This document shows, piece after piece, positions 1 to 64,000 of a DNA stretch of 64,000 nucleotides. The stretch is taken from contig NZ_AULP01000001.1 of NCBI RefSeq assembly GCF_000422345.1, forward strand, positions 310,001 to 374,000, written 5' to 3'. Positions within the stretch are counted from its first letter, which is position 1. Each line of letters opens with the position of its first letter. The notes under the pieces were generated by a model that was not told the origin of the DNA, ran no database searches, and saw nothing but the letters and a program-made list of their open reading frames with translations. Position numbers and translations under genes: made by a program. The stretch is from Neomelitea salexigens DSM 19753. GTDB taxonomy: Bacteria > Pseudomonadota > Gammaproteobacteria > Pseudomonadales > Spongiibacteraceae.

Positions 1-207
1 AGATTGCCCGGCGCTAAAGCGCTGCCAATCGCTGGAACCCGGTAGCAATACAACCAGCGCGCCAGTAATAACTTGCATGCGCTCCGCCGCTTCGGTGCCA
101 AAGCGGTATTCACCGGCTTCCATAACGCCCACCGAGACCGGCTGGGATTTTCCTTCAAAACCCAATGACTGAACTTTTTCGTCAAAATAGCTGTTGTGCT
201 TGATCAC
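1..207 (-). CDS. ppnP: Pyrimidine/purine nucleoside phosphorylase PpnP, N-terminal part
   Basis: The first 69 codons of a small cupin-fold protein of the PpnP (YaiE) family, which phosphorolyses several purine and pyrimidine nucleosides to the base and ribose 1-phosphate. Visible family features are the N-terminal NSYFDEKVQSLGF stretch, the SVGVMEAGEY segment and the ITGAL(V)VLLPGSSDW segment, which line up with E. coli PpnP from memory. The C-terminal third lies outside the window. The chosen GTG start overlaps the TGA stop of the efflux permease upstream (GTGA), suggesting translational coupling, although the functional link between the two is unclear. Confidence 0.85.
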   Translation of the reverse strand, partial: MIKHNSYFDEKVQSLGFEGKSQPVSVGVMEAGEYRFGTEAAERMQVITGALVVLLPGSSDWQRFSAGQS

Positions 208-3200
208 GACACACCCTCTTTTTCAGTTAAGGCGCGATCATACCCGTCGCGCCCCGCTTCGGCCAGTACACCACCCTCAGCGGAAGACGTGGCGCGGTGG
301 TCTCGCCCTATGTAGTGGTACATGGCCGGCACAACGAACAAGGTAAACAGCGTGCCGATGCTCATTCCCGAGGCGATAACCATACCTAGCGAGAAACGCG
401 ATGCCGCACCGGCACCACTGGCAACCAGCAGTGGCAACATCGCCATCACCAGCGCCGCCGTGGTCATCAAAATAGGACGCAAACGAATCGACGCGGCCTC
501 TTCTATGGCTTCGCGCTTGGACACGCCCTGCTCCTGCAACCGGTTTGCAAAATCCACCATCAAGATACCGTGTTTGGAGATCACCCCAATCAGGGTGACC
601 AGGCCAACCTGGGTATAGATATTCAGGGTCATACCGGGGAACGTTGTCAGCTGCATACCGTTAGTCAGTGCAAAAATATTAATGCACAGCAACGCGCCAC
701 ATACCGACATAGGCACGGTCACCAGAATGATCAGCGGGTCCCGGAAAGACTCGAATTGCGCCGCCAAGACGAGGTAAATAATCAGCAGGGCAAAGGCAAA
801 GGTTCCCACCAATGCTCCGCCCTCTTGCTTGAACTGCCGAGAGCTCCCCGCGTAGTCCAGCTGAAAGTTGGCGGGCATAATGTCGTTGGCAATACCTTCA
901 AGCAGGGCCAGCGCTTCGCCCTGGGAAACATCGGGGCGCGGCACTGCAATAATCGTATTTGCATTTAATTGCTGGGCATGGGGTATTGATCTTGGCTTGG
1001 TTCGCTGCACAACCTCGACGAGTGTGGAGATTGGAATCAGGTCGCCGCTTGCCGCACGCGTGTAGTACCCGGTCAGTTGCTGAGGGTTCAGGCGCTCCTC
1101 GCGCTCAACCTGGGCAATGACTTTGTACGAGCGCCCCATATACGAAAAACGATTCACCTCAGCACCCGCCATCATCGCACTCAGATCTAAGCTCAGGCTT
1201 TGCATGTCAACGCCGAGTAGACCGGCCTTGTCTCTGTCGACGATAATTTCGGCCTCGGGGCGATCGAAATTTAACTGCGAGGCCACGTAGAAAAAGCGCT
1301 TACTGGCCATCGCACGCTTAACCAGCTCATCGCCCACTTCCGCCATCAGCTGTGGCTCAGCCGTCGACTTGAGAATAAACTCCACGGGATAGCCCTGCCC
1401 TGGAGTTGGCAGCGGCGGCGGCTGGAATGTCGCCAGGCGTAGCGGCGCCACTGACTCCATGCTCATACTCAAGTCGTTAGCGACATCCCCCATTGTCTTG
1501 GTCCGAGCGTCCCAGGGGGTGCCAATCAAGCCGATAAAGCCTTTATTGCTTTCACCACTTTCTGAGATGGTGAAGGCAAACGTATGATCCACATTGGGGT
1601 GCTCCAACGCCAAATTCTGAGCGGCCAAAAAGGCATTGGTAAAGTACTCCGGCGATGCATAGCCGTCACCCTCGGCAATGACGCCAGCAAAACCTAAGTC
1701 TTCGGCCGGCGCCAATTCGTTGTCACTGCTCTGGTAGAGGAAATAACACGATACCAACACCACCAAACCGAATACGCCAATCACATTGACCTGGTCCATC
1801 GCTGAGTGGAGTCGCTGCTTATAGCCCTGGCGCCAGTATTCGAACTTCTCATCCAGGAAACGCTCCAGACGACTGCTACCCGATTCATCGTGCGACTGCA
1901 GTATTTTTGCGCACATCATCGGTGTTAACGTCAGTGCAATAACGCCCGAAATCAATACCGCGCCCGCCAAGGTAAACGCGAACTCGGTGAACAGCTTGCC
2001 CGTCATTCCGGTTAAGAAGCCAATCGGTGCATACACTGCCACCAGGGTGATTGTCATCGCGATAACCGGCCCCAGTAACTCGCGTGCGCCTACCAAGGCG
2101 GCCTTAGATGGCTCCATGCCCTCTTCAATATGACGATGGATGTTTTCCAGCACAATAATCGCATCATCGACCACCATGCCGATCGCCAAGACCATCGCCA
2201 ATAGCGTTAGCAGATTAATCGAGAAGCCCATCGAGTACATCAGGAATAGAGCGCCTACCAACGACAGCGGTACGGTCACCGCCGGGATCATTGAGCTGCG
2301 CAGTGAACCCAGGAACAAGAAGATGACCAGAATAACGATAATGACCGCTTCGATCAGTGTTGCTTGTACATCGCTGATTGCCGCGTTGACATAAACCGTG
2401 CTGTCATAGGAAATATTCGCCTCAATACTCTCCGGCAAAGCGCGGTGAATACGCGGCCACATTTCGCGGATTTCCGCAGTGACATCCAGCAAGTTCGCAT
2501 CCGGGCGCACTTCAATACCGATAAACAGGCCTGGCTCGGCATCCCAGTGCGCTACATAGTCGTAGCTCTCATCGCCGAACACCACATCGGCGACATCCCG
2601 CAAGCGCACGAGCTGCGTTCCTTCACTGCGCAGCACAAGGTCCCTGAATGCCTCTACTGTGCTCAAATCCGTATCTGCAGAAATGCCGACCTTAACGTAC
2701 TGCCCTTTGGTTTCCCCTACGGCCGATAAAACGTTTTGCCGTTTTACTGCTGAAAAGGCCTCGCCCGGTGTCATGTTGTGCGCCGCAAGACGTTCTGGGT
2801 CAAACCAGATCCGCATGGCGTAATTCCTGCCACCGAGTATCACCGCGCGCTCCACACCGCTGAGGGCAGATAGCTCCGGTTCAACAACCCGCGCCACATA
2901 ATCAGTAATTTGCGCTTTGCTCAGCGTCTTGGAGTAAAACGACAAGTACATCGCCGCGTTGTCACCGGCACCCGCTAACTGAATAACAGGGTCCTCACTA
3001 CCTTCCGGTAGCTGACTGCGCAGCTTATTCACTTTTGCGGATATTTCGGTCAGCGCCTCATTGGGGTCCTTATCAATTTTCAGGTTCGCCGAGATGCTCG
3101 ACAATCCCTGAGCAGAATTGGAGGTAAGAAAATCAATGCCATCTGCTGAGGCTATCTCACGCTCCAGCGGCGTGGTGATAAAACCTTCGACAAGTTCTGG

Positions 3201-3365
3201 GTCCGCGCCCGGATAAACGACCGAGATACTGATCCGCGCATTTTGAATCTCAGGGTATTCACGCACCGTCAGGTCCTGTGCCGCGCGTAAACCCAGTAGA
3301 AAGATCACCAAGCTGACCACAATGGCCAACACCGGGCGTTTAACAAATATATCTGTGAAATGCAT
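204..3365 (-). CDS. RND efflux transporter permease (HAE1/AcrB family)
   Basis: A 1053-residue inner-membrane proton/drug antiporter of the resistance-nodulation-division type, the expected full length for AcrB/MexF-like pumps. It has the N-terminal membrane helix (VKRPVLAIVVSLVIFLLGL), two large periplasmic loops, and TM4 with the paired aspartates of the proton relay in the GMVVDDAIIVLENI segment near residue 400. The conserved KHGILMVDFAN motif lies near residue 930. It follows its membrane-fusion partner after 90 bp on the same strand and overlaps ppnP by four bases. No outer-membrane channel gene lies alongside, so the pump probably uses a TolC-like protein encoded elsewhere. Substrate cannot be told from sequence. 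Confidence 0.95.
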   Translation of the reverse strand: MHFTDIFVKRPVLAIVVSLVIFLLGLRAAQDLTVREYPEIQNARISISVVYPGADPELVEGFITTPLEREIASADGIDFLTSNSAQGLSSISANLKIDKDPNEALTEISAKVNKLRSQLPEGSEDPVIQLAGAGDNAAMYLSFYSKTLSKAQITDYVARVVEPELSALSGVERAVILGGRNYAMRIWFDPERLAAHNMTPGEAFSAVKRQNVLSAVGETKGQYVKVGISADTDLSTVEAFRDLVLRSEGTQLVRLRDVADVVFGDESYDYVAHWDAEPGLFIGIEVRPDANLLDVTAEIREMWPRIHRALPESIEANISYDSTVYVNAAISDVQATLIEAVIIVILVIFLFLGSLRSSMIPAVTVPLSLVGALFLMYSMGFSINLLTLLAMVLAIGMVVDDAIIVLENIHRHIEEGMEPSKAALVGARELLGPVIAMTITLVAVYAPIGFLTGMTGKLFTEFAFTLAGAVLISGVIALTLTPMMCAKILQSHDESGSSRLERFLDEKFEYWRQGYKQRLHSAMDQVNVIGVFGLVVLVSCYFLYQSSDNELAPAEDLGFAGVIAEGDGYASPEYFTNAFLAAQNLALEHPNVDHTFAFTISESGESNKGFIGLIGTPWDARTKTMGDVANDLSMSMESVAPLRLATFQPPPLPTPGQGYPVEFILKSTAEPQLMAEVGDELVKRAMASKRFFYVASQLNFDRPEAEIIVDRDKAGLLGVDMQSLSLDLSAMMAGAEVNRFSYMGRSYKVIAQVEREERLNPQQLTGYYTRAASGDLIPISTLVEVVQRTKPRSIPHAQQLNANTIIAVPRPDVSQGEALALLEGIANDIMPANFQLDYAGSSRQFKQEGGALVGTFAFALLIIYLVLAAQFESFRDPLIILVTVPMSVCGALLCINIFALTNGMQLTTFPGMTLNIYTQVGLVTLIGVISKHGILMVDFANRLQEQGVSKREAIEEAASIRLRPILMTTAALVMAMLPLLVASGAGAASRFSLGMVIASGMSIGTLFTLFVVPAMYHYIGRDHRATSSAEGGVLAEAGRDGYDRALTEKEGVS

Positions 3366-3455
3366 GACGCCTGTCCTTGTTAGTGGCGTGGGAGAGTCAT
3401 CAACCTATTTATGACCATCAACCTCTTTAGAGGCCATCAAGCTATTTATCGCCGA

Positions 3456-4580
3456 TCACCCCTGCGGGGGGGCCGGCGTCAAGCTAGGCTTGGGACGGAG
3501 CGTGTTATCGATCGTAACCGGCTGACCACTGCGCAGCTTCAGCAAGCCAGTACTGGCGACTTCGTCGCCTTCTTTAACGCCTGAAATGACTTCAATAAAA
3601 TCACCGCGGGCCTCTCCCAAGGTAACGAAGCGTTGAATGACATCCAGGGCCTCGGCGTCGCCACCCTCCTGTTGACGAATAACGAAAACCGAATCGCCGT
3701 AAGAGCTGTACTGAATAGCGGTTTTTGGCAAAACCAGCACCTGCGTCGGCTCTCCCAGGTTTACCGTAACTTTTGCAAATAAGCCCGGTTTCAGCACTTT
3801 CTCAGGATTGGCAAATCGCGCGCGCACATCGAAGTTACGCGTTTGTGCATCAATCTTGGGTTCAACGGCGATAATCTCGCCACTAAACTGGCGCCCACCC
3901 AGCGCGTCGACAACGATTTCGATCGATCTGCCCGGGTTCACCTTGCCCAGCTGCTTTTCAGGCAATGAAAAATCCAACTCAATGGGATCTAAAGACTGCA
4001 GGGTAACGATCTTGTCGCCAGCGCGGAGGTATTGACCCAATGCGACTCGGCGAATACCCAGCTCACCACTAAAGGGCGCTCGCAGAGTTTTCAAATTCAA
4101 ACGTCCCCGCTGCGCCTCCACTGCCGCCTTGGCCACATTCGTTTCTGCCAGCGCGGTGTCATATTCAGACTTAGAGATGGTTCCGCGCTTGTAGAGTTTT
4201 TCGCGCCGGCGCTGCTCAATCTCGGCAAGCTTTGCCTGCGCTTCCAATCGCGCGAGCTCACCGCGCTCAGCGACAGACTCCAAACTCAGTAGTTCGGTGC
4301 CCGCCTCAACGCTTTGCCCAGATTCAAAACTAATTTTGGTGATGGTGCCATCAACTTCAGCGGTCAGATCGGCGCCCTTCACTGCCACCAAACTGCCCAC
4401 CGCGTTCAGACGAGCGACCCACTGCTGCGGGGTAACCGTAGTGCTTGAAATCGTCACCGGCGGCGTCGGCATATTATCGATGAATTCATTCATCATCTGG
4501 TTGCCAAACCACTTCATACCAAACACGCCACCAAAAACAACGCCGCTGATTGCCAGCATTACGACCATACGCTTAGTCAT
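3456..4580 (-). CDS. RND efflux periplasmic adaptor (HlyD/MFP family)
   Basis: A 374-residue membrane-fusion protein that bridges an RND permease and an outer-membrane channel. The N-terminus is a single hydrophobic anchor (MVVMLAISGVVFGGVFGM). A lipoyl-like half motif (VEVDGTITKISFESGQSVEAG region), a helical hairpin (LARLEAQAKLAEIEQRRREKLY), the second lipoyl half (LRAPFSGELGIRRVALGQYL) and beta-barrel and membrane-proximal domains follow in the usual order. The C-terminal tail is proline rich. It is the first gene of the efflux operon with the permease downstream. There is no regulator gene next to it. Confidence 0.93.
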   Translation of the reverse strand: MTKRMVVMLAISGVVFGGVFGMKWFGNQMMNEFIDNMPTPPVTISSTTVTPQQWVARLNAVGSLVAVKGADLTAEVDGTITKISFESGQSVEAGTELLSLESVAERGELARLEAQAKLAEIEQRRREKLYKRGTISKSEYDTALAETNVAKAAVEAQRGRLNLKTLRAPFSGELGIRRVALGQYLRAGDKIVTLQSLDPIELDFSLPEKQLGKVNPGRSIEIVVDALGGRQFSGEIIAVEPKIDAQTRNFDVRARFANPEKVLKPGLFAKVTVNLGEPTQVLVLPKTAIQYSSYGDSVFVIRQQEGGDAEALDVIQRFVTLGEARGDFIEVISGVKEGDEVASTGLLKLRSGQPVTIDNTLRPKPSLTPAPPQG

Positions 4581-4898
4581 TTGTATTCCTTGTCGACCAT
4601 CCAGTAGCTGCGAATTCGATATAGCAATGTGTCGAGCTCGGCGAATGCGCCAAGCCCAACAGCTTCCCTATCACGAGATCACCGCTGTTACCCCTAGAAA
4701 CAGTAGTACGAATTTTACACAGAGATAGTAACAGGGATGAGAATGAGAATGCATCAACAATTTAACCGCCTACATTGCGTAAGCCATTAATATTAAAGGG
4801 GTTATTGGGAATAACCTTGGACACAAACTAACGCATAAGTAAAGTCTTGGCGCGGCCAACAACTGCAGGGTGGCCAAAATGCCAAAACGCAAGCATAA
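4581..4898. other. Intergenic region upstream of the efflux adaptor
   Basis: No coding region is recognisable. The stretch should hold the promoter of the efflux operon. An inverted repeat CTGTTAC (4685-4691) and GTAACAG (4728-4734), separated by 36 bases, lies about 105 bp upstream of the adaptor start and could be a regulator site, but no matching regulator gene is nearby. Confidence 0.4.
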
Positions 4899-4930
4899 AA
4901 AAAGCCCCAGTCGTCAGACTGGGGCTTTTT
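4899..4930 (-). terminator. Rho-independent terminator, probably the original tRNA-Ser terminator
   Basis: A 14-bp perfect stem (4899-4912 with 4917-4930) with a GTCA loop and A/T tracts on both sides, so it can act in both directions. It lies immediately outside the left 15-bp att repeat. Before the element inserted, this hairpin would have followed the 3' end of tRNA-Ser directly. The tRNA now has a different hairpin at 13658. Confidence 0.75.
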
Positions 4931-4934
4931 ATGT

Positions 4935-4949
4935 ATGGCGGAGAAGGAG
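4935..4949. repeat. Left attachment-site repeat (copy of tRNA-Ser 3' end)
   Basis: The 15-base sequence ATGGCGGAGAAGGAG is identical to positions 13691-13705, where it is the 3' end of tRNA-Ser(GCT) including the encoded CCA and part of the acceptor and T arm. The two copies bound the integrase-bearing segment, as expected for site-specific integration into a tRNA gene. The exact crossover point within the repeat cannot be seen. Confidence 0.8.
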
Positions 4950-5039
4950 TCTATTCCTTTGCCACGTAATGAAACCAACGTAAACTTAATTTAGATGCTA
5001 TATATAAAGTACATAACGAATTTTAGGGTTTCATAAGGG

Positions 5040-5069
5040 TTGTTAAGATTTCGTACAAATGCATATAAT
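5040..5069 (+). promoter_or_regulatory. Putative sigma-70 promoter of the integrase gene
   Basis: TTGTTA (5040-5045) and a consensus TATAAT (5064-5069) are separated by 18 bases and lie 40 bases ahead of the integrase start. The promoter abuts the TGGCGCAAGG repeat at 5071, a likely integrase arm site, so the integrase may repress its own transcription. Confidence 0.55.
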
Positions 5070-5070
5070 T

Positions 5071-5090
5071 TGGCGCAAGGATTGGCACAA
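5071..5090 (+). repeat. Putative integrase arm-type site, left
   Basis: TGGCGCAAGGATTGGCACAA contains two TGGCRC-type half sites 12 bases apart. A matching 20-mer (16 of 20 identical, same orientation) lies just inside the right end at 13617-13636. Paired repeats inside both ends are typical of arm-type binding sites for tyrosine integrases. Confidence 0.5.
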
Positions 5091-5108
5091 TATTATTCTG
5101 GCGGAGAT

Positions 5109-6395
5109 ATGCCTAAACCCCACCCCAAAGAAAAGCTCAAAGACCTACAGTTAAAAAGGCTGACTAAGCCGGGCACTTATGCCGATGGACGCGGCCTTTA
5201 CTTCAACGTAGACCCTGGAGGTAGCCGCAGTTGGGTTTTCCGGTATATGTTGGACGGGCGTCGCCGGAAGATGGGACTGGGCAGTTATCCAGAAGTCTCG
5301 TTGGCTGAGGCGCGCGAGCATCTGGCCTACTGGCGCAAAATATTAAAGGGCAACTCAACTACCCCACCTCGTGACCCACTGGACCTAAAACGCGAAAAAG
5401 AGGCAGAGGCACGCAAGAACAAGCGTCAACTGGTTACCTTTGACCAAGTGGCAGAAAAGTTTATAAACGCCAATCGCTCAGCATGGTCTAATCCAAAACA
5501 TGCTCAACAATGGGAGCGCACACTAGCGCAATACGCCAGCCCTATTATTGGCAATCGCCATATTGCCGACATAGACACAGACGATATTCTTCAGGTTCTG
5601 GAGCCTATTTGGACAACCAAAACCGAAACCGCTACTAGGGTGCGAGGGCGGATAGAAAAGGTTATTGATTACGCCAGAGCAAGAAAGCTACGAACAGAAG
5701 AGAACCCCGCACGGTGGCGCGGACACTTGGACGCTTTACTGGCAAAGCCATCTAAGGTCGCGAGAGCCGAGAACTTCCCCAGCCTGCCCTACCAGAGAAT
5801 AGGAGCTTTTATATCGGCGCTACGGGAATCAAACAGCATATCAGCCCTAACCCTTGAGTTCTTAATACTGACCAACACCCGCACGGGGGATGTGCTAGAG
5901 GCCGACTGGAGTGAAATTGACCTCAATACCGAGCTATGGACGATCCCAGAGTATCGACTCAAGACTCGGAAGGAGCATATTGTCCCGTTGTCTGACCGAG
6001 CCATAGAAATCCTTACCAGCCTTGAAAATAAAAATGACAAAGGCCTGATCTTCCAAAGCCCACGCGGTGGCCAACTATCGAATATGGCCATGCTCAAACT
6101 GATAAAGAGCATGGACAATGAGAAAACACCTTGGCGCGCACCTGATGGCCGTGTAGTCACTCCACATGGCTTCCGCACTACTTTCCGCACTTGGGCTGGT
6201 GAATGCACAGCATACCCCCGAGATTTGATCGAATTTGCTATGGCCCATCAGCTCAAGGACAAAGCAGAGGCTGCTTACCACCGCTCCACACTGCCCGAGA
6301 AACGCCGCAAACTGATGCAAGACTGGGCAAACCGAATTGGGCAGCCTGAGGCCCAACAGGGCGAGGTGATACCAATTAGAGACGTACTTGCCTAA
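5109..6395 (+). CDS. Tyrosine-type site-specific integrase (P4-like, DUF4102 N-terminus)
   Basis: A 428-residue integrase expected to recombine the element with the tRNA-Ser gene. The N-terminal DUF4102 domain (LTKPGTYADGRGLYFNVDPGG, about residues 14-90) is followed by a SAM-like core-binding domain (about 110-210) and the catalytic domain. Active-site residues visible are Arg in TNTRTGD (about 258), HGFR (about 352-355) and the Tyr in AAYHRS (about 390). I chose ATG 5109 because it has a GGAG site a few bases upstream and matches the usual start of this family. An upstream in-frame start at 5040 would add 23 residues encoded by the promoter and arm-site DNA. Confidence 0.93.
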   Translation: MPKPHPKEKLKDLQLKRLTKPGTYADGRGLYFNVDPGGSRSWVFRYMLDGRRRKMGLGSYPEVSLAEAREHLAYWRKILKGNSTTPPRDPLDLKREKEAEARKNKRQLVTFDQVAEKFINANRSAWSNPKHAQQWERTLAQYASPIIGNRHIADIDTDDILQVLEPIWTTKTETATRVRGRIEKVIDYARARKLRTEENPARWRGHLDALLAKPSKVARAENFPSLPYQRIGAFISALRESNSISALTLEFLILTNTRTGDVLEADWSEIDLNTELWTIPEYRLKTRKEHIVPLSDRAIEILTSLENKNDKGLIFQSPRGGQLSNMAMLKLIKSMDNEKTPWRAPDGRVVTPHGFRTTFRTWAGECTAYPRDLIEFAMAHQLKDKAEAAYHRSTLPEKRRKLMQDWANRIGQPEAQQGEVIPIRDVLA

Positions 6396-6498
6396 GTAAC
6401 GCTATGTTTTTGATGGCTTTCCCTCTTAATAGGTGACCAATTCACTATGCCATTACAGCTACCTAAACCAGAATGAAAACTAGAAGGAGTGTCAACTT

Positions 6499-7572
6499 AT
6501 GGCCGAGAACAAATGGCCTCCAGTATCAGAAATAAACAGGGTTGCCTGGGAAATCACCCTTCTGGAGATGGGCGGCGACCATGTGCCAAGTCTTATGAAA
6601 AATGGTAGCGGAGCTGGGCTAAGACAGCCTAAAAGCGAAGAGTTACTAATAGACAGGTCGCTAAGAAAGTCAGGTAACGCAGAGCAAATAGAAGCAGCGC
6701 GAGAAGTGGTGAGGAAACAACTAGCCGATGAGCAGCAGAAAAGGTCGGATGCACTTCGAGCCGGCGCTAACCGCTACGAACAATTGCTCTCCCTAGACAC
6801 TGAAGCTATGGATGCGCTCTACAATGACCTCAAAGAGCGTTCCCGTCGCCTTAAAGCAGATCACGCCAAGCCAGATTTCAAACATTGGGCGAGAATGGAT
6901 GCCTGGACCATCGAAGAGGGGCTGTGCCTTGCCTTTAGCATCAAGCCAGGCATTTTGGGCGAGGCGATACCCCCTACTCTGGAGCTACCAGGGGAGAAAT
7001 ATGTCAGTTTTTTTAGCTCGCATTTTTCCGCGGAGGTGTTGCTAGGCAAGGAGCTTGCGCACGAGTTTTCCAGTGCATGTGAGCTGGCAGAACGCAGTTT
7101 CGGAAAAGCCGAGTTTAAGCGCAAAGCCTATCCACCAGAGGACTTTCTGTGTTGGGCTGAAAGAAAACGCATCCAAATATGCACCGAACTGATGGAGGCG
7201 GCGAAGGATCACCAGCGTCATATCAAAATGATGCTCAGCAAACTGGAAGAGTTAAGACATGCAAAAGTACGAATTGCACAGCTTGAAGAAAAACTGGTCG
7301 ACCTTAACTCAAAAAAACAGGATGAGACTCCCCCCCCAAAAGCGTTACACCACAAGAAAGAGAGATCGTACTTACTACTTCTTGGCGCATTACTCTTCAA
7401 ACAGGGGATTGATTGGCGGGAAAGAGGCGCAGCAAGCAAATTAGGGCGTCTGGTGAACAAAATTGGCGAGAATATCAACGATGATACATCAAGAAGCATA
7501 TTGAACGCTTTAGACGATAAGGAACTGGGCGCCACCCTAGAACAGCTACGCAATAAAATTGAGCACCCTTAA
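6499..7572 (+). CDS. Island-encoded protein of unknown function, 357 residues
   Basis: I do not recognise this protein. It is soluble, has no signal peptide or membrane segment, and is rich in charged residues. Residues about 60-120 and 230-275 look like heptad-patterned coiled coil (EQIEAAREVVRKQL; KLEELRHAKVRIAQLEEKL). The middle part (WARMDAWTIEEGLCLAFSI) is compact and Trp-rich, and the C-terminus (residues about 290-357) is a separate helical domain. An AAGGAG site precedes the start. It sits alone between the integrase and the AlpA-type gene, and a strong terminator follows at once, so it forms its own transcription unit. A structural, regulatory or defence role are all possible. Confidence 0.75.
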   Translation: MAENKWPPVSEINRVAWEITLLEMGGDHVPSLMKNGSGAGLRQPKSEELLIDRSLRKSGNAEQIEAAREVVRKQLADEQQKRSDALRAGANRYEQLLSLDTEAMDALYNDLKERSRRLKADHAKPDFKHWARMDAWTIEEGLCLAFSIKPGILGEAIPPTLELPGEKYVSFFSSHFSAEVLLGKELAHEFSSACELAERSFGKAEFKRKAYPPEDFLCWAERKRIQICTELMEAAKDHQRHIKMMLSKLEELRHAKVRIAQLEEKLVDLNSKKQDETPPPKALHHKKERSYLLLLGALLFKQGIDWRERGAASKLGRLVNKIGENINDDTSRSILNALDDKELGATLEQLRNKIEHP

Positions 7573-7600
7573 AAAACCGAAATACTTCTATTTCGGTTTT
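7573..7600 (+). terminator. Rho-independent terminator
   Basis: A perfect 12-bp stem (7573-7584 with 7589-7600) with a CTTC loop, flanked by A-tract and ending in TTTT, begins at the stop codon of the 357-residue gene. It separates that gene from the AlpA-to-EEP run. Confidence 0.8.
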
Positions 7601-7701
7601 CAAAATCCTATTTAGGCTTTTGAAGTCAATATGTTAGCGATTCTACAGCCACGCCCCCAAATGACTGCTGGGGGAACCTTTAGCAACAAAGGAGCTAAAT
7701 C

Positions 7702-8031
7702 GTGGCTAGACCCAAAACGAAAGCAACACCACTCGTCCCCGATATTAATCCCCGCATCCCCTTCAAGTTTTTACGCCCACGTGATCGCTTGGCCCTGCTG
7801 GGCGAAAACAAAACTAGCGACTACCGAAAGCGCAAGGAAGGCCTACTGCCTGAAATGGTAGAGCTTGGCCCACGCACAAAAGGAACCCCGGACTACGAAA
7901 TTGAGATTGTTCAATGCGCCCGGCTAGCGGGTGCTAATGACGCAGAAATGAGAGAACTGGTCAAAGCAATCCATGCGGCACGCACAAAGCTTGATTGGCG
8001 AACGATGTTTAGTACAACGGAGGTGGCATAG
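7702..8031 (+). CDS. AlpA-family phage regulatory / excisionase-like protein
   Basis: A 109-residue protein whose central part (FKFLRPRDRLALLG, YRKRKEGLLPEMVELGPR, PDYEIEIVQCARLAG) follows the AlpA/MerR-like winged HTH pattern of phage and island regulators. AlpA proteins activate integrase or excision functions, and some act as excisionases. The GTG start at 7702 has a GGAG site 8 bases upstream and gives the typical MARPKTK N-terminus. It is the first gene of the replication-like run. A role in controlling excision is inferred from family and position. Confidence 0.7.
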   Translation: MARPKTKATPLVPDINPRIPFKFLRPRDRLALLGENKTSDYRKRKEGLLPEMVELGPRTKGTPDYEIEIVQCARLAGANDAEMRELVKAIHAARTKLDWRTMFSTTEVA

Positions 8032-8032
8032 C

Positions 8033-8371
8033 ATGAAAAAAGGCCACTCTCCTAAGAAAGCAGCCTCAACAACAGTGCCGTCTAATTGTAACTCCTACGC
8101 CGCCCAGCGCCAACGCATGATAGAAGCATTACGGACAGTACCTGGCGGAATCACCACCCTTGAGTTCCGTGAGCAATACGACGTGATGGCACCCGCACCC
8201 AGGGTGTTTGAGCTACGTCACGACTATGGCCACAACATCCAAAAAGAAATGGTCAGAGGCGTCAATGCACAAGGAAACAGGCATCGCACAGCGTTGTACA
8301 CTCTTCACTCCGGCCCATGGAAGCGGCCGATCAAGAAGAATAAAAGCAAAGGAGGTACGAGCAATGAATGA
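8033..8371 (+). CDS. Small helix-turn-helix protein
   Basis: A 112-residue basic protein. The segment from about residue 25 to 70 (RQRMIEALRTVPGGITTLEFREQYDV, then PRVFELRHDYGH) fits a winged HTH of the kind found in small island and phage proteins that act beside replication genes. The ATG at 8033 starts one base after the upstream stop and has a GGAGG site, so it is translationally linked to the AlpA-like gene. Its stop overlaps the start of the Toprim gene by 8 bases. DNA binding is inferred from the pattern only. Confidence 0.65.
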   Translation: MKKGHSPKKAASTTVPSNCNSYAAQRQRMIEALRTVPGGITTLEFREQYDVMAPAPRVFELRHDYGHNIQKEMVRGVNAQGNRHRTALYTLHSGPWKRPIKKNKSKGGTSNE

Positions 8372-9212
8372 TATATACCGTGACCTCCAACAAGGTTTTT
8401 ACAATGCGGGACTCGAGCCACCCCGCCACATTGAAATTGACGGAAAGGTCCACCGCTATGCCCAACCTGATAAGCCTAAATCCCATTCAAGTTGGTACGT
8501 CTTCTTTGGATCTCCGAACGGAGTAGCCGGTGTAGTAGGCGACTGGCGCACGGGGCAGAGCCTTAACGTATCTACGTGGCTCGACAACAAGCTAACTCAA
8601 GCCGACATTGAAGCGAGCAAGGCGATGATGGCAGAGGCCCGAGAACGCGCTAAGAAGGCCAGAAAAGCCGAGCAGCACGCCGCCGCACGGCGAGCGCAAG
8701 TAATCTGGAATAACTCCCACCCCGCCGCCCCCGGTCACCCCTACCTAACTAGCAAGTGCATTGGGCCTTGCGGTTTGCGTGAAACTGCTGGCAACTTGAT
8801 TGTGCCGGTAACTGACATTGATGGTGTGTTGTGGTCAATCCAGACAATCAGCTCCCGTGGTGAAAAGCGCTTCCTGTCTGGTGGCCGCATCAAAGGCTGC
8901 ATGTATTGGGTTGAGGGCAGAAGCAAAGGCCCAATATATGTTGCAGAAGGCCTTGCCACCGCCGCCAGTGTGAGGGCTTATACAGGCCGAACCACTGCAT
9001 GTGCATTTAACGCTGGAAACCTCCCTGCAGTTACGATGAAAATCAAGGAGAAGCACCCAAACATCCAGCTAATCGTGGTTGCCGATAATGACGCGGCTGG
9101 AATCAAAGCTGCTAGACAGGCTTCCGCTTTGACTGGTGCCGACCTGTGGTGCCCTCCCACTCCTGGTACTGACTTTAATGACTGGGTCAATGCACGCGGG
9201 GTATCTGTATGA
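8364..9212 (+). CDS. Toprim-domain protein, primase-like
   Basis: A 282-residue protein with a C-terminal Toprim fold. The conserved Glu is in YVAEGLATAASV (about residue 195) and the acidic DxD-type motif is in VVADNDAAG (about 235). The N-terminal part carries WYVFFGSPNG and VGDWRTG motifs seen in Toprim proteins of islands and plasmids, followed by a basic helix (about 90-115). No zinc-binding CxxC ribbon is visible, so it is shorter than full phage primases such as P4 alpha. The true start is ATG 8364 with GGAGG at 8350-8354; an upstream in-frame extension would overlap the HTH gene. The stop overlaps the next start (ATGA), so the two are coupled. Confidence 0.82.
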   Translation: MNDIYRDLQQGFYNAGLEPPRHIEIDGKVHRYAQPDKPKSHSSWYVFFGSPNGVAGVVGDWRTGQSLNVSTWLDNKLTQADIEASKAMMAEARERAKKARKAEQHAAARRAQVIWNNSHPAAPGHPYLTSKCIGPCGLRETAGNLIVPVTDIDGVLWSIQTISSRGEKRFLSGGRIKGCMYWVEGRSKGPIYVAEGLATAASVRAYTGRTTACAFNAGNLPAVTMKIKEKHPNIQLIVVADNDAAGIKAARQASALTGADLWCPPTPGTDFNDWVNARGVSV

Positions 9213-10825
9213 ATGAACTACTACAGATAACCGCAGGCGTTGCGGGAGCTGCGGATTTGCGGACCAACTCGGAAAAACCTGATTTGCAAAGCTTTCCGAA
9301 TAAGAAGGACTTGCGGACGGCTTGCGGAAAGAGTGCGGGAAACGCTAATGGCCGCCCTTTGCCTATGCTCAAACCCATTCCTCTGCCGGAAAAACCACAG
9401 GCAATCACCTATCCGGTTGGAGCATTAGGCCCAATACTAGGAAATGCCGCAAAAGCTCTTGCTTATCACGTGCAAGTACCTCTCGGAATTGCTTGTCAGT
9501 CAGTTCTTGCCGCCTCTTCGCTCGTTGCTCAACAGCACGTTGACGTGGCGAGAGGCAAGATAAGCACTGGCCCAGTGTCGTTATATTGTCTATCCGTTGC
9601 CGAAAGCGGTGATCGCAAGAGCGCAACCGACAAACTGGCGCTCAAACCAATCAGAGGTTTTGAAGCAAGGCGCCGAGAAGAGCTTAACTCTGAATGGAGC
9701 CGCTACCGCTCAAACCTGCTCGCGTGGGAGATGCGTCTCAACTCAGTCAAACAATCATTCAAGCCTAATGGCAAACACAAGGCCATGAGCGAAAGCGACG
9801 AGCAACGCCTCGCTAGCGCACTCTTAGAGCTTGAGTCAGAAAAGCCGACCCCGCCACCAAGGGCAAGCATCACCTTCACAGAACCCACCCCAGAGGCGAT
9901 ATGGCGCCATTATCAGCAAGGCGTTCCAAGCGCTGGCTTATTCTCTGATGAGGCGGTGAGCTTCTTTAACGGCCACGGCATGAGCGCCGACGCAAAAGGC
10001 CGAATGATCGGCAGCTTGTCTCAGTTGTGGGACGGCAGTACCTTACAGCGCACTCGCGCAGCAGAGGGTGAATCTGGAGAAATGGATAATCGCCGTCTTT
10101 CAGCACACCTCATGGTACAACCCGTCGTCAGCGCTGAAGTATTGTCCGACCCTCTATTACTTGGGCAGGGCTTTATCGCACGCTTTCTGGTATGCCATGA
10201 GGACAGCATCGCCGGTACTCGCTTTCTCAAAGATCGTAATCCAGAAATCGGGGCTGATAACGATCCAGCTATTAATGCTTATTGGGATCGACTATCTGAG
10301 TTGCTTGCTATCCCGCTAAAGACAAACGAGGAAACCGGTGGGCTTGAACTGCACACCCTCAAGATTACCGGAGAGGCCTATCAATATTGGGAAGCATTGC
10401 ATGACGGTATCGAAAAGCACCTTGTACCAGGGGGCAGCTTTGTCGACATTAAAGCCTTCGCCTCTAAAGCCGCCGAGAATGCCGCACGCATGGCTGCTGT
10501 CATGGCATTTGTTGAAGGTGAGGAAATCACAGCATGCCATATTCAGCGCGCCGGCGAGCTGGTTTCCTACTACCTTAGCTCCATGGCAATCCGCACAGGG
10601 GAAGCCGCCAATGACCTTGCAGACGTGCAAGCCCGCGAATTGCTTGAATGGATCAAACAGCATGGAGGCAAGCTGGAGGCAGCTCAATTTAAGCGCCTGC
10701 CAAGTGCGTACCGAAAGTCGAGTATAGCCAGGGCAATACTCGAACGATTGCGGCTAGACGGCCACCTAACCGCTGAACTTGGCACTGGCGGTAAAGCAAT
10801 AAGCTGGGAGGTAATCGAATGCTAG
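9209..10825 (+). CDS. DUF3987 (YfjI-type) protein of the island replication module
   Basis: A 538-residue protein of the DUF3987 family, usually found next to Toprim/primase genes in islands and prophages and thought to act in their replication. A degenerate P-loop-like motif (AESGDRKS, about residue 133) follows a hydrophobic segment typical of the family (QVPLGIACQSVLAASSLVAQ). The rest is mostly helical with a conserved LFSDEA segment. The first 50 residues are low complexity and are encoded by the TTGCGGA repeat cluster, so the DNA there may be conserved for its own sake. The start overlaps the Toprim stop and the stop overlaps the next gene by 7 bases. No complete helicase motif set is evident, so helicase activity is not claimed. 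Confidence 0.8.
   Translation: MNELLQITAGVAGAADLRTNSEKPDLQSFPNKKDLRTACGKSAGNANGRPLPMLKPIPLPEKPQAITYPVGALGPILGNAAKALAYHVQVPLGIACQSVLAASSLVAQQHVDVARGKISTGPVSLYCLSVAESGDRKSATDKLALKPIRGFEARRREELNSEWSRYRSNLLAWEMRLNSVKQSFKPNGKHKAMSESDEQRLASALLELESEKPTPPPRASITFTEPTPEAIWRHYQQGVPSAGLFSDEAVSFFNGHGMSADAKGRMIGSLSQLWDGSTLQRTRAAEGESGEMDNRRLSAHLMVQPVVSAEVLSDPLLLGQGFIARFLVCHEDSIAGTRFLKDRNPEIGADNDPAINAYWDRLSELLAIPLKTNEETGGLELHTLKITGEAYQYWEALHDGIEKHLVPGGSFVDIKAFASKAAENAARMAAVMAFVEGEEITACHIQRAGELVSYYLSSMAIRTGEAANDLADVQARELLEWIKQHGGKLEAAQFKRLPSAYRKSSIARAILERLRLDGHLTAELGTGGKAISWEVIEC
9240..9339 (+). repeat. Iteron-like cluster A (six TTGCGGA-type repeats)
   Basis: Two triplets of the heptamer TTGCGGA and close variants lie at 9240, 9249, 9257 and at 9311, 9322, 9333. 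The second triplet is spaced at exactly 11 bases, one helical turn. Between the triplets is an inverted repeat, TCGGAAA (9269-9275) and TTTCCGA (9293-9299). All six heptamers point the same way. The cluster lies inside the 5' end of the DUF3987 gene. Confidence 0.6.
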
Positions 10826-11247
10826 ACCTGATTGCCGAAGGGATAGCCCTCCGAAACAATCCGCCGAACTTGCCGGGGGTGAAACATCCGCAATTCTCCG
10901 CAAAAACCCGCAGTAATGAGCATATGAAACAGGCTCAATCAAACCCTCATTATACGCTGCCGCCAGAGGTGACTGACCACAAAACCCGCAATTCCGCAAA
11001 ATCCGCAATACCTCCTACTTTTGAATTAAGCATAGAAGCGCTCAATCTTAGAGGTATAGAGATCACACCCGATGACCTGGCTTTCCTGCGCCAACGTCTA
11101 CCACTAACCCCAGACAAGCGCGATGTCCTACTCGATCAGTACATAGAAATATGGCAGCGAGCAATGCAGGGTGAGTGCGCACCACACCGAAAGCAAAACA
11201 AAGGTCGATTTGCAGCTAATACATGGCTTAGAGAACGGAACCGTTAA
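10819..11247 (+). CDS. Small unrecognised island protein
   Basis: A 142-residue protein starting inside the end of the DUF3987 gene (7-base overlap). I do not recognise a named family. The first 65 residues are disordered-looking and encoded by the second repeat cluster. The C-terminal half (ELSIEALNLRGIEITPDDLAFL, DQYIEIWQRAM, NKGRFAANTWLRE) is well-formed and helical and is probably the functional part. An internal ATG at 10924 could be a shorter start. Its place after the DUF3987 gene suggests a replication-accessory role, but this is inference. Confidence 0.6.
   Translation: MLDLIAEGIALRNNPPNLPGVKHPQFSAKTRSNEHMKQAQSNPHYTLPPEVTDHKTRNSAKSAIPPTFELSIEALNLRGIEITPDDLAFLRQRLPLTPDKRDVLLDQYIEIWQRAMQGECAPHRKQNKGRFAANTWLRERNR
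10887..11008 (-). repeat. Iteron-like cluster B (six TCCGCAA-type repeats)
   Basis: Two triplets of TCCGCAA and variants lie at 10887, 10897, 10907 (10-base spacing) and at 10985, 10993, 11002. Between them is an inverted repeat, TAATGAG (10914-10920) and CTCATTA (10946-10952). The heptamer is the reverse complement of the cluster A unit, so the two clusters face each other across the DUF3987 gene and share the plan triplet, inverted repeat, triplet. Confidence 0.6.
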
Positions 11248-11291
11248 ATAGGTGATTTCCAAATGATTTCGATAAAAACTGGAGGCTGATT

Positions 11292-11873
11292 ATGGGCGGT
11301 GTGGGATCAGGTAGGCCATCGAATTACACCAGGGTAGTCGAGTCGACGAAACGAATTGATATTCGGTATATGCGAAGGCAGTGCCTGCTGAAGCCAGGGT
11401 TGTCCGGAAATCTAAACTGGTCACGCAATGGTGAACTCACTGCTAGCGTTGCTTTCACAGTTGGGAGTGACCAAGTAACCATCAGTTATCGCTACCGGAA
11501 TCGCCTTTCGGCTAGTGATTGGCAGGATATAGAGCGGCACATACGGCTATCTGAGACGCCTTGCCACTATGGCGGGGCAAGGCAATGGTTTCTCTGCCCA
11601 CGCTGTAATAGGCGTTGTGAGGTGCTATGTGGAGCTGACAAGTATTTTCTCTGTCGCCAATGTTACCGGCTGCCCTATCAAACTCAACTTGAGAATGAGC
11701 ATGGCCGCGCCTGCATTAAGCGGAATAAGCTGCACGACAAATTGAAGAGCAGCTATCGACGTCCTTTGTGGGGTAAATCTCGTGAACGTCTGCTGGAACG
11801 CTATCTCGCAGCTGATGTGGAAGCAAACCGCGCCTTAATCACTTGTTGTGAAAAACTAGGCATTCGTTTGTAA
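11292..11873 (+). CDS. CxxC zinc-ribbon-like island protein
   Basis: A 193-residue protein beginning MGGVGSGRP, an N-terminus I associate with a family of uncharacterised island and phage proteins. The central region has paired cysteines, CPRCNRRC (about residue 98) and CRQCYRLPY (about residue 117), which look like a metal-binding ribbon. A basic, helical C-terminus follows (KRNKLHDKL, GKSRERLLERYLAA). A GGAGG site precedes ATG 11292. It sits between the replication module and the EEP cargo genes. Nucleic-acid binding is plausible but not shown. Confidence 0.65.
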   Translation: MGGVGSGRPSNYTRVVESTKRIDIRYMRRQCLLKPGLSGNLNWSRNGELTASVAFTVGSDQVTISYRYRNRLSASDWQDIERHIRLSETPCHYGGARQWFLCPRCNRRCEVLCGADKYFLCRQCYRLPYQTQLENEHGRACIKRNKLHDKLKSSYRRPLWGKSRERLLERYLAADVEANRALITCCEKLGIRL

Positions 11874-11971
11874 CCTACATGGGTTCTCTAACAATCGAGT
11901 ACAAGGTAAATTATCGACCCAGAACGCATCTACGGTATGATCCAAGCACTACTTAGCTTGTTGAGCCAAGA

Positions 11972-12129
11972 ATGAAAATTGTCACATGGAACTGTAACGG
12001 CGCATTCAGGAAGAAATACCACGCGCTAGAGCCAATGGACGCAGACATCCTTGTCATTCAGGAGTGTGAAGACCCTGCCCAATCAACCAAAGCCTATCGA
12101 GAATGGGCCGGCGACTACCTTTGGCTTGG
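11972..12129 (+). repeat. Near-identical 5' block shared by the two EEP genes, copy 1
   Basis: The first 158 bases of the gene match 12727-12884 with four mismatches by eye (two in codon 4, one each in codons 26 and 35). Beyond this the two genes diverge strongly. This abrupt change points to recent gene conversion or partial duplication. Confidence 0.85.
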
Positions 12130-12718
12130 AGAATCAAAAAATAAGGGCATCGGAGTTTTTCCGCGCAAAGGCAACACCGCTCAAGGATTGGACTGGCAGG
12201 GAGAATTTACAGTTCCCGGCCTAAGAAGCCGCAGCCGCAGTATAACGTGGCGCACAGAAGATCTACGTTTATTTCTACCATTCACCATAAACCACAGCAC
12301 CACTGCCCTGGCTGTATGGACAAAAGGTAAGGAAGACCATGTTTTCGGCTATATGGGGCAATTTTGGAAATACCTGCAAATCCATCACGCTGAGCTAGCC
12401 AACGATCACACTATGGTTATTGGCGATTTCAATAGCAACGTACAGTGGGACAAGCCAGACCGTTGGTGGAGCCACTCCGACACCGTAGCGGAGCTAGAGG
12501 AACTCGGGCTCCGCAGCCTTTACCATTACCGCACCGGCGAGGACCCTGGAAAAGAGTCTAAACCAACTTTGTTCCATCAGCGCAAACAAGAAAAGCCCTA
12601 CCATATTGACTATGTCTTCCTGTCGGACGACCTACTTCATTCGGCTAGCATTGAAGTGGGCGATTATAAAGACTGGATAGCTCTAAGTGACCATACGCCC
12701 TTAATCACTAGGTTTTGA
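11972..12718 (+). CDS. Endonuclease/exonuclease/phosphatase (EEP) family protein, copy 1
   Basis: A 248-residue member of the EEP superfamily (ExoIII/DNase I fold). The metal and catalytic residues expected for the fold are visible: Asn in TWNCNGA (about residue 7), Glu in VIQECE (about 31), Asp/Asn in GDFNSN (about 151-154) and the terminal SDHTPL (about 241). No signal peptide, so it acts in the cytoplasm. Substrate may be DNA, RNA or a small phosphoester. The start is ATG 11972. The first 158 bases are nearly identical to the next gene. Its position at the cargo end of the island suggests an accessory function such as phage defence, which is inference. Confidence 0.85.
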   Translation: MKIVTWNCNGAFRKKYHALEPMDADILVIQECEDPAQSTKAYREWAGDYLWLGESKNKGIGVFPRKGNTAQGLDWQGEFTVPGLRSRSRSITWRTEDLRLFLPFTINHSTTALAVWTKGKEDHVFGYMGQFWKYLQIHHAELANDHTMVIGDFNSNVQWDKPDRWWSHSDTVAELEELGLRSLYHYRTGEDPGKESKPTLFHQRKQEKPYHIDYVFLSDDLLHSASIEVGDYKDWIALSDHTPLITRF

Positions 12719-12726
12719 ACCCAGAA

Positions 12727-12884
12727 ATGAAAATTATTACATGGAACTGTAACGGCGCATTCAGGAAGAAATACCACGCGCTAGAGCCAATGGACGCAGA
12801 CGTCCTTGTCATTCAGGAGTGTGAAGACCCAGCCCAATCAACCAAAGCCTATCGAGAATGGGCCGGCGACTACCTTTGGCTTGG
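12727..12884 (+). repeat. Near-identical 5' block shared by the two EEP genes, copy 2
   Basis: Partner of the block at 11972-12129. Direct orientation, centre-to-centre distance 755 bases. Confidence 0.85.
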
Positions 12885-13425
12885 CCAATCCAAAAATAAG
12901 GGGATAGGAATTTTTGCAAAAGGCTCGACCAAGATAGCAAAACTTGATTGGAGTGATGAAGGGCTAGAACTCTTTTTGCCATGCCGTATCAACGATTCCT
13001 TCAATTTGGTTGGCATTTGGACAAAAAACCCTGGGCCTAGAAAATTTCGCTACATAGGTCAGCTGTGGCAATACTTGCAAATACATAAAAGAAAAATTGG
13101 CTCAGACCGGATAATTCTATGCGGTGATCTGAATAGCAATGCTGCCTGGGACAAAAAGCACTCTGGCTGTAGCCATAGTGACGTTGTTACAGATCTAAGC
13201 AAATTAAGTATCGAGAGCATCTACCACCGGTTGACAATGGAAGATCATGGCCTAGAAAAAACGGCCACACAGTACATGTACCGCAATGAACAAAAGTCTT
13301 ACCACATAGACTACGCGTATATTTCGGAGGCATTACTGCAAGACCCGCATATAGAGATAGGTAAATACGAAAACTGGATAGACCTAAGCGACCATATGCC
13401 ATTGGTAGTTAGTTTGAAAACCTGA
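12727..13425 (+). CDS. Endonuclease/exonuclease/phosphatase (EEP) family protein, copy 2
   Basis: A 232-residue tandem paralogue of the preceding gene, beginning 8 bases after its stop. It keeps the same active-site set: TWNCNGA, VIQECE, GDLNSN and SDHMPL. The region after residue 53 is shorter and clearly different from copy 1, including loss of a segment around residues 68-85 of copy 1. I chose ATG 12727 because it matches the start of copy 1; a TTG at 12715 would add four residues and overlap the upstream stop. Both copies appear intact, so they may act on different substrates or as a heteromer. Confidence 0.82.
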   Translation: MKIITWNCNGAFRKKYHALEPMDADVLVIQECEDPAQSTKAYREWAGDYLWLGQSKNKGIGIFAKGSTKIAKLDWSDEGLELFLPCRINDSFNLVGIWTKNPGPRKFRYIGQLWQYLQIHKRKIGSDRIILCGDLNSNAAWDKKHSGCSHSDVVTDLSKLSIESIYHRLTMEDHGLEKTATQYMYRNEQKSYHIDYAYISEALLQDPHIEIGKYENWIDLSDHMPLVVSLKT

Positions 13426-13450
13426 AAAACAAGAATCGCGAGGGGAGATT

Positions 13451-13531
13451 ATGGCAGCAACACTAACAATATTAGCCGAGACGAGGCGATATACAGCTTG
13501 CACGTACTTGGCTTCGCTTTTCAGCCCTTAA
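13451..13531 (+). other. Very short ORF in the right end of the island
   Basis: A 26-codon reading frame preceded by a purine-rich GAGGGGAG site three bases before the ATG. It matches nothing I recognise and may be a remnant or chance ORF. The surrounding 13426-13616 holds no other gene. Confidence 0.2.
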
Positions 13532-13616
13532 ATAAACAAATGCAAAGCGGGAATGAAAGATTTCAGGTAGTTAGCCCCCCAGGGGAAGTGCTGACGAGAT
13601 AGTGGGCCCGACTTTT

Positions 13617-13636
13617 TGGCACCAAGAGTGGCACAA
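13617..13636 (+). repeat. Putative integrase arm-type site, right
   Basis: TGGCACCAAGAGTGGCACAA is 16 of 20 identical to 5071-5090 in the same orientation, 55 bases inside the right att repeat. Confidence 0.5.
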
Positions 13637-13657
13637 GAAAAAACAACAGACAAAAAA

Positions 13658-13682
13658 ATAACCCGCTATATCAGCGGGTTAT
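13658..13682 (-). terminator. Terminator of tRNA-Ser, supplied by the island
   Basis: A 10-bp stem (13658-13667 with 13673-13682) with an ATATC loop, followed on the minus strand by a long T tract. It lies 10 bases beyond the 3' end of tRNA-Ser, inside the element, and so replaces the host terminator displaced to 4899-4930. Confidence 0.75.
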
Positions 13683-13690
13683 CTTAAATA

Positions 13691-13705
13691 ATGGCGGAGA
13701 AGGAG
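13691..13705. repeat. Right attachment-site repeat (within tRNA-Ser 3' end)
   Basis: Identical to 4935-4949. This copy is part of the intact tRNA gene, so integration restored the tRNA. Confidence 0.8.
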
Positions 13706-13784
13706 GGATTCGAACCCTCGATGAAGCTATTAACCCCATACTCCCTTAGCAGGGGAGCGCCTTCAGCCACTCGGCCACCTCTCC
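13692..13784 (-). tRNA. tRNA-Ser (anticodon GCT)
   Basis: A 93-nt type II tRNA. The acceptor stem GGAGAGG pairs with CTTCTCC, the discriminator is G and CCA is encoded. The anticodon stem CTCCC/GGGAG encloses the loop CTGCTAA, giving anticodon GCT for AGC/AGU serine codons. A long variable arm (TATGGGGTTAATAGCTTCAT) and T loop GGTTCGAATCC are present. It follows csrA as in many gammaproteobacteria and is the integration target of the 8.8-kb element. Confidence 0.96.
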
Positions 13785-13911
13785 GAATTGTTCCAACGTT
13801 CCGTTGGAGCTTCGCTGCTAAGACCTTGTTTTCAAAAGCGTGTTAGCAACGAAACGCGCGGCATAATACCATACTGAGCGAAGAATCAAAGGCCTTTAGG
13901 CTAATTTCCCG

Positions 13912-14094
13912 CTATTCTTTATTACCGTCTTTCTCGCCTTGAATGCGGTCATAAATTTCTTCCCGGTGAACGGCGATATGCTTGGGCGCATTCACACCCA
14001 GACGCACTTGATTCCCCTTCACTCCCAATACAGTGACAGTCACTTCGTCACCGACCATAAGCGTCTCACCAATACGACGAGTCAGTATTAACAT
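13912..14094 (-). CDS. csrA: Carbon storage regulator CsrA/RsmA
   Basis: A 60-residue RNA-binding dimer that binds GGA-containing hairpins in mRNA leaders and controls translation and stability of carbon, motility and biofilm genes. The N-terminus [18 protein letters not shown] and the VRLGVNAP and HREEIYDRI segments are the family signature. It includes the RNA-contacting Leu4 and the C-terminal Arg of the HREEIY region. It lies between lysC and tRNA-Ser, as in Pseudomonas and relatives. Confidence 0.97.
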
Positions 14095-14171
14095 GTTGCT
14101 TTCTCCTATCCAGAGCCAGTATCCGTACCCCGTGCGTATCCGTATGCGCGCAGCAGTTCACGTCTCTGTTT

Positions 14172-15401
14172 CTACGATGTAGGCGCTTTATCTAGATCAA
14201 AAGCTGTATGGAGGGCCCTCACCGCCAGCTCTAGATATTTTTCATCAACGACCACCGAAATCTTAATTTCTGAAGTGGTAATCAGCTGAATGTTGATCGA
14301 CTCTTCCGCCAAAGTTTTAAACATTTTACTTGCGATGCCAGCGTGTGAGCGCATTCCGACACCCACAAGCGACACCTTGGCAATTTTATTGTCGGTTTTC
14401 ACCTCTCGCGCACCTGTCTCTTCGACCAGCTTGCGAACAATTGCCTCTGTTTTCGCAACGTCATTTCGACCGACAGTAAAGGTCAGGTCAGTCGTATTGT
14501 CCTCTGCGACGTTTTGAACAATGACGTCTACCTCAATATTTGCGTCGCTAACAGGCCCAAGTATCTGGTAGGCCAAGCCCGGTGTATCGGGTACACCGAG
14601 TACCGTAATCTTTGCTTCATCGCGCGTGAACGCGATACCCGAAATCGCCGGGTTTTCCATATCTGACTCTTCCTCAAGACTAATCAACGTACCCGGGCCG
14701 TCTTCAAAGGCGTGCAATACGCGCAACGGCACATTGTACTTACCTGCAAACTCAACGGCGCGAATTTGCAACACCTTCGAGCCCAAGCTAGCCATTTCCA
14801 GCATCTCTTCGAAGGTGATGCGCTCAAGCCGACGCGCCTGGCTCTCTACCCTAGGGTCGGTGGTGTAAACACCATCGACATCGGTATATATCTGGCACTC
14901 ATCGGCCTTCAGCGCCGCCGCCAAGGCGACACCCGTGGTATCAGAGCCACCTCTGCCAAGGGTGGTGATATTACCGTTCTCATCCACACCCTGAAAGCCA
15001 GCAACTACAACCACGTTGCCACCAGCCAGGTCATCGCGAATACGGTGATCATCAATTTCCCTGATCCGCGCCTTGGTGTGGGCCTCGTCGGTGAGAATAC
15101 GCACCTGGCTGCCCGTGTAGGATTTCGCCCCGACACCGAGTTCATGCAGGGCCATACACAACAGGGAAATGGTTACTTGCTCGCCGGTTGCGACGAGAAC
15201 ATCCAACTCCCTTGGGGTGGGGTGCTCCTGCATGGCCTTGGCCATTTCAATCAAGCGGTTAGTCTCGCCACTCATGGCCGACACGACTACCACAACATCA
15301 TCACCGCGACGCCGAAAGCCGGCAACCTTCTCTGCGACCGCCTTTATCCGGTCAACGGTGCCGACCGAAGTACCGCCAAATTTTTGAACAATCAGACTCA
15401 T
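14172..15401 (-). CDS. lysC: Aspartate kinase
   Basis: A 409-residue monofunctional aspartokinase, which phosphorylates aspartate in the first step of the lysine, threonine and methionine pathway. The kinase domain begins VQKFGGTSVG and contains GRGGSDTTG (about residue 170), and two ACT domains follow (about 265-405) for allosteric feedback. I start it at ATG 15401 (MSLIVQKF); an upstream in-frame ATG would add five residues unlike the family N-terminus. The homoserine dehydrogenase and threonine synthase of the same pathway lie at 60-62.7 kb. Confidence 0.96.
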   Translation of the reverse strand: MSLIVQKFGGTSVGTVDRIKAVAEKVAGFRRRGDDVVVVVSAMSGETNRLIEMAKAMQEHPTPRELDVLVATGEQVTISLLCMALHELGVGAKSYTGSQVRILTDEAHTKARIREIDDHRIRDDLAGGNVVVVAGFQGVDENGNITTLGRGGSDTTGVALAAALKADECQIYTDVDGVYTTDPRVESQARRLERITFEEMLEMASLGSKVLQIRAVEFAGKYNVPLRVLHAFEDGPGTLISLEEESDMENPAISGIAFTRDEAKITVLGVPDTPGLAYQILGPVSDANIEVDVIVQNVAEDNTTDLTFTVGRNDVAKTEAIVRKLVEETGAREVKTDNKIAKVSLVGVGMRSHAGIASKMFKTLAEESINIQLITTSEIKISVVVDEKYLELAVRALHTAFDLDKAPTS

Positions 15402-15485
15402 GTTTTCTATCTGCAAATGACCGCCCTGTGCGAAGGGCGCTCATTAAACAACAACTCCAGAATAAAGGAAACGGCTACTATGTCT

Positions 15486-18107
15486 CTATACGTGATTCAC
15501 GTAATCTTTGACCGACTGCAAGGCAGCGGGGATCGCGGCAACATCGCTGCCGCCACCCTGCGCCATGTCTGGACGACCGCCGCCCTTGCCTCCGACTGCC
15601 GCCGCAGCTCGCTTCATAATATCGCCCGCTTTGCAGCGACCCGTGAGGTCTTTCGTTACGCCGGCGACCAGCGATACTTTTTCGCCCTCGCCACTGGCCA
15701 GCAGCACCACACCTGAGCCCAACTTATTTTTCAGCTGGTCCATGCTATCGCGCAAGGTCTTCGCATCAGCGCCTTCTATATTAACGGCGAGGACGCTAAT
15801 ACCGTTGATCTCTTCCACCTCAGACAATAGATCGCGACTGCCCGCGGTTGCCAGCTTGGCCTTTAGACGCTCTAGTTCTTTTTGCTGTTCCCGGTGGCTA
15901 CTCAGCAGCTGCGCAAGTTTGGCATCAAAATTTTCAGGCGTACTTTTCAATGCCGCACAAGCAGACTGCAGACGGCTGCGATCGCGCCCCGCTTCATTAA
16001 GCGCTTCGGCTCCGGTTACCGCCTCAATTCGGCGCACACCGGCAGCAATGCCAGATTCCGCAACGATACGCATCACGCCAATATCGCCGGTGCGACGAAC
16101 ATGGGTGCCGCCACACAGCTCGACAGAAAAGTCGCCGCCCATGCTCAATACACGCACGGTTTCGCCATACTTCTCGCCAAACAGCATCACCGCGCCCCGC
16201 TCTTTAGCAGAGTCGATGTCGGTTTCCACGGTTTCAACCGCCGTATTTCGGCGAATTTCGTCATTCACCATCGCCTCTATTTTCTGCAACTGTTCCGCAG
16301 TTACCGCCTCGCCGTGGGCAAAGTCAAAACGCAGGCGCTCAGCGGTTACCAGCGAGCCCTTTTGCGCTACATGTTCACCCAGTACCTTGCGCAATGCGGC
16401 GTGAAGCAAATGGGTTGCCGAGTGATTCAGCGCGGTAGATTGACGAATACTGGCATCTACTTCGGCTTCAACAGTCTGGCCGGCAACAACCGCCCCCGCC
16501 GCAACCACGCCAATATGCACAAAGTGATCACCGGCCTTTTGGGTATCGCGCACTTCTATGCGTAAGCCTTCTGCACGGATAACACCGCAGTCCCCTGCCT
16601 GGCCACCGGACTCAGCGTAGAAAGGTGTACGATCCAGCACCACCAGAACATCATCACCCTCTGCAGCGCGTTCACAGGGCTGACCATCACGCAACAGCGC
16701 AATAATCTTGGCATCGTCGCTCAGCGACTGATAGCCAGTAAAGGTGGTGGCACCGTCGACGTCTAAACGCAGGTCGGCATCCATTTTGAAATTCGATGCT
16801 GAGCGAGCACGCTCGCGCTGCGCCTCCATGGCCGCCTCAAACCCGTCCATATCCAACGTCAGGTCTTTCTCACGGGCGATATCGGCGGTAAGGTCCACGG
16901 GAAAACCATAGGTATCGTATAAACGGAACACCGTTTCACCCGGGATTTGCTGCCCCTTAAGCTCACTCAGGTCTGCCTCGAGAATCTTCATCCCCTGGTC
17001 CAGAGTCTTCGCGAACTGCTCTTCTTCCTGGAGCAATGCTTTTTCAATCGCACCCTGCAATTCACGTAGCTCAGGGTAAGCACTGCCCATTTCAACAGCC
17101 AGGGCATCAACCAGTTTGTAAAAGAAGGGCTCGGTCGCACCAAGCTTGTTGCCGTGGCGCACTGCACGGCGAATTATCCGGCGCAACACATAGCCGCGTC
17201 CTTCGTTGGATGGCAGTACACCATCGGCAATCAAAAACGCGCAGGAGCGGATATGGTCAGCAATAACACGCAACGACGTGTGTTGACGGTCATCAACACC
17301 CAGCACCCTGGCCGTCGCGGCAATGAGGTTATCGAACAGGTCTATCTCGTAATTGCTGTGAACACCCTGCATCACCGCAGATATGCGTTCCAGCCCCATA
17401 CCGGTGTCTACCGATGGCGCAGGCAGCTCAGTCATGGTGCCATCGGCATCGCGATTGAACTGCATGAATACGTTGTTCCAAATTTCGATGTAGCGGTCGC
17501 CGTCCTCATCCGGGCTCCCCGGAGGACCACCGGCTACATCTTCACCGTGGTCATAAAAAATTTCTGTACAGGGCCCACAGGGGCCTGTGTCACCCATTGA
17601 CCAGAAGTTATCCGAGGCGTATTTGGCGCCCTTGTTGTCGCCGATACGCACCATGCGCTCAGCCGGAATACCAACCTCTTCATTCCATATCTTGTAGGCT
17701 TCATCATCGTCGGCATAAACCGTTACCCACAGGCGTGAGCTATCGATATTCAGCCACTCCTTCGACGTTAAGAATTCCCACGCAAAGAGAATGGCATCGC
17801 GCTTGAAATAGTCGCCAAAGCTAAAATTCCCCAGCATTTCGAAGAACGTATGGTGGCGAGCGGTGTAGCCAACATTCTCCAAATCGTTGTGCTTACCACC
17901 AGCGCGAACACAGCGCTGACTGCTGACTGCACGGCTGTAATTACGTTTATCGCGACCGAGGAACACGTCTTTAAATTGCACCATCCCCGCATTCGTGAAA
18001 AGCAACGTAGGGTCATTACCGGGTACCAGCGAACTACTGGCCACCGGGGTGTGTCCCTTGCTTTCAAAGTAGCGAATAAAGGCATCGCGGATAGCAGCGC
18101 TTTTCAT
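15486..18107 (-). CDS. alaS: Alanyl-tRNA synthetase
   Basis: An 873-residue class II synthetase that charges tRNA-Ala and edits mischarged Ser and Gly. The catalytic domain starts [14 protein letters not shown]. The editing domain has the zinc-type [11 protein letters not shown] (HxxxH) and [10 protein letters not shown] motifs. The C-terminal Ala domain ends with the [15 protein letters not shown] tail. ATG 18107 is chosen because it gives the standard [10 protein letters not shown] start; the longer frame adds 12 unrelated residues. It is followed by lysC and csrA. The recA-recX genes often found upstream are absent here. Confidence 0.97.
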
Positions 18108-18144
18108 GAACACGGTCTCACTCTGGGGTCTACATAACGACAAA

Positions 18145-18166
18145 CGCCGGAAGACAGCTTCCGGCG
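18145..18166 (-). terminator. Rho-independent terminator
   Basis: A 9-bp stem (18145-18153 with 18158-18166) with a four-base loop, followed on the minus strand by TTTGTCGTT. It lies between the Trm112-like gene and alaS and likely ends the upstream unit. Confidence 0.6.
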
Positions 18167-18231
18167 GAAAGGAAAAAGTATAGCGAAATCAGCAGGCGAT
18201 GTATGCGCCAACGCCCGCGACAACGGGTGAA

Positions 18232-18417
18232 TTAGCCAAGTTTTTCATCAGCAGTCAGCGGTCGCGCCTCTGACTCCAGCATTACCGGAATACCGTCGCG
18301 CACCGGGTAGGCCAAACCGCTAGCGCGACACACCAGCTCATTGCGCTCAGCGTCGAACTCGACAGGCGCTTTGCTCACCGGGCAAACCAATATTTCCAAC
18401 AACTTTTTATCAATCAT
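18232..18417 (-). CDS. Trm112 family protein (YcaR-like)
   Basis: A 61-residue protein with the signature [16 protein letters not shown] near the N-terminus and [11 protein letters not shown] near the C-terminus. In eukaryotes and archaea Trm112 proteins activate methyltransferases; bacterial YcaR-type members are uncharacterised. Only one Cys of the first zinc pair region is obvious (VCPVSK), so metal binding is doubtful. The start MIDKKLL (18417) is the standard one. Confidence 0.88.
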
Positions 18418-18462
18418 TTTCAACACTCTAAATCAAAACAACAACGCAGCCCCGGGGTGCGC

Positions 18463-19284
18463 TCATTCACTGACGGGCGCCAGCTCACTGGGCATCGGTC
18501 CTACCAATAGCGCCGGGTCTAAACGCTGACCATGCCAGTTCATGCGCCAGTCAAGATGCGGCCCTGTCGCCCGCCCCGTTGCACCTACCTCGGCGATGGC
18601 CTGCCCTCTCTCCACCTCTTGCCCGGGTGCAACCAAAATCTTACTCAGATGGATGAACGTGGAGGAGATACCCTGGCCGTGATCGATGATCAGGGTTCCC
18701 CCCGAATAAAACATATCGTTGTGAACCAGCGTCACCACGCCGCTGTTGGGCGCGATAACCGTTGCCCCCACGGGCCTCGCCACATCCACACCATAGTGTG
18801 GTCGACCGGGGGTGCCATTATAGACACGCTGACTACCGAAAACACCAGTGATGGGGCCAATTAGCGGCCATTGATAGGTATTTAAAAAATCCTGCCGGTC
18901 TTCACTGCGCCGGCGCGCCTTACCCACCATGGCGGACTCCTGACGAATACGCGCCAGCACCTCTGCCGGCGGTGTAACGGTTTTCTGAGGGACCCCATTT
19001 ACCCGCTGCACGGCGTATTCGCGCTGCGTTATCGCAAGTTCCTGGCTGGTACAGTCGCCGTCACGGCACACGCGCAACGTCATCGCCGCGGGCGCATCGC
19101 GATCAAAGCCGGCCACAAACACCCCATTTTCAGCCACTTTCAACGTGTGCTCTCCGAGCTCCACTCGGCTGCCAGGTGCCACTTTGCCGTGGATAAGCCC
19201 GCCCTGTATCAACTGCCCCTGCAGTTCAATAGCACCGAGTTGCAGCGGCAACAGCGCGGTTAACAATATCATTAGCGTTCGCAT
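18463..19284 (-). CDS. M23-family peptidoglycan metallopeptidase
   Basis: A 273-residue exported protein with an N-terminal signal peptide (MRTLMILLTALLPLQLGA). It has a beta-rich N-terminal region and a C-terminal LytM/M23 domain (about residues 150-265). The zinc motif HYGVD (HxxxD) and the later HLDW histidine are visible, so it is probably an active endopeptidase cutting cell-wall crosslinks. An AGGAG site lies just upstream of the ATG. It diverges from greB. Confidence 0.9.
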   Translation of the reverse strand: MRTLMILLTALLPLQLGAIELQGQLIQGGLIHGKVAPGSRVELGEHTLKVAENGVFVAGFDRDAPAAMTLRVCRDGDCTSQELAITQREYAVQRVNGVPQKTVTPPAEVLARIRQESAMVGKARRRSEDRQDFLNTYQWPLIGPITGVFGSQRVYNGTPGRPHYGVDVARPVGATVIAPNSGVVTLVHNDMFYSGGTLIIDHGQGISSTFIHLSKILVAPGQEVERGQAIAEVGATGRATGPHLDWRMNWHGQRLDPALLVGPMPSELAPVSE

Positions 19285-19366
19285 ATCATCTCCTAGCGAT
19301 TTCTGCCTAACACCATATCGCGATATTATGCGCGATTCAGCATCTCGCTTAAGGTTTTGACAACAA

Positions 19367-19876
19367 ATGAGTCGCTATCGTCCGCCCCGCCAACGAGGCT
19401 CTCGGTACATCACCCCAGAGGGCGAGCGCGCGCTTCGTGAAGAACTGCGTCAGCTGTGGAAAGTGGAGCGTCCGCAAGTCACCCAAACCGTGCACGAGGC
19501 GGCAAAGAATGGCGATCGATCGGAAAACGGCGACTATATCTACGGCAAAAAACGGTTGCGGGAAATCGACAGCCGGGTGCGTTTTCTCAGCAAACGACTC
19601 GATGAACTCACTGTGGTCGACGAATTCCCCAGCGATCGAGAACGGGTTTTCTTCGGCGCTTGGGTGTCCATAGAGGATGAAGACGGTAACGAAAGCCACT
19701 ACCGTATCGTCGGCCCGGATGAGTTTGACGTGAGCAGTGGCAAACTTTCCATGGACTCGCCGCTCGCTAAAGCCTTGCTTGGCAAGCGAGTAGATGATGA
19801 AATTTCCGTCACAGCGCCAACCGGCGAAAAGCTTTATTATATTACCGCCATTCACTACGGGCATTCTCCGCGCTGA
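19367..19876 (+). CDS. greB: Transcription elongation factor GreB
   Basis: A 169-residue factor that enters the RNA polymerase secondary channel and stimulates cleavage of backtracked RNA. The N-terminal coiled coil contains the acidic tip NGDRSENGDYIYGKKRLREID, whose acidic residues coordinate catalytic Mg, and the C-terminal FKBP-like domain follows (FGAWVSIEDEDG, DSPLAKALLGK). The length and the RYITPEG start point to GreB rather than GreA. Confidence 0.95.
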   Translation: MSRYRPPRQRGSRYITPEGERALREELRQLWKVERPQVTQTVHEAAKNGDRSENGDYIYGKKRLREIDSRVRFLSKRLDELTVVDEFPSDRERVFFGAWVSIEDEDGNESHYRIVGPDEFDVSSGKLSMDSPLAKALLGKRVDDEISVTAPTGEKLYYITAIHYGHSPR

Positions 19877-19906
19877 GTCACACACATCAACCGAGGCACA
19901 TTCGCA

Positions 19907-21178
19907 ATGCTGACACTTTCACTCTTCTGGGCATGGTTTAGCTGGAACGCCTACCACCCCTGGAAAGGTAGACCTGAATTCATGGGCATCGTCAGCTTCA
20001 TTTTTGGCATGTTAGCGGGCGAACTCGGCCTGCATATCATAGCCATCAATGTGCTGCTTACGGCGGGGATCGTTTTATTCGGCGAACTCGACGGCCTCGC
20101 CGATAGCCTCGGACTGCTGATTGCCATGGCAAGCTGGCTCAGCTTGGGCTTGTTTTACTTCAGGGCGCGAAATAATGAGGCAATTATGCGTGCGGCTGTT
20201 TGCGAAGCGCTGGAGACTGACGATTATCCGCAGACTCCCGATAACCTGCACTACACCCCCGACAGCGACCGCTTGCTAAAACCCTTCGCTTTCCGCCATC
20301 CACGGGTAGAGCGCTTGAAGGATATTCCCTACTGCGATGTTAATGGCCGCAAGCTTCATGTCGACATCTACCGTCGCCGGGATTGCCCAAAAAATGCGCC
20401 GGTACTGCTACAAATACACGGCGGCGCATGGATGCAAAACCTGGGCAGCAAAGAGCAACAGGCCCTGCCACTAATGACACAGCTCGCCGAAAACGGCTGG
20501 ATCTGCGTTGCCGTTCAATATCGCCTGAGTCCGGCGGCAACCTTCCCCGACCATATTATCGACTGCAAGCGCGCGCTGGTCTGGACCAAAGATCACATCG
20601 CCGATTACGGTGGTGACCCCGACTTTATCGTCGCCACGGGCGGCTCTGCTGGCGGTCATTTAAGTAGTCTGTTAGCACTGAGTGCTAACGCCGCCGAGTT
20701 TCAGCCGGGCTTTGAGGAGCGCGACACTCAGGTGCAAGCCTGCATCCCGTTTTATGGGGTCTATGATTTTCTGAACAGTAAGGCACAGCGGCACAATGAA
20801 GGCTTAGAACAATGGCTGGCTGAGCGCGTGATTAAGAAGACGCGCAGCGAGGGCGGCGAACTGTGGCGCAGCGCCTCGCCCGTGTCGTGGATACATGAAG
20901 ATGCACCACCCTTTCTTATTATTCACGGCGAAGCGGACACACTTGTACCGGTGAAAGAGTCGCGTGAGCTCTACGCAGAATTGAAGGCCAGCTCAAAAAA
21001 CCCCGTGGCCTACGCCGAACTGCCCGATGCTCAGCACGCCTTCGACTTGGTGATCTCACTGCGAAGCCAAATTGTGGTCAATGCCCTCTGCGACTATTGC
21101 CACTGCCTTCACCAGCGCTACTTGGCACAAGCCGAAAAGACTGCCGCAGCGCTCAGCGATGAAACCAGCCCGGCATAA
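19907..21178 (+). CDS. Membrane-anchored alpha/beta hydrolase (esterase)
   Basis: A 423-residue protein with three or so hydrophobic helices in the first 90 residues, then an alpha/beta-hydrolase domain. Hormone-sensitive-lipase-type motifs are clear: the oxyanion HGGAW (about residue 172) and the nucleophile GGSAGG (about 245). A late acid in GEADTLVPV and a His in DAQHAF complete the triad. It likely hydrolyses carboxylic esters at the membrane. It starts 30 bp after greB. Confidence 0.85.
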   Translation: MLTLSLFWAWFSWNAYHPWKGRPEFMGIVSFIFGMLAGELGLHIIAINVLLTAGIVLFGELDGLADSLGLLIAMASWLSLGLFYFRARNNEAIMRAAVCEALETDDYPQTPDNLHYTPDSDRLLKPFAFRHPRVERLKDIPYCDVNGRKLHVDIYRRRDCPKNAPVLLQIHGGAWMQNLGSKEQQALPLMTQLAENGWICVAVQYRLSPAATFPDHIIDCKRALVWTKDHIADYGGDPDFIVATGGSAGGHLSSLLALSANAAEFQPGFEERDTQVQACIPFYGVYDFLNSKAQRHNEGLEQWLAERVIKKTRSEGGELWRSASPVSWIHEDAPPFLIIHGEADTLVPVKESRELYAELKASSKNPVAYAELPDAQHAFDLVISLRSQIVVNALCDYCHCLHQRYLAQAEKTAAALSDETSPA

Positions 21179-21189
21179 ACCGGGCTTTA
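21167..21189 (+). terminator. Possible terminator after the esterase gene
   Basis: AGCCCGG (21167-21173) and CCGGGCT (21180-21186) form a 7-bp GC-rich stem around the stop codon, followed by only three T. It lies between convergent genes, so it may serve the plus strand weakly. Confidence 0.4.
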
Positions 21190-21199
21190 GAGCGAGCCC

Positions 21200-21775
21200 T
21201 TAGAACGGGTTCCAGCTGGCTTTTTTGCTGTACTGCAAATACCCAACATTGGCGCCGCTGCGCAGACCAACACCCGTGCGAATAGGCGCCAAAACGATGT
21301 CGCCACTGCGCTGGTAATTCACCCCGACACCGGCGGCTACATAGATACTCCCTTCCACGCCCGGGAAGCGCTGATACAAACGCTCGACGTCGTCAAGCTG
21401 GTAAACCAGCGTAAAAACCTTGGATGCATTTGCCCCGAGATCAAAACCGATGGATGGCCCCTGCCAAAATATCGCGCGAACTTCCCCACTAAGGGTTTGC
21501 AATTCACCGCGGCCGTAGCGCACACCAACCCCCAGTGCTGCGGAGACCTCTTCGCCAACAATAATGGCGTTGGGCTCACCTTGTTCGGCAAAAACCTTCT
21601 CGACCGCCTTTGCCAACCCCTCGGTTGTTTCGCCGAAAAACAACCCGGCTTTTTCCATTACCTGCTCGCGACTGAAGCCCTTGGCGGACTCTTCCGCATG
21701 CGCACCCGCCAGCATTGACAGCGTGATAACCAAAGCAGCAAATACACCGTTGCTCCACCGCACTATCTGTTCCAT
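21200..21775 (-). CDS. DUF1134 (EipA-like) exported protein
   Basis: A 191-residue protein with a signal peptide (FAALVITLSMLAGAHA) followed by a DUF1134 domain: FFGETTEGLAKAVEKVF, the VRYGRGEL and WQGPSIGFDLG segments, and a glycine-rich end (VGVGVNYQ). In Brucella the homologue EipA is a periplasmic envelope-integrity factor. Function here is assumed similar but unproven. It is a single gene convergent with the esterase. Confidence 0.85.
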   Translation of the reverse strand: MEQIVRWSNGVFAALVITLSMLAGAHAEESAKGFSREQVMEKAGLFFGETTEGLAKAVEKVFAEQGEPNAIIVGEEVSAALGVGVRYGRGELQTLSGEVRAIFWQGPSIGFDLGANASKVFTLVYQLDDVERLYQRFPGVEGSIYVAAGVGVNYQRSGDIVLAPIRTGVGLRSGANVGYLQYSKKASWNPF

Positions 21776-21833
21776 ACGACCTCCTCTTCAGGCTCCTATG
21801 AAGGGCCCCGGCGGCTATTGCCGACAACGCTGT

Positions 21834-22448
21834 TTATATCTCACTGGGCGGCAGACGCTCAAGCAACGCCTTCCAACAGCCTTCATGTTTCAGCAACAAG
21901 GTGTGCAGCTTTAGTAGCGCCGCCACGCTGATAGCATCGGTAATCTCACCGGAAAGCGCCATGTCTATTACCTCAGGCAACGGTAGACGCCGGACTTCAA
22001 GCTCCTCGCAGGGCTCCGGCGCGCTTTCGCCCAGCGTTAGGCCCCGCGCTACATAAATCTGTGCGACTTCATCGGTGCAGGAGTTGCTGGTGTGCAGCGT
22101 CATCAATGGGTGCAGCGCCGCCGCACGCAGGCCGGTCTCCTCTGCAAGCTCGCGCAGCGCTGCCTCCGGCGCGGAGCTGTCAAGAGGACAGCCGCCCTCG
22201 GGTATCTCCCAGCTATAGGCTTGCAGCGGATAGCGATATTGACCTACCAACCAGGTGTAGCCCTGCTCATCCACCGGTATCACGCCCACCGCACGGTTCT
22301 TAAAGCAAACTTTCCCGTAGATGCCCGGCGTGTTTCCCGGCGTGGTCACCTCGTGATGCTCAAGCCGCAGCCACGGATTCTCGTAGACACTCTCACTGTG
22401 ATGCAGCCGCCAAGGCCCAACGATCACTGACTGTTTTTTATCACTCAC
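21834..22448 (-). CDS. NUDIX hydrolase (ADP-ribose pyrophosphatase-like)
   Basis: A 204-residue NUDIX protein. The core of the Nudix box is visible as APEAALRELAEETGL (REL-x-EE-x-GL, about residues 95-108), while the first Glu of the GX5E part appears to be Ser. The GQYRYPLQAYSWEIPEGG segment is characteristic of the ADP-ribose pyrophosphatase group. It probably cleaves ADP-ribose or another NDP-X. The GTG start overlaps the stop of the UDG-like gene (GTGA), so the two are translated together. Confidence 0.85.
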   Translation of the reverse strand: MSDKKQSVIVGPWRLHHSESVYENPWLRLEHHEVTTPGNTPGIYGKVCFKNRAVGVIPVDEQGYTWLVGQYRYPLQAYSWEIPEGGCPLDSSAPEAALRELAEETGLRAAALHPLMTLHTSNSCTDEVAQIYVARGLTLGESAPEPCEELEVRRLPLPEVIDMALSGEITDAISVAALLKLHTLLLKHEGCWKALLERLPPSEI

Positions 22449-23029
22449 GACGGCTCGCTTAGTAGGGGGTGTATTCGGCGCTGAAACGATGGCAGTAGCT
22501 GCTCATCAAACCAAGGGTTTTGCTTAAACCAACGGATATTTCTCGGCGAGGGGTGTGGAAGACTGATAAACCGCCCGTCTAGCGACTGGTTTTGTACGCG
22601 TTCGGTGAGGCTTGTCTCGCCATCACCGGCATAGCGTTTCTGGGCATACTGGCCTATCAGTAGCACAACGTCTATATGCGGCATCTGCTGCAACAGGCGC
22701 TCATGCCATGTTGGCGCGCACTCTGGACGAGGCGGCAAATCGCCACTCTTGCCCTTGCCTGGGTAACAAAAGCCCATCGGCAAAATACCCAGGCGCGCGT
22801 CGCGATAGAATTGCTCTCGATCGATGCTTAACCAGCCGCGAAGGCGGTCACCGGAAGGATCATCCCAGGGCAGCCCACTATTGTGCACTTTCAGCCCCGG
22901 GGCCTGCCCGATAATGAGAATTCTAGCCTCTGGCGCGACCCGTAGAACCGGGCGCGGACCAAGAGGCAGCGCCGATTCACAAAGGCGGCATGCCGCTACT
23001 TCATTAAGTAACTGTTGAAGGTTCTCCAT
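22445..23029 (-). CDS. Uracil-DNA glycosylase superfamily protein
   Basis: A 194-residue protein of the UDG fold. The N-terminal motif ILIIGQAPG with nearby PWDDPSGDRLRGW and the C-terminal SLPHPSPRN motif correspond to the uracil-binding and DNA-intercalation motifs of the superfamily. An N-terminal CRLCESALP pair could hold part of a metal site as in family 4, but the full four-Cys set is not seen. Activity on uracil in DNA is likely but not certain. It overlaps the NUDIX gene. Confidence 0.82.
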   Translation of the reverse strand: MENLQQLLNEVAACRLCESALPLGPRPVLRVAPEARILIIGQAPGLKVHNSGLPWDDPSGDRLRGWLSIDREQFYRDARLGILPMGFCYPGKGKSGDLPPRPECAPTWHERLLQQMPHIDVVLLIGQYAQKRYAGDGETSLTERVQNQSLDGRFISLPHPSPRNIRWFKQNPWFDEQLLPSFQRRIHPLLSEPS

Positions 23030-23078
23030 AGCCGCATTTTGCAGTCGAATGCATATGGCGGCAAGAGAACAACACTAG

Positions 23079-24143
23079 CTAGGGTGCCGCGACATCCAAC
23101 GCTTCTAGGGTCTCAACTGACAAACGGCCTGTCGCCAACCCCTTCTTCTGCTGAAAACTATGAATAGCGGTACGTGTGCGTTTACCGAGAATGCCATCGG
23201 CGTAGCCCGCATCAAAGCCGCGCTCGTTAAGGGCTCGCTGAACATTGCGAATAGTGGCTTCACTTGCGTCGCGTTTGCACAGAATCTGCCGCCACACCAA
23301 GGTCTCATCGGCAATTTTTTCGCGATAGCTGTAGCGCTCATACACAGCAGGCACCTTAATTCGCTTGACCTTTGCCGGCTCGACAACGTGCTGCACTCGC
23401 ACCGTTTTGGTTGTTGCAGGCACCTTCACCTCAACGGTGTGTTCAGGCTTGTCGATCACCCGCTTTTTCACCGTCTCGAAAACGGCAGGCTCAACAACGC
23501 GGCGGTACACGGCTGGGCGCTTCAACACCTGGCGCTCGACTCGGCGGTACTTGGCAGGCACCTCCACCAAGTGGAGAATCTCGCCGCTGTCTTCATCAAT
23601 CTTTTCCACCGCACCGCGCCCCGGGCGCCACACCGACTCTGCCGGCTTGCTCAGGATTTTCTCTGTTACTGTCTCGTATTCAGCCTCAGACACCAATTCT
23701 TGGCGAACCCTGGCAGGAAGCACCTGCGTCTTTTCTTCAAGCCATTTATAGGTCGCAGGAACCACCTTTAATTGCGTGTAGGCCTCACTCACCACAACCT
23801 TTTCTTCGCGCCACTCCGTTTTCGCGGGCTGCATCTCCAGTTTTTCACTGGACTCCTTCACCACCCGAGTGGCTTCGCGATCAATAAATTTTGGCGGCAA
23901 CAACATTCGAGCATAACAAGCGCCCGTCTGCGCATCAGGCGGCATTGCCGATAGCGCGCTACCACCATCTCGTGCCTTGAGCTTTTCAATTTGGATCAAC
24001 GCATCTGCCAGTGCCGTTTCCAAAGAAGCAACGCGCTGACCACCTTGCTCGACGGGTGTGCGACCACCCCGGTAGTTCGGGGCCATCACACAGGCGCTGC
24101 AAACAGCGGCGATCAATACGGCAAGCGTGGCACTGCGAATCAC
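23079..24143 (-). CDS. Repeat-containing lipoprotein with peptidoglycan-binding domain
   Basis: A 354-residue envelope protein. The N-terminus has a lipobox (AVCSAC, lipidated Cys about 18). The middle (about 95-270) is made of about a dozen imperfect Val/Pro/Tyr/Arg-rich units of the form VPATYKWLEEKTQVLPARV or VPAKYRRVERQVLKRP. These units resemble a repetitive beta structure and are strongly basic. The C-terminal 70 residues form a peptidoglycan-binding domain (NVQRALNERGFDAGYADGILG, KRTRTAIHSFQ). It is probably an outer-membrane lipoprotein tethered to the wall. GTG start with GGAG upstream. Confidence 0.83.
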   Translation of the reverse strand: MIRSATLAVLIAAVCSACVMAPNYRGGRTPVEQGGQRVASLETALADALIQIEKLKARDGGSALSAMPPDAQTGACYARMLLPPKFIDREATRVVKESSEKLEMQPAKTEWREEKVVVSEAYTQLKVVPATYKWLEEKTQVLPARVRQELVSEAEYETVTEKILSKPAESVWRPGRGAVEKIDEDSGEILHLVEVPAKYRRVERQVLKRPAVYRRVVEPAVFETVKKRVIDKPEHTVEVKVPATTKTVRVQHVVEPAKVKRIKVPAVYERYSYREKIADETLVWRQILCKRDASEATIRNVQRALNERGFDAGYADGILGKRTRTAIHSFQQKKGLATGRLSVETLEALDVAAP

Positions 24144-24386
24144 TCTATTCTCCTACTGACTATGACCCATAAATCTAACGAGCGATCTATGTTTGCAGCA
24201 TTTTATAACGAATTCATTTAGCTTATCGACCGCAATTTCCACAAATCGCCAAACCACACAATAAACTTCCTGAATGCGGCGATCTCCGAGGAAAATATCG
24301 CAGCTGGCGGCAATAATGCCGGGGAAATTCCAACCGCAATATGCTTTAATAAGCGCGCTTTTTTTGAACGCAGGCGCCTTGCAATA

Positions 24387-27260
24387 ATGACCCACTCTCT
24401 CAAGCAACTTAGTGACTCAGGTGAATTTCAACAGCGGCACATCGGCCCGAACGAAGAGCAAGTTCGCGCTATGCTCAATAGCTTGGGCAGCAGCTCACTA
24501 GAGACATTGATCAGCGAAACGGTTCCCGCATCTATCTTGCGTGACTCACTGCCGCTGCCCGACGGGGTTAGCGAACAAGATGCACTCAATGAGTTGGCCA
24601 GTATTGCCGCCAAGAACACGATTGCCCGTTCGTATATTGGCATGGGTTACTACGACACCCATACCCCCAAGGTTATTCTGCGCAACGTACTGGAAAATCC
24701 AGGCTGGTACACCGCGTACACACCCTACCAACCGGAAATCGCGCAAGGGCGCCTAGAAGCGTTGCTGAATTTCCAACAAATGGTGATCGACCTCACCGGA
24801 CTGGATCTCGCCAACGCATCGCTGCTAGACGAAGCTACCGCTGCCGCGGAAGCCATGGCGATGTGCAAACGCGCGGCGCGGAAAAACAAAAGTGATGTAT
24901 TTTTCGTCGACCAGCACTGCCACCCACAAACTATCGCGGTACTCAAAACACGCGCCGATGCGCTCGGCCTCGAAGTCGTCGTCGGCGACGCCTTTAGCGA
25001 CCTGGAAGCGCAGCCCTGCTTCGGCGTACTTGTTCAATACCCACAGACAGGCGGTGAAATTCGAGACTTGCGCGGACTTTGCCAGCTCGCGCAGGAGAAA
25101 GACTGCCTTAGCGTGGTCGCTGCCGACCTTCTCAGCCTGATGCTACTCACACCTCCAGGCGAACAGGGTGCCGACATTGTCGTTGGCAGCGCTCAGCGCT
25201 TTGGCGTCCCCATGGGCTTTGGCGGCCCCCACGCAGCCTTCTTCGCAACTAAAGACAAACATAAGCGCTCCGTACCTGGCCGCATCATTGGTGTGTCGGT
25301 AGACAGCCGCGGAAAACCGGCACTGCGCATGGCCATGCAAACCCGCGAGCAACATATCCGCCGCGAAAAGGCCACCTCCAATATTTGTACCTCGCAGGCG
25401 CTGCTCGCCATTATGGCGGTGTTTTACGCCATTTATCATGGCCCCGAAGGACTTCGCCGGATCGCACTTCGTGTCAACCGCTCTACAGCCGTACTTGCAT
25501 CGGGCCTCAAGCAGCTAGGTTTCGACAGCAATGCCCACTTCTTCGACACGTTAACTGTCGCCTGTGGCGAGCGCAGCAAAGAGTTGGCCGACAAAGCAGA
25601 GGCACTGGGCCTTAATTTCCGGCGCAATAGCGACAGTCTCGGCATCAGCCTGGATGAAACGACTCGCAGTGAAGATATCGAACAAATTTGGTCAGTATTT
25701 ACGGCAGACCAAGCGCTACCGAGCGTAGCGGATATCGACAGCCAGCTCGGCGAATTACCGGGAATACCGGCGGATATGCAACGCCACACCGCCGTTCTGG
25801 AGCATCCGGTCTTTAATAGCTACCACTCTGAAACAGAAATGCTGCGCTATATGAGCCGCCTGGAGCGCAAGGACATTGCGCTTAACCATTCGATGATCGC
25901 GCTCGGCTCCTGCACCATGAAACTCAACGCCAGCAGCGAGATGATCCCGGTTACCTGGCCTGAACTGGGGCGCATCCACCCCTTTGCCCCCGCAAATCAG
26001 ATAACAGGCTACCTGCAGCTGGTTGATGAACTGGAAAAGCAACTGGTGGAATGCACAGGCTACGACAAATTCTCCATGCAACCGAATGCGGGCTCTCAAG
26101 GCGAATATGCCGGACTGCTTGCCATCCGCCGCTACCATGAAAGCCGCGGCGATGCGCAGCGCGACATCTGCCTGATACCAAGCTCAGCACACGGCACGAA
26201 CCCCGCGTCAGCAGCGATGGCAAGTATGCGTGTGGTGATCGTCAACTGCGACGAACTGGGCAATGTTGATGTCGCGGATTTACGGCAAAAAGCCGAGCAA
26301 CACCGCGACGAGCTCGCCGCACTAATGGTGACCTACCCCTCGACTCACGGCGTTTTCGAAGAAGGCATTCGCGAAATTTGTGACATCGTTCATGAGCACG
26401 GCGGCCAGGTTTACGTCGACGGCGCCAATATGAATGCCCTGGTGGGCCTTGCCGCCCCTGGCCATTTTGGTGCCGACGTATCGCACCTCAACCTACACAA
26501 GACATTTTGCATTCCCCACGGTGGTGGTGGCCCTGGCATGGGGCCTATCGGTGTTAAAGCCCACCTGGCTCCCTTCCTGCCCAATCACCCTGTACAGCCG
26601 ATTAACGGCCTGGGTAGCGAAAACGACACCGTATCGGCAGCCACCTACGGCAGCGCCAGTATCCTACCTATTTCCTGGATGTATATCCGCATGATGGGCG
26701 GCGCCGGACTTCGCCGCGCTACAGAAGTTGCGATTCTTAACGCCAACTACATGGCCAAGCGCCTGGCTGACCACTACCCCATCCTTTATACCGGCAAACA
26801 CGGTCGCGTCGCCCACGAGTGCATTATCGACCTGCGCCCCTTAAAAGAAAGCAGTGGCATCAGCGAAGAAGACGTTGCAAAACGCTTAATGGATTATGGC
26901 TTTCACGCGCCCACCATGTCATTCCCAGTGCCCGGAACACTGATGATCGAGCCGACTGAAAGCGAAGCCAAGGCCGAACTCGATCGCTTCTGCGATGCCA
27001 TGATCCACATTCGCAAGGAAATTGCGCGCGTGGAAGCTGGCCAGCTTCCCGCTGACGACAACCCACTGGTTAATGCACCGCACACGCAAGCCGACATCGT
27101 CAGCAGTGACTGGGCTCGCGCTTACAGTCGCGAAGAAGCCGCATGGCCCGTTAACGACTTAAGAGAGTCGAAATATTGGCCAACGGTCAATCGCATCGAT
27201 AACGTCTACGGCGACCGCAACTTGATCTGCTCTTGCCCGCCGGTAGAGAGCTATCGATAA
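24387..27260 (+). CDS. gcvP: Glycine dehydrogenase (decarboxylating), P-protein
   Basis: A 957-residue single-chain P-protein of the glycine cleavage system. It is a PLP enzyme that decarboxylates glycine and passes the aminomethyl group to the lipoylated H-protein. The N-terminal half begins [12 protein letters not shown]. The PLP lysine lies in the [17 protein letters not shown] motif (about residue 710), and the C-terminal half ends with the [12 protein letters not shown] signature. gcvT and gcvH are not adjacent. I saw no glycine riboswitch in the 243 bp upstream. Confidence 0.97.
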
Positions 27261-27619
27261 AACCCTTCCCCGCCCCACTCAAAAACCCAAGAGTGGGGCG
27301 AACTCCCCATATCCACCCTCTAACAATACCGCGATAGGACGAGCCAAAACCACACGCGGTAAGGCAAACTCTCCACCAGCTTGCGACATTGCCCAAAATT
27401 GCTTTTGTAACAGCGACATAGCTATCGTTTAGCCCTAAAATAATGCCGACCAAGAGCCTAAACGTGCACATATCACAGAAAATTTTGGCCTTTTTGCTCT
27501 AACATCTAACTTTAGAGGTGACGACTGTTGTTTTTACTTACAACATCCGTAAAACTACGTAACCTTAAGCGCACACCCATTTCCTGTTGTACCAGCTTGA
27601 CTCTCCGGGAGGGGAATAC
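27261..27619. other. Intergenic region between gcvP and the lipoprotein gene
   Basis: 359 bases without a credible gene. A perfect 10-bp hairpin, CGCCCCACTC (27271-27280) with GAGTGGGGCG (27291-27300), follows gcvP closely but has no T tract, so it may be an mRNA 3' stabiliser or Rho-assisted terminator. A weak inverted repeat CTCTAA/TTAGAG lies at 27497-27517. The lipoprotein start has a GGGAGGGG site at 27608-27615. Confidence 0.5.
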
Positions 27620-30313
27620 ATGAAAAGCATAAAAATAGCGATGTCGCTCGTTTTCGCATCGTTCTTACTCGCAGCGTGTGGAGGCGGTGGCGATGCCCGC
27701 AGCCCCGACCGTCCGGGATTAACCATAGACCCTGAAACCCTCCGCATGGAGTTCGTCAACAACGTCTCGACTTTACCGGGTACCGGTAACAGTCGGATTT
27801 CTGTGCGCATGCTCGCGCTGCGCTCCGATGGCATTAACAAGAACGTCGGCCCAGAAATGGTTATTACCGACCAGGTTCGCTGGCAGTTGAGCGCGAATCT
27901 CGGCTCTCCCGAAAAGGCTGAGCTCGACGTCAATGACGATGGCTCTCCGAAATTCCGCGACACCGTTAGAGACGGCAAAGTCCAGGATATTCTGAACCGC
28001 GTGCAGATGGGCGTTGATGACGCAGATATCAATGCAACGGTAACCGGTACGTTTACTAAATCAGGCAAAACCTTCAGCAAGACCCTGCCCTTCACCGTGG
28101 TTCCACCCACGCCGGCAGGCAGCCCCAAGATTGTGGGCAAAGAGCTAATTTTGCTTGACCCGCTGATTGAAAACGACTCGGAAACAACGAACTACCGCTT
28201 ACTGCAGTATTTCACCAATACGCCGATTCCCGAAAACATCACCGATACCGTCTATATTTGCAGCAGCGATACCGCGCTGGCAGAACCGTCAGCGGATCAA
28301 CCTGTTGCCCTCAACGGTTCGGTTCCCGTTACCTACAAAAGCCCCTTCACTAGCGACGGTAATAATGCCGAGCGCCAAGTTACCCTGTTTGCCGTTGATG
28401 CCGACAGCAACCCCAATGGCTGTGTTGGTGCAACTTCTGACGGCATCCGCGAGCTGACGGTAACGATCAAGCCAGCAACCTTCGCCAAGGTGGATATCTG
28501 TGCGGTCATTAACCCAACAGCCTCAGCCTGCGACGAAGGCGGTGTATTAGACCAGAACTTGGTTGCGAGCTGTAAAGGCTTGAATTCAAACAGCATTAGC
28601 GTGCCTGCGGCGCAGCGCTTGCAGTTCGTAGCGCGCCTCACCTACAACAACGTGCAAAACCCGGGCCAAACCCTGCAGGTTTACCAGTGCAGCGACAACG
28701 ACAATGATGTTTGGAGCACCCGCGACGGCGACCTGATCTACAGCAGCGATCCTAAAGTCGACCCCAAGGAAGGCTTTGCAGTGACCGTTGACGGCGCAAC
28801 GTATGACGAATTGAAAGCAGCCGGCGGCATTGCTCTGACCAGCGTGGTAACCGGCAACTTTGGTAACAACGTTCCCGATCTGGCTGACACGCTTGAGCTG
28901 AACCTGGTTGGCCCGCGCGTCGATGAGATAAAAATAGAGCGTGTAGATGGACTGAACAATGACACCAACGGCCCAGACACCCTGTATGTCAACAGCTTCT
29001 TGGATGGCATTGAGTACCGCGCGCTGTGTAAGTTCACTGAACTCGCTGGTGGCACCGGTGCTTTTGAGGCCTGTCCTAACGGCCTGATCGAATGGGAATC
29101 TAGTGTGCCTGCCACGGCCCTCCCCATACCCGATACATCGGTTAACACTACCCTTACGGCACAAGCCGGCGCGACGAGTGGGCAGCTAGACCTCAAACTG
29201 ACTTACTTTGGCAGCGACGAGCCGGTTTCAGTGACACGTCCGGTGAACGCCGTAGATCCCGGCACACTGACAGAGCTACGCCTGTTCATGGTGCCTAATG
29301 GCAATGAGCCTGACACCTTGGCCGAAGATGAATTCGCCTGTGTCGGTCGTGACAATTTGGTTGAAACACTGGAAGAGGGCGAACAATTTGTTCGCGGCGG
29401 GCAACAGTTTGAAGCTTATGCCAACTTCAGTGGCCTGCAGGGTTCAACTGACCTACCTACTGAGGGCGACTTACTCGGCGCTGACAATACCTCGACGACA
29501 CGCTTACTTCGTGTAACCGATCAAAGCAACATCGCTTTCACTGCAATACCCGGCTTCTGGAGTGGTGACTTTGCTGATCCTGCAGAGTGCCAGACAGCGA
29601 TCAATGATTCGGTTCCAGTTGAGGACATCAGTGGTGGAATAGGCGAGTTCGCTGTGGTGGATGGCGCAGCGAGTTTTGACCCCAATAAGAAAGGACGCCT
29701 GAAGTCTGACGGCTTACTGCGTTTGAGCACTGTGTGTGTGCAGGCGCAGGCTGACACAGACCTGGACAGCAACTTTGAGACTAAGTCGGTCGATGGCGCT
29801 AGCGTGTTGGTCCTGCCGGCCGCCGATGATAAGCTGCTGACCTATTCAAATGAACTGTGCGAAGTCCTTGAGCCCGTCCTAACAATGAGCTCATTCCCTG
29901 GCGCAGGCTTTGAAACACCAGGCGTGATTTTACCGGTGATTTACGGCATCAGCTTGGTTGCCGACCCCTTACTCGCAACGTTGATTAGCAACGATGACGG
30001 CGGCACAATTCCCGCTGAAGCAATCATCGAGGGACTAGTAACGGGCGATTTCTCTGCGCTCGACCCCTCTGCACCGGACCTGGGTGCAGGCTTAGGTGAT
30101 TTGACCAGTCTCTTACTCTCCGGTGGCGACCAGCTGCCTGCGGGACTCGGTGCGATCGTTGATGCCGTAGATGCATGTTTGGCAGCTCCGGTTCTATCAG
30201 TCACAGATGCATTGCTTGATACATTACTGGGCTTCAACCCCGAAGATTTCCAAAACTTCGACGACACATTCTATGATGACTGTATAAACCTCTTTGAAGG
30301 TTTAGCACCATAA
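27620..30313 (+). CDS. Large lipoprotein of unknown function
   Basis: An 897-residue protein with a classical lipoprotein signal (SLVFASFLLAAC, Cys about 20) followed by GGGG. The mature part is acidic, rich in Asp/Asn/Thr and beta-strand patterns, with several Cys (for example VDICAVINPTASAC, YQCSDNDND). Repeated domains of Ig-like character are plausible but not assigned. The C-terminal 120 residues are Gly/Leu/Asp rich. I know no named family. ATG 27620 is chosen for its GGGAGGGG site and signal peptide. It is followed by a terminator and then the OmpA gene, so the two are probably separate units. Confidence 0.8.
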   Translation: MKSIKIAMSLVFASFLLAACGGGGDARSPDRPGLTIDPETLRMEFVNNVSTLPGTGNSRISVRMLALRSDGINKNVGPEMVITDQVRWQLSANLGSPEKAELDVNDDGSPKFRDTVRDGKVQDILNRVQMGVDDADINATVTGTFTKSGKTFSKTLPFTVVPPTPAGSPKIVGKELILLDPLIENDSETTNYRLLQYFTNTPIPENITDTVYICSSDTALAEPSADQPVALNGSVPVTYKSPFTSDGNNAERQVTLFAVDADSNPNGCVGATSDGIRELTVTIKPATFAKVDICAVINPTASACDEGGVLDQNLVASCKGLNSNSISVPAAQRLQFVARLTYNNVQNPGQTLQVYQCSDNDNDVWSTRDGDLIYSSDPKVDPKEGFAVTVDGATYDELKAAGGIALTSVVTGNFGNNVPDLADTLELNLVGPRVDEIKIERVDGLNNDTNGPDTLYVNSFLDGIEYRALCKFTELAGGTGAFEACPNGLIEWESSVPATALPIPDTSVNTTLTAQAGATSGQLDLKLTYFGSDEPVSVTRPVNAVDPGTLTELRLFMVPNGNEPDTLAEDEFACVGRDNLVETLEEGEQFVRGGQQFEAYANFSGLQGSTDLPTEGDLLGADNTSTTRLLRVTDQSNIAFTAIPGFWSGDFADPAECQTAINDSVPVEDISGGIGEFAVVDGAASFDPNKKGRLKSDGLLRLSTVCVQAQADTDLDSNFETKSVDGASVLVLPAADDKLLTYSNELCEVLEPVLTMSSFPGAGFETPGVILPVIYGISLVADPLLATLISNDDGGTIPAEAIIEGLVTGDFSALDPSAPDLGAGLGDLTSLLLSGGDQLPAGLGAIVDAVDACLAAPVLSVTDALLDTLLGFNPEDFQNFDDTFYDDCINLFEGLAP

Positions 30314-30323
30314 TAAAAAGGAT

Positions 30324-30349
30324 AAAACGCGGCCTAACGGCCGCGTTTT
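30324..30349 (+). terminator. Rho-independent terminator
   Basis: An 11-bp stem (30324-30334 with 30339-30349) with TAAC loop ending in TTTT, 11 bases after the lipoprotein stop. Confidence 0.8.
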
Positions 30350-30378
30350 GCCACTGGGTAGTTACTAGGAGAAACTAA

Positions 30379-31674
30379 ATGAAACTGCGTACTCTTGCGC
30401 TTGCGATGGCTGCCACGGCGTTGACCTCGCCCCTGCTCGCCGACAGCAGCGATGAAGAATCGGTGTATGATGACCGCTGGCGTGGCCACGTTATGCTCGG
30501 CGCAACGGTCGCCGACGATGAAAATTACGACAATGGCGGCATTGGTAAGATCGGTATCGGCAAGCCCATCAGCCGTTACATCATGCTCGATGCCCACTTA
30601 AATTATGGTGAGCTCAAAACCAGTAAGAACGATGTCTACGAGCGCGCTGCGGCAGGTGTCGATATTTTGTTCTTCCCTTTCGGCGCCTTTGAGCTCGATG
30701 CCAGCGCCCTCCAACCCTACTTCGGTGTTGGCGCGACTTACCATGAAATTGAGTTTGTTGGCGATATCGAAACTGATTTCGGTAACGACGCAATCGCCGG
30801 TTTTACTTACGACTTAGGCGAGGCGTCACTGCGTGCAGAAGCCCGCTACCAGATAGATAAAATCAACGAAAAAGACGTTCTCGAAGACGACTACTTCTAT
30901 ACCTATGCCTTTATGCTGGGTATCTCCGTCCCCTTCGGCGACAAGCCTCTACCCTATAATTACGACAGCGATGGCGACGGTGTACCCGACCGCATCGACA
31001 AGTGCCCTAACACTCCCCGTGGCACGCCTGTCGACTCGAACGGCTGCCCGCTGGATAGCGACGGCGATGGCGTTCCCAACTTCCGCGACAAATGTCCAAA
31101 CACCCCACGCGGCGCCAAAGTAAATGTCCACGGCTGCTCTATCGACGATGACCGCGATGGCGTGCCCAACGATATTGACCAGTGCCCAGGCACCCCGCTT
31201 GGCGTACCCGTTGATGTTCGCGGTTGCCCGCTCGATAGCGACAACGATGGCGTACCCAATAAGATCGACCAGTGCCCAGGCACCCTGCCCGGAATGAAAG
31301 TGAATTCCCGCGGCTGTGTGATCTCGCAAAAAGTCGATATCGATGGCGTACACTTCGAATTTAACAAAGCTCGGCTGATGCTTGATTCGAAGACCGTGCT
31401 GGATAACGTCGCCAAGGCCCTGAACAACGAGCCAGACATTACCATTATCATAGCGGGTCACACTGATTCTGTAGGTAGCGATGCTTACAACAAGCGCCTG
31501 TCGCAAGAGCGCGCACAGTCAGTGGTCGACTACTTGATTAGCAAAGGTATTGAACGCAGCCGCCTGCGCGCGGTGGGCTACGGAGAAAGTAAACCCGTTG
31601 CCGATAACTCCACCGACGAGGGCCGTGAGCGCAACCGTCGCGTAGAGCTACAGGTGAATAGCCCGAATCGCTAA
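30379..31674 (+). CDS. OmpA-family outer-membrane protein with TSP3 repeats
   Basis: A 431-residue outer-membrane protein. After a signal peptide (cleavage near SPLLADSS) comes an eight-strand-type beta barrel (about 25-190). Four tandem 30-residue calcium-binding thrombospondin type 3 repeats follow (D-x-D-x-DGVP...CP-T-P-G...GC, about 196-315), then a C-terminal OmpA domain with the peptidoglycan-binding HTDSVGSDAYNKRLS segment. It resembles OprF-type structural porins. A TAGGAG site lies just upstream of the start. The acidic repeats probably form a Ca-stiffened linker across the periplasm. Confidence 0.92.
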   Translation: MKLRTLALAMAATALTSPLLADSSDEESVYDDRWRGHVMLGATVADDENYDNGGIGKIGIGKPISRYIMLDAHLNYGELKTSKNDVYERAAAGVDILFFPFGAFELDASALQPYFGVGATYHEIEFVGDIETDFGNDAIAGFTYDLGEASLRAEARYQIDKINEKDVLEDDYFYTYAFMLGISVPFGDKPLPYNYDSDGDGVPDRIDKCPNTPRGTPVDSNGCPLDSDGDGVPNFRDKCPNTPRGAKVNVHGCSIDDDRDGVPNDIDQCPGTPLGVPVDVRGCPLDSDNDGVPNKIDQCPGTLPGMKVNSRGCVISQKVDIDGVHFEFNKARLMLDSKTVLDNVAKALNNEPDITIIIAGHTDSVGSDAYNKRLSQERAQSVVDYLISKGIERSRLRAVGYGESKPVADNSTDEGRERNRRVELQVNSPNR

Positions 31675-31694
31675 TCGCACTGACGCAATATTGT

Positions 31695-31719
31695 AAGGGG
31701 GCCTAGGCCCCCTTTTTTT
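31695..31719 (+). terminator. Rho-independent terminator after the OmpA gene
   Basis: AAGGGGGCC and GGCCCCCTT form a strong stem followed by seven T, about 20 bases after the stop codon. Confidence 0.85.
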
Positions 31720-31846
31720 GTGTCTGAGTCCGCCGTTTCTACGGGCCACTGCAGCGCCCTACATACAGGGAAAGTAGGCTCTACTAGACCGGCCACTTAG
31801 GCTTCAATGTTAACGTCGCTTTTGCACTAAGAAATATCAGCGCTAA

Positions 31847-31884
31847 AAAAAAGCCCCGCGGTGATGTCACCGCGGGGCTTTTTT
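31847..31884 (-). terminator. Terminator of sat, bidirectional
   Basis: A perfect 18-bp stem (AAAAAAGCCCCGCGGTGA with its complement) with a two-base tip, flanked by A and T tracts, 14 bases beyond the sat stop. It can stop transcription from both sides. Confidence 0.85.
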
Positions 31885-31897
31885 AGAGGCTGTCTAA

Positions 31898-33085
31898 TTA
31901 GCCTTCAATCTGATAATAGTCCATCAGAATCTGAGCTACCTCAGGGCGTGAAAACTCCGGTGGTGGCGCAATGCCATTACCCAACATTTCACGAACCTTA
32001 GTGCCGGATAGCAATACGAAGTCCTCTTTATTGTGATCCGGCGCATCGCGCATCATCACCACTTTATTCAACTTCTTAGAGTAAGCCGTGTGGTCGGCGC
32101 GGTAGATATCAATTTCCAGCGCCCCTTCAGGCACTTTCTCATCGAAAATCGTCTGCGCATCGAAACCACCGTAGTAGTCACCCACACCGGCGTGGTCACG
32201 GCCAACAATCAGGTGCGTACAGCCACAGTTCTGGCGGAACACCGCGTGCAATACCGCCTCACGTGGGCCAGCGTAAAGCATGTCGAAACCGTAGCCGGTA
32301 ATCATTACCGTGTTCTTGGGGAAGTAAACTTCAACCATTTTGCGGATCGCCGCATCACGCACGTGAGCGGGGATATCTCCGGCCTTCAATTTACCGAGCA
32401 ACATGTGAATAAGGATGCCATCGGTACCCAGGTCTTCCATCGCCATGCGGCACAGCTCTTCGTGCGCGCGGTGCATTGGGTTACGCGTTTGGAAAGCAAC
32501 CACTTTTTCCCAGCCACGCTCTGCAATCTCGTTACGAATTTCAACGGCAGTGCGGAAAGTATCCGGGAAGTCAGCCTGGAAGTAGCTGAAGTTAAGCACT
32601 TGGATCGGGCCTGATAGCAAGGTATTGCCCAAAGACTTGAAAGTCTTCACACCGGGGTGCTCAGCATCCAGGGTGCCAAAGATGTTCTCAGCCATGAAGT
32701 CGATCTGTTCGTCGCTAACCGACTCAACAGCGTCTACATCCATAATCGCCAATACGGGATTGCCCTCAACATTGGGGTCGCGCAGCGCGATTCGGCTTCC
32801 CGCCTCAATGCCTTGTGCATCTTGCACCAAGTTAACAACAGGCACTGGCCAAAACAGGCCTTCTGCAGTGTGAAGTTTCTCGGCCACACTCAGAGAGTCC
32901 GTCAGGTTCATGTAGCCAGTCAGCGGGGTGAAGTAACCGGCACCCAGCATCACCGCGTTAGCGGCAGCGGCAGAGCTAACAATAATAGAAGGCAGAGTTT
33001 CCGCCTCAGCATTGAGTGCGTGGTGTTTCTCGGTGTCGTAAACAAACAGCGGCTTAAGTTCATCAGCGCCATGGGGCTTAATCAT
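31898..33085 (-). CDS. sat: Sulfate adenylyltransferase (ATP sulfurylase, homomeric type)
   Basis: A 395-residue ATP sulfurylase making adenylylsulfate (APS) from sulfate and ATP. The family motifs QTRNPMHRAHEEL (about residue 195) and GRDHAGVGDYYG (about 280) hold the substrate-binding residues. This is the single-chain Sat type rather than the CysDN heterodimer common in gammaproteobacteria. Two adjacent ATG codons are possible; 33085 gives the better spacing from the CGGAG site. cysC lies just upstream, so APS can be passed on to PAPS. Confidence 0.95.
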   Translation of the reverse strand: MIKPHGADELKPLFVYDTEKHHALNAEAETLPSIIVSSAAAANAVMLGAGYFTPLTGYMNLTDSLSVAEKLHTAEGLFWPVPVVNLVQDAQGIEAGSRIALRDPNVEGNPVLAIMDVDAVESVSDEQIDFMAENIFGTLDAEHPGVKTFKSLGNTLLSGPIQVLNFSYFQADFPDTFRTAVEIRNEIAERGWEKVVAFQTRNPMHRAHEELCRMAMEDLGTDGILIHMLLGKLKAGDIPAHVRDAAIRKMVEVYFPKNTVMITGYGFDMLYAGPREAVLHAVFRQNCGCTHLIVGRDHAGVGDYYGGFDAQTIFDEKVPEGALEIDIYRADHTAYSKKLNKVVMMRDAPDHNKEDFVLLSGTKVREMLGNGIAPPPEFSRPEVAQILMDYYQIEG

Positions 33086-33141
33086 CATAAAACTCCGTAA
33101 TTTCGTGGTGTCTTCTCGTTCAGTTGCTGAGCAAATTGGGC

Positions 33142-33753
33142 TTAAATAATGCCGCGCTCTTTCAGCATATTCAGCAGAACCTCTACCTCTTCGTCCAGGC
33201 TCAGCTCGTGGCTGTTGAGAACCAGTTCTGGGCTTTCCGGTGCCTCGTAGGGGTCGTCAATGCCAGTGAAGTTTTTGATCTCACCTGCACGAGCTTTTTT
33301 ATACAGGCCTTTGGGGTCACGCTCTTCAGCCACTTCCAACGGCACATTCACGTATACCTCGATGAACGCCATATCGCTCTCGTCGTGCAACGCGCGCACC
33401 GCATCGCGATCTTCGCGGTAAGGGCTGACAAAACTGCTCAATACAATTACGCCGGTGTCGACAAATAACTTCGACACTTCACCAATGCGGCGAATATTTT
33501 CTGCGCGATCCTCTGCACTAAAGCCCAGGTTCTTGTTAATACCCATGCGGATATTATCGCCATCCAAGCGATAGCAAAGGTGGCCCTGCTGCATTAGCGC
33601 TTTTTCCAACGCCACGGCAACGGTACTCTTGCCACTGCCTGACAGACCAGTGAACCACAGCGTGGCACCTTTTTGCTTCAACAGTGCATTGCGGTCTTCA
33701 CGGCTAACTTCGCCGTCGTGCCAGTGAACATTTGTAGCCTTCACTTCGGTCAT
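33142..33753 (-). CDS. cysC: Adenylylsulfate kinase
   Basis: A 203-residue APS kinase that phosphorylates APS to PAPS, the sulfate donor for reduction and sulfotransfer. The P-loop FTGLSGSGKST (about residue 35), the DGDNIR motif and the LSSFVSPYRE segment with the Ser of the family are visible. The start MTEVKATN (33753) is chosen because a GGAG site lies eight bases upstream. It precedes sat by 56 bp in the same direction and diverges from a LysR regulator. Confidence 0.95.
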   Translation of the reverse strand: MTEVKATNVHWHDGEVSREDRNALLKQKGATLWFTGLSGSGKSTVAVALEKALMQQGHLCYRLDGDNIRMGINKNLGFSAEDRAENIRRIGEVSKLFVDTGVIVLSSFVSPYREDRDAVRALHDESDMAFIEVYVNVPLEVAEERDPKGLYKKARAGEIKNFTGIDDPYEAPESPELVLNSHELSLDEEVEVLLNMLKERGII

Positions 33754-33869
33754 GTTGATCTCCACACTTGAGTAGCGTCAAAAGTAGACCAGCCGAACCG
33801 GCCAGTCGGAATTGGCGGCAATGATACGACTGCCCCACCAACAAGTAAAACGGCTTATTACTATACTCA

Positions 33870-33886
33870 GTATCGATTTTATCGAT
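33870..33886. promoter_or_regulatory. Palindromic operator-like site between cysC and the LysR gene
   Basis: TATCGAT-TTT-ATCGATA is a perfect inverted repeat with the T-N11-A form of LysR boxes. It lies 35-51 bases upstream of the LysR start in the divergent intergenic region. Binding by the adjacent regulator is inference. Confidence 0.5.
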
Positions 33887-33920
33887 AGCGAGAATGGCGC
33901 GAACACGCTACGCTTGGCCC

Positions 33921-34802
33921 ATGAACTACAGTCTGCGCCAACTCAGCATATTCCTCGCCGTCGCCCGCCATGAAAACGTATCCAAGGCGGCGGCTGAGCT
34001 TAGCCTGTCTCAATCTGCGGCCAGCGCGGCGCTGCAAGCCCTGGAGCGGAACTACGGTGTGTCGCTGTTTGAGCGCCAGGGCAACAAACTGTCGTTAAAC
34101 CCGGTCGGCCACAGCCTGCGCAAAGAGGCAGAAACGCTGTATGCGCACGCACAGCAGTTTGAACAACTGCTGCAACGCCACGGCGAGTTCGGGCACTTGA
34201 AGGTCGGTGCCAGCTTTACCATTGGCAACCATCTGGTGGTGCGCTATCTCGCCGACTACCTGAGTCACTACCCCGATGCGGATGTTGAGCTCGACACGGC
34301 GAATACCCCCGAGATCGTTCAGAAGGTCCTCAATTACGAGGTCGACGTCGGCATGATTGAGCGGGAGGTTCAGCACCGAGAGCTGGAGCTGATCCCGTGG
34401 ATGGAGGATGAGCTGATCGTTTTTTGCAGCGCCGCGCACCCCCTTGCCAAGCAGCAAAGCCTTAGCAACAAAGACATAAAAAGCGCTCGGTGGATTTTGC
34501 GCGAACCGGATTCAGGCGCGCGACACACCTTCGACCGAGCACTGGCCGGCCTGCTGCCGGAGATTAATATTTATCGGGAATTTCGCCACAACGAAGCGAT
34601 AAAAAGCGCCGTGGAATCAGGCCTCGGTATTGGCTGCCTATCACAGGTGGTACTGCAAAATGACTTTCGCAACGGCACCCTGGTGCCGCTTAAATTGGCG
34701 CGTCGGGATATGCGCCGCCGCTTTTACTTCGCCCTGCCGAAAAAGCGGCACGACAAGGCGGCAGTGAACTACTGGATCGAACTCTGCCGCCGCCAACGCT
34801 AG
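33921..34802 (+). CDS. LysR-type transcriptional regulator
   Basis: A 293-residue regulator with an N-terminal winged HTH (LRQLSIFLAVARHENVSKAAAEL, SQSAASAALQALER) and a C-terminal substrate-binding domain. The start MNYSLRQL at 33921 is preferred over a frame extension of nine residues. It is divergent from cysC-sat with a palindrome between them, so it may control sulfate assimilation in response to a sulfur metabolite. The usual CysB length (about 324) and N-terminus are not seen, so I do not call it cysB. Confidence 0.9.
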   Translation: MNYSLRQLSIFLAVARHENVSKAAAELSLSQSAASAALQALERNYGVSLFERQGNKLSLNPVGHSLRKEAETLYAHAQQFEQLLQRHGEFGHLKVGASFTIGNHLVVRYLADYLSHYPDADVELDTANTPEIVQKVLNYEVDVGMIEREVQHRELELIPWMEDELIVFCSAAHPLAKQQSLSNKDIKSARWILREPDSGARHTFDRALAGLLPEINIYREFRHNEAIKSAVESGLGIGCLSQVVLQNDFRNGTLVPLKLARRDMRRRFYFALPKKRHDKAAVNYWIELCRRQR

Positions 34803-34810
34803 TCGCCGCA

Positions 34811-35986
34811 CTAAAGGTATTTGGCGCGGTAGTCGGCAAACATCTCTTTCAACTGCGGCTCGGTAAAACCGAATTGCTCTAGCGTGTACTCATGGGCGGG
34901 ACGTGCTTCGCGTTTATTGTCCTCACGGTAACGCTCCATGGCATCGCGTGCCTCATCGGTGAATGCCATACCAATAAATTGATACACCGACTCCATGCTC
35001 TTCAGCGGGTCGCTAATCGTGTCTTTGTACCATACGTCGAGAAAGGCGTCGGGATATTGCTCACGTGTTGCCATGGTGCGCAACGTACCTCTGGCGTATT
35101 TCTTCGCCCATTGTTCGCCTACCACGGTTGGGTCCACATCGTCGCTAGCCATAATCCACAGGTTGTAGTTCATACTGGCTGCCGACGGAATGGTTTGCAG
35201 CGGGTCGCGGTGGGTCTGCACGATTTTGGCGTCGGGAAAAACCTTCAACAGCACAGCGATATGGTGCAAATGATGCGGCGTTTTCAGCAACCAGCGCTCA
35301 GCCTGTTGGCCGTTGCGTTTTTTCTGCCACTGCAAAAACTGCAGCATGCGCTTCAAATACTCATAGGCCGGGGTATTGTCGTGGCTGTCGTTCCACTCCC
35401 CGTAACTGGGAACATTGCAAAACGCGTCGGGGATCGTGCTGTAAAAGCTGTGCTCCAGCAGCAAAATATCCTCATCAGCACCCACCGGGTCCATGGGGTG
35501 AATGGCCGCGATCTCTGGGTTAGCCTCCAGCATCGCGGCAATCTCCTGCTCTGCTGAGGTAATTCGTGGGTCCTTGCCGCTAAAATCCCAATCCAGCGCT
35601 GGCGCGGGGTTACGCACTTCATACCAAAGTGGCGCATAGAAGCGCTGGTCACTGGCCAGGATGCGATGAGTGTATGTCGATCCCGTGCGCTGCAAACCGA
35701 TAATCACCACCGGCGACAGCACTTTCTCGTCGAGGATTTCCGGGTGCTTGCTAATCCAGGCTTCCATTCTCAGACGGTTAATCAAAATATTCAGAATGCG
35801 TTGATACTGCCCGAAGCGGCCGGCAGCATTGAGCTTGGCTTCCTCGTTCAACGCCTTTACCAACACCGCCATTGGCTCGCGAAATGACTCGTCGCCAAAA
35901 TCGCGCAAACCGCCCGTTGCCTCGGTGGCTGCTTGTAAAAGCGAATCAACACTGAGATCCACCTGCGGAATTGCCTGCTCTGTCAT
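34811..35986 (-). CDS. PAPS-dependent sulfotransferase family protein
   Basis: A 391-residue sulfotransferase expected to move sulfate from PAPS to an alcohol or other acceptor. The 5'-phosphosulfate loop is in VVIIGLQRTGSTYTHRIL (about residue 92) and the 3'-phosphate motif in KIVQTHRDPLQTIPS (about 255). Conserved WLLKTPHHLHH lies between. The acceptor is unknown. Next to sat and cysC (PAPS makers) and upstream of nothing but the LysR gene on the other strand. The DUF1214 gene lies 28 bp upstream in the same direction. Confidence 0.9.
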   Translation of the reverse strand: MTEQAIPQVDLSVDSLLQAATEATGGLRDFGDESFREPMAVLVKALNEEAKLNAAGRFGQYQRILNILINRLRMEAWISKHPEILDEKVLSPVVIIGLQRTGSTYTHRILASDQRFYAPLWYEVRNPAPALDWDFSGKDPRITSAEQEIAAMLEANPEIAAIHPMDPVGADEDILLLEHSFYSTIPDAFCNVPSYGEWNDSHDNTPAYEYLKRMLQFLQWQKKRNGQQAERWLLKTPHHLHHIAVLLKVFPDAKIVQTHRDPLQTIPSAASMNYNLWIMASDDVDPTVVGEQWAKKYARGTLRTMATREQYPDAFLDVWYKDTISDPLKSMESVYQFIGMAFTDEARDAMERYREDNKREARPAHEYTLEQFGFTEPQLKEMFADYRAKYL

Positions 35987-36014
35987 GGTGCTTTCCTTAT
36001 TCGTTTCGCGATTG

Positions 36015-37151
36015 TTATTGTAGTGTGTCGATTTTTACCACGCTGCAGCGCGGGTCGGTGATGTGTGCTGCACCAATCCAGCGAAAGGCCATAGTGCCCT
36101 CACGGTGCCCCGTGGTGTCCAGCCAATTTGCGCAGCCCGGATCACGCGCAGCGACGACTATGCGCACGCTGCCGTCATCGCGATACTGCGCGGTATGTTT
36201 ATTCACATGGATATCGACGTAGCGGTATTCCAGCGATTCCATCCAGTAGTTGTTAAGCTGGAAATTCCAGTTGTCACATTCGGGAATATCATCGACCTCG
36301 ATCACTAGCGCTTCATCGTCTGCCAGACAGAAATAGCCGTGGTAATAATAGATATTGGGGTCGCCACCCAGTTTCTGGCAGTAGGCTTGGTCGGCGGCGG
36401 GAAGGCTATTGGGCTGCGCTTTAAAGCCCTCGGCCCAGTCGGCGAACAGGGTGGCGGTACCTTTGACAAAGGCTGCGGTACTGCGCAGTTTTTGGGCAAA
36501 TTCTGCAGCATCCAGGGGCGCTGGCTTAACGCCGTCGCGGTCGAGGCGCTCAATAATCAGGTCTGCCGCGACTTCGGTTTTCCGGTCAAGAAACGTCTGG
36601 CGCACCAGCACCGCTACCGTGTCCTCAGTGATCGCCAACCAATTCTCGGGGTGAGGTTTACGGGACAGAATAATGTCGATGCTGCCATCGTCATTCACTT
36701 CCAAACCGCCATGGGTATCCAACGCTGCGACCGAGCGCATATTGCCGTCTTCTTCCTCATAGCCACCAGCAATCGCAATGAAGCCCAGATACGCGACACT
36801 GCCGCGGCTTCCGCGAATTCGATAGTCGTGTGCGCCATTGATCTCAGCACGTTGATAGTAGTTATCTGGGTTGTCCGCACCAATTTTGGCGGTTTCGTGC
36901 GAGGGGCGGTAGAAGTCGGGGAAGTCCGGATCACTGCACTCGACAAACATATCCAGCGCAATGCGCGTTAAGCGCGTGAGATAGCGCCATCCTTCGGCGC
37001 GGTGCAGGGCATCTTGCGGGGCTTCAGGGCGCAAAATTTGCTGGCCAGCGTCTTTGAGTTGATCGCAGAACTCCGCCCAAAGTTCTCCGCTCATTACCGC
37101 ATCTATCTCAGCGTTTACCGGGCTACCATTCGCCTTAGCGTTATCAGTCAT
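36015..37151 (-). CDS. DUF1214 domain protein
   Basis: A 378-residue protein with a C-terminal DUF1214-type region, recognised by LNNYWMESLEYRY and the ARDPGCANWLDT segments. The N-terminal part is helical. No signal peptide. Function is unknown. DUF1214 genes next to sulfotransferase genes recur in marine gammaproteobacteria in my recollection. The 28-bp gap to the sulfotransferase suggests an operon. It could process or bind the sulfated product, but this is a guess. Confidence 0.8.
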   Translation of the reverse strand: MTDNAKANGSPVNAEIDAVMSGELWAEFCDQLKDAGQQILRPEAPQDALHRAEGWRYLTRLTRIALDMFVECSDPDFPDFYRPSHETAKIGADNPDNYYQRAEINGAHDYRIRGSRGSVAYLGFIAIAGGYEEEDGNMRSVAALDTHGGLEVNDDGSIDIILSRKPHPENWLAITEDTVAVLVRQTFLDRKTEVAADLIIERLDRDGVKPAPLDAAEFAQKLRSTAAFVKGTATLFADWAEGFKAQPNSLPAADQAYCQKLGGDPNIYYYHGYFCLADDEALVIEVDDIPECDNWNFQLNNYWMESLEYRYVDIHVNKHTAQYRDDGSVRIVVAARDPGCANWLDTTGHREGTMAFRWIGAAHITDPRCSVVKIDTLQ

Positions 37152-37225
37152 CGTGCTCTCCCATTATTATGGCAGGCACTATGGCGTTAAATGGCAACGG
37201 TGGGCATCACCCAGAGGGATGAAAA

Positions 37226-37909
37226 TCAGTCTTCACGAATGCGCTTATACCACTGCGCAGGGTCGGCGATTTCACCATCTTCCTCGCGCAACGCTGGGTA
37301 GTCCAAGCCATTCTCACGACAAAAGTCGCGCACTTGCGGATGAGCCCATTCAAACAGCGTTTGCCGGTAGGTCTGTTCATCCAGTCGGGGCCGGTCGTAC
37401 AAACCCTGCTGATCGCGCTGATACTGCGCCTCCGAAAGGATAATGCCCGCCGCCACCGACACATTGTACGACTGCACCATGCCCATCATCGGAATCGTGA
37501 TGTGCGCATCAGCCAGGGCGCACGCCTCAGCACTTACGCCCCGCTTTTCCGCCCCCAGCAATATCGCCGTGGGTCGGGTGTAGTCGGGCTGGCGATAATC
37601 CACCGAGTCTGCGTCAAGGTGGGCCGCAAGAACCTGATAACCATCGCCCTGAAGCTTTTTAATCAGCGCTGCAATATCGCGGTGGCGGCGCACGGCTACC
37701 CAGCTGTGGCTACCCATCGCTGTACCACGGAAAGTCTTGTAGTCCTTGTCGTCGATCACTGCGTGCATTTCCGCGATGCCCGCCGCATCGGCAGTGCGCA
37801 CTATCGCCGATAAATTACGCCCTTTGTGGACATTGTCGGTGATGACCGTCAAATCAGGCTGGCGACGATCCAGCACGGCTCTGAGCCGTTGGTAGCGTTC
37901 CGGGGTCAT
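37226..37909 (-). CDS. trmH: tRNA (guanosine(18)-2'-O)-methyltransferase
   Basis: A 227-residue SPOUT-fold enzyme that methylates the ribose of G18 in the tRNA D loop using SAM. The three SpoU motifs are visible: NLSAIVRTADAAG (motif 1, Asn and Arg), LLGAEKRGVSAEA (motif 2) and IPMMGMVQSYNVSVAAGI (motif 3, knot). Length and the N-terminal PERYQRLRAVLDRRQPDLT segment fit TrmH. Confidence 0.95.
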   Translation of the reverse strand: MTPERYQRLRAVLDRRQPDLTVITDNVHKGRNLSAIVRTADAAGIAEMHAVIDDKDYKTFRGTAMGSHSWVAVRRHRDIAALIKKLQGDGYQVLAAHLDADSVDYRQPDYTRPTAILLGAEKRGVSAEACALADAHITIPMMGMVQSYNVSVAAGIILSEAQYQRDQQGLYDRPRLDEQTYRQTLFEWAHPQVRDFCRENGLDYPALREEDGEIADPAQWYKRIRED

Positions 37910-37935
37910 GGTAGATACACGTCAAAAAATCGCCA

Positions 37936-38361
37936 TTATACCTGCATATCAATCACGGCCATGGTCAGCCGCGAGATACAGATATCACGCTGTTGCTCGT
38001 CGCAGATGCGAATATCCCAAACGTGGGTGGTGCGGCCAATATGAATGGGCTTGGCAACCGCCGTTACGCGGCCGCTTACCACTTTGCGCAGATGGTTGGC
38101 ATTGATATCCAAACCGACGCAGGCCTTACCGGGTTCTGCAGCCATCATCGCGGCCATACTCCCCACTGTTTCGGCTAGTACCACGGACGCCCCGCCGTGA
38201 AGAATACCCATTGGCTGGTGGGTTCTATGATCCACGGGCATGCTGGCTGTCAACGAGTCTTCTGCAATCGCCTCAATGCGAATATCCAACACCTCGGCAA
38301 TGGTGTTTTTCATCATCTCATTGGCTTTTTCAACATCACCATTTTGCTTCCACAAGGTCAC
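37936..38361 (-). CDS. Hotdog-fold thioesterase (PaaI/MenI-like)
   Basis: A 141-residue acyl-CoA thioesterase. The hotdog helix with GILHGGASVVLAET (about residue 58) carries the catalytic Glu. The likely start is GTG 38361, six bases after an AAGGAG site at 38369-38374, and gives the usual family length; the longer in-frame ORF would be 175 residues. It diverges from the acyl-CoA dehydrogenase gene, with which it may share a fatty-acid context. Confidence 0.88.
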   Translation of the reverse strand: MTLWKQNGDVEKANEMMKNTIAEVLDIRIEAIAEDSLTASMPVDHRTHQPMGILHGGASVVLAETVGSMAAMMAAEPGKACVGLDINANHLRKVVSGRVTAVAKPIHIGRTTHVWDIRICDEQQRDICISRLTMAVIDMQV

Positions 38362-38487
38362 GTTTTTCTCCTTTTGTACTACATCCAAGCCCTTTTCCTG
38401 CGCGTATGCGGAGCTAGTGGCTTTTAAAGTTCTCCCTGTTAACATGTAGGAAAATAAGGTCAAAATCTATCACAAAGGAGGTCAGCC

Positions 38488-39636
38488 ATGAGCGGCATGC
38501 CACGATATATTTACGAAGAAGAACATGAAATGTTCCGCAACTCGGTGCGTAAATTCCTGGAAACCGAGGCTGCGCCCTACCACGCCCAGTGGGAAAAAGA
38601 TGGCCATGTCGACCGTCAGTTGTGGATTAAAGCCGGCGAGCAAGGCTTCCTGAGCCCCACCGTGGCAGAGGAATACGGCGGCGTCGGCGCAGACTTTCGC
38701 TACAACGCCATTGTTGACGAAGAAGTGGGCCGCAGTGGCCTGACCGGTATTGGCTGGGGCTTGCACTCTGATATCGCTGTTCCCTACATCATCAGCTACG
38801 GCAACGAGGCACAGAAAGAGAAGTATTTGCCCAAATGCGTGAGCGGCGAAATAATCACCGCGATCGCCATGACAGAGCCCGGTGCCGGCTCCGACCTGCA
38901 GGGCATTAAAACCACTGCCGTAAAAGATGGTGACGACTACATTATCAACGGCTCCAAAACCTTCATCACTAACGGGCAGCTCTCTGACCTGGTGATTGTG
39001 GTTGCCAAAACCGACCCCAGTGCCGGCGCCAAGGGTGTTAGCTTGTTTTTGGTAGAGTCGGGAACACCTGGGTTTAGCAAGGGCGCGAACCTAGAGAAGG
39101 TGGGCATGAAGGCTCAGGACACCTCCGAGCTGTTCTTCCAAGATGTGCGCGTGTCCAAAGACCAACTCCTTGGCGAAGAAGGCATGGGCTTTGTGTACCT
39201 CATGCAGGACCTGCCGCAGGAACGCTTGAGCGTTGCCATTAACGCCGTTGCCAATGCTAAGTCGGTGTTGGAACAAACTGTCGAGTACGTGAAAGAGCGC
39301 AAAGCTTTCGGAAAGAGTATCGCCACCTTCCAGAATACCCAGTTCAAGCTGGCGGAAATGGATACCGACATTACTGTGGCCGAAGCCTATATGGATCGCT
39401 GCCTGGAGCTTCACATCAACAAGCAGTTCGACTCCGTCGCTGCCGCAAAATGCAAGCTGATGGCCACTGACCTGCAATGCAAGGTCATTGATGAGTGCCT
39501 GCAATTGCACGGCGGTTACGGCTTCATGTGGGAGTACCCAGTGGCGCGTGCATTTGCCGACTCGCGCGTGCAGCGCATCTATGCGGGCACCAACGAGATT
39601 ATGAAACTCATCATCGGTCGCGAACTGGTTAAATAA
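38488..39636 (+). CDS. Acyl-CoA dehydrogenase
   Basis: A 382-residue FAD-dependent acyl-CoA dehydrogenase, oxidising an acyl-CoA to the trans-2-enoyl form. The N-terminal helical domain (EEEHEMFRNSVRKFLE), the AMTEPGAGSDLQG motif and the C-terminal LHGGYGFMWEYPVARAF and IYAGTNEIMK signatures are all present. A strong AAAGGAGG site lies upstream. Chain-length specificity cannot be told. Confidence 0.93.
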   Translation: MSGMPRYIYEEEHEMFRNSVRKFLETEAAPYHAQWEKDGHVDRQLWIKAGEQGFLSPTVAEEYGGVGADFRYNAIVDEEVGRSGLTGIGWGLHSDIAVPYIISYGNEAQKEKYLPKCVSGEIITAIAMTEPGAGSDLQGIKTTAVKDGDDYIINGSKTFITNGQLSDLVIVVAKTDPSAGAKGVSLFLVESGTPGFSKGANLEKVGMKAQDTSELFFQDVRVSKDQLLGEEGMGFVYLMQDLPQERLSVAINAVANAKSVLEQTVEYVKERKAFGKSIATFQNTQFKLAEMDTDITVAEAYMDRCLELHINKQFDSVAAAKCKLMATDLQCKVIDECLQLHGGYGFMWEYPVARAFADSRVQRIYAGTNEIMKLIIGRELVK

Positions 39637-39713
39637 CGACCTACCGCTCGGGGCTGCACCAGTGGCCCCGAGTGGTATTTGCCCTTCTCAAGAAGATCAC
39701 CCACACTTTGACG

Positions 39714-40517
39714 ATGCGCTCGTCAATCACATCACTCCCCCCCCAACTGATTCACGCATTTACCGGCCCCAACTGTGCCGGGAACCCAGCCTGGGTCGTC
39801 CCCGTTCAGCCAACGGCAGACATTCACGCAACGGCAGCGCAATATCTTGCCCGGCCTGGTGCGACGGCATGTGCCCTTTTGCTGCCCGCTACACATCGCA
39901 ACAGCCCTATCACGCTTCGCAGCTTCGGCCCATCCGGGGAAATTCAGCTCTGTGGGCACGCCCTACTCTGTGCCGCCCACTGGCTGTGGTCACACGGTAA
40001 GCAAGAGCCATTACACTTCCATCTCCCTGCCTGTCAGCAACACATTCGCGCCACGCGATTGCGCGATGAAACGTGCCTGGCGCTGCCCAGCAATAATTAT
40101 CGGCTCTGCAGCCCGCCTGAGGGACTGGCAACGCTGATCGGGCAGAGGATATTGCGGTGCGCGCAAAGCACTTCCCTGCCCGGCAGCCTTATCGTCGAGT
40201 TGCACAGTGAGTCGGCCGCGCAAGAGGTGCGGCTCAACGCCGAGGCACTATTGCAGCTGACAACAGACTGCATACTGATAACGGCCAGAAGTCACCGACC
40301 GGGCATCGATGTTGTCAGCCGCTACTTCACACCCGCTTACGGCACTCTTGAAGACCCCGCCACGGGGTCAGCTCACTGTTTGATTGCCAATTGGTGGCGG
40401 GGGCGATTGGGCGCCCGCCCAATACGCTGTTGGCAGGCATCGCCACAGGGCGGACGGTTGCGAGCCCAACATTTGGGTAGCTCAACACGCATTTGGGGAA
40501 AGTGCTCTACACTGTAA
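39714..40517 (+). CDS. PhzF-family protein, catalytic Glu apparently missing
   Basis: A 267-residue PhzF/YddE-type protein, a diaminopimelate-epimerase-like two-domain fold. GPNCAGNPAWVV near the start, GEIQLCGHALLCAA (about residue 75) and YFTPAYGTLEDPATGSAH (about 205) match the family. The catalytic segment, normally x-S-E-T-A-F, reads RPGATACALL here, so the active-site Glu seems replaced by Ala. The ATG at 39714 lacks a clear ribosome site; an earlier GTG at 39672 would add 14 residues. It precedes egtB by 99 bp and may belong to the same unit. Function unknown. Confidence 0.78.
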   Translation: MRSSITSLPPQLIHAFTGPNCAGNPAWVVPVQPTADIHATAAQYLARPGATACALLLPATHRNSPITLRSFGPSGEIQLCGHALLCAAHWLWSHGKQEPLHFHLPACQQHIRATRLRDETCLALPSNNYRLCSPPEGLATLIGQRILRCAQSTSLPGSLIVELHSESAAQEVRLNAEALLQLTTDCILITARSHRPGIDVVSRYFTPAYGTLEDPATGSAHCLIANWWRGRLGARPIRCWQASPQGGRLRAQHLGSSTRIWGKCSTL

Positions 40518-40616
40518 CCAATGTGTAGCCTTGGCAGGTGACTATTTAGCAATTGGCTATTTGGTAGATGACGATGCTACCTGTATACGAGAAGAGCGAC
40601 CCCGCGGGAGCAACGA

Positions 40617-41891
40617 ATGCTCGATCACCCTAGGTCGGATCACGGCGACCTTGCAGAACCTATATCGCTTCAGCACCGGTACCGGCGATGCCGGGACGAA
40701 ACCCTGGCACTCGTTGCGACCCTGAGTGATGAAGACTGCCAATTGCAATCCATGCCCGATGCCAGCCCGGCCAAATGGCATCTGGCACACAGCAGTTGGT
40801 TCTTTGAAACCTTTATACTGCAAGCCCAATTACCCGATTATCAGCCTTTCCACCCCAGTTACGGTGAACTGTTTAATAGCTATTACAACGCGATTGGAAA
40901 ACAATTTAGCCGCCCACATCGCGGCTTGCTGTCGCGCCCTTCACTCGTCGAAATTACACGTTATCGCGCCCACGTCGATCACCATATTCTTGCGTTTCTA
41001 AACCGCTACCAGCACGACCCCAGCGGCTTGCTAGCATTGGGCATCCAGCACGAAAAGCAGCACCAGGAATTGCTGCTCATGGACATTAAGCACGCCTTTC
41101 ATCAGAACCCGCTGTTTCCAGCCTATCAGCGAAGCCCAGCCAGCGCTGTAGCATCGCAGCAAGCACCGTTGAGCTGGTCATGTTTTGACGGCGGGCTGGT
41201 CTGCATAGGCGACACCGGCAGCGAATTCAGCTTCGACAACGAGCGCCCCCAGCACAGAGTTTGGCTTAACCCCTTCGAGCTTGCCAACCGGCCGGTAAGC
41301 AACGGTGAATTCGCCGAGTTTATTGCCGATGGGGGCTACCAACGACCAGAGCACTGGTTATCCGACGGTTGGGCGCAACTGCAAGACACCGGGCGAGGTG
41401 CACCGCACTACTGGCATTTGCGTGATGGCCAGTGGTGGGAGTTCACCCTGGCAGGCCTGCACCCCCTGCAAGCCGCCTCTTCGGCCTGCCACCTGAATTT
41501 TTATGAAGCCACCGCCTACGCTCATTGGGCGGGCGCCCGCCTGCCTACCGAGCAGGAATGGGAACATGCCAGTCGCGCCCTTCCAGTAGCAGGACACTTT
41601 GCAAACTGCGCCCGCTATCACCCAGAAGCGGCTCAGCACACCCCATTGGCGCAAATGTTTGGCGATATCTGGGAATGGACAAACAGCAGTTACCTACCCT
41701 ACCCGGGGTTCACGCCCTTTGCTGGCGACGCGGGGGAATACAACGGCAAATTTATGTCTGGCCAGTTCGTATTACGCGGGGGCTCCTGCCTCAGCCCCGA
41801 CAACCATCTTCGCCACAGCTACCGCAACTTTTTCTACCCACACCAATATTGGCAATGCGCGGGACTACGACTCGCTCGCGACCTGACGTAA
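40617..41891 (+). CDS. egtB: Ergothioneine sulfoxide synthase EgtB
   Basis: A 424-residue non-haem iron enzyme that couples hercynine and a thiol donor (gamma-glutamylcysteine or cysteine) with O2. The N-terminal DinB-type domain has the iron ligands in KWHLAHSSWFFE and HEKQHQE. The C-terminal FGE-sulfatase-like domain has the GGSCLSPDNHLRHSYRNFF and CAGLRLARD ends. It is followed by egtD after 24 bp. A short leader with a GGGAG site lies upstream of the start. Confidence 0.93.
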   Translation: MLDHPRSDHGDLAEPISLQHRYRRCRDETLALVATLSDEDCQLQSMPDASPAKWHLAHSSWFFETFILQAQLPDYQPFHPSYGELFNSYYNAIGKQFSRPHRGLLSRPSLVEITRYRAHVDHHILAFLNRYQHDPSGLLALGIQHEKQHQELLLMDIKHAFHQNPLFPAYQRSPASAVASQQAPLSWSCFDGGLVCIGDTGSEFSFDNERPQHRVWLNPFELANRPVSNGEFAEFIADGGYQRPEHWLSDGWAQLQDTGRGAPHYWHLRDGQWWEFTLAGLHPLQAASSACHLNFYEATAYAHWAGARLPTEQEWEHASRALPVAGHFANCARYHPEAAQHTPLAQMFGDIWEWTNSSYLPYPGFTPFAGDAGEYNGKFMSGQFVLRGGSCLSPDNHLRHSYRNFFYPHQYWQCAGLRLARDLT

Positions 41892-41915
41892 ACCATAATG
41901 ACAACAGGAGCTGCT

Positions 41916-42890
41916 ATGCCTTCTACACTCGCCAAAGAAAGCACGCTAGACGACCAATACCACACCTTTTTACACGACGTTATTCACGGCCTGCGACAAG
42001 CTCAGAAGACTCTGCCCTGCAAGTATTTTTACGACGCTCGCGGCTCGCGCCTGTTCGAAGAAATTTGCCTGCTCGACGAATATTACCTAACGCGCACTGA
42101 ATACAGCATCCTGCGCAGCAGCGGTAAGAGTATCGCCAAGGCGCTGAGCCCCTACACCGAAATCATTGAGCCGGGCGCCGGCAGTTGCCAAAAAGTACAG
42201 CTGCTACTCAAACAGTTACCGACTTTACCTCGCTACATTCCGCTGGAGATATCCGTCGACGCCTTGGTGCATGCGATCACAAGCTTGAAAGAGCGCTTCC
42301 CGGAATTGCGGGTTCACCCGGTTGCCGGCGACTTCACCGCCCAGGCCTGCCTCGATGAAGTCAGCACGCTTTGCCAGTCTGGCCGCCGCCTCGTGTTCTT
42401 TCCCGGCTCGACCATTGGCAACTTTAACCGCACTGAAGCACTGGGCGTACTTCGCTCACTAAAAGCCCTGGCTGGCCCATCAGGTGCACTGCTCTTAGGC
42501 GCCGACCTGATAAAAGACCGACAGCGGCTGCTGGCCGCCTATGACGACAAGCGCGGTGTCACAGCAGAGTTCAACAAGAATATTCTGCGGCGCATCAATC
42601 ACGATTTGAAGGCCAATTTCGATGTTGACGATGGCTTTCAACACCGGGCCATCTTCAACGAACAACTCAGCCGTATCGAAATGCAGCTGGTCGCCTGCCG
42701 AGAGCAAACCGTTAATGTGGCAGGTGAAAAGATGGACTTCCATTGCGGCGAGGTCATCCATACGGAAAATTCGCATAAGTACAGCGAACAAAGTATTGCC
42801 GAGTTGGCATCAGCGGCAGATATGGAAATTCACCGGGTCTGGAAAGACCCTCAGGGTGACTTTGGCGTATTCTTACTCGGCCAGAAATAA
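41916..42890 (+). CDS. egtD: L-histidine N-alpha-methyltransferase EgtD
   Basis: A 324-residue SAM-dependent enzyme that trimethylates histidine to hercynine, the first step of ergothioneine synthesis. The SAM motif IEPGAGSCQKVQLLL (about residue 79), the PLEISVDAL segment and the FPGSTIGNF motif are typical. ATG 41916 follows a CAGGAG site; an earlier ATG at 41898 adds six residues. With egtB it forms the two-gene version of the pathway; no egtC or egtE is next to them. Confidence 0.94.
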   Translation: MPSTLAKESTLDDQYHTFLHDVIHGLRQAQKTLPCKYFYDARGSRLFEEICLLDEYYLTRTEYSILRSSGKSIAKALSPYTEIIEPGAGSCQKVQLLLKQLPTLPRYIPLEISVDALVHAITSLKERFPELRVHPVAGDFTAQACLDEVSTLCQSGRRLVFFPGSTIGNFNRTEALGVLRSLKALAGPSGALLLGADLIKDRQRLLAAYDDKRGVTAEFNKNILRRINHDLKANFDVDDGFQHRAIFNEQLSRIEMQLVACREQTVNVAGEKMDFHCGEVIHTENSHKYSEQSIAELASAADMEIHRVWKDPQGDFGVFLLGQK

Positions 42891-42955
42891 GCGTACAAAT
42901 CCTTGAGACGCTGAGCGCCTTCACTGACAATACCTGCCTCAAAATACTCGGCAGG

Positions 42956-43633
42956 TTGATCTTGGAAACACCCAGCGACAATTGGCGGTCTCACACTAGC
43001 TCGGCTCACTTTACACTGCAGTGGCCCGAGCCAAGACCGTGTTTAAGCTCAGCAGTATTGAATGGTGGGCTGGTCAGCGCGCGGTCATTTATCAACCTGC
43101 GCGTCGAGCGCGACGCCAATGTCCCTTTGCACACCCCGGAACAAAGTCTTCAGCAAGCTCAGCAGCGCCTTCAACTTCCCGACACCTGTGTCGGTATGAT
43201 GACCGCAGCCTCAATGGAGTCACTGCGCCAGTCACACAGCCACATCTACGGGGAAGCGCTTGCTGTTTATGTTAGCTGCGGACTGAGCAACGCACGCCGC
43301 GCCGGCGACCCCTGCGACTGGAAGCCCACCCAAGCCATGCCGGTCGGCACTATCAACAGCGTTGTTATCGCCGACCTGAGTTTTTCAACGGCGGGCATGG
43401 TGGAGCTCCACGGCTTAATCAGCGAAGCCAAGGCTGCGGTGCTGCAAGACATGAATATTCGCAGCCCGGTATCAGGGCAAATTGCGACAGGAACCGGCAC
43501 CGACGCCTGCGCGATAATTAGTGGTAGCGGCGCCCCTGTGCGTTGGCTGGGAAAACACACTGACATTGGCGAGCACATTGCCCGCCAGTATATGGACGCA
43601 CTGCGCAGCAGTATCGACGCCTTCTATTGCTAG
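42956..43633 (+). CDS. cbiZ: Adenosylcobinamide amidohydrolase CbiZ
   Basis: A 225-residue CbiZ-type protein, which cleaves adenosylcobinamide to adenosylcobyric acid for cobamide salvage. Motifs include VGMMTAASM, GLSNARRAGD, VGTINSVVIADL and GQIATGTGTDACAI. No other cobalamin genes are visible nearby, so it stands as a salvage orphan here. The start is uncertain because the N-terminal 30 residues show little conservation. Confidence 0.85.
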   Translation: MILETPSDNWRSHTSSAHFTLQWPEPRPCLSSAVLNGGLVSARSFINLRVERDANVPLHTPEQSLQQAQQRLQLPDTCVGMMTAASMESLRQSHSHIYGEALAVYVSCGLSNARRAGDPCDWKPTQAMPVGTINSVVIADLSFSTAGMVELHGLISEAKAAVLQDMNIRSPVSGQIATGTGTDACAIISGSGAPVRWLGKHTDIGEHIARQYMDALRSSIDAFYC

Positions 43634-43666
43634 CAATCGCAATTGTTCGCACACGGAACTGCCCGA

Positions 43667-44176
43667 TTACTCGCCGCTACTTGCCTTCGCCGCGCGCTTT
43701 GCTATTTTTTTCTCTTCGCGGCGGCGCGCGAAAAAAGCCTGCACTTGCGCGCTCGCCTGCTCAGCCAGCACGCCGCCCTGCCACTGAACCCGGTGATTCA
43801 TTTGCGCTTGATCAAATAACTGCAAATGGCTACTCACCGCCCCTGCCTTAGGCTCACTGGCGCCATACACCAGTCGCGCCACCCGGCTGTGAATGATCGC
43901 GCCCGCGCACATAGCGCAGGGCTCAATGGTGACGTATAGAGTCGCGCCCGGCAGTCGGTAATTCTCAACGTTCGCGGCGGCCTGGCGCAGGGCAATAATC
44001 TCCGCATGGGCGCAGGGGTCATGCCCGGAAATCGGGCTGTTATAGCCCTCACCCAAGACAACGCCGTCGCGTACCACCAACGCGCCAACCGGCACCTCAT
44101 TGAGTTTTTCCGCACGCTCTGCCAATAACAGGGCTTGTTGCATCCAGTATTCGTCGTCGTGCAAAGCTTCTAACAC
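43667..44176 (-). CDS. tadA: tRNA-specific adenosine deaminase TadA
   Basis: A 169-residue zinc deaminase converting A34 to inosine in tRNA-Arg(ACG). The HAEIIAL (His and proton-shuttling Glu) and PCAMCAGAI (two zinc Cys) motifs are present and EYWMQQALLLAERAE gives the N-terminal helix. GTG start at 44176. Basic Lys/Arg-rich C-terminus (ARRREEKKIAKRAAK). Confidence 0.94.
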   Translation of the reverse strand: MLEALHDDEYWMQQALLLAERAEKLNEVPVGALVVRDGVVLGEGYNSPISGHDPCAHAEIIALRQAAANVENYRLPGATLYVTIEPCAMCAGAIIHSRVARLVYGASEPKAGAVSSHLQLFDQAQMNHRVQWQGGVLAEQASAQVQAFFARRREEKKIAKRAAKASSGE

Positions 44177-44202
44177 CCTTTATATTTATCGCGACAACAC
44201 CG

Positions 44203-44664
44203 CTACAACCAGCGGCGAACCCGGCGTTTGTAGTCTAAGAATTCACTGCCAAAAATCCGTTCTAAAGCGCGCTCTTCCGGGCGAATTTGGAAATGCTGAA
44301 TATAGGCAATAAACAGCGGCAGTCCCAACAGGGCCCATAGCGACGACAAAAACACCGCCCACGCCAACAAAAATAACGCAAAGCCAACATACATTGGGTT
44401 GCGGGTGTAGCGGTAAATGCCTGTGTCGACCAGTGCCGAGGCTGATTCAGGCTTCAAGGGGTTCACCGTCGTTTTTGCGCGCCGAAATGACATCACCCCA
44501 CCGAGAGAAAATCCAGCGCCCAGCAGATAACACAGGGCCACCAGAGCAAGCCTCGTCGTGTTATCAACGGGCATACTCGGCGTCGCCTCAGCGAGCCCCC
44601 ACATAGCAGTGGCCACCAATAGGGCCACTGCTGGCGGCGGTATCTTATTCTCTAAGCCTTTCAC
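44203..44664 (-). CDS. Membrane methyltransferase of the ICMT/PEMT type
   Basis: A 153-residue integral membrane protein with about four helices. The YRYTRNPMYVGF motif (about residue 88) and the C-terminal EERALERIFGSEFLDYKRRVRRW segment are typical of isoprenylcysteine carboxyl methyltransferase-like proteins, which bind SAM at the membrane. The bacterial substrate is unknown. Lies 26 bp upstream of tadA in the same direction. Confidence 0.85.
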   Translation of the reverse strand: MKGLENKIPPPAVALLVATAMWGLAEATPSMPVDNTTRLALVALCYLLGAGFSLGGVMSFRRAKTTVNPLKPESASALVDTGIYRYTRNPMYVGFALFLLAWAVFLSSLWALLGLPLFIAYIQHFQIRPEERALERIFGSEFLDYKRRVRRWL

Positions 44665-44704
44665 TCAATATCATCCTTCGTGATAGAGATTATGGCGACG
44701 TATT

Positions 44705-45103
44705 CTACCCCGGCAGCGTCTCGAACGCCTGCAACTGTTCTAAATCGGCATCCCAGGACGCGCGGCTACGCGTAAACAAATGGGCATTGGGGCGCTGTTG
44801 TAGCGGCTCATCTACGCTTCCCGCTGGTACCACCAACAGCTCCCCCGCAAGCTGCAGCGATGGCAGCGCCGAGCCACAACGACTACAAAAACTTTTACAA
44901 TGACGACTCCCCTCTAAGGTGAAGCTCGTTACCAATGACTCTCCCTGACGCCACGTTAGCTGCCCGCCATGGGAAAACAGATTTGCCGCGTGGGCTGACC
45001 CGGTATCCTTTTGGCAATGGCGACAATGGCACAGGAAAAAATGGTCGAATTTTCCCTCGACTGTGTACTGCACTTCGCCACACAGGCACGACCCACTTAT
45101 CAT
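44705..45103 (-). CDS. GFA / CENP-V family zinc protein
   Basis: A 132-residue protein of the glutathione-dependent formaldehyde-activating enzyme family. Zinc-binding cysteine sets are in GSCLCGEVQY, CHCRHCQKDTGS and CSRCGSALPS. The start MISGSCLCG at 45103 follows an AGGGAG site; the longer frame would add 26 unlikely residues. Function in formaldehyde metabolism is a family label rather than proven. Confidence 0.87.
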   Translation of the reverse strand: MISGSCLCGEVQYTVEGKFDHFFLCHCRHCQKDTGSAHAANLFSHGGQLTWRQGESLVTSFTLEGSRHCKSFCSRCGSALPSLQLAGELLVVPAGSVDEPLQQRPNAHLFTRSRASWDADLEQLQAFETLPG

Positions 45104-45212
45104 CACAACACTCCCTTTGTTATGGCGGGGCCGGGGCACATAAGTACCTCCGGCCCCAATATTCGGCGCAAGACCGTTCATTTCAAGGCCAATTAGTTCG
45201 AGACCACCCAGT

Positions 45213-46472
45213 TCAACTTAAGCGCAGCCACTCTTTCAATTGGTCGGCAACGCGAGCGTCACTGAGCATACTCAAATGATCCAGCTGACAAAACACCCGC
45301 TGCCGGTCTGCGGCAAAGCCTAGCGTTTTTGCCCCCAGCGGGTGCCTCCCCAAAGCGCTATCGGGGTGCACCAAACCATCACTGCGCTGCAGGTAGCCCG
45401 CCGACGACCGAGACAGTGTCCCCGCAATCGCGTAATGGTCAATGCTTGGTGGAAGCATGAGCGGCACCCGATGATCGGCATTGTCCTGATGCTCGTCATA
45501 TAACTGCCAATCGGCGTCGACAATATTTCCATGGCGCAAGTCTGTAATACCGTCGCTGCGAATGCGGCCCAGCGCAGCAAGCGGCGCAGTATAGGGACTG
45601 AATGCCATTGCTCTCTGCAGCCAATAGCCGCCCCGCTCCAACGCAGAGCCGTGGTGAGGTGTACCGATGTACACCACCTTATCCAAAAGCTGTGGCCACC
45701 GCTGCGCGTGTTCAAGAGCGCTGTGCATTGCGCTGCGCAGTACCAGCCCGCCCATGCTGAAGCCCAAGGCGGTAATCGATCGAACCGGAACAGGCCAGCG
45801 CTCGACAAGCCCCTCAAGGTGTTGGGCAAGCTCACGCCCATTTTGTGAAATATGTTTACCGCTGTTGTAACGCACAAACACCGGACTGTAGCCATACTCG
45901 TTAGCCAGCATATGTCCGTGGTTGTGCTGCTTCGCTGTCCATTCCAATTCATTCATGCACAGGCCATGGGCCAGCAATAAAATATGGCCACCCGCGGTAA
46001 ACTCGCTGTCGCCCAGGGCCTCGGCACTGGGGTATATCTCAACGGATCTGCGACAGGTTTCAAATAATGCGGCACCAGGGCCATCACTTTGCGGTGCGTC
46101 CTGGCCCAGCATCACTCTCAGCGTCATTGGGGTCGCTAAGGGGTTGCCACTACGGTGCAAGTGGTCGCCACATACTCCGTTGAGCGCCGCAATCACTGCC
46201 GCCCGATGCGGCCCCGGGGGAAAATGCCCATCTAAATAGTTTGTCAGTGGTGACAAAGCCACATCAGTGGTGCTGCGAATCCCGCCGTTAACGCCGCGAA
46301 TCACTCGATGCACCAACCCCGCAATGCCGGGAGCAGGCCCCTCCGGCGCGCGACCAAATGGCAGCGGTGTCGCGCTGATATTGCGGTACATCTGCTCTAC
46401 GATGGTATTCACACCGTCTACGCTATCAAAAGCGAGCCGCGCCGCGCCGTGGAGGACTTTTCCTGTTTTCAT
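45213..46472 (-). CDS. Alpha/beta hydrolase, PGAP1/lipase-like
   Basis: A 419-residue cytoplasmic or membrane-associated hydrolase. The oxyanion-type LLAHGLCMNELEW (about residue 170) and the nucleophile elbow GFSMGGLV (about 242) are clear, and YIGTPHHGS follows as in PGAP1-like lipases. A late His in RVFCQLDHLSMLSD (about 405) fits the catalytic triad. Substrate unknown. Confidence 0.86.
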   Translation of the reverse strand: MKTGKVLHGAARLAFDSVDGVNTIVEQMYRNISATPLPFGRAPEGPAPGIAGLVHRVIRGVNGGIRSTTDVALSPLTNYLDGHFPPGPHRAAVIAALNGVCGDHLHRSGNPLATPMTLRVMLGQDAPQSDGPGAALFETCRRSVEIYPSAEALGDSEFTAGGHILLLAHGLCMNELEWTAKQHNHGHMLANEYGYSPVFVRYNSGKHISQNGRELAQHLEGLVERWPVPVRSITALGFSMGGLVLRSAMHSALEHAQRWPQLLDKVVYIGTPHHGSALERGGYWLQRAMAFSPYTAPLAALGRIRSDGITDLRHGNIVDADWQLYDEHQDNADHRVPLMLPPSIDHYAIAGTLSRSSAGYLQRSDGLVHPDSALGRHPLGAKTLGFAADRQRVFCQLDHLSMLSDARVADQLKEWLRLS

Positions 46473-46592
46473 TGCCTACTCTCTTCAGTGGTCACTTGCA
46501 TGGCCTGCTCCACCACTATGTTCAATAATTGACCACCGCGACTATACGCCTTGACCGACAAGTGTCAATACATTTGTATATACACTCGTATA

Positions 46593-46889
46593 TTAAAATT
46601 CGGCCTTTGGAATACCTCGCCAAACCTCTCCCCCCCCTGAGGGACATGCCAAGCGGCACTGGCAGAAGTAATTGGGCAACCACATACCTGAACGGCGTTG
46701 GTAATGGTAAAAGCGCCCCTCCCAGGGGCGTTTCTCGTAGCCATCGTTAACCCAGCAAAACCGTTCGGGAGTAGACACCCGCGTGACCTCCCCTTCAGAA
46801 TTAAAGTGAAAGTGCATGCTCACAGCGTTGGCCGCGATCGCTGAGTACTGCGACAGCCGAGCCCTTTTCCCCTGCTGCCACAATCGCAA
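46593..46889 (-). pseudogene. Remnant of a DUF6544-type protein (C-terminal part)
   Basis: About 98 codons open on the minus strand read SMHFHFNSEGEVTRV, then PWEGRFYHYQRRSGMWLP and GGGEVWRGIPKAEF. This matches the C-terminal pattern of DUF6544 proteins (pW.g.f..y....G..iP, then a short ywrg-i end). No start with a ribosome site exists, an in-frame TAA lies just upstream, and the N-terminal two thirds are absent. I read it as a decayed gene. Family call is from memory of the pattern. Confidence 0.55.
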
Positions 46890-46991
46890 ATATTAGTGTT
46901 AACCCGAAGTATTGCCTATCAGTCAAAGTCCGGAAACACCAATGTGGAGTGCTGCTGTGCAGAGAATGCCCACCAACGTTGATGGTTCACA

Positions 46992-47110
46992 TCACTGCGC
47001 AAGCCCACGCCGTTTTAATCGCACCGCAGCGTAGTCGCGAGATGCATCGCCAAAACAGCGGTCAAAGTAACGCTCAACGACCGCCGGCAATCCGGTTTTT
47101 AGGGGGCGCG
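46992..47110 (-). pseudogene. Possible coding remnant, unidentified
   Basis: On the minus strand a protein-like stretch reads KTGLPAVVERYFDRC and then GDASRDYAAVRLKRRGLAQ before a TGA at 46992-46994. It is not preceded by a start and has no recognisable family. It lies between two better-supported remnants. Could be chance. Confidence 0.25.
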
Positions 47111-47182
47111 AATGCAGCACTTTTTTTATGATTAGCTGGAGGCTGGGCGCCGCGTACGACCTGGGTTACTCAGAGGTACTCG

Positions 47183-47446
47183 GTGAAAAAATCACGCAAG
47201 CTAACCGCCGTTACCGACAAACAAATCGAAGAGCTCGGTATCACCGAAACGCCATAACACCCAGAGTCTGCATTACGAGCTGCTGGCGCGGCCTTTGAAT
47301 CCAACACAAAATTCTATGACCTGCTGGCCAATCACGTTGTGGTCGACGGTATAGTTGTTACAGGGCAGAACCAAAACGCCGGTTCAGAGGTCGCATTTAC
47401 CTTGATGGAATTGCTCCACAAACAGCGTCCAATGCCCTCGAAATAG
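47183..47446 (+). pseudogene. DJ-1/PfpI family remnant with an in-frame stop
   Basis: One frame reads KKSRKLTAVTDKQIEELGI, TETP, then TAA at 47255-47257, and continues HPESALRAAGAAFES, FYDLLANHVVVDGIVVTGQNQNAGSE and ends at TAG 47444. The downstream half is the C-terminal end of a type 1 glutamine amidotransferase-like (DJ-1/PfpI) protein, with its VVTGQNQNAG signature. The family usually has Gln or similar where TAA stands, so CAA or CAG to TAA is likely. The N-terminal part with the nucleophile Cys is missing. Confidence 0.7.
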
Positions 47447-47449
47447 CCT

Positions 47450-47875
47450 TTATTGATAGGTCACCCCGCGGTGTTTCAACCAGCCGTGGGGATGCTTGCC
47501 TCTGGGGTCGTGATGTGTCCAGTGGATGACCCCGCCACGCTGATTCCATTCATACTCGCCATAAAAAGCGACCATATCACCGACCTTAAGGTCGTTTATG
47601 CGCGGTGCAAGATCAATATTGTGTGCGACGAGCAAAGTCTGCCCGGAAGCTAAGCGTAGAATGAAACGTTGATGGCGACTGCCGTCGAGGTCATCGCTTA
47701 ATAATTTTTCTACCACGCCCTGCCCTGACAGCTGCAAGTTCGACTGGCGATTCTCATAAGCATGAAGAAGTCGCTCATCGCTGCCCTGTGTGCCCTGTGC
47801 AACGTCATTGGTGCTGTTTGAAAAACCAAAGGCCAGTGCAACCGTCGCGAACACCAGCACCCATATCCAACGCAT
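47450..47875 (-). CDS. DUF3465 protein
   Basis: A 141-residue exported or membrane-anchored protein with an N-terminal hydrophobic segment (WVLVFATVALAFGFS) and a DUF3465 domain: HQRFILRLASGQTLLVAHNIDLAPRI, VGDMVAFYGEYEWN and GVIHWTHHDPRGKHPHGWL. The fold is probably an OB-type beta barrel. The biochemical role is unknown. It appears intact although it sits among decayed genes. Confidence 0.83.
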   Translation of the reverse strand: MRWIWVLVFATVALAFGFSNSTNDVAQGTQGSDERLLHAYENRQSNLQLSGQGVVEKLLSDDLDGSRHQRFILRLASGQTLLVAHNIDLAPRINDLKVGDMVAFYGEYEWNQRGGVIHWTHHDPRGKHPHGWLKHRGVTYQ

Positions 47876-47982
47876 GTGCTCTCCCCCTACGAATCCATCC
47901 TCTCGGGCTAGCCCCGGTGGCTAGAAGTCTGTCAAAACACGGCGTACACAGCCCAGCTCGACATCGCAAACGCTACAATTAT

Positions 47983-48240
47983 CACCGTACTGATTTAGCG
48001 ATGCCGATATTGACTTCGGCAGTATGCGCGAGTCACCGACGGTGATCGCAAGCTAGCATGCTTAGTTTTACGACCGGAGACACGCTTGCGCTAGAGACGA
48101 AACGAAGATCGCTTCAAAGAGCGTCGCATCAGCTGTATCACCGCCGCCTCTGATAAACCGTAGTCGTTTTCTATCGCCTCGAAGGGAGTCCGATCCTCCC
48201 AGGCCATTTCAATAATACGCGATAAATCTTGAGGGCTCAT
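47983..48240 (-). pseudogene. TIGR03643/DUF2805 gene interrupted by TAG
   Basis: From ATG 48240 the frame reads MSPQDLSRIIEMAWEDRT, PFEAIENDYGLSEAAV, then RSSFRL and TAG at 48091-48093, and continues in the same frame as RKRVSGRKTKHASLR. The family has Trp between FRL and RKRVSGR, so a TGG to TAG change truncates it by about 15 conserved residues. The frame then runs on to TGA at 47983. Homologues are small HTH-like proteins of unknown role, often next to photolyase-type genes. Confidence 0.75.
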
Positions 48241-48361
48241 AGTAGCAAAGACCAACAGATAGGTTTTGCTTATAGGCTGTTTGGCAACAAACGGATTTCC
48301 GAGCTCACGAAGCCACGGCACAAGCGGAACAGCCCGCCCGCGCCGCCATCACAAAACGAAC

Positions 48362-49945
48362 TTATTCCCACTCAATCGTTGCGGGAGGCTTGCTCGACAC
48401 ATCGTAGGCTACGCGAGAGACATGGGCGATTTCGTTAATGATGCGATTGGAAACCGTCTCCAGTAGCTCGTAAGGCAGGTGCGCCCAGCGGGCGGTCATA
48501 AAGTCGATGGTTTCTACCGCTCGCAGTGCAATAACCCATTCGTAACGACGCGCGTCACCGACGACACCCACCGATTTCTGAGGGATAAATACCGCGAAGG
48601 CCTGGCTGGTTTTGTGGTACCAGTCGGCTTTGTGAAGCTCTTCCAGGAAGATGGCATCAGCTTCGCGCAGCACATCGGCATACTCTTTTTTAACTTCGCC
48701 GAGAATACGAACGCCGAGACCGGGGCCGGGAAATGGGTGGCGATAGACCATGTCATAGGGCAGGCCCAGCTCCAAACCTATGCGTCGCACTTCATCTTTA
48801 AACAGCTCACGCAACGGCTCGACTAAGTCCATTGCCATATCATCGGGCAAGCCACCAACATTGTGATGAGATTTAATGACGTGGGCTTTACCGGTTTTTG
48901 ATGCCGCCGACTCAATAACGTCGGGATAGATGGTTCCCTGAGCCAAAAACGGCACGTCTTTAAGCTTGGCCGCTTCTTCGTCGAAAATTTCGATGAAGGT
49001 ATTACCAATAATTTTACGTTTTTTCTCGGGGTCGGCCTCGCCCTGCAATTTGCTTAAAAAGGTTTCTTCGGCGTCAACACGGATAACCTTAACACCCATA
49101 TTGTTGGCGAACATTTCCATGACTTGGTCGCCTTCATTTTTGCGCAGCAGGCCGTTGTCAACAAAGACACAGGTCAGCTGTTCACCGATCGCTTTGTGGA
49201 GCAGCGCCGCGACCACCGAGCTGTCGACACCGCCAGAGAGGCCAAGCAGGACCTTTTGGTCGCCCACTTGCTCACGCACGCGCTCAATGCCGTCCTGAAT
49301 AATATTTGCCGGCGTCCACAAGGCCTCGCATCCACAAAGCTGGAGTACAAAGTGCTCAAAAATACGCTGGCCCTGCAGGGTATGGGTTACTTCCGGGTGG
49401 AATTGCACACCGTAAAACCGCTTCTCTTCGCACTGCATGGCGGCAATGGGGCACGATGGTGTCGACGCCAACACTTCAAACCCGTCGGGAAGCGCCACCA
49501 CTTTGTCGCCGTGGCTCATCCATACATCCAACAGCGCCTTACCCGACTCACTGTCCATGTGGTCAGCAATATCAGCCGTTAACTGACCGCGCGTTTCCAC
49601 TCGAATTTGTGCGTAGCCAAATTCATGAACCGGCGATGCTTCTACCTTGCCGCCCAACTGCTCGGCCATGGTTTGCATGCCGTAGCAGATCCCCAGTACT
49701 GGGATTCCGAGGTCAAATATTTTCTGCGGCGCACGCGGCGAGCCTGCCGCCGTCACCGACTCGGGGCCACCGGCCAGGATCACCCCCGATGGACGAAATT
49801 CATCGATCTCTGCGTCTTCAATATCGAAGGCGCGAATCTCACAGTACACGCCTATTTCGCGGATACGGCGCGCAATTAACTGCGTGTACTGAGAACCGAA
49901 ATCAAGGATCAGAATTCGGTGGGCATGAATATCGGGGCTGGACAC
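48362..49945 (-). CDS. guaA: GMP synthase (glutamine-hydrolysing)
   Basis: A 527-residue enzyme converting XMP to GMP. The N-terminal class I glutamine amidotransferase domain has GICYGMQ (nucleophile Cys about 89) and the FHPEVTHT segment. The ATP-pyrophosphatase domain has the P-loop LSGGVDSSV (about 235), and the C-terminal dimerisation domain ends with [12 protein letters not shown] start. It follows guaB by 78 bp, the usual operon. Confidence 0.97.
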
Positions 49946-50023
49946 GGCGTTCTCTCTATTCAGACTGAGGGGTAGTGTAAAAGGTGGGACGGGGACGCCG
50001 CAGGCAGCGCCCCATTACGACAC

Positions 50024-51529
<1,506 letters not shown>

Positions 51530-51600
51530 TTAAGTGATGACAGCCCCCGAGTAAACCAATTTGACCCCGCAATAGCGCTATATCTTGATATGATTGCGCA

Positions 51601-52950
51601 ATGACTACACAAGAATCCCCACAACAGCTCAGCGTCAGCCAACTCAACCGCCTCGCCAAGCAACTTTTAGAAGATTGCTTCGCCCAGGTGAGTGTTACCG
51701 GCGAGCTCTCCACCCTGTCGCGCCCCAGTTCCGGCCACTGGTATTTCACGCTAAAGGACGAGCGCGCACAGATCCGCTGCGCCTTCTTTCGCAACCGCAA
51801 TATGCGGGTGAATTTTCAACCGCAACCGGGCCTGCAGGTGGTCGTTCGCGGCAAAGTCAGCCTCTATGAAGGGCGCGGTGACTACCAGCTTATTGTCGAG
51901 CACATGCAACCCGCCGGTGCCGGTGCGCTGGCAGCCGCCTTCGAAGCACTCAAGGCAGAACTGCAGGCAGCCGGTTGGTTCGACTCGGCGCTGAAAAAGC
52001 CCCTGCCGCCGGCTATCAAGCACATTGCCATTATCACCTCACCCACAGGCGCCGCCCTGCAGGATATTGTTTCCGTGCTCAAGCGACGCTGGCCAGCAAT
52101 GAAGGTCACCCTGCTGCCTGTGCTGGTGCAGGGCGAGCAGGCGGCCGGGCAAATACAACGCGCTATCGCCCAGGCGAATCAGCTCGCCCGTTCAGCGTCG
52201 CATAACTTTGACTTGATCCTGCTGACGCGCGGCGGTGGTTCATTGGAAGATCTCTGGCCCTTTAACGAGCGGGTGGTGGCCGAGGCCATCTACCAATCGG
52301 AACTGCCCGTGGTGAGCGCCGTGGGGCACGAAGTGGACTTCAGCATTGCCGACTTTGTCGCGGATTTGCGCGCGGCAACGCCGTCGGCTGCGGCGGAATT
52401 GCTCAGCCCTGATCAAAGCGAAATCAACTCGAGGGTACAGCTGCTACGCGGCCGTCTGGTTCGGGCGCAGCGGCGACGCCTTCAGCATCAGCGTGAACAA
52501 TTACAACAATTGAACCGACGCATTCGAGACCCACGGAGCCGGCTCAGAGAGCAAGCGCAGCGGCTGGATGAGCTTGAAATGCGTCTGCGACGCCAGTGGC
52601 AAAGTAGCCAGCGCCAACGCCTGGCGCGCCTCGCGGGCCTGCAACAACAAATGCTGCTGCTGAGCCCCGATCGGCAACACGCGACACGGCTCAATGCCCT
52701 GACACAACTTCAAGCAAGGCTGCAGCGCAGCGTGCAAGAGCAAATGGGACGCCGCGCACAACAATTACAGGCACTGCAGTCTCAGTTGCGACAATTGGGC
52801 CCCGAGCAGACGCTTAGCCGTGGCTATGCGATTGTTCTCGACCAACAAGGCCGGGCAGTGCGACGCGCCGCCGATCTTCAGCAAGGGCAGCGGTTGCGCG
52901 GGCGTTTCGCCGAGGGGCAGGTCGCCCTCACCGTGGATGAGAGCGAGTGA
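51601..52950 (+). CDS. xseA: Exodeoxyribonuclease VII large subunit
   Basis: A 449-residue subunit that with XseB degrades single-stranded DNA from both ends. An N-terminal OB domain (VTGELSTLSRPSSGHWYFTLKD) leads to the catalytic domain (TSPTGAALQDI, TRGGGSLEDLWPFNE, VGHEVDFSIADF). A long arginine/glutamine-rich coiled coil (about 275-400) and a C-terminal segment with LSRGYAIV follow. Divergent from guaB with a 110-bp gap that contains the palindrome ATATC-TT-GATAT. Confidence 0.96.
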   Translation: MTTQESPQQLSVSQLNRLAKQLLEDCFAQVSVTGELSTLSRPSSGHWYFTLKDERAQIRCAFFRNRNMRVNFQPQPGLQVVVRGKVSLYEGRGDYQLIVEHMQPAGAGALAAAFEALKAELQAAGWFDSALKKPLPPAIKHIAIITSPTGAALQDIVSVLKRRWPAMKVTLLPVLVQGEQAAGQIQRAIAQANQLARSASHNFDLILLTRGGGSLEDLWPFNERVVAEAIYQSELPVVSAVGHEVDFSIADFVADLRAATPSAAAELLSPDQSEINSRVQLLRGRLVRAQRRRLQHQREQLQQLNRRIRDPRSRLREQAQRLDELEMRLRRQWQSSQRQRLARLAGLQQQMLLLSPDRQHATRLNALTQLQARLQRSVQEQMGRRAQQLQALQSQLRQLGPEQTLSRGYAIVLDQQGRAVRRAADLQQGQRLRGRFAEGQVALTVDESE

Positions 52951-52961
52951 GTCAACGGGGT

Positions 52962-54539
52962 TTACTCGCCGGCACCGCATAACAAGCGGATATCTTCACA
53001 GGACTCCCTTTCACCGCTGCGCAAGGGAAAATCACGAGCGGAAGCAAAGTGAAAACTCATTCGCTCAGCCCAGCGCGCGTCATCTAACAGGCGCGCCTCC
53101 GCCTGGGCATAGCCCAGCTCTCCCCGCTTTTTCAGCCATCGATCAAACCACGCAACGGTGTATTCGGTAATCATCGGGCGCGCCCAACCGCCCTCACAGC
53201 GATTATTATCCGTATTTGGGCACCAAGAACTTGCGGGCAAGGTCGGCCCCAATGAGTAATCCAAATGCGTCGTACCAGCAATGGTGACACTCACCACAGG
53301 AACAGACGCTGCCTGCCACTGTTTGAAGGCATTTTTATGCGCATCCCGATCCGGATCGGTGACGAACGGTACCGGCGTAAAGCCGTATTCCGACTTAAAA
53401 CTCAGCGCGGGCTTATGGGCAACCACTGCCGGGAAGTCACTACCACCAAAGGCGTCGGTAATGGCATTGGTACTGCCGGGCGGCAGTTGCACACTGGTGA
53501 TGGTGGCGTTATTGCCGGTGTCGGTATAACCCAGGGCATCCCAGGCCACCACCGCATCTACCGGGTTTTCCGAACTCAATAAGCCCGGCCAGTTTTCAGC
53601 ACCCGGCGCGCCATAGGTCTGTACCCAGGTCACGCCAGCGGCGCCGTAGGAGTGTCCGGCTATCCCAATGCGCTCACGGTCAACAAAGGCGTGAAAGGGG
53701 TTAAACGCGCGGGTTTCGGTTGGGTAACTGCCCGCGCAACTCGCTTCATGGGGGTAGTGCAGCGCTGGGCGCGATAAAATAAAGTCGATATCGTTGACCA
53801 AGCCCTGGTAAAACACATGGCCATTAATGTTGCCGCCCTGCTCCGCCGAATTTGGTGTTGCCATGTCCGATGCGCCCTGCCCGCGAGGATCGCTGGTCAG
53901 CACAACATACCCCGCTCGCACCAGGGCCTGCGCCGCCCACCAGTAAAGCTGCTCGCCTGCCTGCACGGAGCCATTTTTAATCACAACAACAGGCGCCCGT
54001 TCACCAGCCTGCATGGCGCGTGGCCGCCACACCCGTCCGCTGATGCGTGCGCACCCTTCATCGTAATAGACGACGGGCTCGACAACGGCTTCTTGCTCGT
54101 AGAAGGTCCGGCCATCCGGGCCATCAACACCGGGGTAGCGGAACGGGTCACCAACGCAGGGCCCCATTCCCGCCGAGCACAGTGGCGTAAGCGGCGTGGT
54201 GCCCTGGGTGGGTGGCAAGCTCCAGCTCGGATCCTCAGCAATGCGGGCTAGCATCGCCAAGCGGTTAGCGTTTTCCTGCGTTTGAGAGCGAATAACAAAA
54301 CTAGGGGCGAGCTGCTCGACATTGGCCTCCAGCGTTCGGGCATGATTTTCCAGCTCGCACTGCAACCAGTCAGCCGACGGATAGGCCGCAAGATCGCAGC
54401 GTGTATCAACACTGTGGCGCTGAAAAAGATTCGCCGCCCCCTGCTCAGCCTGGCTGGGCGACGACCCACTGTTGCCACCGCCGCAGGCACTGACAATCAC
54501 CACGATTACTGCGAGCGGTATTGCTCCTAAGCCCCGCAT
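52962..54539 (-). CDS. Secreted or lipid-anchored alpha/beta hydrolase
   Basis: A 525-residue hydrolase with a lipobox-type signal (IVVIVSAC, Cys about 19) followed by GGGNSGSS. The nucleophile elbow is GIAGHSYGAAG (about residue 298), with TSDPRGQGASD before it and a late His in TIAGTTHLDYS. The 16 or so N-terminal Cys and acidic residues suggest disulfide bonding outside the cytoplasm. Probably an outer-membrane or periplasmic esterase or lipase of unknown substrate. Confidence 0.83.
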   Translation of the reverse strand: MRGLGAIPLAVIVVIVSACGGGNSGSSPSQAEQGAANLFQRHSVDTRCDLAAYPSADWLQCELENHARTLEANVEQLAPSFVIRSQTQENANRLAMLARIAEDPSWSLPPTQGTTPLTPLCSAGMGPCVGDPFRYPGVDGPDGRTFYEQEAVVEPVVYYDEGCARISGRVWRPRAMQAGERAPVVVIKNGSVQAGEQLYWWAAQALVRAGYVVLTSDPRGQGASDMATPNSAEQGGNINGHVFYQGLVNDIDFILSRPALHYPHEASCAGSYPTETRAFNPFHAFVDRERIGIAGHSYGAAGVTWVQTYGAPGAENWPGLLSSENPVDAVVAWDALGYTDTGNNATITSVQLPPGSTNAITDAFGGSDFPAVVAHKPALSFKSEYGFTPVPFVTDPDRDAHKNAFKQWQAASVPVVSVTIAGTTHLDYSLGPTLPASSWCPNTDNNRCEGGWARPMITEYTVAWFDRWLKKRGELGYAQAEARLLDDARWAERMSFHFASARDFPLRSGERESCEDIRLLCGAGE

Positions 54540-54579
54540 ATTACCCCCTGGTTATTATTTGTTTTACTGCAACAGGAAC

Positions 54580-54604
54580 GAAAACGGCGCCACTATGGGC
54601 GCCG
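54580..54604 (-). terminator. Rho-independent terminator of the Crp/Fnr gene
   Basis: CGGCGCC (54585-54591) and GGCGCCG (54598-54604) form a 7-bp GC stem with a 6-base loop, followed on the minus strand by TTTTCGTT. Confidence 0.6.
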
Positions 54605-54644
54605 CTGGCATCGAGCTCATCATCCTGGTGAATATGAGCAGACC

Positions 54645-55298
54645 CTAGTAGCTCTCCGGCAGCTTCTTCTTAAGAATGATATGTCGACCTTCCACTTCGA
54701 TATAGTCCCCGATGGTCAGGTCTTTGAGAATACGCGCCACCATTTCCCGTGACGAGCCCACTCTGTCAGCGATCTCTTGTTGGGTGAGTTTCTCGTTGAT
54801 CTTCATTTGCCCCTCTTCACCGTGGGGCTCGGCTAATCCGGTAAGCACCTTCACCACGCGGCCATAGACATCCTGCAAAGCCAGACTTTTCACATCATTG
54901 GTCAACTTGCGAATACGGCGCGTCAGGTTCTTGTTCAAAATACGAGTGATGTTCGGATGCATATCCATAATGGCTTTGAAATCTTCTTTGTAGATAATGC
55001 GCACCTGCGTCGCATCCATCGCCCGCACCGACGCCGACCGGCGGTCATCGTCCAGCAGGGCCAGCTCACCAAAATAGTCGCCGGACTCAAGTATATTCAA
55101 CACGAAGTCTTTACCGCTTTTATCGCTGCAGTAGACTTTTACCCGGCCGGTTTCGACGACATACAGAGAGTCCGCCACGTCGCCTTCGTGAATCAGTACG
55201 GTGTTTTTTGCAAACTCACGAAGAATACTGGTATCGCGCAAAAGCTTGAGTTCATCTGGCGACAAACCGTCAAACAGATCTACGTTTTCGATACTCAT
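54645..55298 (-). CDS. Crp/Fnr-family transcription regulator
   Basis: A 217-residue regulator with an N-terminal cyclic-nucleotide-binding domain (VLIHEGDVADSLYVVETGRVKV, the GDYFGELALLDDDRRSASVRA phosphate-binding cassette) and a C-terminal winged HTH (TQQEIADRVGSSREMVARIL). The cassette FGELALLDDDRRSASV keeps the E and R that hold cAMP-type ligands, so nucleotide binding is likely. The start MSIENVDLF (55298) is chosen because a TGGAGTG site lies upstream; the longer frame adds 36 doubtful residues. Confidence 0.9.
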   Translation of the reverse strand: MSIENVDLFDGLSPDELKLLRDTSILREFAKNTVLIHEGDVADSLYVVETGRVKVYCSDKSGKDFVLNILESGDYFGELALLDDDRRSASVRAMDATQVRIIYKEDFKAIMDMHPNITRILNKNLTRRIRKLTNDVKSLALQDVYGRVVKVLTGLAEPHGEEGQMKINEKLTQQEIADRVGSSREMVARILKDLTIGDYIEVEGRHIILKKKLPESY

Positions 55299-55414
55299 TG
55301 CCACACTCCAGGCCCAAATTTTTATTGGCAACACTATAGCATAGCTGCGCAAGTTGCTGTCTAGCTTGAAGTTATCGCTGAGAATCAGGTCGCAAAGTGC
55401 AACCAATGGGAAGG

Positions 55415-55442
55415 AGTGGGTGCCGGTGAACCGGCACCCACT
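55415..55442 (-). terminator. Hairpin after lysS
   Basis: A perfect 12-bp stem (55415-55426 with 55431-55442) starts three bases beyond the lysS stop. There is no T tract on the minus strand, so it may be an attenuated terminator or a 3' stabiliser. Confidence 0.5.
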
Positions 55443-55445
55443 TAA

Positions 55446-56960
55446 TCAACCTTGTGATTCCGGCCGCATATGTGGGAACAATAAAACGTCGCGAATTGAT
55501 GGCGAATCGGTAAACAGCATCACCAGCCGGTCGATACCTATCCCCTCACCAGCGGTCGGTGGCAGGCCGTATTCCAAGGCGGCGATATAATCAGCATCGT
55601 AGTGCATAGCTTCATCGTCGCCAGCGTCTTTTTCGGCCACTTGCGCCATGAATCGCTCAGCTTGATCTTCTGCGTCATTCAACTCGGAGAAGCCATTGGC
55701 GAGCTCGCGACCACCCACAAAAAACTCGAACCGGTCAGTCACAAAGGGGTTGTCGTCGCTGCGACGGGCCAGCGGCGATACCTCGGTGGGGTATTCGGTA
55801 ATAAACGTGGGTTGATCCAGCTTGTGTTCAACCGTTTCCTCAAAGATCTCAATTTGGATCTTGCCCAGCCCCCAGGAGTCCTTAACTTCGATGCCAAGGC
55901 CTTTGGCAATGGCTTTGGCCTGCTCCATATCGGCTAACTGGTCAGCGCTGATGGACGGGTTGTATTGCAGCACGGCATCAAAGACCGACAGTCGGGTGAA
56001 CGGCTTGCCAAAGTCGTAGTCACTGCCCTGGTAGTGCAAGCACGTGGTGCCCAATACTTCCTGAGCAACGTGACGCAACATTGCCTCAGTCAGGTCCATC
56101 AAGTCTTTGTAGTCAGCATAGGCCTGATAAAACTCGATCATGGTGAATTCGGGGTTGTGGCGCGTCGACAAACCCTCATTGCGGAAGTTACGGTTGATTT
56201 CAAACACCCGCTCGAATCCGCCAACCACCAAGCGCTTGAGATAAAGCTCGGGCGCAATGCGCAGGTACATATCGAGGTCGAGCGCATTGTGATGCGTCAC
56301 GAACGGCCGCGCGGTGGCACCACCGGGAATCACCTGCATCATCGGTGTTTCAACTTCGACAAAGTCTTTCTGCTGCAAAAAGTTACGGATAGAGCTGATC
56401 ATCTTAGAGCGAATCGCGAAGGTGCGACGCGACTGCTCGTTCATAATCAGGTCGACATAGCGCTGCCGATAGCGCATTTCCTGGTCCTGAAGGCCGTGGA
56501 ATTTGTCGGGCAATGGACGCAATGACTTGGTCAGCAAGCCGCCCTCTTGCATATACACGTACAAATCGCCTTTACCAGATTTGTGCACCGGCCCCTTGGC
56601 AAAAATAATGTCGCCGATATCCCAGCTTTTAATCTCATCGGTCAGCGCTTCAGGCAGTTTTTTCTTGTCGATATAGGTCTGAATTCGACCAGACATATCT
56701 TGCAGCACCATAAACGGGCCACGTTTGGCCATAATGCGACCGGCAATCGCGGCATGTCTGTCCAGCGCTTCAAGCGCCGCCTTGTCGTGCTCGCCCAACT
56801 CTTCTTGCAGTTGCTGGGCGTAGGCATCGCGTCGGAAGTCGTTAGGAAAGGCATTGCGCTTTTCGCGAATCGCCGCCAACTTGGCACGGCGCTCAGCAAT
56901 CAAGCGATTTTCTTCCTGCCCGGCTTCCTGGGCTTGCGTGTCGTTCTGCTGTTCAGACAT
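55446..56960 (-). CDS. lysS: Lysyl-tRNA synthetase, class II
   Basis: A 504-residue class II synthetase. The N-terminal OB anticodon-binding domain (about 70-160) is followed by the catalytic domain with RYVDLIMN, the motif 2 loop [17 protein letters not shown] and the C-terminal motif 3 [12 protein letters not shown]. It lies 63 bp after prfB in the same direction, the usual gammaproteobacterial operon. Confidence 0.97.
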
Positions 56961-57023
56961 CTGTGTTTCCTTTGGTCGGACCCGCCATCGGGCCGCGTCA
57001 TTTCATTAGCTAGGGTGCCGGCC

Positions 57024-58122
57024 TTATAAGCCAGATTTCAGGCTCGCTTCGATAAACAGGTCAAGGTCGCCATCGAGCACATTGTTGCAATTGCTGGTTT
57101 GTACATTGGTGCGCAGGTCTTTAATACGCTGGTCGTCGAGCACGTAGGAGCGTATCTGGCTGCCCCAGCCAATATCCGATTTGCTGTCTTCCAATGCCTG
57201 GGCCTCGCTATTGCGTTTTTGCAGCTCCATTTCATAGAGCTTGGCCTTCAACATTTTCCATGCGTTGTCGCGGTTTTGGTGCTGGGAGCGTTCGCTCTGA
57301 CACTGTACAACGGTATTGGTCGGCTCGTGCGTTAAGCGAACCGCCGAGTCGGTCTTGTTAACGTGCTGACCACCTGCGCCACTGGCGCGATAGGTATCCG
57401 TGCGCACATCGGAAGGATCGATATCAATTTCGATATTGTCGTCGATCTCCGGCGACACAAACACCGAACAAAACGATGTGTGACGGCGGTTGCCCGAATC
57501 AAAGGGCGACTTGCGAACCAGGCGGTGAACACCGGTTTCGGTGCGCAGCCAACCGAAGGCATATTCGCCCTGAATATGAATGGTCGCGCTTTTGATCCCC
57601 GCCACTTCGCCGTCAGAGACTTCAACCAGTTCTGCCTTGAAGCCTTTGTCTTCGCACCAGCGCAAATACATGCGCAGCACCATATTGGCCCAGTCCTGCG
57701 CTTCGGTGCCGCCGGAACCGGACTGAATATCCAAATAACAGTTGTTGGGGTCCATTTCACCGGAGAACATACGGCGAAATTCCAGTTTGGCTAGCACCCC
57801 TTCGAGGCGCTCGATATCGCCCTGCACGGCTTCAATGGTGTCTTCATCGTTCTCTTCGGCCGCCATATCGAGCAGTTCCGAAGCGTCGCCAATACCGGCG
57901 TCTAACTCGTCGATGGCGCCCACCACACCTTCCAGGTTGGCGCGCTCGCGACCAAGCTCCTGGGCGCGGGCGGGGTCGTCCCACACCGCGGAGTCACCGA
58001 GCTCCAGCTCGACCTCAGTTAGGCGCTCTTTCTTGTTAGCGTAGTCAAAGATACCCCCTAAGCGTATCAGTACGCTCAGTCATATCCTTAAGGGCATTGC
58101 GCAGGGGATTAATTTCTAGCAT
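57024..58122 (-). CDS. prfB: Peptide chain release factor 2, with programmed +1 frameshift
   Basis: RF2 ends translation at UGA and UAA. The gene starts at ATG 58122, reads 25 codons (ending GYL) and meets TGA at 58045-58047. The sequence AGGGGGTATCTTTGAC contains the internal Shine-Dalgarno and slippery CTTTGA of the known autoregulatory site. A +1 shift there joins the long frame to give 365 residues, the same as in E. coli. The [12 protein letters not shown] (GGQ) motif and the [11 protein letters not shown] (SPF) stop-codon loop are present. Not a pseudogene. Confidence 0.97.
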
Positions 58123-58194
58123 GGATAGTATCCGGACCACGTGAAAAGGCGGGCATTTTACCCGATGCGTCGCGCGGCGGAAAGCTGGCCGGCA

Positions 58195-59934
58195 TTATGT
58201 ACCAGCGCAGGGACGCAGATGCTCAACCAGTAACTGCAGTGACAGGCGATCACGCCAGAGGTTGCTATCTAGCTTGTACACCACCTCCACCTCCGTCACC
58301 GATGGGTCTGGCCACAGGTTGAGGTCGACATTAAACGCAATGGCGTCAATGATCGCCTGCTCGTCATGGCGAGGTGCGAGCGTCATTTTTAAATGCCGCT
58401 CGCCGACAAGGCGCTGCTGAACCAGGGTAAATACACCGTGAAACAATGGCTCGGGGAAGCCCTGCCCCCACGGGCCGGCACTGCGCAGCAGCTCTGCATT
58501 TTCCAGCTTAAGGTCTGCCGGGCCCAGCTCGCCGTCGCTGTGAACCACCGCCTCGAGCTGATCGTCACTAAGCTGCTCACGAACGGCGTCAACAAAGGCA
58601 TCGCTAAAGGCTTCAAAGTCTTTTTCGGCCAAGCTCAACCCCGCCGCCATGGCGTGGCCACCAAATTTACTTAACATCTGCGGGTGACGTTTTGCGACCC
58701 TGTCTAAGGTATCGCGCATATGCAGGCCGGGAATAGAACGGGCCGAGCCTTTGATTTCACCGTTATCGGCCTCGGCAAAGGCAATCACCGGACGGTGAAA
58801 CTGCTCTTTGATCCGCGAGGCCAATATCCCCACAACGCCCTGATGCCAAGTTGGATCATACAGGCACAATCCCGCCGGAACCTTACTGGCGTCTAGCTGC
58901 AGATGCGCCAGTGCGCGCATGGCGTCGTCTTTCATGCTCTGCTCTATGCTGCGACGCTCTCGATTGAGGTCATCCAGCTCGGCCGCCAAGTTCAGGGCTT
59001 GCGTCGCATCGTCGGCAAGCAGGCAGCGGATCCCCACCGTCATATCATCCAGCCGGCCCGCCGCATTCAAACGTGGCCCAACGGTAAAACCGAGGTCACT
59101 GGCGACCAAGCGCGCGGGCTCCCGCCCGGCAACGCGAAGCAAGGCACTAATTCCCGGGCGGCAGCGCCCGGCGCGAATTCGCCGCAAGCCCTGCTCCACT
59201 AACACCCGGTTTGCCTGACTCAGAGGCACCACATCAGCGACCGTGCCCAGCGCCACGAGATCGAGCAACTCAGCAAGATTGGGGCCCTTGCCATCGCGAA
59301 AGATACCGCGCTCTCGCAGCGCCGCCCGCAATGCCAGCAGCACATAAAACATCACGCCGACGCCAGCCAGTGATTTATCTGGGAAGTCACAGCCGGGTTG
59401 ATTGGGGTTCACAATCGCCAGTGCGTCTGGCAGCTGGTCACCAGGCAGGTGGTGGTCGGTCACGATAACCGGAATACCGGCCTGTGCCGCCGCGGCAACA
59501 CCGTCGATGCTGGAGATGCCATTGTCGACGGTAATGATAATATCCGGGCGACGCTCAGCCGCGACAGCAACAATTTCCGGGCTCAGGCCATAGCCGTATT
59601 CAAAGCGATTGGGGACCAGAAAATCGACGTCAGCAGCGCCCAACATTCGCAAGCCGAGCAGCGCCAGGGTTGTACTGGTGGCGCCGTCGCAGTCGAAGTC
59701 GCCAACCACTAACAAGCGCTTACCCTCACTGATCGCCTCAACCAGCGCTGAGACAGCCGCCTCCATGCCCTTCATAGTGGGTGCGGGCAAGGCATCCAAA
59801 CCGAGCTTTGCCTGCTCGTCGGACACTACGCCGCGCGCGGCGTACAGCCGAGACAAAAGGGGCGGCAATGAAGGCAGCGCCACCGTCGCATCTGCCACGG
59901 TGGTTCTTTCAAGGATACGCGGGAAGCGACTCAC
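58195..59934 (-). CDS. recJ: Single-stranded-DNA-specific exonuclease RecJ
   Basis: A 579-residue 5'-3' exonuclease of the DHH family used in mismatch and recombination repair. The motifs DFDCDGATST (about residue 79), TVDNGISS and VTDHHLPG (about 160) supply metal-binding Asp and His. The DHHA1 region ends with GGHAMAAGLSL (about 435) and an OB domain follows. The GTG start is two bases after the thrC stop. Confidence 0.95.
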   Translation of the reverse strand: MSRFPRILERTTVADATVALPSLPPLLSRLYAARGVVSDEQAKLGLDALPAPTMKGMEAAVSALVEAISEGKRLLVVGDFDCDGATSTTLALLGLRMLGAADVDFLVPNRFEYGYGLSPEIVAVAAERRPDIIITVDNGISSIDGVAAAAQAGIPVIVTDHHLPGDQLPDALAIVNPNQPGCDFPDKSLAGVGVMFYVLLALRAALRERGIFRDGKGPNLAELLDLVALGTVADVVPLSQANRVLVEQGLRRIRAGRCRPGISALLRVAGREPARLVASDLGFTVGPRLNAAGRLDDMTVGIRCLLADDATQALNLAAELDDLNRERRSIEQSMKDDAMRALAHLQLDASKVPAGLCLYDPTWHQGVVGILASRIKEQFHRPVIAFAEADNGEIKGSARSIPGLHMRDTLDRVAKRHPQMLSKFGGHAMAAGLSLAEKDFEAFSDAFVDAVREQLSDDQLEAVVHSDGELGPADLKLENAELLRSAGPWGQGFPEPLFHGVFTLVQQRLVGERHLKMTLAPRHDEQAIIDAIAFNVDLNLWPDPSVTEVEVVYKLDSNLWRDRLSLQLLVEHLRPCAGT

Positions 59935-59936
59935 GT

Positions 59937-61334
59937 TTAGGCGCGGATATTCTTTGCCATAAAGCTGTGAACGCTCGACATGTCGTTGTCGATCACTTCG
60001 TAACGCTCATCAAGGTCGAAAAGGTCCGCCATATGATGCGGCAGCGCTGGCGCACTGGGATAACCGGCTTTCATTACCGCTTCAGGGAATTTCGCTGGGT
60101 GCGCAGTGGCGAGGGTCACCATCGGTACGCTGCGGTCGCGCCAGCAATCGCGAGCGGCTTTAACACCAATTGCCGAATGCGGATCGAGCAGGTACTCGCT
60201 GTCGTCGTAGACGCTGGCGATGGTAGCCACGGTTTCTTCGTCGCTGGCGCTGGCGCTGGCGAACAGCTCGCGTACGCGCTCAAACGCGGCGGCGGGAAGA
60301 GATACTGTCTCGGTATTCATTCGCTGCATCAGGTCGGCGATGGCCGCACCGTCGCGATCAAAGCAGTCGAATAGCATCCGTTCGAAGTTGCTGGACACGA
60401 CAATGTCCATACTTGGCGACAATGTGTGCTGCAAATCGTGCTTTTCAAACTGGTTGCCGCTGATCACCCGGTGCAGAATGTCGTTTTGATTCGTTGCCAC
60501 CACCAATTGGTCAATGGGCAGCCCCATCTGCTTGGCGAGGTAGCCGGCGTAGATGTCGCCAAAATTGCCCGTCGGCACAGAAAAACTGACTTTGCGATCC
60601 GGCGCGCCCAAAGCAAAGGCGGCGTAGAAGTAGTAAACGATCTGCGCCATTATACGCGCCCAGTTAATGGAGTTCACCGCTACCAGCTGGCGCCCCTCGG
60701 GCAAAAAGCTCTGGTCCGCAAAACTCGCTTTCACCATGGCTTGGCAGTGGTCAAAGTGCCCTTTCAGGGCAATGTTGTGAATATTGTCGCCCTGCACCGT
60801 TGTCATCTGGCGGCGCTGCACCTCCGACACGCGTTGGTAGGGGTGCAGAATGAAAATATCGACGTTTTCACAGCGTTTTACACCCTGAATCGCCGCCGAC
60901 CCGGTATCGCCTGACGTCGCGCCCATTACAACGACTTTTTGCTGGCGCTTCTCCAACACATAGTCCAGCAGGCGTCCCAACATCTGCAATGCAAAGTCTT
61001 TAAAGGCCAGGGTCGGCCCCTGGAACAGTTCCAACACCCATTCGTTTTGGCCCAGCTGCACCAGTGGCGCGACGGCCGGGTGTCTGAAGTCCGAATAGCT
61101 ATCATCGATAATCGCTTTGAGATCGGCATCGGGAATGCTGCCCGCAACAAAGGGCTGAACGATTTCAAAGGCCAACTCGGTATAGCTTAACGACGACCAC
61201 GCCGCAATTTGCTCGCGGCTGTAAGTAGGCAGGGACTCCGGCACGTAAAGACCGCCATCCGGCGCCAAGCCGGTAAGCAGTACATCTTCAAAATTGAGGG
61301 CGGGCGCCTGGCCACGGGTGCTGATGTATTTCAC
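59937..61334 (-). CDS. thrC: Threonine synthase
   Basis: A 465-residue PLP enzyme converting O-phosphohomoserine to threonine. The lysine that binds PLP is in GPTLAFKDFALQ (about residue 112), and the ATSGDTGSAA motif follows. It belongs with hom upstream and lysC at 14-15 kb. A short GCTGGC microsatellite (60244-60263) adds an Ala-Ser run to the C-terminal part. Confidence 0.96.
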   Translation of the reverse strand: MKYISTRGQAPALNFEDVLLTGLAPDGGLYVPESLPTYSREQIAAWSSLSYTELAFEIVQPFVAGSIPDADLKAIIDDSYSDFRHPAVAPLVQLGQNEWVLELFQGPTLAFKDFALQMLGRLLDYVLEKRQQKVVVMGATSGDTGSAAIQGVKRCENVDIFILHPYQRVSEVQRRQMTTVQGDNIHNIALKGHFDHCQAMVKASFADQSFLPEGRQLVAVNSINWARIMAQIVYYFYAAFALGAPDRKVSFSVPTGNFGDIYAGYLAKQMGLPIDQLVVATNQNDILHRVISGNQFEKHDLQHTLSPSMDIVVSSNFERMLFDCFDRDGAAIADLMQRMNTETVSLPAAAFERVRELFASASASDEETVATIASVYDDSEYLLDPHSAIGVKAARDCWRDRSVPMVTLATAHPAKFPEAVMKAGYPSAPALPHHMADLFDLDERYEVIDNDMSSVHSFMAKNIRA

Positions 61335-61394
61335 GTTACTAACTCTTCATGGAATATGGGGACTGCGCCCGAAGACGCAGTGTAGAAGCGATAC

Positions 61395-62702
61395 TTAGCC
61401 CGCCAGTGACTCAACGCGAATACGCGTCACTTCACCAACAATACCTTCCAGCCCTTCAATACGGCTGACGGCGGCAAACAACTTGCTCTCGACAGTGCGG
61501 TTGGTAAGGATAATCACCGGGACTAAATTCGCGTCCTCCGCCGGCTGCTTTTGAATCAGTGCTTCAATGCTAATACCGTCGTCGCTGAGAATCTGCGCCA
61601 CTTTCGACAGTACGCCAGGCTTATCGAGGGCCGACATGCGCAAGTAATAGGCGGTTTCTACATCATCTATCGGCAGCACAGGATGATCGCTCAACGACGT
61701 GCGCTGGAATGACAGGAAAGGCACCCGGTGATGCGGCTCGGCGCTAAGTGTACGCGCGACATCCACGACATCGGCGACAACCGCTGATGCTGTGGGTTCG
61801 CTACCGGCACCAGCACCGTAATACAAGGTCGGACCAACAGCATCCGATTGCACCAGTACAGCATTCATCACACCGTTTACGTTCGCGATCAGGCGCTTTT
61901 CTGGGATCAGTGTGGGGTGAACGCGCAGTTCAATGCCTTTTTCGGTATCGCGGGCAATACCCAAGTGCTTGATGCGATAACCCAGCTCTTCGGCGTAGAC
62001 CACATCTTCCTGGGCGATCCGGCTAATTCCCTCGGTATATACCTTGTCAAATTGCAGCGGGATACCAAAGGCCAGTGACGCCAAAATCACTAACTTGTGC
62101 GCGGCATCTATGCCCTCAACGTCGAAGGTCGGGTCCGCCTCGGCGTAACCCAGGGCCTGAGCCTCGGCCAGTACGTCGTTGAAGTCACGCCCTTTGTCGC
62201 GCATTTCAGTGAGAATAAAGTTGCCAGTGCCGTTGATAATGCCCGCGAGCCACTGCACTTTATTCCCTGCCAAGCCTTCGCGCAGCGCTTTGATAATGGG
62301 AATGCCACCGGCAACCGCTGCTTCAAAGGCAACCGTAACGCCCTGTTGGGCAGCCGCTTCAAAAATTTCGTTGCCGTGCTCGGCGATCAAGGCTTTATTG
62401 GCGGTCACCACGTGTTTGCCATTGGCAATGGCTTTTAATACCAATTCCTTGGCAACGGTGGTCCCGCCGATCAACTCAACCAAAATATCGACATCGGGGT
62501 TTTCTGCAACGGCAAAAATGTCGCGGTTAATGGCCACATCACCCGTATCACAATTGGGATTGTCGCGACGCGCACCTATTTCAGTTACCACAATATCGGC
62601 ACCGACACGGGCAGCAATCTCCGCTGCGTTGCGCGTTAATACTGCGTAAGTACCGCTGCCAACGGTACCAAGACCACATATACCTACTCTGACCGGACTC
62701 AC
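61395..62702 (-). CDS. hom: Homoserine dehydrogenase
   Basis: A 435-residue NAD(P)-dependent enzyme reducing aspartate semialdehyde to homoserine. The Rossmann motif GICGLGTVGSGTY is at the start, NGTGNFILTEM and the AYAEADPTFDVEGIDAAHK segment are catalytic, and a C-terminal ACT domain (about 350-430) suggests threonine feedback. I prefer GTG 62702, which has five bases after AAGGAG; another GTG at 62706-62708 sits too close to that site. thrC follows by 60 bp. Confidence 0.95.
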   Translation of the reverse strand: MSPVRVGICGLGTVGSGTYAVLTRNAAEIAARVGADIVVTEIGARRDNPNCDTGDVAINRDIFAVAENPDVDILVELIGGTTVAKELVLKAIANGKHVVTANKALIAEHGNEIFEAAAQQGVTVAFEAAVAGGIPIIKALREGLAGNKVQWLAGIINGTGNFILTEMRDKGRDFNDVLAEAQALGYAEADPTFDVEGIDAAHKLVILASLAFGIPLQFDKVYTEGISRIAQEDVVYAEELGYRIKHLGIARDTEKGIELRVHPTLIPEKRLIANVNGVMNAVLVQSDAVGPTLYYGAGAGSEPTASAVVADVVDVARTLSAEPHHRVPFLSFQRTSLSDHPVLPIDDVETAYYLRMSALDKPGVLSKVAQILSDDGISIEALIQKQPAEDANLVPVIILTNRTVESKLFAAVSRIEGLEGIVGEVTRIRVESLAG

Positions 62703-62853
62703 CGCCACTCCTTTTAAAACTCAATTATTAGCGCGCCGCACATAAGCGCGGCGCTACGAACTTTCCATTTTATGTCAGGATGGGGGCCTAGCGCCATGCT
62801 GAAGCGCCAGAGATCCAAACAGAGCCCCTCTATTCCTACCTTTTGACGACTTC

Positions 62854-63627
62854 TCAGCGCAGTGCTTGGGGAATCAGCTGGTCAGCCGGGCGGTAGCCGG
62901 GAATCAGGGCGCCGTCCTCGGTGACGATCGCCGGTGTCCCAGTCACTCCAAGCTGCTGACCCAATTCGTACTGGCCAATGATCGGCGTTTGGCACTGCTT
63001 ATTCGCAATGGGGCGACGAGTCTTTAGGGCATCCATCGCTGCGAGGCGGTCATCGGCGCACCAGGCGGACACCATTTTGTTGAATGTTGGCGTGCCAACA
63101 CCCTGGCGGGGATAGGCAAGATAGCGCACTTCGATACCACTGGCATTCAGGGCAGGCACCTCTTTGTGCAGCTTTTGGCAGAAGCCACAATCCACATCGG
63201 TAAATACATACAGCGCGCCTTTTGTTTCCCCTTCCGGGCTAAAGATAATCATATCTTCCCGTGGCACTTTGGAGAGTAAGGCTTTGCGCTGGGGCTGCAA
63301 GCGGCGCTCGGCGAGATCCTCAATGCCGTTCGCCGTCAGCTCGTACATTTTACCGGCAACAATATATTTACCGTCGGCGCTTGCATATACCGTCGGCCCA
63401 TTGGCCATTTCAACGCGATACACCCCGGGCATCTCACTGATTGCAACACTGCTTACCTGCAGGTCTGGGCGAGAACTCTTAAACGCACTGCGAATCGCTT
63501 GCTCAGCCGCCTTATCGACAAAGGTCGCGGTCTTGGCAGGCTCGGCGTAGGCCACCCCAAAAAAAGTTGAAGCTGCTATTACTGACGCGAATAGAGCGCG
63601 CGAAATCAATACTCGGGGGCTATACAT
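62854..63627 (-). CDS. dsbC: Thiol:disulfide interchange protein DsbC
   Basis: A 257-residue periplasmic disulfide isomerase. A signal peptide (FASVIAASTFFGVAYA) is followed by a dimerisation domain and a thioredoxin domain with CGFC (about residue 146) and the cis-Pro TGTPAIV (about 230). Another Cys pair is in WCADD and NKQCQ. ATG 63627 is used; a TTG six bases earlier has better spacing from GGAG and could be the real start. Confidence 0.92.
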   Translation of the reverse strand: MYSPRVLISRALFASVIAASTFFGVAYAEPAKTATFVDKAAEQAIRSAFKSSRPDLQVSSVAISEMPGVYRVEMANGPTVYASADGKYIVAGKMYELTANGIEDLAERRLQPQRKALLSKVPREDMIIFSPEGETKGALYVFTDVDCGFCQKLHKEVPALNASGIEVRYLAYPRQGVGTPTFNKMVSAWCADDRLAAMDALKTRRPIANKQCQTPIIGQYELGQQLGVTGTPAIVTEDGALIPGYRPADQLIPQALR

Positions 63628-63705
63628 AGTCAACGAAAAATCTCCGTACGGAAGGTGTGAAGGCGGTCATCATATACCATTGAGAACCCAGAGAAAGCGC
63701 CAAGT

Positions 63706-64000
63706 TCAACCGCGCGGGTGATGTGCGCGATGCAAAGCCTGCATTCGCTCTCTGGCAACATGGGTGTATATCTGCGTGGTGCTCAAGTCGCTGTGACCAA
63801 GCAGCAGCTGAACAACCCGCAGGTCAGCACCATGATTCACTAGATGTGTGGCAAACGCATGACGCAGCGTATGCGGGGAAATACTAGCGCGAATGCCGGC
63901 GCGCTGCGCGTAGAGCTTCACGCGGTGCCAAAACGTTTGCCGAGTCATCATCTGCCCCCGGCGACTGGGGAATACCACATCCGACTCGCCATCCGCCAAC
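63706..64000 (-). CDS. xerD: Tyrosine recombinase XerD, C-terminal part
   Basis: The last 97 or so residues of XerD, which with XerC resolves chromosome dimers at dif. The conserved [17 protein letters not shown] (HxxR), [15 protein letters not shown] (His and the nucleophilic Tyr) motifs are visible. The gene is cut by the window end. It begins the xerD-dsbC-hom-thrC run. Confidence 0.95.

Follow-up and report, generated by a model that had tools for sequence, protein, structure and literature searches.

We analysed a 64,000-nucleotide stretch of the Neomelitea salexigens DSM 19753 genome (the window; positions are counted from its first letter). It contains an island of about 8.8 kb delimited by two copies of a 15-bp repeat (4935-4949 and 13691-13705), with the following features:

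4935-4949, + strand: att direct repeat at the left end of the island (15 bp; the second copy is at 13691-13705)
5040-6395, + strand: tyrosine integrase (Phage_integrase, Arm-DNA-bind_3; searched from 5109, start codon uncertain)
8033-8371, + strand: HTH_39 small winged-helix protein (PF14090, E 3.9e-12; searched as a frame, start codon not fixed)
8364-9212, + strand: Toprim (DnaG-like) primase (PF13362; phrog_2249, DNA primase)
9209-10825, + strand: predicted DUF3987 MCM-like helicase (PF13148, E 2.3e-79; structure model; Foldseek matches to MCM)
10819-11247, + strand: ORF of 142 amino acids, which hosts arm B in its N-terminal half (phrog_852, E 7e-9)
13691-13705, + strand: att direct repeat at the right end of the island, overlapping the 3' end of tRNA-Ser(gct)
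13692-13784, - strand: tRNA-Ser(gct), its 3' end overlapping the right att repeat

Neither Pfam (ten ORFs) nor PADLOC (five ORFs) named a phage induction, interference or packaging gene. PADLOC gave no match for the five island ORFs, and NCBIfam returned for six ORFs a single unrelated match, far under its cut-off. A distant blastn search against plasmids found no match, and tblastn against phages found two weak ones. Two tandem genes of the endonuclease/exonuclease/phosphatase family lie at 11972-13425; they are 53% identical overall and nearly identical over their first 60 residues, which suggests a recent duplication or partial conversion. The AT-richest 100 bp of the island are at its left end (4975, 0.71).

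The structure model of the window's DUF3987 protein (pLDDT 84.8, pTM 0.80) shows the two elements of an MCM-like helicase, an MCM-type AAA+ core and a C-terminal winged helix, the latter at residues about 470-538. Its top Foldseek matches in the PDB are replisome/MCM chains; the best has an E value of 5e-4 and is the sole one of 236 below 0.001. The sequence profile matches MCM weakly (E 0.099). The protein is predicted from the model to be an MCM-like AAA+ core carrying a C-terminal winged helix. The model of the 142-aa ORF has a mean pLDDT of 70.4, falling below 50 across much of residues 19-46, with a low-confidence N-terminal half and a helical C-terminal half. The N-terminal half, where arm B sits, is probably disordered.

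Twelve cores of the sequence TGCGG surround the DUF3987 gene as four triplets. Six face right and form arm A at the start of that gene; six face left and form arm B inside the 142-aa ORF:

9240-9263, + strand: arm A outer triplet, spacing 9,8 (cores start at 9241, 9250 and 9258)
9311-9339, + strand: arm A inner triplet, spacing 11,11 (cores start at 9312, 9323 and 9334)
10887-10913, - strand: arm B inner triplet, spacing 10,10 (cores start at 10888, 10898 and 10908)
10985-11008, - strand: arm B outer triplet, spacing 8,9 (cores start at 10986, 10994 and 11003)

Listing the TGCGG cores confirmed the coordinates, the four triplets and the opposed orientation of the two clusters given by the original prediction. 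That prediction described the units as twelve copies of TTGCGGA. All twelve share TGCGG, but only nine read TTGCGG and seven are exact TTGCGGA. It also expected the heptamer to be less common elsewhere in the window; TTGCGGA occurs 16 times across the 64 kb against 13.09 expected, and 26 of 100 shuffles reach 16, so there is no enrichment. The unusual feature is the clustering of TGCGG, not the abundance of the heptamer. Nowhere else in the window do 120 bp contain as many same-strand TGCGG cores as in the two arms, which have six on each strand against at best two elsewhere. A TGCGG-triplet pattern run over the 3.44-Mb genome gave five matches, namely the four arm triplets and one simple 6-bp tandem repeat; the same pattern read backwards, used as control, gave two.

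Two further details of the prediction survive in part. The 7-bp inverted repeats said to be enclosed by the triplets are present (TCGGAAA in the gap of arm A, TAATGAG in that of arm B) but find no support as a conserved part. Base shuffles of the gaps attain a 7-bp inverted repeat in 11 of 500 cases (A) and 25 of 500 (B), and the corresponding gaps of a sister island (L002) hold inverted repeats of just 5 and 4 bp, so these elements probably lie outside the system. The proposal that the sites fall on one side of the helix suits the triplets spaced by 10-11 bp but not those spaced by 8-9 bp, by simple arithmetic with a 10.5-bp turn. The arms stand 1.5 kb apart and have AT fractions of 0.57 and 0.54, where the island as a whole averages 0.50.

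DUF3987 loci were surveyed with a motif-blind scan for hexamers recurring every 8-12 bp, using a score cut-off of 7. The cut-off was reached in 83 of 138 loci, a count that takes in duplicates and the window's own copies, and in none of the control segments from the window's own genome (0 of 50 of 5 kb, 0 of 25 of 10 kb). Among the 55 loci below 7, some have short flanks and others may lack arms. Removal of loci at least 90% identical left 67 of the 83. Both orientations are present in 60 of these 67, and 62 of the 65 non-redundant triplet-bearing loci have a triplet no more than 300 bp from the DUF3987 ORF end. The commonest triplet spacings are 9,9, 8,9, 9,8, 11,10 and 10,11. Gaps between chains on the same strand (n = 53) measure 33-34 bp in 25 cases, 44-46 bp in four and 54-55 bp in five, the longer classes being about one and two helical turns beyond the first. 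The AT fraction between adjacent arms ranges from 0.17 to 0.74 in the relatives, with no consistent AT-rich region.

The repeat letters differ among islands, while spacing and opposition are kept. Conservation in related islands, which the original prediction called for, thus applies to the architecture; the letters change, and they do so in concert in both clusters. The sister locus L002, from the same genus and with a DUF3987 protein 75% identical, has its arms in equivalent positions and reads TGGCGGA/TCCGCCA where the window has TTGCGGA, and the Zhongshania locus L010 has the same sites as L002. More generally, when the hexamer of a triplet on one strand was sought as a chain on the opposite strand, it turned up within the same locus in 45 of 65 cases and in foreign loci in 170 of 4054 tests. 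Locus L003, which retains only the 3' part of DUF3987, has kept the B side and lost arm A.

Several loci depart from the common arrangement. In L003 (838-2274) the 3' half of DUF3987 follows, in frame, an N-terminal segment of membrane-like appearance on visual inspection. One element, L015 (1663-8602), carries duplicated arms, two A and two B, with equal spacing. L126 has nine GGCGGA sites (at most one mismatch) in exact 8-bp steps downstream of DUF3987, with no triplets. In the Legionella-like L018 and L020 the order of the arms appears inverted and they point outward, each close to the DUF3987 end or beyond it. Beside DUF927 helicases (L149-L168, the G706 family), the same triplet grammar was seen in 12 of 20 loci taken from 36 matches, with different motifs (GTGTCC, GGGAAC, TGTAAC, GGCAAC). 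Single-protein viral scans with L034 and L030 as queries found no relatives, the family search around G200 returned the known locus only, and that around G041 returned three known places again and nothing further.

We propose that the two clusters are, with good probability, half-sites of a replication origin read by the C-terminal winged helix of the DUF3987 helicase. The main difficulty for one joint origin is the kilobase separation of the arms in some islands: opposed arms are more than 1 kb apart in 7 of the 60 loci, the window among them, and up to 5 kb apart at the extreme. Each cluster could then be a complete loading or control site, for example an origin accompanied by a copy-control or handcuffing site, and not half of an origin. 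The two copies of each arm in L015 also suit such an arrangement, as does the example of P4, which uses an ori and a second, distant cis region. We nevertheless consider complete sites unlikely, given that the opposed arms lie no more than 100 bp apart in 47 of the 60 loci, as fits one joint origin.

The reading of the arms as half-sites of one origin, bound by DUF3987, draws further support from covariation between the motif and the protein. Motif bases were numbered from the G of the invariant GC (0), and bases -2, -1, +2, +3 and +4 were ranked by excess mutual information over 437 columns. Motifs fitting [TG]GC[GT], 63 of 83, were scorable; the other 20 were not scored. This gave 51 non-redundant loci, 50 of them with an aligned winged helix. 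For base -1 the first column is that of S499, although it is only tenth by z-score: G goes with Arg in 12 of 13 loci and T with Arg in 4 of 34. For base +2 it is the R496 column, which could be that of K495 with one loop gap placed otherwise: G occurs with Arg or Lys in 34 of 36 loci, and T (n = 14) with Gln in 11, Thr in one and Arg in two. For base +4 it is the A492 column, in which C is accompanied by Arg in 21 of 21 loci and the other bases in 1 of 29. The first two columns for base +3 are also in the winged helix, but because columns of the DUF3987 body follow closely this base was left unused. The best column for base -2 is in the body, outside the winged helix.

The associations persist when common descent is considered. 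On a tree that covers 48 of the 51 loci and was built from 440 DUF3987 columns, of which 439 precede the winged-helix segment and one falls within it, base changes coincide with a residue change on the same branch in 8 of 9 cases (-1), 6 of 9 (+2) and 11 of 11 (+4). Each of these base-residue pairs heads a ranking of 1,873, the runner-up having four coincident changes. Closest disjoint pairs of loci that differ agree with the code in 8 of 9 (-1), 12 of 14 (+2) and 18 of 19 (+4) comparisons. The exceptions are L024, L026, L037, L071 and L096 at -1, L011, L020, L096 and L126 at +2, and L012 at +4. The four cases of Arg with T at -1 (L024, L026, L037 and L096) all bear an AP[IS]RAL insertion; three of these four read GTGC, as do L029 and L099, which have no insertion. 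Among the unscored loci, L004 and L008 (TGTGCAA paired with Ser, GGTGCAA paired with Arg) follow the code in kind, while L101, which combines Lys with GCTATT, and L051, which combines Arg with TGACTA, seem to go against it.

The rules for -1 and +2 were fixed before L061 and later loci were fetched, and the held-out set comprised 18 non-redundant new loci. The -1 rule was obeyed in 14 of 16 (Fisher p 0.0076; two gaps set aside) and the +2 rule in 16 of 18 (p 0.0039). The +2 rule as written named K495 but was scored on the R496 column, in an alignment that had the new loci among its sequences. The +4 rule, found later and not written beforehand, was obeyed in 18 of 18. In line with the original prediction, the repeats very probably serve as iterons of an origin and are bound by DUF3987, with whose residues the motif covaries.

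The repeats might instead be operators or sites for another island protein, such as HTH_39, Toprim or another small regulator. The genes for the HTH_39 winged-helix protein and the Toprim protein lie upstream, and the arms overlap gene starts. Of the 50 scored loci, however, only 3 have an HTH_39 relative within the DNA fetched, and 30 have a Toprim relative there. In those 30 loci, one Toprim column exceeds the DUF3987 column in raw information on base -1 (0.394 versus 0.21), the two are level on +2 (0.317, 0.318), and DUF3987 leads on +4 (0.648 versus 0.537). On the tree for the same loci, the DUF3987 column ranks third of 2,478 at -1, where it coincides with all of the 4 changes (best Toprim column, two), and first at +4, where it coincides with 7 of 7 (best Toprim column, three); both proteins have columns with 2 of 5 at +2. 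The comparison is mixed overall, but on the tree DUF3987 columns beat all Toprim columns at -1 and +4 and tie at +2, which makes Toprim the less likely reader; a reader other than DUF3987 appears very improbable.

Packaging or excision sites, bound by a terminase or as integrase arm sites, are a still fainter prospect. The islands are mobile, and the A arms of L011, L014, L015 and L044 come directly after the integrase gene. Against this, the arms of the window are more than 2.6 kb from either att repeat, a triplet stays near the DUF3987 end in nearly all triplet-bearing loci, and the motif covaries with the helicase. Protein-level selection on a repetitive peptide, with the clusters as a by-product, is a reading that their coding location and a commonest spacing of 9 bp (three codons) might evoke; it is already contradicted by their frame-independent conservation: spacings of 8, 10 and 11 bp put the window's cores in all three frames of the host genes (offsets from 9209 counted by hand, arm B phases computed), host proteins differ among loci, and the arms are opposed. 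The repeats are kept when the host proteins change, in several reading frames; together with the covariation, this bears out the suggestion of selection on the DNA.

In the origin that we propose, the DUF3987 winged helix would bind each 7-bp repeat as one asymmetric site, with the columns of residues 492, 495/496 and 499 reading bases +4, +2 and -1. The code would pair Arg with C at +4, Arg or Lys with G and Gln with T at +2, and Arg with G at -1. The residues are spaced i, i+4, i+7 and their bases follow as +4, +2, -1, so the order of contacts may be colinear. Winged-helix binding would be followed by ring assembly of DUF3987, unwinding, and priming by the Toprim primase. Six sites per arm, in two triplets, would suit a single helicase hexamer as the loaded unit, and a pair of opposed arms would yield two helicases facing each other. 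The arms, their orientation and spacing and the covariation are properties of the sequences themselves; from them we infer binding, origin function, one hexamer per arm and a bidirectional start. The hexamer per arm and the two opposed helicases are suggested by the existence of some six-site arms, by the MCM-like fold and by the two hexamers described for SaPI (PMC7581432, in the part cited). Six per arm is not universal, because 59 of the 138 arms in the 67 non-redundant loci are single triplets and 29 are two-chain arms with six sites.

A more specific version, which we offer only tentatively, regards the arms as loading pads: six winged-helix sites would serve one MCM-like hexamer, opposed arms would produce a head-to-head pair, and residues i, i+4 (or i+3) and i+7 would set specificity. 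Spacings of 8-9 bp are close to 8.75 bp, or five sixths of a turn, leaving 60 degrees, the angle between hexamer subunits; spacings of 10-11 bp are in phase. Such pads would be a loader-free counterpart of the MCM double hexamer. With three residues setting specificity, one base change and one residue change could let islands drift into mutually compatible replicons.

The scarcely characterised DUF3987 helicase family is linked here to a probable origin. The residue-to-base code is testable and could allow sequence-based prediction of origins in many proteobacterial islands, and the islands may offer a simple natural system for MCM-like ring loading on DNA and for the diversification of replicon specificity. 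Because the same spacing grammar occurs beside DUF927 helicases, the rule may be general.

No DUF3987 iterons and no such residue-base code were found among the matches listed in the open-licence literature (titles and abstract starts). Kazlauskas et al. 2018 describe DUF3987 domains as predicted helicases that precede a winged-helix domain in primase fusions (PMC5862659); the cited part describes no binding site or origin for them. The original prediction likened the island to P4-type elements. The likeness extends to integration and to cis regions for the element's own replication protein, P4 alpha and its ori being named in the cited part of PMC6092414. It fails at the protein level: the P4 primase and helicase form a single protein, as the cited part of PMC7145576 states, whereas the Toprim and MCM-like DUF3987 proteins here are encoded by separate genes and no single alpha-type primase-helicase is present.

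SCCmec Cch2 is a hexamer-forming helicase whose C-terminal domain binds a three-iteron site (AAGTG iterons) downstream of its gene (PMC7581432). It resembles the present system in that binding, but belongs to a D5-like helicase family and, in the part cited, needs one short direct-repeat site, with no opposed arms.

The closest known kind is the origin of PICI and SaPI elements. There, too, the initiator helicase of a mobile element reads short iterons with its C-terminal domain, as described for SaPI Rep and Cch2 (PMC7581432, in the part cited), and two iteron sets lie near the rep 3' end. According to the cited part of PMC6092414, SaPI and Gram-negative PICI origins are 3' of rep, and E. coli PICI origins have an AT-rich region between two iteron sets. 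The islands studied here likewise have two sets of short iterons, as the two opposed arms. Arm B of the window is 3' of the DUF3987 gene and arm A is at its 5' end. Unlike in PICI and SaPI, arms can flank the helicase gene and sit in coding sequence. The region between the window's arms spans 1.5 kb and the relatives are mixed, with no consistent AT-rich core. The helicase is DUF3987, whereas that of SaPIbov1 is DUF927-related and that of SaPI5 is Primase_Cterm. Beside these known origins, what is new here is the matched base-residue code, the double-triplet spacing grammar, the coding location and the wide separation that the arms can reach.
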